A stretch of 38,734 bases of DNA, taken from the NCBI GenBank assembly GCA_022823465.1, contig JAJEHX010000043.1, positions 1-38,734 of the forward strand, given 5' to 3'. The notes below the pieces were generated by a model. That model worked only from the letters and a program-made list of their open reading frames with translations. It was not told where the DNA came from and ran no database searches. The position numbers and the translations under genes are program-made. Positions 1 to 38,734 of this stretch are shown here, in pieces (within the stretch, counting starts at the first letter, position 1; every line of letters starts with the position of its first letter). The stretch is from Candidatus Latescibacterota bacterium. Lineage in GTDB: Bacteria; JAAXHH01.

Positions 1-558
1 GCCGACCAGGCAGCTCAGGCCCATGGCCGCGAAAGTCCTTACGTTAGGGAAAACCTGCGAAGAGTGCTTGAGTCCGGTCAACTGCGGCACACGGTCCTGG
101 ATCCTGCGCATCAGTTCCGGGGTGATCTCCACGCCCGTCGATTGAGGCAGATTGTAGACGAAGAGGGGGAGGTCCGCCGCGGCGGCCACGATCCGGTAGT
201 GTTCGGCGATCGCATGATCCGTTCGACCGTAGAAGAAAGGCGGCACGCAGCAAATAGCCTCAACGCCGGCGCGGGCCGCATGTTCGGCAAGACGGGCCGC
301 CCTCTCCGTGGTTGCGGCGCCGACATGCATGATGTTGTTTACGCGGCCCCGGGACTGGTCCGCCGCCGCCGAGGCAATCCGCATGTTCTCCTCGTCGCTG
401 AGCAGTATGCTTTCCCCCGTGCCCCCGGCGATCCAGAATCCATGGACGCCGGCCTCGATATTGAATTCCATGACCCTGCGGAACGCTTCCTCGTGGAAAC
501 TACCGTCGCTGGTCATCGGGGTGATGATGGCAGGCAGAATACCTTCAAATGCGGACAT
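1..558 (-). CDS. DapA/NanA-family lyase (dihydrodipicolinate synthase family), 3' end cut by window edge
   Basis: The first 186 residues of a class I aldolase-type TIM-barrel protein are present; the remainder, about 100 residues judging by the family's usual length near 300, lies beyond the left edge. Visible family marks are the GGTGE loop (residues 45-49), the YNLP motif with the catalytic Tyr135, and the Schiff-base lysine K164 in GLKHSS. The loop is GGTGE rather than the GTTGE of true DapA, so the substrate may be a keto acid or sugar acid rather than pyruvate plus aspartate semialdehyde. The ATG at 558 is preceded by a GGAAGGAG ribosome binding site eight bases away. The gene diverges from the glcF-like operon across a 306-base spacer. 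The family call is firm; the reaction is not. Confidence 0.9.
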   Translation of the reverse strand, partial: MSAFEGILPAIITPMTSDGSFHEEAFRRVMEFNIEAGVHGFWIAGGTGESILLSDEENMRIASAAADQSRGRVNNIMHVGAATTERAARLAEHAARAGVEAICCVPPFFYGRTDHAIAEHYRIVAAAADLPLFVYNLPQSTGVEITPELMRRIQDRVPQLTGLKHSSQVFPNVRTFAAMGLSCLVG

Positions 559-650
559 GGAATGCGCTCCTTCCACGCTGGTCGACAGGATAAATGGATC
601 CGGTAGTTCCCAGGCGCGCCGGGCAGGGCGCGGCGGCCCCATGAAAGTTA

Positions 651-699
651 TGTCGAAAGGTAAAAAACGGAAGGGTTAAATTGACCCGCCGATTCGACA
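651..699. promoter_or_regulatory. Nested inverted repeats, candidate operator between the divergent lyase and glcF-like genes
   Basis: An outer pair of 7-base arms, TGTCGAA (651-657) and TTCGACA (693-699), encloses an inner near-perfect palindrome, GGGTTAA-A-TTGACCC (673-687). The outer pair ends just before a possible sigma-70 promoter reading right. This placement is typical of a repressor or activator site controlling a divergent pair. The palindromes are read directly from the sequence; the operator role is inferred. The rest of the 559-864 spacer shows no supported gene. Confidence 0.35.
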
Positions 700-705
700 A
701 ATTGC

Positions 706-734
706 TTGACATCATGCCTTTAAACCGTTGTTAT
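706..734 (+). promoter_or_regulatory. Candidate sigma-70 promoter of the glcF-pepA-cpdA-formate dehydrogenase operon
   Basis: A perfect TTGACA (706-711) is followed after 17 bases by TGTTAT (729-734), a four-of-six match to the -10 consensus. Transcription would begin near 741 and leave a leader of about 125 bases before the start at 865. It is the best promoter-like match seen in the 559-864 spacer. Confidence 0.4.
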
Positions 735-864
735 GTAACGATCAATACCATGTGATGCAATTCGCGCACACTGCTTCACATATCGGATTTCCCGGTGCGG
801 TCCGATCGGCCGTGCCGGCCCGGAATACGGCCTCCCGCTACCGCCAGATCGGAATTCGTGCCGA

Positions 865-2196
865 ATGACCACGCAGAACAGGCTGGTACGCGAATACGAC
901 AAGTTCCTCGACTGCGTGCACTGCGGCCTGTGCCTGCCGGCCTGCCCGACGTATTCGGAACTTGGCGTCGAAATGGATTCCCCCCGGGGCCGCATCCACC
1001 TGATGCGGGCCTACGCGGATGGACGCATAGATCTCACGGATAACTTTGAGACGCACATCGACCAGTGCCTGAACTGCCGGGCCTGCGAAACGGCATGTCC
1101 CGCGGGGGTCCACTACGGCAGCCTGGTCGAGGCGGCCCGCGCCGAGATCGTTGAAAAGCGGCCCAGGTCCGCTTCCGACAAGGCCCTCAGATGGCTCGTC
1201 TTCGAAAAGCTGTTGCCGTCGCGTTTCAAACTCTCCGTCCTTTTTCTACCCATGCGTATCTACCAGTTGACGGGACTGCAATGGCTCCTTCGCAGGCTGG
1301 GACTGACGAAGCTGCTTCCGTCCCGGCTTCGCGACATGGAATCCATGATGCCCTCCCTGCCCGATCCTTCGTTGAAGGGCCAGTTGAAATCCTTCATGCC
1401 GGCCCGGGGACCGGCGTCCTATCGCGTGGGTTTGGTAACGGGTTGTGTGATGAACGAAATGTTCACCCACGTAAACGTCGCCACGGCGCGGGTATTGAAC
1501 GAAAACGGATGTGACGTCGTGATCCCCCGCCAACAGACCTGCTGCGGCGCGCTTCAGGTACACGCCGGGGAACGCGGCACCGCGCAGGCGCTCGCCCGAA
1601 AGAACATCGATATTTTCGAAGAGGCGGAAGTGGACGCCGTCATCATTAACGCCGCGGGCTGCGGGGCCCAGTTGAAAGAATACGGAGATCTCCTGGCCGG
1701 CGATCCGGCATACCGGGACCGTGCCCTTGCCTTCTCCGCCGGGGTAAAAGACGTGCACGAGTTTCTTGCCGGGATTCCGGTCAAAGAGGAGATGGGTACC
1801 ATCGAGGCAAGGGTCGCCTATCACGACGCCTGTCACCTCGCCCATGGACAGCGCATCCGCGAGCAGCCCCGCGACCTGCTGAGCCGGATTCCCGGTCTCG
1901 AACTCGTCGAACTGGAGGAATCGGACTGGTGCTGCGGCAGCGCGGGGGTGTACAACATCACACATCCCGAAATAGCAGACCGGTTGCTTACCCGGAAAAT
2001 GGGGCACGTCAGGCAGGCGAAGCCCGACGTGGTGGCCACCGGAAACCCGGGATGCATATTGCAGATTCAGCATGGCATACGCCGGGAGGGAAGGGAAATC
2101 GAGGTCCTGCACCCCGTGGAACTGCTCGACCGCGCCTATCGCATCAAGCATGAAGAAAAGGAAACCGGAACGAAAGACGCATGCAAATCGACTTGA
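865..2196 (+). CDS. glcF: GlcF-like iron-sulfur oxidoreductase subunit
   Basis: This 443-residue protein resembles the iron-sulfur subunit of glycolate oxidase, which passes electrons from a flavin subunit toward the quinone pool. Two 4Fe-4S ferredoxin motifs are near the N-terminus, with cysteines 17, 20, 23, 27 and 68, 71, 74, 78. Two CCG (heterodisulfide-reductase-type) domains follow, visible as CCGAL and CCGSAG motifs with their partner cysteines. Length is close to the family's 400-450. The ATG at 865 has only a weak ribosome binding site. No glcD or glcE flavin subunit lies beside it, so its partner must be encoded elsewhere or it serves a related 2-hydroxy-acid oxidase. Its end overlaps pepA by 16 bases, indicating translational coupling. 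The family is sure; the glycolate assignment is less so. Confidence 0.85.
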   Translation: MTTQNRLVREYDKFLDCVHCGLCLPACPTYSELGVEMDSPRGRIHLMRAYADGRIDLTDNFETHIDQCLNCRACETACPAGVHYGSLVEAARAEIVEKRPRSASDKALRWLVFEKLLPSRFKLSVLFLPMRIYQLTGLQWLLRRLGLTKLLPSRLRDMESMMPSLPDPSLKGQLKSFMPARGPASYRVGLVTGCVMNEMFTHVNVATARVLNENGCDVVIPRQQTCCGALQVHAGERGTAQALARKNIDIFEEAEVDAVIINAAGCGAQLKEYGDLLAGDPAYRDRALAFSAGVKDVHEFLAGIPVKEEMGTIEARVAYHDACHLAHGQRIREQPRDLLSRIPGLELVELEESDWCCGSAGVYNITHPEIADRLLTRKMGHVRQAKPDVVATGNPGCILQIQHGIRREGREIEVLHPVELLDRAYRIKHEEKETGTKDACKST

Positions 2197-3677
2197 AAAT
2201 CGGACGTATCGGATCAGAAATCGATACCACCGTAATCATCGGGCTGTTCAAGGAGGACAGACTGGAGGAAGGCGACTCCCCCGTCATGGAATCCGCGCTT
2301 CGCCGTTATCTGCGCGAGATACAGGCGATGGGGGATTTCAAGGGCGATGGCGGGGAGGTCGCGGTACTGTATCCGCGAGGCCTGGCGCCGCCCGGCCGGG
2401 TTATCCTGGTCGGGCTCGGGAAACGGGACACATTCGACCTGGAATCGGTCCGCCGCGCTTCGGGCGCCGCCGTCAAAAAAGCCATCAAACTCGGCGTGAC
2501 GGAACTCTCGTCGGCCATACACGGGCTGGACGTTCAGGGCCTTCTGCCTGAAGACTGCGCGCAGGCGACCGTAGAAGGGCTGTTGCTGGGCGCCTATAGC
2601 TATGACGACTTCAAGACCGACGGGGCTGATGGATCCAGTCTGGAAAGCCTGACGGTGTTGATCCCGCGGCGCGCGCAGTCCCGTGACATCAGGGCGGGGA
2701 TTGAAGCCGGCCGAATCACCGCGGCGGGTACGAACCTGGCACGGGATCTGTCCAATGCGCCCGGCAACGCGCTGCCTCCGCGCAAGCTGGCTGCCGCCGC
2801 CCGGAAAATGGCTGCCCAAAACGGGCTGAAATGCCGGATCCTGACCCGGAAGCATATCGAAAAAGAACGCATGGGCGCTTTGATCGCCGTCAACGCCGGC
2901 AGCGAGGAACCCCCGCGTTTCATTGTGCTGGAGTATGGCGAACCATCCGACGGGCGGGATACGCTCGTGTTCATCGGAAAAGGAATTACCTTCGACAGCG
3001 GGGGCATCTCCATCAAGCCAAGCGGCGGCATGGAGGAAATGAAACACGACATGTCGGGAGCGGCCGCCGTGATCGGCGCCATGCGTGCCATCTCCGCGCT
3101 GAAACCGGCTGTCCACGTGGTGGGGCTCGTTCCGGCCGCGGAGAACATGCCGGACGGCAGGGCGCTAAAGCCCGGAGACGTCATCACGACCCTTTCGGGC
3201 AAGACGATCGAGGTTATCAACACCGACGCCGAAGGACGCCTCGTACTGGCCGACGCCCTGGGATTCGCGGAGCGGTACAACCCGGCGGCGGTGATCGATC
3301 TCGCCACGCTGACGGGGGCCTGCGTCGTCGCCCTCGGCCACGCCGCGTCCGGGATGATGGGCAACGACGAAGCGTTGCAGGACCGGGTTCGCGCGGCCGG
3401 CGAAGTCGCGGGAGAGCGGGTATGGCCGCTGCCGCTGTGGAAGGAATATCACGATCAGATCAAGAGCCACGTCGCCGACGTCAAGAATACCGGCGGCCGA
3501 TGGGGAGGCGCCCTGACCGCCGGCGCTTTTCTCGAAAAGTTCGCCGGTCGGCCCTGGGTGCACCTCGACATCGCGGGTACGGCTTACACGGATACGGCCA
3601 GGCCCTATTGCCCCAAAGGGGCCACCGGGGTGGGGGTTCGTCTGCTCGTCCAGCTGGTAAAGGATTGGAAGCCCTGA
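2181..3677 (+). CDS. pepA: Leucyl aminopeptidase (M17 family)
   Basis: This cytoplasmic di-metal aminopeptidase releases N-terminal residues, classically leucine, from peptides. The 498-residue length is normal for the family. The C-terminal catalytic domain carries GKGITFDSGG with its metal-binding and catalytic lysine and aspartate, the MKHDMSGAA stretch, and the signature NTDAEGRL at 347-354, which supplies metal ligands and the catalytic arginine. The N-terminal third is the variable M17 macro-like domain. The start lies inside the end of the glcF-like gene and the next gene begins three bases after its stop, so it is an internal operon member. A housekeeping peptidase within a redox operon is probably simple co-transcription. 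E. coli PepA also binds DNA, but nothing here tests that. Confidence 0.95.
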   Translation: MQIDLKIGRIGSEIDTTVIIGLFKEDRLEEGDSPVMESALRRYLREIQAMGDFKGDGGEVAVLYPRGLAPPGRVILVGLGKRDTFDLESVRRASGAAVKKAIKLGVTELSSAIHGLDVQGLLPEDCAQATVEGLLLGAYSYDDFKTDGADGSSLESLTVLIPRRAQSRDIRAGIEAGRITAAGTNLARDLSNAPGNALPPRKLAAAARKMAAQNGLKCRILTRKHIEKERMGALIAVNAGSEEPPRFIVLEYGEPSDGRDTLVFIGKGITFDSGGISIKPSGGMEEMKHDMSGAAAVIGAMRAISALKPAVHVVGLVPAAENMPDGRALKPGDVITTLSGKTIEVINTDAEGRLVLADALGFAERYNPAAVIDLATLTGACVVALGHAASGMMGNDEALQDRVRAAGEVAGERVWPLPLWKEYHDQIKSHVADVKNTGGRWGGALTAGAFLEKFAGRPWVHLDIAGTAYTDTARPYCPKGATGVGVRLLVQLVKDWKP

Positions 3678-3680
3678 TCC

Positions 3681-4448
3681 ATGCGCATCGTTCAGCTTTC
3701 CGATCCCCACATCGTACCGGCAGACCGGCAGCCCGTACACGGCCAGGACACGCTTGGACGGTTGCGGGCCGCCGTAGATGCCGTGAACCGGTTGATCCCC
3801 GCACCCGATCTAGTCGTCATGACGGGCGACCAGAGCAACGACGGATCCGAAGATTCCTACCGTGCCTTAAAAGAAGTCCTTTCCCTCCTTCGTTTTCCCT
3901 GCCACATGGCCATGGGCAATCACGATTACAGACCGGTCTTCCGCCGGATCATGCTGGAAGAGTCCGACGCGGATTCGGCTCCGTATTACTACACCCTGAA
4001 CCGGACCGGCCACCGCGTTATCGTGCTCGATACCCAGGAAGAAGGGGAGGTTGCGGGATGGCTTGACGATGCGCAACTGAACTGGCTGGAACAGGAGTTG
4101 TCTTCCGGTCTTCCTTCCGTCATATGCATGCATCACCCGCCGGTGCCCGTGGGCGTGGCCTGGATGGATGAACTGATCCTCCAGGAAAGCGACCGGTTTC
4201 TCAGGATATGCGAAGCCCGGACCGCCTTGCGATTGATCCTTTGCGGTCACGTGCACCACGATTTTCGTATGAATCTGAAACATGTAACGGTCCTGACCGC
4301 GCCGAGCGTGGGCCTGCAGTTCAGGAAGGACCCCGTAATAAACGCGGACGGCACCCGCGTTATAGCTACCGACGAACCGGCCGCGTTCCGAATCGTCGAT
4401 CTCGACGGGTCGGACTGGAAAACCTCGATACACCGACTCACCTCATAG
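3681..4448 (+). CDS. cpdA: CpdA/Icc-type metallophosphoesterase (3',5'-cyclic nucleotide phosphodiesterase family)
   Basis: A 255-residue calcineurin-like phosphoesterase. All five metal-site blocks are present: D8-x-H10, GDQSNDG around D50, GNHD at 79-82, the HHPP histidine block and the C-terminal GHVHHD. The GDxSxDG and GNHD spellings and the length match CpdA (cAMP phosphodiesterase) and related class III cyclic nucleotide phosphodiesterases. It starts three bases after pepA and ends 23 bases before the diaphorase gene. No signal peptide is seen, so it should act in the cytoplasm. Cyclic AMP is the best guess, but phospholipid or phosphodiester substrates are known in the wider family. 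Confidence 0.85.
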   Translation: MRIVQLSDPHIVPADRQPVHGQDTLGRLRAAVDAVNRLIPAPDLVVMTGDQSNDGSEDSYRALKEVLSLLRFPCHMAMGNHDYRPVFRRIMLEESDADSAPYYYTLNRTGHRVIVLDTQEEGEVAGWLDDAQLNWLEQELSSGLPSVICMHHPPVPVGVAWMDELILQESDRFLRICEARTALRLILCGHVHHDFRMNLKHVTVLTAPSVGLQFRKDPVINADGTRVIATDEPAAFRIVDLDGSDWKTSIHRLTS

Positions 4449-4471
4449 CCGAACCTTACCGGACCAGGAAA

Positions 4472-6148
4472 ATGCTGATTGATGATTTGAGGGAGATACA
4501 GGCGCGTCACGGATATCTGCCCGATGAGGAGCTGAAATCCCTGTCGGAACGCAAGGGCATTCCGCTTTACGAAGCCCACGGCGTGGCCAGTTTCTATCCT
4601 CATTTCAGGCTGAAACCTCCTCCTGACGCCACGCTTCGGGTCTGTACCGATCTCTCCTGTCATCTCCACGGGGCCTGCGACGTGCTCGAGACCCTGCGGG
4701 AAACCGTGGATTACGCAGGACTGGACAAGTGGGAGGTGAGCAGGACGTCATGCCTCGGACAATGCGACGGCGCCCCGGCTGTATCGATCAACGACCGCAG
4801 CTACCGGAGCATGACGGTGGACCGCCTCGCCAGATTCGTCGCCCGTCTTGCCGACAATGGAAAGATCAGCCGCCAACCTTTCAGGCGCCGGACCAACCCG
4901 GGGCGCATCGATCCCTATGATCATCCCCTGGCCGCCGAGTCCCTGAAACAGTGGATTTCTGGCGGAGATGCGGACCGGCTCGTGCAGACCATCAAGGATA
5001 GCGGCCTGCGCGGCATGGGCGGAGCCGGATTCCCGGCCGGCGTCAAGTGGGATCTGGTCAGAAAAACGGAATCCGAGGTCAAGTACGCGATCTGCAACGC
5101 GGATGAGAGCGAACCCGGCACGTTTAAGGATCGCGAGATCCTGTACCACTACCCCCATCTCGTCATTGAGGGCCTGATCCTGGGCGGGCTCGCCGTCGGC
5201 GCGAACCGGGGATACCTGTTTCTCCGGCACGAATACGACCGGGAGCGGGAAGTGCTTGAGAAGACGATCAGGGCGTTCTATTCCGCCGGATGCCTGGGCG
5301 ACGGCATTTTGAATTCGGAACGATCGTTTCACCTGGAGATCTTCGACAGCCCCGGCGGATACATCTGCGGCGAGGAAACGGCCCTGCTTGAAGCGATGGA
5401 AGGAAAGCGGGCCGAACCCAGGAACAAGCCGCCGTTTCCAGGCACGCACGGTCTGCATGGCAGGCCCACGCTCATCAATAACGTCGAAACCTTCGCCTGG
5501 GTGCCTGCCATTCTGCAGCGCGGCGCCGACTGGTTCCGGTCCCAGGGAACAAACGGCGCTTCGGGGCGCAAGTACATTGCCCTCAGCGGCCACGTCGAAA
5601 GACCGGGGGTCTATGAAATCCCGCTCGGGACACGGGTATGCGATCTCATCCAGGACTACGGCGGAGGCGTTTCCGGTGGGCGTGAGCTCAAAGCCTTCGC
5701 TCCGGGTGGCACTTCATCGGGATTCCTGCCCGCTTCCATGGCGGAGATCCCCCTTGATTTCAAACCACTTGCAGATGCCGGATCCATGCTGGGATCCGGT
5801 GCGGTCATCGTCCTGGCCGAGGGGACGGATATGGCGGACCTGGCGTGTAACGCGGTAACCTTCTTCCGCAACGAGTCTTGCGGGAAGTGCGTGCCCTGTC
5901 GAACGGGCACGGAGCACCTGGTGCGTATGCTTGGCGCCGTGCTCGAAGGGAACGGCCGGTCCGATACGCTGGAACCCGTGGCGGACGTCGCAGAAGCGAT
6001 GGAACTCACCTCCATCTGCGGCCTCGGCCAGGCGGCGGCGCTGCCGCTTACCTCCGCGCTCAGGTATTTTCCGGACGAATTCGAGACCCCACGCCGGAAT
6101 GCGGCGGACCGCCGGGGGGAGGAAGCCGGAGGCGGTTCGGATGGGTAG
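4472..6148 (+). CDS. Fused NuoE-NuoF-type diaphorase subunit of an NAD-dependent formate dehydrogenase
   Basis: One 558-residue chain joins a thioredoxin-like [2Fe-2S] NuoE/FdsG domain (residues 1 to about 125) to a full NuoF/FdsB domain. The NuoE cluster cysteines are 58, 63, 94 and 98. The NuoF part begins near 150 and shows the flavin/NADH loop GMGGAGFPAGVKW (181-193), the NADESEPGTFKD block, GGYICGEET, an SLBB region, and the 4Fe-4S ligands C470, C473, C476 and C516. It should pass electrons between NAD and the catalytic subunit encoded next. The reading frame extends upstream into cpdA, but the NuoE homology begins around the ATG at 4472, so I start there; an AGGAA lies very close before it, and a slightly earlier non-ATG start cannot be excluded. 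Its stop overlaps the next gene by eight bases. Confidence 0.9.
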   Translation: MLIDDLREIQARHGYLPDEELKSLSERKGIPLYEAHGVASFYPHFRLKPPPDATLRVCTDLSCHLHGACDVLETLRETVDYAGLDKWEVSRTSCLGQCDGAPAVSINDRSYRSMTVDRLARFVARLADNGKISRQPFRRRTNPGRIDPYDHPLAAESLKQWISGGDADRLVQTIKDSGLRGMGGAGFPAGVKWDLVRKTESEVKYAICNADESEPGTFKDREILYHYPHLVIEGLILGGLAVGANRGYLFLRHEYDREREVLEKTIRAFYSAGCLGDGILNSERSFHLEIFDSPGGYICGEETALLEAMEGKRAEPRNKPPFPGTHGLHGRPTLINNVETFAWVPAILQRGADWFRSQGTNGASGRKYIALSGHVERPGVYEIPLGTRVCDLIQDYGGGVSGGRELKAFAPGGTSSGFLPASMAEIPLDFKPLADAGSMLGSGAVIVLAEGTDMADLACNAVTFFRNESCGKCVPCRTGTEHLVRMLGAVLEGNGRSDTLEPVADVAEAMELTSICGLGQAAALPLTSALRYFPDEFETPRRNAADRRGEEAGGGSDG

Positions 6149-8957
6149 CGGGAACGTAACACTGACAATTGACGGCAGCCGTGTCACCGCGCCGGAAGGG
6201 ACCACGATCTGGGAAGCGGCCCAGTCAGCAGGCATCGATATCCCCACCCTGTGCCACGATCCCAAACTGCACCCTGTCGCCGTATGCCGCGTGTGCGCGG
6301 TCGACGTCGAAAACTCCCGTACGCTGCCCGCGGCCTGCATCCGCCAGGCGGAAGAAGGCATGGTGGTGCACACGGACACGGAGCGGGTACGTCGCGCGCG
6401 CCGCACCCTGGTGGAACTCCTCCAGGCCGGACAACCCCCTGAAGAGAAACGGCGCAAACCGTTGGCGCAGGACGAACTGGCGCAGCTGGGCGGACAACTG
6501 CGGTCGGACCCCGCGCGGTATGCGTCAACCTGTTCGAACCCGGTAGCGCAGCAGGACCTGTCCTCACCCGTCATCGCGGTGGACCACGACGCCTGCATTC
6601 TGTGCGACCGATGTATCCGCGCCTGCGACGACGTCCAGGTAAACGACGTCATCGGCCGTGCCGGCAAGGGGTGCGATACCCGCATCGCCTTCGATAACGA
6701 CCTGCCCATGGGTAAATCGTCATGCGTCGCCTGCGGCGAGTGCGTGGCCGCGTGCCCTACCGGCGCGCTGACGGACCTCCCCCTGGTGAGCGCGGTCCGA
6801 GGGACCGCGGAAACCCCACCGGAGAAAGTCGATTCGGTTTGTGCCTATTGCGGCGTGGGTTGCGGCATCACGTACCATGTGCAGGACGCCAGGATCACAA
6901 GGGTGACGGGGCGTGAAGATACCCACACCGAAGGCCGGCTGTGCGTCAAGGGCAGATACGGCTACGACTATACCCACCATCCGCAGCGGCTCCACAAACC
7001 GCTCATCAGAAGGGAAGACGCCTATCCGAAGCGGCCGCTTTCGGCGGACTTCCAGGATTACCGGGAGTTCCGGCGCTCGCTCCGGTCGCCGGAATGGAAC
7101 GACCGTATCAGGGAAGTATTCCGTGAGGCCGAGTGGGACGAGGCGCTGGATCTGGCGGCCCGCCGGTTGCTGGAAATCAAGCAAAAGAAGGGACCTGGCG
7201 CGCTGGCCGGCTTCGGGTCGGCCAAGGTGACCAATGAAGAAGCCTACCTCTTCCAGAAGCTGATCCGCGTGGCCTTCGGTACCAATAACGTGGACCACTG
7301 CACGCGCCTCTGCCACGCGTCCTCCGTGGCGGCCCTCACGGAGGCCATCGGGAGCGGGGCGGTCTCAAACGCCTTTCAGGAGGTCCTTGAAACCGACGTC
7401 ATCTTCGTGATCGGTTCCAATACGGAAGACAACCATCCCGTGGCCGCTTCCTACATGAAACAGGCCGTTGACCGCGGTGCCAGGATGATTGTCCTCGATC
7501 CCCGGCGGCCGACCATCGCCGACCACGCCACCCGGTACGTACGGTTCAAGCCGGGTACCGACATAGCGCTGCTCAACGGAATGATGCACGTTATTCTGCG
7601 CGAAGGGCTGCAGGACGATGGCTTCATCGCACAGAGGACGGAAGGCTTCGACGCGCTCGAACCGGCCCTGCGGCCCTATACGCCCGAACTGGCTTCGAAG
7701 ATCACCGGCGTACCCGCTTCGGTGATCGAAGAAATCGCCGTCGAGTACGGCCGCGCACGGCGCGCGATGGTTTTCTGGGGCATGGGGATCAGCCAGCATG
7801 TCAACGGGACGGACAATGCCCGTGCCCTGATCTCCCTTTGTCTCATGACCGGCAACATCGGACGTCCAGGTACGGGCCTGCACCCGCTGCGGGGGCAGAA
7901 CAACGTCCAGGGCGCTTCCGACGTGGGGCTGATTCCGAGATTCTATCCGGGCTACCAGCCCGCGGATGATCCGGCCGTGCGGAAGCGTTTCGAGGAGGCC
8001 TGGCGTACCCCGCTCGACCCCCAGTCGGGCCTGACTGTCGTGGAAATCATGCACGGCGCCCTCGACGGCGGCATCGAGGGTATGTTCATGATGGGCGAGA
8101 ACCCCTTCCTTTCGGATCCGAACATGAACAAGGTTCGCAAAGCCCTTCAGAACCTGTCATTCCTTGTCGTACAGGACATCTTCCTGACGGAGACTGCCGA
8201 GTTCGCGGACGTGATCCTGCCCGCTTCCACCGCGGCGGAGAAGCGGGGCACCTACGTCAATACGAACCGCATGGTGCAGATCGGAAGAAAGGCGCTCGAT
8301 CCCCCCGGCGAAGCGCGCCTGGACGGAGACATCCTGGTCGACCTGGCCAACCGGATGCTTCGCATGGAGCAGGGCGAGCACGATATATGCTGGGACTACG
8401 ACGGGCCGGAAGCGGTATGGGAGGAAATCATCTCGCTGACGCCGATTTTCAAGGGGATCACCTACGAAGCGATGGAAAGGGAAACCGTGGTATGGCCCCT
8501 GGGCGAGCCGGTACTCTTCACCGACTCGTTTCCCCTCGGCCGAGGCGGATTCACGCCCGTATCCTTCGCGCCGCCCGATGAGCTGCCTGACGAGGAATAT
8601 CCCTTTGTCCTGAACACCGGCCGCGTCCTGCAGCACTGGCACACGGGCACCATGACGCGCCGCGCCCGCGCCCTCGACGCCATTTCCCCGGAGCCCTTCG
8701 TGGAGCTGACGCCCCGGGACCTGGCCAACCTGGGCGTCCAAGACGGTGACCTTGTGGTCGTCTCCTCCCGCCGCGGCGCCATCACCCTGAAGTCGAAGTC
8801 CTCCACCCGTGTGTCCGACGGCAACGTCTTCATCCCCTTCCATTTCAAGGAAGCCGCCGCCAATGTCCTGACCAACGACGCCCTCGACCCCGACGGCAAG
8901 ATCCCCGAATTCAAGTACTGCGCGGTGGCTGTGGAAAGAGCGTTATCAAGCGGGTAG
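6141..8957 (+). CDS. fdsA: Formate dehydrogenase catalytic (alpha) subunit, molybdopterin/tungstopterin enzyme, cysteine type
   Basis: A 938-residue FdsA/FdhF-type subunit that would oxidise formate to CO2, or reduce CO2, and pass electrons to the fused diaphorase. In order: a plant-type [2Fe-2S] domain (C38, C49, C52, C66), a double 4Fe-4S ferredoxin domain (C152, C155, C158, C162; C195, C198, C201, C205), the pterin-enzyme 4Fe-4S site (C234, C237, C241, C268), the bis-MGD catalytic domain and the C-terminal dinucleotide-binding domain. The metal ligand is Cys391 in RLCHASS, coded TGC, where E. coli FdhF has selenocysteine. The His-Cys cluster motif usual between the 2Fe-2S and ferredoxin domains is not visible in residues 80-145. 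The ATG at 6141 has GGAGG eight bases upstream. No fdhD or fdsD chaperone follows. Confidence 0.88.
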   Translation: MGSGNVTLTIDGSRVTAPEGTTIWEAAQSAGIDIPTLCHDPKLHPVAVCRVCAVDVENSRTLPAACIRQAEEGMVVHTDTERVRRARRTLVELLQAGQPPEEKRRKPLAQDELAQLGGQLRSDPARYASTCSNPVAQQDLSSPVIAVDHDACILCDRCIRACDDVQVNDVIGRAGKGCDTRIAFDNDLPMGKSSCVACGECVAACPTGALTDLPLVSAVRGTAETPPEKVDSVCAYCGVGCGITYHVQDARITRVTGREDTHTEGRLCVKGRYGYDYTHHPQRLHKPLIRREDAYPKRPLSADFQDYREFRRSLRSPEWNDRIREVFREAEWDEALDLAARRLLEIKQKKGPGALAGFGSAKVTNEEAYLFQKLIRVAFGTNNVDHCTRLCHASSVAALTEAIGSGAVSNAFQEVLETDVIFVIGSNTEDNHPVAASYMKQAVDRGARMIVLDPRRPTIADHATRYVRFKPGTDIALLNGMMHVILREGLQDDGFIAQRTEGFDALEPALRPYTPELASKITGVPASVIEEIAVEYGRARRAMVFWGMGISQHVNGTDNARALISLCLMTGNIGRPGTGLHPLRGQNNVQGASDVGLIPRFYPGYQPADDPAVRKRFEEAWRTPLDPQSGLTVVEIMHGALDGGIEGMFMMGENPFLSDPNMNKVRKALQNLSFLVVQDIFLTETAEFADVILPASTAAEKRGTYVNTNRMVQIGRKALDPPGEARLDGDILVDLANRMLRMEQGEHDICWDYDGPEAVWEEIISLTPIFKGITYEAMERETVVWPLGEPVLFTDSFPLGRGGFTPVSFAPPDELPDEEYPFVLNTGRVLQHWHTGTMTRRARALDAISPEPFVELTPRDLANLGVQDGDLVVVSSRRGAITLKSKSSTRVSDGNVFIPFHFKEAAANVLTNDALDPDGKIPEFKYCAVAVERALSSG

Positions 8958-9060
8958 AGGCTGCCTTTTTGAAGCATGTGACGCCATTGGCCCATAATCC
9001 GGTTTCATTCTTTCCCCCAACCCCCTTTCCTGCCTGACGCCAGACCTTCATCGGCGGATG

Positions 9061-9087
9061 TGAAACTCTTACGCTCAGGTATTCGTA
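9061..9087 (+). promoter_or_regulatory. Candidate ECF-sigma autoregulatory promoter
   Basis: TGAAAC (9061-9066) and CGTA (9084-9087) are separated by 17 bases. They match the two halves of a sigma-W/ECF-type promoter (TGAAAC, about 16 bases, CGTA) and sit immediately before an ECF sigma gene. ECF operons commonly transcribe themselves, so this is a likely autoregulatory site. Transcription would begin near 9094, almost at the ATG at 9096, implying a very short or absent leader. The motif is seen; its use is inferred. Confidence 0.5.
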
Positions 9088-9095
9088 GTAGTGGT

Positions 9096-9629
9096 ATGAA
9101 CTCGACCGCAGGCAGCCCGCACACGCCAGATCAGAATTTCGACAAGACCCACCGAACGCATTACCGCCGGATTCTCGCACTCTGCCGGTATCTCTTGAAG
9201 TCTGTCGATGATGCCGAGGACGCGGCGCAGGAAGTCTTCTTCCGCGCATACCAGAAGCGTTCGACGGTCGACAGTTCGAAGTCCTATCTGAACTGGCTCT
9301 TAAAAATAGCCACCAATCATTGTCTTGACCAGTTACGGCGCCGGAGCAGCGAGGCCAGGATCTATGAATCCATCGATCCCGAACGGATAGGTCCTTCCCG
9401 GGTATCCGAGAACACACTCGATTTTCTGGTCCGGGCAGAAAAGGGCGAACGAGTCCGATCCGCGATACAGTTGCTCTCCGACAAGTATCGTGTACCGCTC
9501 GTACTGGCCTACTATAACGAGTTCACCTATGAAGAAATCGGCGAAGCGCTCGAACTGAACAGGAACACGGTAGCGACGCTGATTTTACGCGCCAAGCAAC
9601 GATTGCGAGAGGAGCTGAAGGGGCTATGA
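9096..9629 (+). CDS. RNA polymerase sigma factor, ECF subfamily
   Basis: A 177-residue ECF (sigma-70 group 4) factor with the two expected domains. Sigma region 2 runs from about residue 18 to 85 (DDAEDAAQEVFFRAYQ), and region 4 occupies the last 60 residues (LPLVLAYY-like helix, then TYEEIGEALELNRNTVATLILRA). It should direct RNA polymerase to a small envelope- or stress-related regulon. A GTG at 9060 would give 12 more residues, but it lies within the candidate ECF promoter, so the ATG at 9096 is preferred even though no ribosome binding site is visible. Its stop shares an ATGA with the following anti-sigma gene, the usual coupling for such pairs. I cannot assign a numbered ECF group by eye. 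Confidence 0.92.
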   Translation: MNSTAGSPHTPDQNFDKTHRTHYRRILALCRYLLKSVDDAEDAAQEVFFRAYQKRSTVDSSKSYLNWLLKIATNHCLDQLRRRSSEARIYESIDPERIGPSRVSENTLDFLVRAEKGERVRSAIQLLSDKYRVPLVLAYYNEFTYEEIGEALELNRNTVATLILRAKQRLREELKGL

Positions 9630-11272
9630 CGGACGAAAAGGTGCGCAGGGAGGATTGTCCATCTGAACTCAGTAGCTCGATGTACGCCGATGGTGAGTTG
9701 TCCGGGGCCGAAGCGCTCGAGTTCGAAGATCATCTGAACCGCTGCCCGCGGTGCCGGGACCTTGTGGGTGCGTTAAAGATGGAGCGGGATGCGCTCGTCG
9801 GGGTATTGGGAAAGACCGAAGCTTTCCTGGCCGAAACGAATCCGGCCCATGCGCCTTCTCCAATCCATGCCTTGATATTGCTGGGACTGGTCACGGCATT
9901 CGCGGCGCTGTTGAGGTTGAATTTTGACTCGATTATGGGCCTGGAGCTACCCTGGGGCTTTGAGTGGCTCAGCCCGTTGCGCGTCACCGGACAGTTGTCT
10001 CTGATATTCAGCTCGGGGTTTTACTTCATCCAGGAAGGGGGTTCGATCATGGAATCGCTGATCAGCTACGCTGGTGTCGCTGCGTTAGCCATTATGCTGC
10101 TGTGTACTGTATTCGTACTGGTACGTAGGTTACCAGGGGCTTCGAAGCTAATTGCATGCCTGGCCCTTTCGGCGGGGTTGTCCGCTCCGGCGGAGGCCAT
10201 CGAAACACGCTCCACCGAAAATGTCTCCATTGAGGCAGACGAGATCATTGACGACACGCTCATTGTCTTCGGCCGCACGGCCAGAATCGACGGCGTGGTG
10301 ACCGGAGACCTGATCGTCTTCGCCCGGTCGATCGAAATCGCGGGTTCGGTCCATGGAGATGTTTTTTCTTTTGGAAGGAACGTCGAAATTGAGGGTGAGG
10401 TGGGCGGCGGGATCGCAGGGTTCGGACAGGTGATTCGCATCGGACATACCGTCGGTCAGAGCATCTATGGGTTCGGCCAGTCGATTCTCTCCAGACGGGA
10501 CGCTTCGATCGGGGGAGATTTCTTTGCATTCGCAGAAGATATCAACGTGGGCGGGTCGGTCGACCGCAACGTGATGGCGTTTGGCAACACCCTTACAGTA
10601 ACGGGCGAGGTGAAGAGGGACGTTACTTTCTCGGGTAACCATACGGCCGTTCATTCGTCCGCGTCGATCGGTGGAAACCTCGACGTCGATCTGCCGACCG
10701 GGAAAAACCTGCAATTGGATTCCACCTCGTCCGTAGCCGGCGAAACGATCGTCGAGTTGTGGGAAACGGATCAGGACGAGGAGGATACGCTGTCGGTCTG
10801 GACGTTCGTGCCCATGGCCCTGTGGCTGGCCGCGGCGTTCATATCGGGCATGCTGCTACTCTGGGCGCTTCCGGCGCTGCGGCGCATGCCGCTGGACGAC
10901 CTGCGCGCCATGCTACAGTCCGCGGGGGTCGGATTCCTGGTCCTCATCGCGATGCCGGTTGCGGCGGTCCTGCTCTGCGTGACGCTTATCGGCCTCCCGG
11001 CCGGCCTCGTGATGGGTGCCGTCTGGGCGCTGGGCCTGTATGCGTCCAAGATCGCCGTGGCGCACTTCCTGGGCAGCGCATTGCTGAGGCCGAAAGGACA
11101 GGATCTGGGCGCAATGGCGCTGCCGCTGCTCGTCGGACTGTTGCTGGTGCTGATCGCGGTAAGCCTTCCCTATGTCGGCTGGGTCATCAATCTGCTGCTG
11201 GTCATCATCGGCCTGGGGGCGATTGGACTGGTCCTTTTCCGGTCCGCCAGGAGCCGTATAGCCCCGGCCTGA
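9626..11272 (+). CDS. Anti-sigma factor (zinc-finger) fused to a bactofilin-like beta-helix and membrane domain
   Basis: A 548-residue mosaic protein. Residues 1-50 are a zf-HC2 anti-sigma domain with the H-x3-C-x2-C core HLNRCPRC, which would hold the adjacent ECF factor inactive. Hydrophobic spans follow near 80-100 and 146-168, then a third near 173-190 ending in APAEA, which looks like an internal signal peptide. Residues about 195-375 are short repeated beta-strand units rich in G, I, V and F (DGVVTGDLIVF, AGSVHGDVFSF and similar), as in polymer-forming bactofilin-type domains. The last 170 residues form about four or five more membrane spans. Positive-inside reasoning puts the zinc finger in the cytoplasm and the beta-helix in the periplasm. 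Start and coupling are firm (ATGA overlap). That the beta-helix senses envelope state is an inference. Confidence 0.85.
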   Translation: MTDEKVRREDCPSELSSSMYADGELSGAEALEFEDHLNRCPRCRDLVGALKMERDALVGVLGKTEAFLAETNPAHAPSPIHALILLGLVTAFAALLRLNFDSIMGLELPWGFEWLSPLRVTGQLSLIFSSGFYFIQEGGSIMESLISYAGVAALAIMLLCTVFVLVRRLPGASKLIACLALSAGLSAPAEAIETRSTENVSIEADEIIDDTLIVFGRTARIDGVVTGDLIVFARSIEIAGSVHGDVFSFGRNVEIEGEVGGGIAGFGQVIRIGHTVGQSIYGFGQSILSRRDASIGGDFFAFAEDINVGGSVDRNVMAFGNTLTVTGEVKRDVTFSGNHTAVHSSASIGGNLDVDLPTGKNLQLDSTSSVAGETIVELWETDQDEEDTLSVWTFVPMALWLAAAFISGMLLLWALPALRRMPLDDLRAMLQSAGVGFLVLIAMPVAAVLLCVTLIGLPAGLVMGAVWALGLYASKIAVAHFLGSALLRPKGQDLGAMALPLLVGLLLVLIAVSLPYVGWVINLLLVIIGLGAIGLVLFRSARSRIAPA

Positions 11273-11284
11273 TGCGCCGATTTC

Positions 11285-14071
11285 CTAGTTCACCAGCGAC
11301 GCCAGTCCGGTCGGCGAGTCTTCCCCGACGCCGAACTCGTGGGTGTCCCCGGCCTGCGTCGCTAATCCGGTAAGCGGATCCAGCGTGTACAGCCGGGCCG
11401 TCCATCCGCCGGCCATGTACAGCCTGCCCTGATGCGACGTCAACCCCGTGGGCAGGTCCTCGCCCACGCCGAATTCCACGGCGCTGCCCACGGGCGCCGC
11501 GACTCCCGTGGACTCGTCTACCCTGTAGAGCCTGGCGGAGTTGTAGCTGACCATGTACAGTTCGCCTTCGTGGGAGGCCAGGCCGAAGGGCTGGTATTCC
11601 CCGACGCCGAACTCCACGGCGTCGCCGACCGCGGCGGCTTCCCCGGTCCCCGTGTCCAGCGCGTAGAGCATGACGTTCATCCCGCCCACCATGTACAATG
11701 TGCCGTCGTGCGAAGTCAACCCCATGGGCTGGGATTCGCCCACGCCGAACTCGACGGCGCTGCCGACCCGTGTGGCCGCACCGGACATCGGATCCAGCGT
11801 GTAGAGGGCCGAGTTCCAGCCGCCGACCATGTACAACACGCCTTCATGCAGGGCCAGTCCAGTGGGCCGGTACTCGCCCACGCCGAACCGCGTTTCGTCA
11901 CCCACCGGCCGGGCCTCCCCGGTCTCCGGATTGAGCATGTAGAGCCGATCGGTACCCTCTCCGACCATGACGAGCCCGGACATGAAACCGGGGTCGTCGC
12001 AGGTCGATCCCTCGGTTTCGTCGATTTGAGCTATCCAATCGAGGAAGGACATTTCCCTCGGCAGGCACAGCCCGTCGTTGCCCTGGAACAGAAACTGCTC
12101 AAGCTCCGTAAGTTCCACAAAGGAAACGGGTATCATGCCCGTAAGCAGGTTGTCGTGGATATGCATGCTCTTGAGCCTGGCGAGCCGGCCCAGTTCCCCG
12201 GGTACGGCTCCCGTCAACTGGTTCCTGTCCAGGTGGAGGTATTCAAGGTTGTGCAGATCACCCAGCGAAGCCGGTATGGGGCCCGAAAGATTATTGACGT
12301 GAAGGTACAGCACGAAAAGACCGGTCATCCGGCCCAGTTCATCCGGTATGGGGCCGGTCAGGGCATTGTCGTTGAGATACATGACTTCCACTTCAGCCAG
12401 TTGCCCGAGATCCGGGGGAATCTGTCCGGTTAACTGGTTATTGGAAAGGGCCAGAGACTCAAGCTTGTCGAGCTGTCCCAATTCCCGGGGGATCGGGCCG
12501 GTCAACGCGTTGAAGTGGAGCCACAGGTATTGGAGGTTTGCAAGCCGGCCCAGTTCCGAAGGTATGGGCCCCGACAGGTCGTTGGCGTAAAGGCTGAGCA
12601 CGGCCAGATCGGGCAGATCTCCGAGAACCGCCGGGATGGGACCGGAAAGCTGGTTCCGATCCAGGTGCAGGGTTTCCAGATCGGACAGTGCACCGAGTTC
12701 GACGGGAATCGGTCCTGTCAGTTGATTCGTGTCGAGGTCCAGATGTTCCAGAAGGCCGAGTCGGCCGAGTTCGGCGGGTATGGTCCCGGTCAGTCCGTTG
12801 CGCCAGAGATTGAGCATGCGCAGGTTCGACAGGTCGCCCAGTTCCGGCGGGATCGTTCCGGTCAACTGATTGTTGTCCAGGTGCAGCCGTTCCAGTTTGG
12901 ACAGGCGGGCCAGCTCGATGGGAATCGGTCCCGACAACCGGTTGAAATGAAGGTCCAGGACGGTGAGGGCGGTCAATCCGCCGAGTTCTCGTGGTATGGC
13001 CCCCGATATGCCGTTCAGTCCGAGGTCCAGGTGTTCGAGCCGCGTCAGCAATGCCAGTTCGGCCGGAATCGGTCCTGAAAGACCGTTTCTGTCCAGGTCG
13101 AGGATCCTCAAGTCCTCGAGTTCCGACAGTACCGCGGGAACAGCGCCCGACAATTCGTTATTGCCGAGCCTGAGTTCCCGCAGAAGATGCAGATGGACGA
13201 TATCCGAGGGGATCGGGCCGGCCAGCTTGTTGCCCTGGAGATCGAGCCGGATTACACGGCCGTTGGCATCGGTGGTCACGCCGTGCCAGTCGCTGAGCGG
13301 TTCGTCGCTCAACCAGTTGGTTCCTTCCTCCCAGCCCGGACCGTTCGTCGCGTGGTAGAAACCGGCGAGCGTGGTACGATCGGTAATCACAATCTCCACC
13401 CTGACCGTCACGTTTGCCGACGCTTCGCCGGATGTGGCCGTGATCACCGAAGTGCCGTTGCCTTGGGCTGTTACCAGTCCGCCGTCGCTCACGCTGGCGA
13501 CCGTGGTATCGGCGCTCGACCAATGTACGGCGGCTCCTTCGATGGCCTTGCCGTTCTCGTCCACGATCGAGGCGTTCAACTGTGCGGTCTCTCCTTCATC
13601 GGTGAACGTGACGATGGCTGGCGTCACCACGATACTGCCGGCCGCCTGGGCCACGGTTATAGCCGCAACGGCCTGTTTCTGTCCCGTGGTCGCCCGGATT
13701 TCCGCGGTTCCGTTCCGGACTGCCGTGACAATCCCTCCGCTACTCACCGTGGCCACGCCGGGGTTCGTGCTCGACCAGGTGAAGTCGGCGCCCGTCAGGG
13801 TCTGTCCGTTACCGTCCTGCAACTGTGCGTCGATCTGTACGGTTTGACCGATGGCGGTGAGTTTAGCGGAAGCGGGTGAAACAACGACACGGTCGGGACC
13901 GGTCGGACCGGTCGGATTATCCTTCCCACACGCGGTCATTCCGAACAAGAAGCAGGAAGCGACGATCCAGATCAGTGATCGCGCGGCTGTACACGTGCTC
14001 GAACAGATTCGGAGCGCGTCAGACGAACGCGGGTGGATAACCGTCGGGGTGGACGTGAACTTGGCTGGCAT
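11285..14071 (-). CDS. Large surface lipoprotein: two Ig-like (BIG2) domains, plant-type leucine-rich repeats, propeller-like repeats
   Basis: A 928-residue predicted lipoprotein. The signal segment runs to the lipobox GMTAC with lipidated Cys48, followed by a flexible GKDNPTGPTGP linker. Two BIG2 Ig-like domains occupy roughly 60-140 and 145-226. A cap precedes about 17 leucine-rich repeats of 24 residues (about 273-680) of the LxxLxLxxNxLSGPIPxELG type common in plant receptors. About five 46-residue repeats with LYxLDPxTG and FGVGExxPTGL signatures fill the C-terminus and may form a beta-propeller. The frame continues upstream, but the ATG at 14071 has AGGAG nine bases away and puts the signal peptide at the N-terminus. 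It lies 76 bases after the sulfatase on the same strand, suggesting co-expression. It is probably adhesive or ligand-binding; the ligand is unknown. Confidence 0.85.
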   Translation of the reverse strand: MPAKFTSTPTVIHPRSSDALRICSSTCTAARSLIWIVASCFLFGMTACGKDNPTGPTGPDRVVVSPASAKLTAIGQTVQIDAQLQDGNGQTLTGADFTWSSTNPGVATVSSGGIVTAVRNGTAEIRATTGQKQAVAAITVAQAAGSIVVTPAIVTFTDEGETAQLNASIVDENGKAIEGAAVHWSSADTTVASVSDGGLVTAQGNGTSVITATSGEASANVTVRVEIVITDRTTLAGFYHATNGPGWEEGTNWLSDEPLSDWHGVTTDANGRVIRLDLQGNKLAGPIPSDIVHLHLLRELRLGNNELSGAVPAVLSELEDLRILDLDRNGLSGPIPAELALLTRLEHLDLGLNGISGAIPRELGGLTALTVLDLHFNRLSGPIPIELARLSKLERLHLDNNQLTGTIPPELGDLSNLRMLNLWRNGLTGTIPAELGRLGLLEHLDLDTNQLTGPIPVELGALSDLETLHLDRNQLSGPIPAVLGDLPDLAVLSLYANDLSGPIPSELGRLANLQYLWLHFNALTGPIPRELGQLDKLESLALSNNQLTGQIPPDLGQLAEVEVMYLNDNALTGPIPDELGRMTGLFVLYLHVNNLSGPIPASLGDLHNLEYLHLDRNQLTGAVPGELGRLARLKSMHIHDNLLTGMIPVSFVELTELEQFLFQGNDGLCLPREMSFLDWIAQIDETEGSTCDDPGFMSGLVMVGEGTDRLYMLNPETGEARPVGDETRFGVGEYRPTGLALHEGVLYMVGGWNSALYTLDPMSGAATRVGSAVEFGVGESQPMGLTSHDGTLYMVGGMNVMLYALDTGTGEAAAVGDAVEFGVGEYQPFGLASHEGELYMVSYNSARLYRVDESTGVAAPVGSAVEFGVGEDLPTGLTSHQGRLYMAGGWTARLYTLDPLTGLATQAGDTHEFGVGEDSPTGLASLVN
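11288..11960 (-). repeat. Five tandem ~138-base coding repeats (propeller-like module)
   Basis: The 3' part of the lipoprotein gene is built of about five tandem units of roughly 46 codons. Each encodes a TRLYTLDPxTG-like strand pair followed by a VEFGVGExxPTGL turn. Similarity is visible at the DNA level, for example in the repeated segment coding for FGVGE. The array could expand or shrink by recombination. Confidence 0.75.
12031..13255 (-). repeat. About seventeen tandem 72-base coding repeats (leucine-rich repeat array)
   Basis: Tandem units of 24 codons encode the plant-type LRR consensus. The GPIPxELG core recurs with strong DNA similarity while the solvent-facing positions vary. The last unit near 12060 deviates (GNDGLCLP) and acts as a C-terminal cap. 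The array is in frame throughout with no interruption. Confidence 0.85.
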
Positions 14072-14147
14072 GTGCGTGCGCTCCTGATTAGAATGCATGT
14101 TTTGGATATGCTTGTGACCGGCGGTGCGTTGATTCACGGGTATGTGT

Positions 14148-15551
14148 TCAGGACGCATCGTAGCCTGCCCAGAAGGCCCCGCCCCACTCGCTGCCGGCAT
14201 CATCCCAATCATCACGCCAGGCAAAGAGTCGGTTCCGCAGGCCGTGCAAACGGTCCCTGTAGGACTCGATTCCGGCCAGATTGTGACATTCCCAGGGGTC
14301 CTGTACCAGGTCGAACAACTGCGTGGTGCGGCGTCCGCCGACCACGTACTCGATCAGCTTGAAGCGTTCGTCCTTCACCATGCGCTGCCACTGCCGGTAC
14401 GCGCCGAACAGCGTATCCCTCGGACGCGCGCCGGGGTCGTCGAATACGGACGCGAGGCTCTTCCCTTCCACGGAATCAGGCGTGTCGAAGCCGATCAGGT
14501 CGCACAGGGTGGGGAAGATGTCGAGCAGATACGCGTAAGCGTTCCGCCGGACACCTCGGGGGATGCCCGGACCGGAGAACACCAGGGGCACGCGAACGCT
14601 GTGTTCGTAAAGGTTCTGCTTTCCAAAAAGTCCATGCTGGCCGACAGCCAGTCCGTTGTCCCCTGCGAAGACCACGATGGTGTCATCCGCCTTTCCGGAT
14701 GCGTCCAGCGCGTCCAGGATCCTTCCCGCCTGGGCGTCGAGATGGGTAATCATCCCGTAGTATTCCGCGATATGGCGCCGCGTCGCGTCCGGGTCGCGGG
14801 GAAAGTCCTCGAGCAATTCGTCCCTTACTTTCAGGTCGCCGTTGTCGAAGGGATGACCACCCATGAAATTGTCCGGGAGCGATATGCTTTTAGGATCATA
14901 CAATGCCAGGTATTCTTCCGGCATGGTCCGCGGGTCGTGAGGCGCCATGAACGAGACGTACATGAAGAAGGGATCGCGTGAGTCAGAAGCGTGCAGCCAT
15001 TCGGCGGCGCAGTCTGCGAAAACCTCGCTGGAATGCCTGCCGGCGTGTACGTGGTCCCCTTTTCGGATATTCAACGCGTTCGTCCTGAAGGCATCAGGGC
15101 ATTGTGGAAGCGTCCCGTCGTACCGGCCTGCCGCGTCGTAGTCGAAGACCGGCACGTTCCAGTGATCGTCCATGCCGCCGAAGAAGATCTCCGCTCCATC
15201 CGAAAAACTGCGGGAGAACGACGAGGGCCCGTTATGCCATTTGCCCGTTCCCCAGGTACAGTAGCCGCGGGACTGCAGGTATTCCCCGATCATCACGTGT
15301 TCCGGGGGAATGTCCGCGCCGGCCCCGTCAAGATGAAACAGGGTCCGCCCCGTGTGCAGCATGGCCCGGCTGGGCATGCAAACCGCCGCCGAGGTACCTC
15401 CGGGTATGTGTGCATGGGTAAACGCGGTACCCCGGGACACCAGCCGGTCCAGCGCCGGCGTTTGCACGCAGGGGTTGCCGAGCGCCCCTATCGTGTCGAA
15501 GCGCTGGTCGTCTGTGAACAGGAACAGGACGTTTGGCGGTTTGCGTGACAA
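14148..15551 (-). CDS. Type I sulfatase (formylglycine-dependent, alkaline-phosphatase fold)
   Basis: A 467-residue arylsulfatase-family enzyme that would hydrolyse a sulfate ester, most likely on a carbohydrate. Seen are the N-terminal metal motif TDDQ, the activation site CMPSR with Cys58 (converted to formylglycine in this family), GTGKWHNG, the PHDP histidine block and the metal-binding GDNG followed by GKQNLYEHSVRVPL. The frame remains open to an ATG at 15680, but that extension has no homology. The TTG at 15551 is preceded by GGGAGG at ribosome-binding distance and yields MSRKPPNVLFLFTDDQ, the usual sulfatase beginning, so TTG is chosen. No signal peptide is seen with this start. The anaerobic or aerobic maturase is not in the window. 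The LRR lipoprotein lies downstream on the same strand. Confidence 0.92.
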   Translation of the reverse strand: MSRKPPNVLFLFTDDQRFDTIGALGNPCVQTPALDRLVSRGTAFTHAHIPGGTSAAVCMPSRAMLHTGRTLFHLDGAGADIPPEHVMIGEYLQSRGYCTWGTGKWHNGPSSFSRSFSDGAEIFFGGMDDHWNVPVFDYDAAGRYDGTLPQCPDAFRTNALNIRKGDHVHAGRHSSEVFADCAAEWLHASDSRDPFFMYVSFMAPHDPRTMPEEYLALYDPKSISLPDNFMGGHPFDNGDLKVRDELLEDFPRDPDATRRHIAEYYGMITHLDAQAGRILDALDASGKADDTIVVFAGDNGLAVGQHGLFGKQNLYEHSVRVPLVFSGPGIPRGVRRNAYAYLLDIFPTLCDLIGFDTPDSVEGKSLASVFDDPGARPRDTLFGAYRQWQRMVKDERFKLIEYVVGGRRTTQLFDLVQDPWECHNLAGIESYRDRLHGLRNRLFAWRDDWDDAGSEWGGAFWAGYDAS

Positions 15552-15887
15552 GATGTTATATCCTCCCTGAAGACATGAGTCCAAAATACCTGGATCCGGG
15601 AATAATGCTTGAGGAAGATGTGATGAATTTATGAGCAGGCGCAGACTCGTCGGGTAATCCGTCAATAAAGCCGGCGCCACCCGGCAAAGTCAAGATACAA
15701 GGCAGTTGACACCAGGCGCGCCAATCGTGGATTGCGCTACCAGCTCCTGGTACACCCCGTTATATTGTACGCTTGCACGGGTTGGAACGGGGCCATGGTT
15801 GAATGAACGTGCTCGCCAGTCTGCCGCCGCGGGTACTCACCAGAAAGCAGGCTGACCGTCAAAATCGTCAAACAATACCAGATTCGT
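15552..15887. other. Divergent intergenic spacer (336 bases) between the sulfatase and the YgjP-type gene
   Basis: No convincing gene was found. On the minus strand the sulfatase ribosome binding site lies at its left edge and a weak promoter candidate sits at 15664-15693. On the plus strand a TATATT (15761-15766) and a TTGACA (15706-15711) occur, but 49 bases separate them, so they do not form one promoter. The bases just before 15888 carry no clear ribosome binding site. Confidence 0.5.
15664..15693 (-). promoter_or_regulatory. Weak candidate promoter for the sulfatase-lipoprotein pair
   Basis: On the minus strand TTGACT (15693-15688) is followed after 18 bases by TTTATT (15669-15664), five and four matches to the sigma-70 boxes. 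Transcription would start near 15657, about 105 bases before the TTG start at 15551. Confidence 0.3.
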
Positions 15888-16583
15888 GTGGATGACGTGG
15901 AGGCGGACGTCTACAGGAAGCGGATCAGGCACCTGTATCTCAGGGTGGGACCGCCCGACGGACGCGTGCGGGTTTCCGCCCCGGTCCACCTGGACGATGA
16001 AGCGATCCGGAAGGCTGTGATCAAGCGTATGTCGTGGATCCGGCGGCAACAGGAAAAACAACGCCGTCGCGGCACCGAACCCGATTACCAACTCGTTACC
16101 GGGGAACGGCATTACGTAGAAGGCATGAGTATCCCACTCAATCTCACCACCTATAATGGACCGCCCACCGTTTATCTGCTGGGTGAATCGACCCTCGAGA
16201 TGCGGGTACGCCCCGATGACGACCTGCCGGCGCGCCGGGATCTGCTCTCCCGCTGGTACCGCCGCCGGCTGGAGTCCCGGGTGCCCGCGATGATCGCGGC
16301 GTGGGAGCCGGTAATGGGGGTCACGGTGGCGGAATGGCGCATCCGGAAGATGAAGACCCGCTGGGGTACCTGCAACTGCCGAGCCTCCCGGATCTGGTTG
16401 AACCTGGAACTGGCCAAGAAACCCGTCCGTTGCCTCGAATACGTGATCGTCCACGAGATGGCGCACCTGATCGAGCCTTCGCACAACCGGCGGTTCTGGG
16501 GTATCCTCGACAGACTGATGCCAGACTGGCGGACGTACCGGGAAGAACTGAACCGGTTTCCGGATACGGGACATGAAGGGTAA
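15888..16583 (+). CDS. YgjP-like M48-type metallopeptidase domain protein (DUF45/WLM)
   Basis: A 231-residue protein of the YgjP family. The N-terminal half holds the basic RKRIRHLYLRV and DGRVRVSAP strands typical of the family. The C-terminal half has the RKMKTRWGTCN motif and the zinc site HEMAHLIEPSHNRRFW, with the HExxH pair plus a downstream histidine. It is predicted to be a soluble cytoplasmic zinc protease; the wider family's substrates are not settled. The GTG at 15888 is the only reasonable start. Homology-like sequence (VKIVKQYQIRV) continues about ten codons upstream without an ATG, GTG or TTG, so a CTG at 15852 or a rarer start codon remains possible. Confidence 0.85.
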   Translation: MDDVEADVYRKRIRHLYLRVGPPDGRVRVSAPVHLDDEAIRKAVIKRMSWIRRQQEKQRRRGTEPDYQLVTGERHYVEGMSIPLNLTTYNGPPTVYLLGESTLEMRVRPDDDLPARRDLLSRWYRRRLESRVPAMIAAWEPVMGVTVAEWRIRKMKTRWGTCNCRASRIWLNLELAKKPVRCLEYVIVHEMAHLIEPSHNRRFWGILDRLMPDWRTYREELNRFPDTGHEG

Positions 16584-16766
16584 TAAAGTTCAGCGCGCGC
16601 TTCCCCGCCCGCCCGATCAGTACCCCAGAATTACCTTGTGTACCGATATCTTACCGCCTATTTTCTGACCGGCGTTCCAGGCCGGCCTTCAAGCCGTCGC
16701 AGTGCGTTTTTTCGATCGCCGGCAGGTGTTGCGCATGGCCTGGACTGCGGAACGCGCCTGCGGCCT

Positions 16767-16811
16767 GGATCGCTGTACGCGGTCTGACTCCGGATCGCTG
16801 TACGCGGTCTG
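16767..16811 (+). repeat. Perfect 20-base direct repeat (period 25) upstream of ileS
   Basis: An identical 20-base unit beginning GGATCGCTGTAC occurs at 16767-16786 and again at 16792-16811, with five bases between. It lies 37 bases before the ileS start. It may be a two-site regulatory element spaced at about 2.4 helical turns or a recent duplication. No T-box features (specifier hairpin or antiterminator bulge) were recognised around it. Confidence 0.8.
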
Positions 16812-16847
16812 GCAGTTCGTTGAATCATGTAGCAACGGGTGGGTTGC

Positions 16848-19800
16848 ATGAAGTTCAAACCCTTTGATGGAAAGATGGAATACCCCGCCATGGAGGAGCG
16901 CATTCTCGCGTGGTGGGAAGACCACCGAATCTTCGAGAAACTGCGAACGCAACTGGCGGATAGCCCGGTCTGGTCCTTTATCGACGGTCCGATCACGGCG
17001 AACAACGCCATGGGCGTCCACCATGCATGGGGCCGCACTTACAAGGACATGTACTGCCGCTACAAGGCCATGAAGGGGTTCAACCAGCGGTGGCAGAACG
17101 GGTTCGATTGCCAGGGCCTGTGGGTGGAAGTCGAGGTGGAGCGGGCGCTGGGTTTCGATTCGAAACGGGATATCGAGACCTTCGGCCTGGCCGAGTTCTC
17201 GAGAGCCTGCCGCGCCCGGGTGGACGAGTACGCGGAGCGGATCACGCGGCAGTCCATACGCATGGGGCACTGGATGCAGTGGTACCATGACGACGGCCAT
17301 CCGGCCTCCTACTACACTCTGGACGACAACAACATCGAACACATCTGGCACTTTCTCAAGGCCTGCGACGCCAGGAAATGGCTCTACCGCGGTTACCGGT
17401 CCATGCCCTGGTGCTGGCGTTGCGGTACCAGCCTGAGCCAGCACGAGCTGGTGGATTCGTACCAGGAGCAGACCGATCCATCCTGTTTCTTCCGCTGCCG
17501 CGTCGGGGGCCGCGAAGACGAGTACTTCCTGGTCTGGACCACCACGCCGTGGACCCTCACCGCCAATACGGCGCTGGCGCTGCACCCCGAGGCGGAATAC
17601 GCGAAGGCGAGTCTGGACGGCGAACACTACTACCTGATGAAAACGCTCGTCGAGACCGTCCTGCCGCCGGAAGCCGAAGTAGTCGAGATCATGAAGGGCG
17701 AAGACCTGATCGGGCTGCCGTTCCACGGTCCCCTGGAAGATCTGCCCGCGCAGCGGGACGTTAACCGGACCACGGTGGCGTGGGACATGGTCTCGGACGA
17801 GGAAGGCACGGGGATCGTCCACATCGCGCCGGGCTGCGGCGCCGAGGATTACCAACTCGGCCAGGAACTCGGCCTGGCCATCATCGTGCCTATTGACGAA
17901 AACGGCTATTTTACAGGCGATATCGGTCCGCTCGCCGAAACCCACGTCCGGGAATCGGCCGAAGGGGTGAGGCGGGAGCTGGAGTCCCGGGGCGTGCTGT
18001 TCCGCTGGGAAGACTACACGCACCGTTATCCCTTCTGCTGGCGATGCAAGACCCCCCTGGTCTTTCGTCTGGCCGACGAGTGGTTCATTTCCGCGGACGA
18101 GATCAGGGCGCCGATGAAGCAGGCCGCCGCGACGGTCCGGTGGGTGCCCGAGTACAGCGGACTCCTGATGCAGGACTGGCTGGACAATATGGGGGACTGG
18201 TGCATATCGCGCCGCCGTTTCTGGGGGCTGCCCCTGCCCTTCTACTGTTGCGGGAGCTGCGACCACGTGAACGTATTGGGGAGCACGGCCGAACTGCGTG
18301 AGCGGGCCGTGAATCCCGGGCTCGTCGACGAGCTGCCAGAACTCCACCGGCCCTGGATCGATGAGATCGAGATCACCTGCGAGCGGTGCGGCGAGGCCGT
18401 CAGCAGGGTGACCGAAGTGGGCGACTGCTGGCTGGATGCGGGGATCGTACCCTTTTCGACGCTAAACTACCTGCCGGAGCACCGCGGCATCGAAGGCACG
18501 ATCCGGTCGGAACGCGGGCCGGAGGCCGAGCGGGACAAGGCGGGTATTGCCCTTGCGGGCGGATCGGAGTCCACCTGGGAATCCTGGTTTCCCGCGGACT
18601 GGATCACGGAAATGCGGGAACAGATCAGGCTCTGGTTCTATTCCCAGCTGTTCATGTCGGTGACGCTCTATGACCGCCCCCCGTTCAAGGCGGTACTCAC
18701 CTACGAAGAGATGCGGGACGAGAATGGCGAACCCTTCAGCAAGAGCGGCGACAACGCGATCGCCGTGGAGGACGCCACGGCCCGCATGGGGGCCGACGTG
18801 ATGCGATGGCAGTACGCCGGCGCGCCGCTGAACATGGTCTTCCGGTTCGGCTACGGCCCGGCCGAAGAGGTTACACGGAAAATGCTGAGGCTGTGGAACG
18901 TCTACGCTTTCTTCGTGACCTACGCCAACCTGCCGGACTGTCCTCCCATTGCCGCTTCCGCGCCTGTTTCGGGCCGCGGCGAACTCGACCGGTGGGTGCT
19001 TTCCCGGCTCCATAAGCTGATCCGTCACTGCAACGACAGACTGGACCATTTCGATTCGGCGTCCGTAGTCCGCGAAACCGAGCGTTTCATCGACGTGCTT
19101 TCCACCTGGTATGTCCGCCGGAGCAGGCGCCGGTTCTGGAAGAGCGGGGACGACGCGGACAAGCAGTCGGCCATCCAGACGCTCTACGAAGTGCTGGTGG
19201 CGACGAGCAAGCTGATCGCGCCCATACTGCCCTTCTCCGCGGAAGAGCTCTACCAGAGCCTGGTCCCTCCCGTCGATCCATCAGCGCCCGAGAGCGTCCA
19301 TCTCTGCCGTTACCCGGAGGCCGACGATGCGTTGATAGACCAGGACCTCATGGACGACATGGAAGATCTCATGCAGGTCATCGAACTGGGCCGCGCCGTG
19401 CGCAACGAAGCCCGGATGAAGGTCCGCCAGCCCGCGTTGCGGCTGTTGGTGAAACCCGCAAGCGCCCGGCAGGGCGGGACTATTGCGCGGCTGCAGGCGC
19501 AGATCCTGGAAGAATTGAACGTGAAGGCCCTGGCCCTGGTCGATAGCGAGGATGCCTTCCGCGGGTATGCCGTAAAGCCGGATTTCTCCAAATGGGGTCC
19601 CCGTTTCGGCAAGCAGTTGAACTCGATTCGCCAGGCCCTGGAGGCCCTGGACGGCGACGAAACCGGCGCCCGCGTCGCGGGGGGCGAGTCGCTGTCGCTG
19701 GAGGTGGACGGCGCGCGGGTCGAATTGTCGCCGGACGAACTCGTTGTCGAGCGGGTGGACGCGGACGGACTGGCCGTGATATCCGATTTTGGCTGCACCG

Positions 19801-20090
19801 TCGCCATCGACACGACGGTCACCCGCGATCTCCTGCTGGAAGGATTGATGCGGGACTTCGTCCGTCATGTGCAGAATCTGCGCAAGGAAGCGGACTTCAA
19901 TGTGAACGACCGGATCACCCTGTTCTACCAGGCCGACGGCGATCTGGCCGAGGCCATAGACGCCCACGCCGACTACATCAGGACGGAGACGCTTTCAACG
20001 GATCTTCGCGACGAGCCCGTACCGGAGGATGTGCACGCCGGCGAACTCAAGCTCGGCGGGCACGTCGTGCGCATCGGGGTGTTGAAGTAA
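16848..20090 (+). CDS. ileS: Isoleucyl-tRNA synthetase, divergent class I subgroup
   Basis: A 1080-residue class I synthetase that should charge tRNA-Ile. The catalytic domain begins with GPITANNAMGVHHAWGRTYKD, where the HIGH-type site reads HHAW (residues 58-61). The KMSKS loop reads PFSKS ending at 633. An editing (CP1) domain appears intact, with VWTTTPWTL and GTGIVHIAPGCGAEDY. Cysteine pairs WCWRCGT, CWRCKT and ITCERC suggest structural zinc sites. The anticodon-binding domain (NVYAFFVTYANLP onward) and a DUF5915-like C-terminal domain follow. The order and length fit the long IleRS type. The ATG at 16848 is chosen over a GTG at 16839 because GGGTGG precedes it and MKFKPFD is the natural start. 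Unusual active-site motifs make this a second-copy or lineage-specific form; I cannot tell whether the genome has another. Confidence 0.85.
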   Translation: MKFKPFDGKMEYPAMEERILAWWEDHRIFEKLRTQLADSPVWSFIDGPITANNAMGVHHAWGRTYKDMYCRYKAMKGFNQRWQNGFDCQGLWVEVEVERALGFDSKRDIETFGLAEFSRACRARVDEYAERITRQSIRMGHWMQWYHDDGHPASYYTLDDNNIEHIWHFLKACDARKWLYRGYRSMPWCWRCGTSLSQHELVDSYQEQTDPSCFFRCRVGGREDEYFLVWTTTPWTLTANTALALHPEAEYAKASLDGEHYYLMKTLVETVLPPEAEVVEIMKGEDLIGLPFHGPLEDLPAQRDVNRTTVAWDMVSDEEGTGIVHIAPGCGAEDYQLGQELGLAIIVPIDENGYFTGDIGPLAETHVRESAEGVRRELESRGVLFRWEDYTHRYPFCWRCKTPLVFRLADEWFISADEIRAPMKQAAATVRWVPEYSGLLMQDWLDNMGDWCISRRRFWGLPLPFYCCGSCDHVNVLGSTAELRERAVNPGLVDELPELHRPWIDEIEITCERCGEAVSRVTEVGDCWLDAGIVPFSTLNYLPEHRGIEGTIRSERGPEAERDKAGIALAGGSESTWESWFPADWITEMREQIRLWFYSQLFMSVTLYDRPPFKAVLTYEEMRDENGEPFSKSGDNAIAVEDATARMGADVMRWQYAGAPLNMVFRFGYGPAEEVTRKMLRLWNVYAFFVTYANLPDCPPIAASAPVSGRGELDRWVLSRLHKLIRHCNDRLDHFDSASVVRETERFIDVLSTWYVRRSRRRFWKSGDDADKQSAIQTLYEVLVATSKLIAPILPFSAEELYQSLVPPVDPSAPESVHLCRYPEADDALIDQDLMDDMEDLMQVIELGRAVRNEARMKVRQPALRLLVKPASARQGGTIARLQAQILEELNVKALALVDSEDAFRGYAVKPDFSKWGPRFGKQLNSIRQALEALDGDETGARVAGGESLSLEVDGARVELSPDELVVERVDADGLAVISDFGCTVAIDTTVTRDLLLEGLMRDFVRHVQNLRKEADFNVNDRITLFYQADGDLAEAIDAHADYIRTETLSTDLRDEPVPEDVHAGELKLGGHVVRIGVLK

Positions 20091-20191
20091 GCTTCGGAGG
20101 CAGGATGCGGTCCGGGCCGGGCCGGCCCATCCGCCGAATCCTTACCTGGCCGGACATCGAACCTGCGAACAGCACGCAAAAGGACCAGCCG

Positions 20192-21607
20192 ATGCGACGC
20201 ACTAAAATCGTTTGCACCGTGGGTCCCGCGACCAGTTCGCCCGAAATGATCCGCCAGGTCCTCGAGGCCGGCGTAGACGTCTTCCGCCTGAATTTCTCCC
20301 ATGGCAATCCAGACGATCATCGAAAATGCGTCCACCGTATACGATGCGCCGCGGATGACGTCGGTAAACCCGTCGCCGTCCTCCAGGACCTGCCCGGCCC
20401 CAAAATACGCATAGGAAAATTCAAGGACGGTCCCGTACGGCTGGGCGTGGGCGATGGATTCACCCTGACTGCGGATCCGGTGCCCGGCGACCGGACCAGG
20501 GTATCAGTGAATTACGCCCGGCTGGCGGACGAAGTACGGTCGGGTCAGCGCCTGCTGCTGGCCGACGGCGTGGTCGAATTGCGCATCGAGGCTGTGGAAC
20601 CACCCGAAATACGTTGCAGGGTGCTTCTGGGGGGCACGCTCTCCGATCATAAGGGCATCACGGTACCGCGCGGCGCCACGGGTATCGCCGCCTTCACGGA
20701 AAATGACCGGGACCTGTTGCTGGCCGGGCTCGACATGGGCGTGGACATGGCCGCCTTATCCTTTGTCCGCAACAGGGCTGACGTGATGAGCGCGCGAAGA
20801 CTGCTGGACAGCCGGGGATCGGGCCTGCCCCTGATGGCCAAGATCGAGAAACCGGAGGCCGTGGAGGCGCTCGACGATATCCTGCCGGCCGTGGAGGCAC
20901 TCATGGTCGCCCGAGGAGACCTGGGCGTGGAAATCCCCTACCAGGATGTCCCGCTGGTACAGAAAGACATCATAGCCAAGGCCCTGCATGCCGCGCGGCC
21001 CGTCGTCACGGCCACGCAGATGCTGCGGTCCATGGTCGAGAGTCCCAGGCCCACGCGGGCCGAGGCGGCCGACGTGGCCAATGCCGTCCTTGACGGATCT
21101 GACGCGGTGATGCTGTCGGAAGAGAGCGCCACCGGCGCCTATCCGGTGGAAGCCGTGCGCGCGCTGGCGGCCATCGCGGAACAGGCCGAAGCAAGGTTGT
21201 TCCAGCGAACCCCACATGGGATCCATGAGCGAAGCGGAATACCCGATGTCTCGGAGGCGCTCAGCCATGCCTCCTGCGTACTGGCCCTGGAAGCCGGCGC
21301 GAAGGCCATTGTCTGTTGCACGCGATCCGGACACACCGCCCGGATGGCCGCGCGGCACCGCATCAGCGTTCCGATCATCGCGGTCAGTCCGGAGGAATCG
21401 ACCGTCCGGCGGCTCGCCCTGGTCTGGGGGGTCAAACCGGTTCTATGCGATGAGTTCGATTCGACGGACGGGATGATCCGTACATCGCTCGATGCGGCTC
21501 GAACAGCCGGGGGGCTCAGCTCGGGCGATCACATCGTCGTCATTGGCGGATCGCCGTCGGCAGGCCCCGGTCACACGGACTTCCTCCGGGTCGCAGCCGT
21601 GCCCTAG
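20192..21607 (+). CDS. pyk: Pyruvate kinase
   Basis: A 471-residue glycolytic enzyme transferring phosphate from phosphoenolpyruvate to ADP. Visible motifs are RRTKIVCTVGP at the start, the RLNFSHG metal/substrate motif, QDLPGPKIRIG, the catalytic lysine in MAKIEKPEA, ARGDLGVEI, and the TATQML and RAEAADVANAVLDGSDAVMLS blocks. The C-terminal allosteric domain is present and complete. The frame extends far upstream within ileS, but the ATG at 20192 has AAGGA eight bases before it and matches the family start exactly. It follows ileS by about 100 bases and may be co-transcribed with it. Confidence 0.97.
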   Translation: MRRTKIVCTVGPATSSPEMIRQVLEAGVDVFRLNFSHGNPDDHRKCVHRIRCAADDVGKPVAVLQDLPGPKIRIGKFKDGPVRLGVGDGFTLTADPVPGDRTRVSVNYARLADEVRSGQRLLLADGVVELRIEAVEPPEIRCRVLLGGTLSDHKGITVPRGATGIAAFTENDRDLLLAGLDMGVDMAALSFVRNRADVMSARRLLDSRGSGLPLMAKIEKPEAVEALDDILPAVEALMVARGDLGVEIPYQDVPLVQKDIIAKALHAARPVVTATQMLRSMVESPRPTRAEAADVANAVLDGSDAVMLSEESATGAYPVEAVRALAAIAEQAEARLFQRTPHGIHERSGIPDVSEALSHASCVLALEAGAKAIVCCTRSGHTARMAARHRISVPIIAVSPEESTVRRLALVWGVKPVLCDEFDSTDGMIRTSLDAARTAGGLSSGDHIVVIGGSPSAGPGHTDFLRVAAVP

Positions 21608-21672
21608 CAGAGCGCGGCGTCAAGAAACCCGCAAGAATCGTTGGACTTAACGTTGAATGGAAGGGAGGCGCC

Positions 21673-23199
21673 ATGCCTTCCGGCGGACTGACATTCGTCG
21701 ACTGGACCATCATCGTCGGATATGCCCTCGCGACCATCTCGCTGGGCTACTACTACAGCCGCAGGCAAAGCACGGTCAGCGAGTATTTCACTGGCGGCGG
21801 GCGCATGCCGCCGACCCTGATCGGCTTCTCGCTGTTCGCCACCCTGCTCAGCACCATCTCCTACCTGTCCATCCCGGGCGAGGCCATCGGCAAGGGGCCC
21901 GTCTGGATGCTCAACTACCTTACGATTCCGATCATCTTCCTTGTGGTGGGCTACGGCCTGATTCCGGTTTACATGAGGACGCGCGTAACGAGCGCCTATG
22001 AACTGCTGGAGGACAGGCTCGGCGTGGGCATCCGCCTGCTGGGCGCGGTCATGTTCATCCTGCTCCGACTGGTATGGATGGCCCTGCTGATCTACCTGTC
22101 CGCAAAGGCCATGACCGTCATGCTGGGCGTGGGCGACGACTGGATCCCCGCCATTACGCTGGTTACCGGGCTCGTCGCGGTCATTTACACTTCGCTGGGC
22201 GGCCTGCGGGCGGTGGTGATTACCGATACGCTGCAAACCCTGCTCATGCTGGGCGGCGCCATTCTGGTCATCGTCACGGTTACCATGCATTTCGGAGGAT
22301 TCGGCTGGTTTCCGAACTCCTGGCAGCCCCATTGGGATGAACAACCGGTCTTCAGCCTGGACCCGTCCGTGCGCCTGACCGTGATCGGATCCATGATGGC
22401 GTCAATGGTGTGGGCCATCGCCACGGCCGGTGGCGACCAGACCGTGGTGCAGCGGTTCATGGCGACGACAGACGCCCGCGCGGCCCGGCGGTCCTATCTG
22501 ACCCAGCAACTAGTGGGACTCTGCATCGGGGTCACCCTGTGGGTCGCCGGATTCGCACTACTCGGCTTCTTCCAGGACCAGCCCGGCCTGCTGCCCACCG
22601 GCGCCGATCTGGACGGCCAGGCAGACCACGTGTTCCCCCATTACATCGCCTACTACCTGCCTCCCGGCGTATCCGGGTTCGTGGTGGCCGCCATGTTCGC
22701 GGCCGCCATGTCGAGCCTGGACTCCGGGGTCAATGCCATTACGGCCGTGGTTTCGACTGATTTCATCGGCCGGTTCAGAAGGTCGCCGGCAACGGAACAG
22801 CAGTTGACGCGAACGGCGAAAACGCTCGCCTTCATCATTGGGGCCATTGTGGTCGGCGCGAGTTCATTGATGGAACTGGTGCCTGGTAATATCACGGCGG
22901 TGACCAACAAGACTTCTAACCTGCTGACAACGCCGATTTTCGCCCTGTTCTTCTTCGCTTTGTTCGTACCGTTCGCCCGGCCGGCCGGCGTCGTCGCGGG
23001 CGCGGTGTGCGGCATCCTCACCGCCTCGCTGATCGCCTTTTCCGGTCCGCTATTCGGCATGTTGCCCGATGGGAACGACCCGGTCAGTTTCATGTGGATC
23101 AGTCCGGTAGCTCTGGCAGTGAACTTGAGCGTCGGCACGGCGGTGAGCTGGATCCTGGCCAGGCGCGCATACGCTCGCGGAGACCAGATTAAGGAATAA
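21673..23199 (+). CDS. Sodium:solute symporter (SSS/SLC5 family)
   Basis: A 508-residue inner-membrane transporter with about 13 hydrophobic spans that couples sodium entry to uptake of a sugar, carboxylate or similar solute. Family marks are the N-terminal FTGGGRMPP loop before TM2, the LSTISYLSIPGEA helix, the TSLGGLRAVVITD segment and the FAAAMSSLDSGVNAITAV helix with the SSxDS-type sodium-site residues. The ATG at 21673 has GGGAGG immediately upstream. It lies 65 bases after pyk. The nearby sulfatase and sugar genes are consistent with carbohydrate uptake, but the substrate cannot be read from the sequence. Confidence 0.92.
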   Translation: MPSGGLTFVDWTIIVGYALATISLGYYYSRRQSTVSEYFTGGGRMPPTLIGFSLFATLLSTISYLSIPGEAIGKGPVWMLNYLTIPIIFLVVGYGLIPVYMRTRVTSAYELLEDRLGVGIRLLGAVMFILLRLVWMALLIYLSAKAMTVMLGVGDDWIPAITLVTGLVAVIYTSLGGLRAVVITDTLQTLLMLGGAILVIVTVTMHFGGFGWFPNSWQPHWDEQPVFSLDPSVRLTVIGSMMASMVWAIATAGGDQTVVQRFMATTDARAARRSYLTQQLVGLCIGVTLWVAGFALLGFFQDQPGLLPTGADLDGQADHVFPHYIAYYLPPGVSGFVVAAMFAAAMSSLDSGVNAITAVVSTDFIGRFRRSPATEQQLTRTAKTLAFIIGAIVVGASSLMELVPGNITAVTNKTSNLLTTPIFALFFFALFVPFARPAGVVAGAVCGILTASLIAFSGPLFGMLPDGNDPVSFMWISPVALAVNLSVGTAVSWILARRAYARGDQIKE

Positions 23200-23276
23200 G
23201 GTGAACCGATACGTGTCTGGCAGCCGATAATTCGACAGCAGGCAGGTAGATTAATTCGTTCCGGAGAAGCAAGATT

Positions 23277-25592
23277 GTGCTACACCAGAAAAAACTAACC
23301 CGGTTACAGACCTCGCGCGGGATGCGCATGTGGAACGTGAACGGCATGCTCGAGTCTGTCCATTCGGCGATTACCACGGGCGTATACACCACCGGTTACG
23401 CGCTGCATCTCGGCGCATCAACCGCCATGATCGGCTTTATCTCCGCGTCCATTTCCATCGGCCAGTTGCTCCAGGCCTTCACACCGCTTCTGATCGAACG
23501 CCTGTCCCGGCGCAAACCGCTCTGTCTGTTCGCCAATGGTGTCAGTTCGTCCCTCTGGCTTCCTGTCGCCTTCATCCCCTTCCTCTTCTTCGAGGGGTAC
23601 CAACTGTTGGCGCTCATAGCCTGCATCGCCCTCTCGAAGGCCGCCATGTCCCTGGTATCTCCGGCGCGGCAGTCCTGGCTGACCGATCTTGTCCCCGACG
23701 AGATCCGCGGCCGATTCGTTGCCCGGCAGCGCAGTCTGACGGCGTCCGCCGGCCTGGTCACTTCGGTCTGTGCGGGCTTCTTCCTGAGTACGTACGCCGC
23801 GGGAGATTCACAAGAAGGCTTCAGCACCATATTCGTCGTGGCCGTGGTCTTTTCCGGCTTAGGGGTCTGGGCCTGGTCCCGTATTCCCGAACCACAGAAA
23901 AACCGGGGAGAAAACATCCCTTCGAACCAGTTGCTTCGCCTCCCCTTCCAGCACGGTCCGTTTCGCAGGTTGATGTTCCTGGTTTCGGGACGGCTCCTCA
24001 TCGCCCAGATCGCCGCGCCCTTTTTCACCGTCTACATGCTGAGGACGCTCGAGGTCTCCTTCGCCCAGATCGCGATTTTTTCGGCCATACAGACCATTGC
24101 CACGATCATCATGAATCCCTTCTGGGGTTATCTGGCCGACAAATACGGTTACAAACCGGTCATGTCGATTACCGCCATGGGGCTCGCCCTGTTTCCGCTG
24201 GGTTGGGGATTCGTGACCCTGGAAAACTACTGGATCATGGTGCCGCTGGTTCAGATCTGGGGCGGCAGCATGAGCGCGGGCTGGAGCACGGCCCGGTTCA
24301 ATCTCATCGTCAAAACCGCGCCGGCGGTCAACCGCTCCGCGTTCCTGGGATGCTACTCCGCGGTATCGCGGGCCTGCGCGGCCTGCGGCGCCGTACTGGG
24401 CGGAATAGCAGCCGGCCTGTGTACCTCCATCCCCGCCGTTTCCTTCTTCGGTTACACCTTCGCGGGCCTGCAGTACCTCTTCCTTTCCAACGGGGTGCTG
24501 CGTATTGCCTACATGGGGCTGTTGGGCCGCGTGGCCGCCGATTCACAGGTTTCGTCTCGCGACGTGATCAACCGCGTGCGCAGGGGAAATCCCATCGCGA
24601 CGCTCTGGCACCTGGTGCGTATGGGCAAATCCAGCAACCCATCGGTCCGGGCACGGGCCGCCCGTGAACTGGGCGAGACCGGCAGCCACCTAGCTGTGGA
24701 CGAACTGATCGCGTTGCTGAATGACAGCGACCGCAACGTGCGTCGGGAGGCGGTACAGTCCCTGAGCAGGATCGGCGCGGAAGAGGCCGTCAACCCGCTC
24801 CTCGAATGCGTGGGCAGCCCATCGTCGGACATCGCCGAAGAGGCGGTGGAAGCTTTGGGCGCGGTGCCGTCGTCGCTCAGCCTCAACATCCTGGTGACCC
24901 TGCTGCACGATGAACGGCCGGGTATCCGCAGAAGTGCGATTCTAGCCCTCGACCGCATCGGAGACCGCCGCGCGGAAACGGCGCTGGAAGCCCTGCTCGC
25001 CCATGAGCGGGACCCGGCGATTATCCAGTCCGCCCTGGAAACGCTGGCCAGGATGGGCAATACAGGTATCCTGAACCGGCTTCAGGATCTCATCAGAACC
25101 AGCGAGACCAGTCTCGAGCGGGGCGTCCTGGTCATGTCGGCGGGTCATCTTCTCGGCGCCCCGGATCTCCTGTACCGGCTGCTCCAGGCCGAGGAGATGG
25201 TACAGGATCGGGCGACGGTGCGGATATTCAGGTCCGTCCGCCGACAGCTCGGCGGCTGGTCGGATGTCGAAAGGGATTTAAGGAACCGGTACATGGCCGT
25301 AGTCGACCGTGCGTTAAGCGCTTTTGAGCGGCAACAGACCGGAGAGATGCTGAAGGGGCTTGTCGAAGTCGCCCAGGCCGTTCTTCGTACGAAGCGTGCG
25401 GGTTTGCCGGGTCGTTCCGACGACGATGCGACGCCTCCCGGCGGGGCCGCAGCGGAATCGGACGATGCGGAACTGGCGTACAGGGTCCTGACGGATCTGG
25501 AAACCGAAGGCCGTAACAGAACCCTGCACGCCGAGGAAAGACTGCTGGCAGTGGTGGCCATACAACGCATCGCGGATCTGGCCACCGGCTGA
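23277..25592 (+). CDS. Major facilitator transporter fused to C-terminal HEAT-like repeats
   Basis: A 771-residue fusion. Residues 1 to about 430 form a 12-span MFS transporter, with the loop motif EIRGRFVARQRS in the first half and GYLADKYGYKP in the second. From about 450 to 640 there are around six helical HEAT/PBS-type repeats (SVRARAARELGETG, NVRREAVQSLSRIG, GIRRSAILALDRIG and others), followed by a charged helical tail. The repeats follow the last membrane span and should be cytoplasmic, a likely protein-binding or gating platform. The start is the GTG at 23277 with GGAG ten bases upstream. It ends 11 bases before the convergent RraA-family gene. The substrate is unknown. Confidence 0.88.
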   Translation: MLHQKKLTRLQTSRGMRMWNVNGMLESVHSAITTGVYTTGYALHLGASTAMIGFISASISIGQLLQAFTPLLIERLSRRKPLCLFANGVSSSLWLPVAFIPFLFFEGYQLLALIACIALSKAAMSLVSPARQSWLTDLVPDEIRGRFVARQRSLTASAGLVTSVCAGFFLSTYAAGDSQEGFSTIFVVAVVFSGLGVWAWSRIPEPQKNRGENIPSNQLLRLPFQHGPFRRLMFLVSGRLLIAQIAAPFFTVYMLRTLEVSFAQIAIFSAIQTIATIIMNPFWGYLADKYGYKPVMSITAMGLALFPLGWGFVTLENYWIMVPLVQIWGGSMSAGWSTARFNLIVKTAPAVNRSAFLGCYSAVSRACAACGAVLGGIAAGLCTSIPAVSFFGYTFAGLQYLFLSNGVLRIAYMGLLGRVAADSQVSSRDVINRVRRGNPIATLWHLVRMGKSSNPSVRARAARELGETGSHLAVDELIALLNDSDRNVRREAVQSLSRIGAEEAVNPLLECVGSPSSDIAEEAVEALGAVPSSLSLNILVTLLHDERPGIRRSAILALDRIGDRRAETALEALLAHERDPAIIQSALETLARMGNTGILNRLQDLIRTSETSLERGVLVMSAGHLLGAPDLLYRLLQAEEMVQDRATVRIFRSVRRQLGGWSDVERDLRNRYMAVVDRALSAFERQQTGEMLKGLVEVAQAVLRTKRAGLPGRSDDDATPPGGAAAESDDAELAYRVLTDLETEGRNRTLHAEERLLAVVAIQRIADLATG

Positions 25593-25603
25593 GGATTGAG
25601 GGA

Positions 25604-26320
25604 TCAGCCCTTATTCGCTTTCCAGGCTTCGTATTCGGCGAGGGTGTTTTCATCGGGCGGGTACACGCCGATGATGCTGTGTCCCTGCTGGATCTTCTGC
25701 AGAATGAATACTTCCCGGTCTTCTTGCGCCACGGCCTTGACCGCCACCTCTTCGGCCAGGTGACGAGGGATGACCACCACGCCTTCGGCGTCTCCCACGA
25801 CGATATCTCCCGGGAACACCGCCACGCCTCCGCAGGCGATGGGGCGCTGTATGTCGCTCGGGTAGTGTATGCTCTTGCTGTTGTGGGCGTTCTTGCTCTG
25901 CGCGTATGCGGCGATCCCGGCTTCGACAATGGCCGGCGTATCCCGGAATGCGCCGTCGCTCACGATCCCCGCGCCGCCGCGCTGCTGGATTCTCGTGGCG
26001 AGTATGTCGCCCATGACGCCGGCCCGGGTGTCTCCACGGGCGTCGATCACGAGCACCTCGCCTTGCTGTATGCTCTCGATGCCGATGCGCTGCATATCCG
26101 TCAGATTGTCCACGGGCACGTGCGTGATGTCTTCCCGGCCGGGTATGTACCGCAGGGTAAATGCCGGGCCTGCCATGCGTGAACCCGGAGCCAGCGGTGT
26201 GACGTCCTGCATAAAGGTGTTATACAGGCCGTATTCGGTGAGCACGGAAGTGAGTGTGGCAGTGCTCGGTATGAGCAGGGATTCGAGCGTTTCGCGTGAT
26301 GGTGCTTCCTGTGCAGACAT
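25604..26320 (-). CDS. RraA-family protein (4-hydroxy-4-methyl-2-oxoglutarate aldolase/RraA fold)
   Basis: A 238-residue protein of the RraA/HMG-aldolase family, previously often mislabelled demethylmenaquinone methyltransferase. Key features are VIDARGD, the VMGDILATRIQQRGGAGIV block, the SDGAFRD motif with the metal-site Arg-Asp, and the late GDAEGVVVIP turn. True RraA is about 160 residues, so this longer form is more likely a metal-dependent aldolase or oxaloacetate-decarboxylase-type enzyme than an RNase E inhibitor. An ATG at 26368 would add 16 residues; the ATG at 26320 is preferred because AAGGA lies before it and it begins MSAQEAPSRE. It is downstream of the GalU-like gene by 128 bases on the same strand. 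Confidence 0.85.
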   Translation of the reverse strand: MSAQEAPSRETLESLLIPSTATLTSVLTEYGLYNTFMQDVTPLAPGSRMAGPAFTLRYIPGREDITHVPVDNLTDMQRIGIESIQQGEVLVIDARGDTRAGVMGDILATRIQQRGGAGIVSDGAFRDTPAIVEAGIAAYAQSKNAHNSKSIHYPSDIQRPIACGGVAVFPGDIVVGDAEGVVVIPRHLAEEVAVKAVAQEDREVFILQKIQQGHSIIGVYPPDENTLAEYEAWKANKG

Positions 26321-26448
26321 GGTAGTCGGATTCCTTTTCGCTATTTGAACGGCGGACCGTGCCGCCATTGGGTTAAACCTGTTCTCATGACTTAGGGTTG
26401 ACTGTCAGTTCCGGCCTTCCGGCTCATTCGCGGAGGTCAGGGTACTCG

Positions 26449-27360
26449 CTAATCCCGTGGACCGGCGAAAGCCGCCACGGCCTCGACATATCCATGGGGC
26501 GATCCCGTGTCGAAGTGATCGCCCTTTATTTCCAGACCGAAAGCCGCTCTTCGCGACGATAGCATGGCCTGTGCCCCGGTAAGCTGCAGTTCGCCTCCTT
26601 CCGTGGCGCCGTCCCTTTCCATCCGCTCCAGGCAGTTGAAAATTTCAGGCGTCAGGGCGTGCAGGCCAAACCAGCAGAGAAAGGTGTCCACCGGCAGGCC
26701 CTCCACGCGCAACCGGTCTCGTGCCACACTTTTTTCCGGTTTTTCCACCACGGAGTCAAGGGTGTAAAGCCCCTTCGACCGGGGTACGGGACGACCGGAA
26801 ACCGTACCGAAGTGTCCGATGGCATCCACGGACTTTCGGATCAGGCCCGATACCGGGGCCTGAAGATCCTCGTAGGCGTCCAGCAACTGACGCGCACAGC
26901 ACCGGCTCTCCCCGCTGATATACAGATGGTCGCCGAGCATGACCAGAAACGGATCGCCGTCGATCCAGGATTCCGTTCGGAGCACCGCATCGCCGAGGCC
27001 TCTGGGACGATGCTGCTTTATTATGGTCAGCCTATCGGAAAGATCACCCGGCATTTCGGCTGCTTCCAGCAGTTCTTTTCGATTTCCAATTACCTTTTTT
27101 AACGGGCCCGGCAGCCGCGAGAAGTAGGCACTTATCTGAGCCTCGTCTTCCGGCGCGATCACCAGGCCGATTTCCTCGATTTCCGCGTTTAGCGCTTCCT
27201 CGATGATCAGTTGCAACACGGGTCGTACCCGTCCCCGGACGTCCACGATGGGGAACAGCGCCTTGCGTACCGCGCGGGTCGCCGGCATCATGCGGATGCC
27301 GTGTCCCGCCAGGGGTATGACCGCCTTGCGTATGCGTTTCAACTCTTTCTGCTCCTGCAT
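26449..27360 (-). CDS. galU: GalU-like sugar-1-phosphate nucleotidyltransferase
   Basis: A 303-residue Rossmann-type nucleotidyltransferase most like UTP-glucose-1-phosphate uridylyltransferase. It makes an NDP-sugar and pyrophosphate. KAVIPLAGHGIRMMPAT is the N-terminal nucleotide-binding loop; RGLGDAVL, LGDHLY, VEKPEK and the late GDHFDTGSPHGYVEA are the other GalU marks. Two sites differ from the standard signature: the loop reads GHGIR rather than GxGTR, and the usual PKEM reads RKAL. That may mean altered sugar or nucleotide preference, so the symbol denotes family, not proven substrate. The gene follows the GHMP kinase by 16 bases and is presumably in its transcript. Confidence 0.85.
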   Translation of the reverse strand: MQEQKELKRIRKAVIPLAGHGIRMMPATRAVRKALFPIVDVRGRVRPVLQLIIEEALNAEIEEIGLVIAPEDEAQISAYFSRLPGPLKKVIGNRKELLEAAEMPGDLSDRLTIIKQHRPRGLGDAVLRTESWIDGDPFLVMLGDHLYISGESRCCARQLLDAYEDLQAPVSGLIRKSVDAIGHFGTVSGRPVPRSKGLYTLDSVVEKPEKSVARDRLRVEGLPVDTFLCWFGLHALTPEIFNCLERMERDGATEGGELQLTGAQAMLSSRRAAFGLEIKGDHFDTGSPHGYVEAVAAFAGPRD

Positions 27361-27376
27361 TCCCGCCGCAATCCCT

Positions 27377-28834
27377 TCAGGTTATGCGATAGACTCGGTG
27401 CCCGAACTCCAGCGCGCCGGGCGAAGTCCCGGTGAAGAGTTCGGCCTCGATGCCCGTCATTTCACCGTAGCGCTCAAGCAGACGATCCAGGTGGTCGAAC
27501 ATGAGATCGTTTCCAGCGACGGCGACCGTCCCTCCCGCTCCGCCGCCGGTAATCTTGGCTCCGTAGAACCCCGCATCAACGCCCAGTTTTCTTATTTCTC
27601 TGACGATCCAGGACGTTTCTTTAGCCCCGAGCCCGCATCGGTGCGTGTAACTCCAGTCCGAGGCGTACATAAGCCTGCCAGCCTGCTCGAGAGGGCCCGG
27701 CCGTTCCGAAATCCCAGTCATACGGATGTGCTCGGTAAAGCCAGTCACTCTTCGGTGTTCGTAAATCGGGTGTTCCACGCGACTCCGCACCTTGTACACT
27801 GCCTCCGGGTCAATGTTCGTCACGGGATCGGGCGTGTCCCCGTAGCGCCGCATGAACGTCCGGCCCGAGATGTTCGATGGAAGCAGGGACCGGCAGGTAT
27901 CCACATATTCGGTCGTGGATACATTACACAAGTAGCGGAGGTGGGGACTCCCGGTGGTTCCGTTGCCGGACCGCAGATGATCCCGGATGATCGCCAGGCC
28001 CATGAATGCGCCGATTCTGCTGTTCGTATACCTCGACCCCTTGATTTCACGGCGGATGCCGGAGTTGATTCCGATAAAGTGAACGCCATCCGGAATCGGA
28101 ATCTGTTCCTGCACGGTATGGGGCTGGCAGAGCAGGGACAGCAGGCGGCCCCGGGTCCCCATGGCGCAGGTGACCTGGTCCATGATGCCGCAGGCCGCGC
28201 CGACCACCTGGTTTTCCACCTTCTGGGAAAGGATGGCCAGCGTCATCCCGTCCAGGTTGATGCCGTAGAGCAGGTTCAGTCCATGCATGGCTGCGATTTC
28301 CAGCGCGGCTGAGGAGGAAACACCCACCCTGAGCGGGATGTCGCTCACCAGGACAATCGTGGCCCCGTGGGGGAAACGATCCATGTACCCTTCCCCCTGC
28401 AGTACACTGAAAGCCCCGGCGACGTAGGCCGCCCAGGCGGATTCCGGCGCCCTGGAGAAGCTCAGTCTGACGGTATCGTAGTCTACGGTACCCGGACCGG
28501 GCGCCACGTCGTCGAGCGCCAGCGTAACGTCCGGCGACATGCCCAGTACTTCCACCCCCGCGCTGTGGATGACCACCATTCGGTCGTCCCTGGCCTGGAT
28601 GCCCATCAGAACGGCCCGGTCAAGTGTCATCTCGCAAACCAGCGAACCGCTGTAGTCCGCGATGCCGCCCATACAGTCCAGTCGTGCGGGAGCCCTCACT
28701 ACATAGATCGGCTCAGTAACGGAGAATCGCGTTCCCAGTGGACCGTGCAGGCTCTTTGGCGTGCAAGCCAGGGCATTTTCAAACGCTTCAACGTCCGCGG
28801 GCAAGGTGCCGCGTTCCGTCAGACAGTCCAGCAT
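27377..28834 (-). CDS. GHMP kinase, L-arabinokinase/galactokinase type
   Basis: A 485-residue GHMP-superfamily sugar kinase. The substrate motif VRAPARLDCMGGIADYSGSL (46-65) is the form typical of L-arabinokinase (as in the kinase half of plant ARA1), where classical galactokinases have GEHTDY. The ATP loop VGVSSSAALEIA, ACGIMDQ and the C-terminal GAKITGGGAGGTV motif are all present. It should make a sugar-1-phosphate at the expense of ATP, and the adjacent GalU-like enzyme could activate the product. The frame extends to an ATG at 28927, but that codon overlaps the -10 of the likely promoter and the extra residues have no homology. The ATG at 28834 gives the normal family start, though its ribosome binding site is weak; ATGs at 28909 and 28906 are alternatives. 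Confidence 0.85.
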   Translation of the reverse strand: MLDCLTERGTLPADVEAFENALACTPKSLHGPLGTRFSVTEPIYVVRAPARLDCMGGIADYSGSLVCEMTLDRAVLMGIQARDDRMVVIHSAGVEVLGMSPDVTLALDDVAPGPGTVDYDTVRLSFSRAPESAWAAYVAGAFSVLQGEGYMDRFPHGATIVLVSDIPLRVGVSSSAALEIAAMHGLNLLYGINLDGMTLAILSQKVENQVVGAACGIMDQVTCAMGTRGRLLSLLCQPHTVQEQIPIPDGVHFIGINSGIRREIKGSRYTNSRIGAFMGLAIIRDHLRSGNGTTGSPHLRYLCNVSTTEYVDTCRSLLPSNISGRTFMRRYGDTPDPVTNIDPEAVYKVRSRVEHPIYEHRRVTGFTEHIRMTGISERPGPLEQAGRLMYASDWSYTHRCGLGAKETSWIVREIRKLGVDAGFYGAKITGGGAGGTVAVAGNDLMFDHLDRLLERYGEMTGIEAELFTGTSPGALEFGHRVYRIT

Positions 28835-28871
28835 AACCAGTAATCCCGTGCTGCCTGCTCCGGATGAACAG

Positions 28872-28936
28872 GTAGAAATCGATCCAGCATGTAGAAATCG
28901 ATCCATCATAATATATCGAATCGCCATAATATATCG
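28872..28936. repeat. Two stacked short direct repeats in the kinase/helicase divergent spacer
   Basis: A 19-base unit starting GTAGAAATCGATCC is repeated in tandem at 28872-28890 and 28891-28909 with one mismatch. Immediately beyond it the 12-base CATAATATATCG occurs at 28907-28918 and 28925-28936, 18 bases apart. This AT-rich patch stands out from GC-rich surroundings and contains the -10 region of the predicted kinase promoter. It may be a paired regulator site or a duplicated promoter element. Confidence 0.75.
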
Positions 28937-28955
28937 GACTAGCCCGGATATTCAA
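28928..28955 (-). promoter_or_regulatory. Candidate sigma-70 promoter for the GHMP kinase-galU-RraA cluster
   Basis: On the minus strand TTGAAT (28955-28950) is followed after 16 bases by TATATT (28933-28928), four and five matches to consensus. Transcription would begin near 28920, giving an 86-base leader to the ATG at 28834. A second copy of the -10-like element lies 18 bases downstream. The promoter supports the later kinase start. Confidence 0.5.
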
Positions 28956-29008
28956 CGAATCTTTCCCTCGGACGGCCTTCGTCGGTCGTCGCTTGTACCA
29001 TGATTCTA

Positions 29009-29038
29009 TTGACAGGGGTTCTCTCGGACGTGTATTTT
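29009..29038 (+). promoter_or_regulatory. Candidate sigma-70 promoter for the pcrA helicase gene
   Basis: A perfect TTGACA (29009-29014), an 18-base spacer and TATTTT (29033-29038) lie upstream of the helicase gene, with a predicted leader of about 85 bases. It is back-to-back with the kinase promoter, so the 28835-29130 spacer serves both directions. Confidence 0.5.
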
Positions 29039-29130
29039 GGTTCCGCGCTGCTCACCGTAGATTCCAGATGGATGATGCAAGCTCAAGCCCGAATAGACAA
29101 TCCCCGCACACGGCCGTTTGGGAACGGTGA

Positions 29131-31362
29131 ATGAACCTCGCTGGCGAACTGAATCCCGCTCAAGTAAAGGCCGCGTCCTATGCCGATGGGCCGCTGCTGG
29201 TACTGGCCGGCGCGGGAAGCGGCAAGACCCGGGTGTTGACCTACCGGATCGCCTACCTCGTCGAACAACTGGGCATCGATCCCTACCACATACTGGCCGT
29301 CACGTTTACCAATAAAGCGGCCGCGGAGATGAAGGACCGGATCGACCGCATGCTCGGCCAGGGGGACGTTCCCCAGTGGGTGGGCACCTTTCATACTCTG
29401 TCCACAAGGATACTCCGCAGGGAAGCGGAGATCCTGGGTTTCCGACGCGATTTTGCTATCTATGACAGGGAGGATCAGCTGGCCTTGATCCGCAGGGTGA
29501 TGAAGGATCTTGGGATATCTGATAAACGTTACGCACCGAAGGCCGTGCGCAGCCATATCAGCGGGGCGAAGGACCAGTTGATTTCTGCCAGCGAGTACAG
29601 AGAGCTGTATAAGGACCACTTTGAACAGCAGGTGGTATCGCGGGTTTACGAAGCGTATCAGCGCGCTCTGGAAGACTGCAACGCGCTGGATTTCGACGAT
29701 CTCATCATGCGCCTGGCGGTAGGATACGCGACCCATCCGGATCTGCTGAGCCGCTACCAGGAACGATTCCAGTATATTCTGGTGGACGAGTACCAGGACA
29801 CCAACCGCGCCCAGTACGAGTGGATCAACAGGTTGGCGCAGAAATACCGGAACCTTTGCGTGGTGGGGGACGACGACCAGTCCATTTACGCCTGGCGCGG
29901 CGCGGACATCCGCAATATCCTCGAATTCGAAAAGGACTATCCCGAAGCCCGCGTCGTCCGCCTGGAACAGAACTACCGTTCCACCGGATTGATTCTGAAG
30001 GCGGGAAACGCGGTCATCAGGAACAATGCAGGACGCAAGGGCAAAGAGCTTTGGACGGACAATCCTTCCGGGGAGAAGATCGGGCTTGTCGAGACGTTGG
30101 ACGACCGGGACGAATCCCGGTGGATATCCCGCAAGATCCAGGAAATGCGTAACGAAACCGGCCGGGTTCTGAGAGATTTCACCCTGCTCTATCGTACCAA
30201 CGCGCAATCGCGGACGCTGGAAGAAGAGTTGCGACGCGCCGGCCTGCCCTACGTGATCGTCGGCGGCGTCCGCTTCTACGAACGGAAAGAGGTCAAGGAC
30301 GTCCTGGCCTATCTGAAAATCCTTGTAAACGGCAGGGACGTCATCAGTTTCCGCCGCATGGTCAATACGCCCGCCAGGGGCCTTGGCGCCGTCAGCGTCG
30401 GCCGTATTGAGCAACTGGCGGTCGAACGTCGAATAGACTATGTGGAAGCCTTGTTCCACGCCGGCGAGGCGGGCGTTTCAGGTAAAGCCGCCCGCGCGGC
30501 CGCGGATCTGGGGGAGTTCCTGCTTCGCCTCCGGTCCCGGCTGAGCGAGATATCGGGCGCGGAAGCGGCAAGGTGCCTGCTCGAGAAGACAGGTTATCTG
30601 CGGGCACTGGAGATGGAAGCCGTTGAAAATGTGGAGGCCGAGGTCGGTGTGCAGAACGTGAACGAACTGATGGCCGCCCTGGAAGAGGCGACCGAAAGAC
30701 CCGAGGAAGGGCAGGCTATTGCCGGTCTGGACAGTTTCCTGGAGGAAGTCGCCCTGGTGACCGATGTTGATCGCTGGGACGAATCCGCGGACTGCGTTAC
30801 GCTAATGACCCTGCACAATGCCAAGGGGCTGGAGTTCCCCATCGTTTTCATCACGGGGATGGAAGAAGGCCTGTTTCCACTCTCTCGGTCTATGGACAGC
30901 CTCGCAGACTTGGAGGAAGAGCGGAGACTGTTCTATGTGGGGATTACACGCACACAAAAACAGTTGTTTATTACTTGCGCGAATTTGCGGCGGACTCGTT
31001 CTAATATGCAACGAATGTACGGGGGAACGACGGCTTCCCTGAAGTCCCGTTTCATCGACGAGATTCCCGACGAGTTGATTGCCCGGGAGAGTACCAGCCG
31101 GCATTACTCGCAGTCGTCGTGGTCCACGGAGGAAAAGGCCTCAGAGTCCCCCTTCGAAGACGGCGCCACGTCCTCCAGGATCGTGCAGACGCCGATGGGC
31201 CGGGTACGGATCTCGCAGGGTCAGGATGTCAAACACCCCGTCTGGGGCAAGGGGCGCATCATCCAGGTCGCAGGAAGCGGGGACGATCTGAGGGCGACGA
31301 TCCGGTTTTCGGGTACGATCAAGAAGGTGATCGTCAAGTACGCGGCCCTGGAAATGATCTGA
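29131..31362 (+). CDS. pcrA: ATP-dependent DNA helicase, UvrD/PcrA type
   Basis: A 743-residue superfamily 1A 3'-5' helicase used in nucleotide excision repair, mismatch repair and clearing of replication conflicts. Helicase motifs appear in order: Q-motif LNPAQVKA, Walker A AGAGSGKTRVLTYRIAYLV, Walker B DEYQDTN, GDDDQSIYAWRGA, LEQNYRST, TLHNAKGLEFP and EERRLFYVGITR. The C-terminal tail, after a low-complexity linker, ends with the PcrA-type VKHPVWGKGRI beta-barrel motif that contacts RNA polymerase in PcrA. Length is typical. The ATG at 29131 lies just after the AACGGTGA stretch; the binding site is weak. It is followed 63 bases on by gatC. Confidence 0.96.
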   Translation: MNLAGELNPAQVKAASYADGPLLVLAGAGSGKTRVLTYRIAYLVEQLGIDPYHILAVTFTNKAAAEMKDRIDRMLGQGDVPQWVGTFHTLSTRILRREAEILGFRRDFAIYDREDQLALIRRVMKDLGISDKRYAPKAVRSHISGAKDQLISASEYRELYKDHFEQQVVSRVYEAYQRALEDCNALDFDDLIMRLAVGYATHPDLLSRYQERFQYILVDEYQDTNRAQYEWINRLAQKYRNLCVVGDDDQSIYAWRGADIRNILEFEKDYPEARVVRLEQNYRSTGLILKAGNAVIRNNAGRKGKELWTDNPSGEKIGLVETLDDRDESRWISRKIQEMRNETGRVLRDFTLLYRTNAQSRTLEEELRRAGLPYVIVGGVRFYERKEVKDVLAYLKILVNGRDVISFRRMVNTPARGLGAVSVGRIEQLAVERRIDYVEALFHAGEAGVSGKAARAAADLGEFLLRLRSRLSEISGAEAARCLLEKTGYLRALEMEAVENVEAEVGVQNVNELMAALEEATERPEEGQAIAGLDSFLEEVALVTDVDRWDESADCVTLMTLHNAKGLEFPIVFITGMEEGLFPLSRSMDSLADLEEERRLFYVGITRTQKQLFITCANLRRTRSNMQRMYGGTTASLKSRFIDEIPDELIARESTSRHYSQSSWSTEEKASESPFEDGATSSRIVQTPMGRVRISQGQDVKHPVWGKGRIIQVAGSGDDLRATIRFSGTIKKVIVKYAALEMI

Positions 31363-31385
31363 ACAGGCGCTCCGGCTGATAGGGG

Positions 31386-31413
31386 CGCATACAGACGCAT
31401 ACAGACGCATACA
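31386..31413 (+). repeat. 10-base tandem repeat (2.8 copies) in front of gatC
   Basis: The unit CGCATACAGA is repeated head to tail from 31386 to 31413 in the pcrA-gatC spacer, 12 bases before the gatC start and partly next to its ribosome binding site. A 10-base period places each copy on the same helix face. Slippage could alter gatC leader length; function unknown. Confidence 0.85.
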
Positions 31414-31425
31414 AAGAGGCAAGCC

Positions 31426-31710
31426 ATGACGGTAACAGTCAAGGATGTAGACCATGTCGCGGCCCTGGCCCACCTGAAGTTCACAGACGAAGAACGGGAA
31501 CAACTTGTGGATCAACTGAATGCCATACTCGCGTACATGGAGCAGCTCAATACGCTCGACACGTCCGGCGTGGGGCCGACTTCTCACGTGCTGAATCTGA
31601 AGAACGTCTTCCGCGGTGATGAGGCGGGTACGTCGCTGACACAGGAGGAAGCCCTGCGGAACGCGCCTTCTTCGGACCGGGGTCATTTCACGGTCCCCAA
31701 GGTGATCTGA
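31426..31710 (+). CDS. gatC: Aspartyl/glutamyl-tRNA amidotransferase subunit C
   Basis: A 94-residue GatC, the small subunit that clamps GatA and GatB in the enzyme converting mischarged Glu-tRNA-Gln or Asp-tRNA-Asn to the amide form. It shows the family's VKDVDHVAALAHLKFTDEE start, the QLNAILAYMEQLNTLDT helix and the GVGPTSHV segment. The end, with EALRNAPSSDRGHFTVPKVI, is also typical. Length is normal. gatA and gatB are not adjacent; kdsB follows after only seven bases, so gatC sits in front of the LPS genes. Indirect amidation is therefore implied for this organism. The binding site AGAGG is eight or so bases before the ATG. Confidence 0.95.
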   Translation: MTVTVKDVDHVAALAHLKFTDEEREQLVDQLNAILAYMEQLNTLDTSGVGPTSHVLNLKNVFRGDEAGTSLTQEEALRNAPSSDRGHFTVPKVI

Positions 31711-31717
31711 ACGCGAG

Positions 31718-32488
31718 ATGGCATCCGATAAAACCAGAATCACGGGGCTCATACCGGCCCGCTACGCTTCGACGCGTTTTCCCGGCAAGGCGCTGGCCAC
31801 CCTGCTGGGCAAACCGATGATCCAGCATACCTACGAACGGGCCAGGCGGGCGCGGCGCCTGACCGGACTGTTCGTCGTGACCGACGACCGGCGTATCGCG
31901 GACGTGGTGCGCGGGTTCGGCGGCGAGCCCATCATGACGTCACCCGATCACCCGAGCGGCACGGACAGGCTGGCTGAGGCCGTATGCGAGATGGATTCGG
32001 ACGTGATCGTCAACATACAGGGTGACGAGCCGCTGATCACCCCGGAGGCCATCGATACCGTGGTACAGCCCTTGCTCGACGATCCCGGCCTGCCCATGTC
32101 TACCCTGGCGCACCGCATTACCCGGCCGGAAGACCTGCTCAACCCGCATATGGGAAAGGTCCTATTCGATCGGCGGGGGCGGGCGCTGTACTTTTCCAGG
32201 TCGCCGCTACCCTGGCCGGGCGACCAGCCTGACGAGGATTATCTGCGCGAACACCGGTACTATAATACGGTGGGTCTATACGGCTACCGGCGGGATTTTC
32301 TGCTCGCCTTCGCCGGAATGGAACCGACGCCCCTGGAGCGCATCGAACGGCTAGAGCAATTGCGGGCGCTCGAACATGGTTATAGCGTCATGGTGAAAGA
32401 GACCGATTACGCCCCGCTCGGAGTCGACGTGCCGGAGGACTTGGAAAAGGCGGAGCGAAGACTGGCCGCCGAGGAAGGAAAATCATGA
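31718..32488 (+). CDS. kdsB: 3-deoxy-manno-octulosonate cytidylyltransferase (CMP-KDO synthetase)
   Basis: A 256-residue enzyme that activates KDO with CTP to CMP-KDO for transfer onto lipid A. Recognised by the N-terminal IPARYASTRFPGKAL nucleotide loop, GKPMIQHTYERA, the VNIQGDEPLI motif, YFSRSPLPW and the late ERIERLEQLRALEHG block. Length is at the family's usual 245-260. It starts seven bases after gatC and overlaps kdsA through a shared ATGA at 32485-32488, so the three are translationally linked. The protein is cytoplasmic. This is strong evidence for a KDO-containing LPS. Confidence 0.97.
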   Translation: MASDKTRITGLIPARYASTRFPGKALATLLGKPMIQHTYERARRARRLTGLFVVTDDRRIADVVRGFGGEPIMTSPDHPSGTDRLAEAVCEMDSDVIVNIQGDEPLITPEAIDTVVQPLLDDPGLPMSTLAHRITRPEDLLNPHMGKVLFDRRGRALYFSRSPLPWPGDQPDEDYLREHRYYNTVGLYGYRRDFLLAFAGMEPTPLERIERLEQLRALEHGYSVMVKETDYAPLGVDVPEDLEKAERRLAAEEGKS

Positions 32489-33315
32489 AAGAGGTCGCCG
32501 TCGGAGACGTCGCCATCGGTGGAGGAAGGCAACTGGCCCTGATTGCCGGTCCCTGCGTAATCGAAAGCGAAGCCGTGGTCATGGAAACCGCCGAGCGCCT
32601 GATCGCAGTATCCGGCCGCCTGGGAATCCCGCTCGTATTCAAGTCGTCCTACGCGAAGGCAAACCGCTCCTCTGTCGACTATTACACCGGTCCCGGCCTG
32701 GAGGAGGGGCTCCGTATGCTCCGGAAGGTTCGAGAAATGGGCGTTCCGGTGCTCTCGGACGTGCACAGCCTGCAGGAAGTGGACGCGGCCGCGGAGGTCC
32801 TCGACATGCTGCAGCTTCCCGCGCACCTGTCCATGCAAACGGAACTGACCCTGGCCCTCGCCCGCACCGGAAAGACCGTAAACGTGAAAAAGGGACAGTT
32901 CCTTGCGCCCGGGGACATGGCCTCGGTCGTGTCCAAGATAGAAAGTGCCGGCAACAGGAAGATTCTCCTGACGGAACGCGGCGCCTCTTTCGGATATCAC
33001 GACCTGGTCGCCGACATGCGGTCGCTGGCCATCATGCGCCGGACGGGATACCCCGTGGTTTTCGACGCAACCCACGTAGTGCGCCTCTACGGACGTCCGA
33101 GCAGCGACGCGAGCGGCGGGACGCCCGAGTTCATCGAGCCCCTCGCCCGCGCGGCCGTGGCCGCGGGATGTGACGCCGTTTTCATCGAAACCCATCCCCG
33201 TGTTTCCGAGGCGCTTTGCGACGCCGCGAGCATGTTGCCCCTTGATCGCCTGGAACCCCTGCTGGAAAGACTGATGGCGATCGACGAGGTCGTCCGGCCC
33301 CACGCGGCTTCTTGA
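32485..33315 (+). CDS. kdsA: 3-deoxy-8-phosphooctulonate synthase (KDO-8-P synthase)
   Basis: A 276-residue aldolase condensing phosphoenolpyruvate and arabinose-5-phosphate to KDO-8-phosphate, the first committed step of KDO synthesis. Seen are LIAGPCVIESE, FKSSYAKANRSS, VLSDVHS, the KKGQFLAPGDM block, LTERGASFGYHDLVADMRS and VFDATHVVRLYGR near the end. The start shares an ATGA with kdsB. KdsC phosphatase and KdsD isomerase genes are not in the window. It ends 19 bases before the acyltransferase gene. The peptide spelling contains a cysteine in GPCVIES, which is found in both metal and non-metal forms. Confidence 0.97.
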   Translation: MKEVAVGDVAIGGGRQLALIAGPCVIESEAVVMETAERLIAVSGRLGIPLVFKSSYAKANRSSVDYYTGPGLEEGLRMLRKVREMGVPVLSDVHSLQEVDAAAEVLDMLQLPAHLSMQTELTLALARTGKTVNVKKGQFLAPGDMASVVSKIESAGNRKILLTERGASFGYHDLVADMRSLAIMRRTGYPVVFDATHVVRLYGRPSSDASGGTPEFIEPLARAAVAAGCDAVFIETHPRVSEALCDAASMLPLDRLEPLLERLMAIDEVVRPHAAS

Positions 33316-33334
33316 GTCGTATTCAGGTGCATTC

Positions 33335-34231
33335 GTGCCCTCCCTGATCAAACGCCTTCGCAATGCTGCGGTCTACCACGCGACGCGCGCCTTCATCGGG
33401 CTGATGAACGTGCTGCCGCGACGGATGGCCTTGTCTGTCAGCGGGTGGGTGGGTGGCCTGTCCTACCTGGTCGCCCGTGATTCCCGGCGCCTTGCCCTTG
33501 TCAATCTCACGCTGGCCTTCGGCGACGAAAGGTCCCCCGGCCAGATCAGGCAACTGGGCAGGTCCGTGTTTCGGGAATTGGGAAGGAATGTCGTCGATGT
33601 CGCCCGTCTGCCCGGGGTCACGGCAGAGAACGTGGACGGCCTGGTCAGGGCCGAGGGACTTTCACACCTGGAATCTGCCTATGGCGAGGGAAGAGGCGTA
33701 GTAGCCGTAAGCGCCCACCTGGGCAACTTCGAGCTGATGGGCACGTTCCTTGCCCTCAAAGGCTTCACCGTTACCGTCGTCGCCGCACCCCTCTATGATC
33801 CCAGGCTGGACGCGCTCCTGTTGAAAAACCGGGAGCGCGGCGGATTGCACGTCGTCAGCCGCGACCGGGCCGCGCCAGCCGTACTTCGCGCACTGAGGAA
33901 GGGGCACGTTGTCGGGCTCCTTGTGGACCAGGATACCCGGGGAGCCGGCATCGAGGTGCCCTTCTTCGGCAGGCCCGCCCGAACCCCCACCGGACCCGCC
34001 ATCCTGGCAGACCGGGCCGGCGCGCCCATCGTCCCCATGGCCATTCATCGACTGGCGGACGATACCCACCTCGTAACGGTCCGCCCGCCCGTTCGGTCCG
34101 CCGGGAAGGCTCCGGAAGACGTGGAAACGACGACGAGCGCGTATACGGCGGAACTGGAGCGGCTCATCAGGAGGGCGCCGGCCCAGTGGGTATGGATGCA
34201 CGACCGGTGGAAGGCGTCCAGGCAGGCCTGA
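33335..34231 (+). CDS. lpxL: Lipid A biosynthesis acyltransferase (LpxL/HtrB family)
   Basis: A 298-residue inner-membrane acyltransferase. The catalytic HX4(D/E) motif is HLGNFE with His128 and Glu133. Further marks are the LVNLTLAFG strand, the GLLVDQDTRGAGIEVPFFGRP substrate-handling region, PTGPAILADRAGAPIVPM and the terminal APAQWVWMHDRWK. It should add a secondary acyl chain to KDO-lipid A, which fits its place right after kdsB-kdsA. The GTG at 33335 has CAGGTG eight bases upstream. LpxL and LpxM types cannot be told apart by eye, so the symbol marks the family. Confidence 0.9.
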   Translation: MPSLIKRLRNAAVYHATRAFIGLMNVLPRRMALSVSGWVGGLSYLVARDSRRLALVNLTLAFGDERSPGQIRQLGRSVFRELGRNVVDVARLPGVTAENVDGLVRAEGLSHLESAYGEGRGVVAVSAHLGNFELMGTFLALKGFTVTVVAAPLYDPRLDALLLKNRERGGLHVVSRDRAAPAVLRALRKGHVVGLLVDQDTRGAGIEVPFFGRPARTPTGPAILADRAGAPIVPMAIHRLADDTHLVTVRPPVRSAGKAPEDVETTTSAYTAELERLIRRAPAQWVWMHDRWKASRQA

Positions 34232-34267
34232 ACGTGCTTGACGCAGTGCTCAACCCACAACTTGATC

Positions 34268-34296
34268 TTGCCCGACCGGGCAATGTAAAGTATATT
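34268..34296 (+). promoter_or_regulatory. Hairpin/promoter-like element upstream of lptC
   Basis: A perfect six-base inverted repeat TTGCCC-GACC-GGGCAA (34268-34283) is followed by TATATT (34291-34296). TTGCCC and TATATT are 17 bases apart, so the element could be a promoter whose -35 lies in the hairpin, or an operator. Transcription would begin essentially at the lptC ATG (34302), giving a leaderless message. There is no T-tract, so a terminator is less likely. Confidence 0.35.
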
Positions 34297-34301
34297 CAGG
34301 C

Positions 34302-34913
34302 ATGCCGACTTCGCATGTCTCCCGGATCCGGCCCCACCTGAAGTTTCGCGACGCAGAACGGCACGCCCGCTTCTGGTTGTCGTCCTTGTTCACGGTTATA
34401 GTAATATGCTCGGCCGCGTGCCGACCCGTCGATCAAACCGCAGTGGAGAACGGCACGCAGGATGTCCTGCCGGATCAGGAGGCATGGAACACGACGATCT
34501 ACCTGAGCCGGCACGGCCGGCAGGAAGCCACGATCAGAGCAGGCCACCGTCTATATTATTCAGCAACGAACGTTACCGTCATGGATGGGGGTGTCTACGT
34601 CGAATTCTACGAAGAAGATGGCAGCCTGTCCTCGACACTCGAAGCCGAGCGGGGCGATATCGACGGGCTGACCCATGACCTGCGCGTAAGGGGCGGCGTA
34701 ACCGTCCGCAGCATGGAGCGCGGTACCCTCGAAACCGATTCTCTGACCTGGGTGAACGCGGAGAACCTCATCGAAACGGAAGCCGCCGTTCGGTTGACCA
34801 GGGAAACGGATGTCCTTACAGGCGATGGGTTCGAAGCCGATCCGGGCATGCGTCGTTGGATCATTCGCCGCGACATCAAAGGCCGGTTTCTGCCGGATGT
34901 ACAGTCGAAGTGA
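34302..34913 (+). CDS. lptC: LptC-like LPS export protein
   Basis: A 203-residue protein with one N-terminal hydrophobic segment (about 24-40, ending ICSAAC, so lipid anchoring at Cys40 is possible) and a periplasmic beta-jellyroll domain. The pattern of LEAERGDIDGLTHDLRVRGGVTVRS and later DVLTGDGFEADPG is that of LptC/YrbK. It would accept LPS from the LptBFG transporter and hand it to LptA. Sequence similarity in this family is low, so the call leans on the neighbouring lptA-like, lptB and rpoN genes. The stop overlaps a possible GTG for the next gene. Confidence 0.85.
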   Translation: MPTSHVSRIRPHLKFRDAERHARFWLSSLFTVIVICSAACRPVDQTAVENGTQDVLPDQEAWNTTIYLSRHGRQEATIRAGHRLYYSATNVTVMDGGVYVEFYEEDGSLSSTLEAERGDIDGLTHDLRVRGGVTVRSMERGTLETDSLTWVNAENLIETEAAVRLTRETDVLTGDGFEADPGMRRWIIRRDIKGRFLPDVQSK

Positions 34914-34990
34914 CCGGGTTGCCGCGCGTCGCTTCGGCTGCTGTTTCGCAAGGGGGCCCGTCCTTGACGTCCAGCCGGAATTCAGGTATA

Positions 34991-36211
34991 TTGTATCGTA
35001 GAAGCGAGTACGTCAAGTTGCTGATTTCGGTCTGCTGTATCGCTGCGCTCTTCGTTCCACGGGCGACAGGGCAGGAACGCCGGGAGCCCGTGCGAATCGA
35101 AGAAGCGGGGAGCATCGAAGCCACCGGTGCCGACGAAATCTTCGACCTGTCCGGTTCTGTGAAGCTCTTGCACGGAAACACCGTGCTGACCAGTGACCGG
35201 GTACGTTATGATCGCTTAAACGGAATCGTGCATCTTACCGGAAACGTACGTATGATTCGCGAGGCCAGCACGCTTCACGCCGACGCCGCGGTTTATTATG
35301 AGAACGATGAAAGAGCCGTCGCTGCGGGTCGTGTGAGACTCGACGACGAGTTGGACGGCGTGGTGCTGAAAGGGGCTCGCATGGTCTTTACGCAGGAGCC
35401 TCACCGCGCAGTTGCGACGGGCGAGCCGGATATGGCCTGGCAGCAGGACGAAAGCCGGATAAACATCGAGGGCCGTCGTCTCGAGTATTACTTCACGGAA
35501 TCCAACACCCTGCTGAAGGCGCTGGCGATGGATTCCGTCGTCGTGGTGGACGAAGGGGAAGGCGTGACGATTTACTGCGAACAGGCGGAATATCTCAAGT
35601 CGACGCAAAGCGCGCGATTCAGCGGCGAACCCCGGTTGGTCAAGCGCCAGGAGAACGATGAAACCGATATCGAGGTGACGGGGCAAGACATGACCTATGC
35701 ATTCGATAATCGAGCCGCCGACGTGTTCGATTCTGTCAAAGTAGTGAAAGGTTCGCTGGAGGGACTTTGCGACACGTTGCGATACGACAGCGAAGGCCAG
35801 AAGATCGAACTACTCAGCAATCCCGTGATCCGAAGCGCCCACAGTGAGATCGCGGGGGATGAAATCGTGCTCGAACTTGTTGACGGCCGGGTTTCGAGAG
35901 CCGTTGTCACCGGAAACGCCAAGGGTTCCTATGCCGGCGAAGACACGGAAGGCACGAACCGCAGCACTATAGAAGGCCGTAGCATGGTCGTGGACTTCGA
36001 GGGCGAATCGGTCAGGACGATCACAGCCCAGGGAAACGCGGTGAGTTCCTACAACCCGTCCGCCCTCGAAAGTGGACCGGCCGGCCATAACGTGGTCCGG
36101 GCGAAAGAAATCGTGATCGAGCTGGATGGCGGAGAACCGGTCAAGGTGAACGCGGACGGCGGTGTGGACGGTACCTATCTCACACCGGAAGACGAGAACG
36201 GAAACCGTTGA
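34991..36211 (+). CDS. lptA: LptA-like (OstA-domain) periplasmic LPS transport protein, extended form
   Basis: A 406-residue secreted protein made of OstA/LptA-type beta-jellyroll sequence, more than twice the length of E. coli LptA (185). Recurring strand patterns such as [32 protein letters not shown] and [10 protein letters not shown] show two or three OstA-type units; no LptD barrel follows. The start is uncertain: TTG at 34991 gives a good signal peptide ([20 protein letters not shown], cut near ATGQ) with CAGG just before it. A GTG at 34910 overlapping the lptC stop would bury the signal peptide about 40 residues in, and an ATG at 34856 overlaps lptC by 58 bases. A longer scaffold could span more of the periplasm alone. 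Confidence 0.85.
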
Positions 36212-36224
36212 AAGCGGAGGGCTC

Positions 36225-36968
36225 GTGCAGTGCCTGCTGGCTGAGAACCTGGTAAAGTCCTATCAGAATCACCGCGTCGTCGACGATGTGAGCTTACGCG
36301 TAGACCAGGGCGAGGTGGTCGGCCTGCTCGGTCCCAACGGGGCAGGGAAGACCACCTCGTTCTATATGATGGTAGGCATGGTCAAACCGGGGTCCGGACG
36401 GGTGCTCATCGATGACCGGGAAACCGGGAAGAAAAGGGATATCACGCGGTGGCCGATGTACCGCAGGGCACGCGTCGGGATTGGTTATCTGGCCCAGGAA
36501 CCCTCGATCTTTCGGCGGATGACGGTGGAGCAGAACCTGATGTCCATTCTCGAGACGTTGCCCCTGAACCGCAAGGCCCGGCGCGAGAAGATGGAGGCTT
36601 TGCTGGAGGATTTCGGCATTGCGCATCTGGCCAAGCATAGAGCTTACACGCTCTCGGGAGGCGAACGGCGAAGAACAGAGATCAGCCGGGTTCTGGTTAC
36701 CGAACCGAAGTTCATCCTGCTCGATGAACCTTTTGCCGGAATCGACCCTATTGCAGTGGAGGATATTCAGGAAGTCATCGGACGCCTGAAAGAAAGAAAG
36801 CTGGGTATCCTGGTAACGGACCACATGGTCCGGGAGACTTTGCAGATAACGGACAGATCCTATATAATGGCCGACGGCCGCATTTATCTGTCCGGAACGG
36901 CCGAAGACCTTGCCGACGACCCCGAAGCACGCCGCATTTACCTCGGCGAGCGATTCCGTCTGGAATGA
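36225..36968 (+). CDS. lptB: LPS export ABC transporter ATP-binding protein LptB
   Basis: A 247-residue ATPase that powers LPS extraction from the inner membrane together with LptF and LptG (not in the window). Walker [11 protein letters not shown]-loop [18 protein letters not shown], signature [13 protein letters not shown], Walker [16 protein letters not shown] and the H-loop VTDH are all intact and have LptB spelling. The frame runs upstream, but the GTG at 36225 with GGAGGG close before it gives the usual 240-residue size. It follows the lptA-like gene by 13 bases and rpoN begins 15 bases later, the conserved lptB-rpoN order. Confidence 0.95.
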
Positions 36969-36983
36969 TCGGAAGACACACCC

Positions 36984-38450
36984 ATGGAAATCCAACTTCA
37001 GCCGCAGACAAAACAGCAGTTTTCTCCCCAGTTGATGTATTCGCTCAAACTGCTGCAGTTCACCACGGTGGAACTCGAGCAGGAGATCAAGGAGAAAATC
37101 GAGGAAAACCCGTTGCTGGAAATGGAGGAAGAGACGGGCGAACCAGGCGGATCAGAGGACGGTCCCGCGGGGGAACCGCTGGCGGAGGAATCGGACCCTG
37201 CGCGCGAGGAAGATTCCGGGGATATGTCGCCTGACCGGGACGGAATCGATTGGGATGCCTATATACGCGACGGCATGTACAACCAGATGGATTCCCGCGA
37301 GGAGACCGAAAAGCGGGAAGACCAGCATATCCTTGAACGTGAGGGAAAGTCGGGGCCAACGCTTACCCAGCACCTCGTCGAGCAGTTGCATCTCCTCGAA
37401 CTTTCCGCCCGTGCCCGCGAAATAGGCGAATACCTGATCGGCAACCTGAACGACAGCGGCCTTCTCGACGTCCCGTTACAGGACCTGGCGCTGGAGTCGG
37501 GAGTGCCTTTCGATGAGGCGGAGCGGGTTCTGAAGGTCGTGCAGACTCTCGAACCAACCGGCGTGGGCGCACGGGACCTGCGGGAGTGCCTGATGTTGCA
37601 GCTGGATGCGCTGAACTTGCGTGAATCGCTCGCATACAGGATGATATCGGAACACTGGCGGGACGTGAAGCAGCGGCGCGTCGCGGTAATCCGGAAGAAA
37701 ACCCGGGCATCCCAGGAAGACATTGGGGACGCCCTGAATGTGATCTCGGGGCTCAATCCACACCCGGGGCTGGCCCTCGGCGACTCATCCGTAATCTCCA
37801 TACATCCCGATCTGGTCGTTGAAAAGATGGAGGGAGAATACGTCGTGTACCTCAACGACCGCAACTTGCCCAGGGTCCGTGTCAGCCACGCCTACCAGGC
37901 CATACTGAGCCGGAGTGCGCATTCCAGTGAAGAAGACCGGCGGTACGTGCGACGGAAACTGACCGAGGCGAACCACTTCGTGAATTCCATTGAACAACGG
38001 CGGTCTACCCTGTTGAAAGTCACGAACTGCATTGTCAAAGCGCAGCGTGCATTCCTGGATTCGGGCCTGTCCCGTCTCAAGCCAATGATTCTGCAGGAGG
38101 TCGCGGACGAGGTGGGTTTGCATGTGACGACCGTAAGCCGGGCCACGCAGGGCAAGTATATACAGACTCCCAGGGGGATTTACGCGCTGAGATTTTTCTT
38201 CGACGGCAGGTTACAGAAGAAGTCATCGGCGAAAACCGACGAAGCCCCGGGCGGCCAGCTGGCGACAAAGACGGTCAAGGACCGGATCGCCCGGATCATC
38301 GAGGAGGAAGACGAGCACGCGCCGCTGAGTGACCAGGCCATCGAGGAGATCCTGCGATCGAAGGAGGGCGTGCAGATCAAAAGGCGGACCGTGGCGAAAT
38401 ACCGCGAGAACCTGGGTATACCCATAGCGCGGATGCGCAGAAGGATCTAA
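36984..38450 (+). CDS. rpoN: RNA polymerase sigma-54 factor
   Basis: A 488-residue sigma-54. Region I at the N-terminus is glutamine- and leucine-rich (LQPQTKQQFSPQLMYSLKLLQ) and contacts enhancer-binding activators. An acidic region II follows (about 50-90). The core-binding and DNA-binding domains come next, with the helix-turn-helix EVADEVGLHVTTVSRATQGKY and RGIYALRFFF. The C-terminal RpoN box reads KRRTVAKYREN against the canonical ARRTVAKYREN, so -24 recognition should be retained. Activators are not encoded in the window. It lies between lptB and hpf, as in many Gram-negative bacteria. Confidence 0.97.
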   Translation: MEIQLQPQTKQQFSPQLMYSLKLLQFTTVELEQEIKEKIEENPLLEMEEETGEPGGSEDGPAGEPLAEESDPAREEDSGDMSPDRDGIDWDAYIRDGMYNQMDSREETEKREDQHILEREGKSGPTLTQHLVEQLHLLELSARAREIGEYLIGNLNDSGLLDVPLQDLALESGVPFDEAERVLKVVQTLEPTGVGARDLRECLMLQLDALNLRESLAYRMISEHWRDVKQRRVAVIRKKTRASQEDIGDALNVISGLNPHPGLALGDSSVISIHPDLVVEKMEGEYVVYLNDRNLPRVRVSHAYQAILSRSAHSSEEDRRYVRRKLTEANHFVNSIEQRRSTLLKVTNCIVKAQRAFLDSGLSRLKPMILQEVADEVGLHVTTVSRATQGKYIQTPRGIYALRFFFDGRLQKKSSAKTDEAPGGQLATKTVKDRIARIIEEEDEHAPLSDQAIEEILRSKEGVQIKRRTVAKYRENLGIPIARMRRRI

Positions 38451-38501
38451 CCTGTTCCGAAGGACCTGACCCGCAAGGCGACACAGTGAAGGGAGGCGAC
38501 C

Positions 38502-38734
38502 GTGCAGAAAACCATGACAGCCCGCCACTGCGAACTGGCAGACGCATACAAGCAGCACGCGGACAGAGAAATGGACAGATTGAACCGTTACAGCGACAAT
38601 ATCCTGAGCGCGGATCTTATTGTCTCACAGGAAAAATACCGATACATGGTCGAACTGAACGTGCACGTCGGCGGACACATCCTGACCAGCAAGGAGGAGG
38701 ACGCCGAGGCTTATACCGCGCTTGATCAGGCGGT
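38502..38734 (+). CDS. hpf: Ribosome hibernation promoting factor / RaiA, 5' part
   Basis: The first 77 complete codons of an HPF/RaiA-family protein; the gene runs off the right edge. The translated start, MQKTMTARHCELADAYKQHA, then RLNRYSDNILSADLIVSQEK and VELNVHVGGHILTSKEED and the AYTALDQA helix, match the alternating strand-helix pattern of the ribosome-binding HPF domain. It would bind 30S subunits or dimerise ribosomes in stationary phase. The GTG at 38502 has AGGGAGG five bases before it; an ATG at 38514 is the alternative. Position after rpoN is the classic arrangement. Short or long HPF cannot be decided from the fragment. Confidence 0.85.
   Translation, partial: MQKTMTARHCELADAYKQHADREMDRLNRYSDNILSADLIVSQEKYRYMVELNVHVGGHILTSKEEDAEAYTALDQA

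Follow-up and report, generated by a model that had tools for sequence, protein, structure and literature searches.

Within the window, by which we mean the whole analyzed stretch of 38,734 nucleotides from a Candidatus Latescibacterota bacterium (contig JAJEHX010000043.1), a gene for an ECF sigma factor is directly followed by a gene for a protein that combines a zinc-binding anti-sigma domain, a beta-helix and several membrane spans (Table 1). Both open reading frames lie where an earlier note, made from the sequence alone, had placed them, and the succession of zf-HC2 domain, membrane segment, beta-helix and second membrane segment in one chain that the note had described was recovered by Pfam searches, hydropathy analysis and AlphaFold2 taken together, with the further spans, given there as four or five, numbering five. 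The sigma protein matched Sigma70_r2 (1.8e-15) and Sigma70_r4_2 (1.1e-12), and no other Pfam model scored above its cut-off. Its reading frame stops at 9629 and may start at ATG 9096 or at GTG 9060. The stop codon of the sigma gene and the start codon of the anti-sigma gene overlap in the sequence ATGA (9626-9629), a tight arrangement that is common among sigma/anti-sigma gene pairs. The ECF gene adjoins the fusion gene in the loci of the genus, and together with the overlap this bears out the pairing of the two genes that the note had proposed. Directly upstream of the sigma gene, the forward strand of the window carries open reading frames (4208-8957) that, by the appearance of their sequence alone, encode NADH-binding (NuoE/NuoF-like) and formate-dehydrogenase-like proteins; the aligned relatives have the same coding sequence at this place. 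Downstream, a convergent gene on the reverse strand (11285-14224) lies 13 bases from the end of the fusion gene and encodes a protein of 979 residues in which Big_2 domains are combined with numerous leucine-rich repeats. On the same strand, a sulfatase of the N-sulphoglucosamine sulphohydrolase type is encoded at 14148-15680 (PF00884, 6.9e-48).

Table 1. Features of the sigma/anti-sigma locus, with positions in the window and residue numbers of the fused protein.
Feature	Position	Strand	Basis or remark
Candidate ECF-promoter-like stretch, TGAAACT-N15-TCGTAGT (short form TGAAAC-N17-CGTA)	9061..9089	+	Just before or overlapping the sigma start
ECF sigma factor	9096..9629	+	Pfam Sigma70_r2 and Sigma70_r4_2; kept beside the fusion across the genus
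Fused anti-sigma/beta-helix/multi-span membrane protein, 548 aa	9626..11272	+	Single open frame; ATGA overlap
Zinc-binding anti-sigma domain, residues 11-44, with C11, H36, C40 and C43 (H-x3-C-x2-C plus upstream Cys)	9656..9757	+	zf-HC2
Membrane span 1, residues 80-98	9863..9919	+	Hydropathy 2.16
Predicted periplasmic loop, conserved, residues 99-147 (LPW..EWL.PL..GQ.S..F....YFI)	9920..10066	+	Column entropy
Membrane span 2, residues 148-166	10067..10123	+	Hydropathy 2.55
Relic of a signal peptide, residues 167-191, with a candidate signal peptidase I site behind A191	10124..10198	+	Alignment with separate homologues
Beta-helix, residues about 196-376, 17-residue repeat	10211..10753	+	Periodicity, AlphaFold2, weak Bactofilin match
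C-terminal membrane domain, five predicted spans, residues about 392-540	10799..11245	+	Hydropathy, charges

The zf-HC2 match of the fused protein (1.1e-8; 35.4 bits against a cut-off of 22.2) is clear, and its four zinc ligands are invariant in 12/12 sequences from the genus. Judged from the sequence, this domain would very probably bind the sigma factor encoded next to it. Eight hydrophobic segments were recognized in the chain, namely two spans, one short segment and the five spans of the C-terminal domain. According to the positive-inside rule, the distribution of charges fits a protein that has its N-terminus inside, crosses the membrane three times, exposes the beta-helix outside, crosses the membrane five more times and ends inside. 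Because the beta-helix of separate homologues is directly preceded by a signal peptide, this domain is very probably located outside the inner membrane; the predicted periplasmic position given in the earlier note agrees both with these signal peptides and with the charged loops. The loop between the first two spans is better conserved than the spans on either side (mean column entropy 0.58 versus 0.77 and 1.2). For the C-terminal membrane domain, no matching Pfam model was found, and the full-length AlphaFold2 model placed helices at residues 391-413, 423-455, 459-487, 498-512 and 517-545 with low confidence.

The presence of a beta-helix was supported by two independent kinds of analysis. 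Over residues 196-376, the autocorrelation of hydropathy reached 0.42 at a lag of 17 residues, compared to a maximum of 0.16 ± 0.04 in shuffled sequences, and 0/2000 shuffles were as high. AlphaFold2, which was run with four sequences and modelled the membrane halves at low confidence, produced ladders of strands for residues about 201-330 with block-mean pLDDT values of 82-92 in a model of the C-terminal part and 73-86 in the full-length model. The repeated beta-helix that had been read from the sequence is thus backed by a period beyond chance and by strands of high pLDDT. Foldseek returned weak matches to beta-helical proteins, including proteins of the LpxA type and a bactofilin at rank 36, with no match at E<=0.001 in either of two runs, both of which were spoiled by the low-confidence membrane half. 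As these matches were weak, we do not claim a structural family. The Bactofilin model PF04519 scored 18.9 bits on the fused protein, which is under the cut-off of 27.9, and exceeded the cut-off in some of the separate relatives. The term bactofilin-like used in the note is therefore correct, in line with the beta-helix and the weak profile match, whereas the term bactofilin is not, and assignment of the fused protein to the bactofilins is rejected by the profile score as well as by the topology with eight hydrophobic segments and a predicted location outside. The likeness to bactofilins such as BacA and ThBac consists of the beta-helix core of short repeats and the weak profile match. Canonical bactofilins reside at the cytoplasmic face of the membrane, and the few that have any membrane span carry it at the N-terminus (PMC12448750), whereas in the fused protein a long beta-helix, predicted to lie outside, precedes five spans.

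The fusion was present in 12/12 genomes of one Latescibacterota genus with 58-91% identity and without internal stop codons; in one of these genomes (G006), the sequence breaks off in undetermined bases towards its C-terminal end. The full fusion profile had no match in four genomes from sister genera, and at all loci examined outside the genus, the zinc finger was absent from the chain and frame of the beta-helix protein. According to the earlier note, homologues encoding the two halves as separate genes would point to an assembly or frame artefact. Such separate genes indeed exist in other lineages, which could suggest that two genes were joined by faulty assembly, a frame-shift or annotation. 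However, this explanation is refuted by 12 genomes in which the frame is intact and free of stops, and we assign it a practically negligible probability; the combination of separate halves in other lineages with an intact gene throughout the genus identifies a gene fusion.

The separate homologues also reveal what was fused. The proteins encoded at four loci (L003 and L016-L018) have no zinc finger; at their N-terminus, a signal peptide precedes the same beta-helix and membrane domain. Their signal peptides align onto residues 167-191 of the fused protein, which indicates that the C-terminal half was once an exported protein. In the fusions, the junction still shows an R-R n-region and ends in a conserved P-A-x-A c-region; the hydrophobic core between them spans about 12-15 residues and varies in sequence (entropy 1.07). 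A191 is invariant in 15/15 aligned sequences, and among the fusions position -3 is occupied by Ala, Val or Ser and position -1 always by Ala. The conservation pattern and the alignment with the separate homologues thus define an internal signal peptide with n-, h- and c-regions and an A-x-A motif. Since the signal peptide of the separate homologues starts exactly at the junction and the A-x-A motif was kept, the gene is that of a two-span anti-sigma factor joined to that of a formerly exported beta-helix membrane protein.

Because the junction is a signal peptide that has kept its cleavage motif, a point that the earlier note did not recognize, the chain may mature into two separate proteins. 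Signal peptidase I would cut after A191 to yield a membrane anti-sigma factor with three hydrophobic segments and a separate beta-helix membrane protein, i.e., the same two proteins that are encoded by two genes in other bacteria, and the fusion would only set their ratio or make export of the beta-helix a part of the switch. The retention of all three parts of the signal peptide, in register with the signal peptides of the separate homologues, is consistent with such a cut. However, internal signal peptides behind upstream spans may be cleaved poorly, and small residues in a short membrane anchor could be retained for packing, so that we regard processing into two proteins as conceivable but unlikely. 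A case of comparable internal processing is the cytochrome b/c1 precursor of Bradyrhizobium; among open-license papers, we found nothing that directly describes a precedent for the internal signal peptide.

When 384 diverse genomes were searched with a profile of the C-terminal half, 104 contained matches. The members of this separate-gene family (e.g., L003, L071 and L112), composed of a signal peptide, a beta-helix and five spans, are homologous to residues about 175-548 of the fusion and differ from it by the lack of an anti-sigma zinc finger in the chain. Outside the genus, in loci examined with flanks of some kilobases, an ECF gene was located upstream and on the same strand at 34/51 loci with such beta-helix/membrane genes, and elsewhere at one; the linked genes represent one branch of the family. 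In 12 such genomes, Sigma70_r2 genes occur at a density of approximately 4.2 per Mb, and therefore about 0.4 of the 51 loci would be expected to show this linkage by chance. The observed frequency was about 80 times higher (binomial tail <1e-50), in a sample that includes near relatives, which are not independent, and that was gathered in part with a second profile (A6) derived from ECF-linked proteins; among the loci of the first round alone, the linkage was found in 20/31. In one further phylum, where flanks were short, 24/29 new loci, several of them from one genus, had an ECF gene upstream. The gene between the ECF gene and the beta-helix gene typically encodes a protein of 160-220 amino acids that is often zf-HC2-like and has spans near residues 85-100 and 140-170. 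This layout matches the N-terminal half of the fused protein, and the fusion therefore presents a recurring two-gene arrangement in a single gene. Another type of beta-helix envelope protein next to an ECF gene was noticed at two loci (L093:3165-5447 and L094:3150-4859), where a short beta-helix is followed by an outer-membrane barrel of the Omp85 superfamily (PF01103, 8.3e-6 and 6.8e-8). ECF-linked relatives can also carry extra exported domains at the N-terminus (L078:2990-4720 and L080:3690-5444), with a sugar-binding domain of glycosyl hydrolase family 2 and STN domains. The variation of the N-terminal domains suggests a receptor-like role of these relatives with a variable input module.

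The fused protein itself belongs to another branch of the family. In a tree of the membrane domains, it was placed within a set of 18 proteins (support 99/96), none of the others in this set having an ECF gene nearby, and a single clade of fused and ECF-linked proteins was rejected by the AU test (p-AU 0.0009). With the reservation that membrane domains of this short length yield fragile trees, these results lead us to reject an origin of the fusion by simple joining of the common ECF-linked operon. Near genes of the unlinked branch, no ECF gene was detected at 23 loci with wider flanks (0/23, including L209 without upstream sequence and L070 with only 1.1 kb) or at 28 more loci with short flanks (0/28). 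In the ECF tree, the sigma factors of the fusion formed a long branch of their own without a close tie to the linked ECFs. The beta-helix protein of the fusion thus stands outside the ECF-linked branch; it would resemble that operon type in its working, while descent from it is unsupported. Coupling of such membrane proteins to ECF sigma factors probably arose at least twice, as far as these trees can indicate, and this apparent recurrence argues for a functional fit. In the phylum of G024, the unlinked branch is represented by a separate gene that is nearly universal (116/132 genomes) and usually present in one copy. By eye, a gene similar to the carbon-starvation protein gene CstA was noticed near 13 of the unlinked-branch loci L256-L283; the neighbor genes of this branch gave no clue to its function.

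Taken with modest confidence, our preferred interpretation is that the locus encodes a pair of an ECF sigma factor and a zinc-binding membrane anti-sigma factor, in which the anti-sigma gene is fused to the gene of an exported beta-helix protein and the envelope module senses or scaffolds a signal. The cytoplasmic zf-HC2 domain would keep the sigma factor at the membrane, while the beta-helix and the five-span domain would form the envelope-side part that receives or scaffolds the signal, and the fusion would fix sensor and inhibitor at a one-to-one ratio. A change on the envelope side would then free the sigma factor, probably by proteolysis of the anti-sigma half, as for other membrane anti-sigma factors, or by a conformational change, and the freed sigma factor would probably transcribe its own operon. 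By analogy, we see about an even chance that proteolysis is involved in the release; site-2-type M50 proteases were present in all genus genomes searched and are near-universal across genomes, and their presence is therefore weak support. We lean slightly towards the view that the beta-helix is part of the input and thus goes beyond mere cargo; the beta-helix half may just as well be a scaffold, transporter or effector as a sensor. That it is an envelope polymer whose state is read, as suggested in the earlier note, is one guess among many and an improbable one.

If the beta-helix protein were instead an effector, the sigma factor would mainly drive its own operon, to be shut off by the anti-sigma half once the envelope contains sufficient beta-helix protein, giving a homeostatic loop. 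A fusion of product and inhibitor would suit such feedback, and the promoter-like element at the sigma start was found with 0 mismatches at the same place in the genus genomes. No convincing second copy was detected in these genomes, in two of which isolated matches with one mismatch occurred, and no orthologous second copy exists at that stringency; the copy with one mismatch in the source genome lies inside a coding gene. However, target promoters of a looser type would escape this search, and the element lies in a stretch that could also encode 12 additional residues at the N-terminus of the sigma factor, with variable columns distributed 4/4/7 over the codon positions. Since the element may be coding, its assignment is ambiguous and we claim neither a promoter nor a regulon; the attempt to derive a regulon from the motif was dropped for this reason and for the unconvincing second site. 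Overall, we consider the effector role rather unlikely. A chance fusion, in which the beta-helix half acts independently and shares only its expression with the anti-sigma factor, appears quite improbable. It could be favored by the related separate proteins without a nearby sigma gene at the 23 and 28 loci described above, whereas the retention of the fusion across 58-91% identity and the strong enrichment of ECF genes next to another branch of the family argue against it. More far-reaching than our preferred interpretation, and in our opinion doubtful, is the idea of an export checkpoint encoded by one gene, in which signal peptidase would split the chain of inhibitor and beta-helix at the internal signal peptide so that sigma activity reports both export and processing of the beta-helix half, and in which beta-helix/five-span proteins would constitute a widespread, unrecognized third component of ECF/anti-sigma systems.

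Among known systems, the membrane anti-sigma factors of Class I with a zinc-binding domain (ZAS, zf-HC2), to which the RsiW type belongs, share with the fusion the N-terminal H-x3-C-x2-C motif, the overlap directly after the ECF gene and the anchoring in the membrane. Members of this class commonly carry additional C-terminal domains (survey in PMC7406223); the fusion is distinguished by a C-terminal part that is a large beta-helix and five-span protein with a relic internal signal peptide. The nearest concept is found in the Toastrack/DUF4097 operons, which unite a beta-helical repeat module, multi-span proteins and a linked sigma factor in one operon and were proposed to form a scaffold for membrane stress signaling (PMC11237479). 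In contrast to the beta-helix of the fusion, Toastrack is a different domain and is predicted to be cytoplasmic, and a fusion to a zf-HC2 anti-sigma factor is not described in the sections consulted (PMC11237479). In the literature searched, which comprised a minority of the subscription papers, we found no report of the fusion or of an operon with a beta-helix/five-span protein, and the open-license literature yielded nothing direct on a combination of an anti-sigma factor with a bactofilin or of a bactofilin with an ECF sigma factor. The fusion draws attention to a kind of envelope-linked gene switch that has received little study. The inputs of most ECF/anti-sigma pairs are unknown, and the fusion, together with the 58 loci in other bacteria at which a membrane beta-helix protein of this kind is encoded beside an ECF gene, nominates this protein as a component of such switches in general, which would suggest a possible function for a large family whose membrane half is not covered by Pfam. 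The internal signal peptide additionally offers a way to ask if one gene can yield two interacting proteins. As a separate observation, DUF4097/Toastrack genes (PF13349, 1e-23 to 1e-30) separate the ECF gene from the beta-helix gene at L083:3467-4537, L098:1538-2593, L101:2403-3494 and L190:4483-5535.
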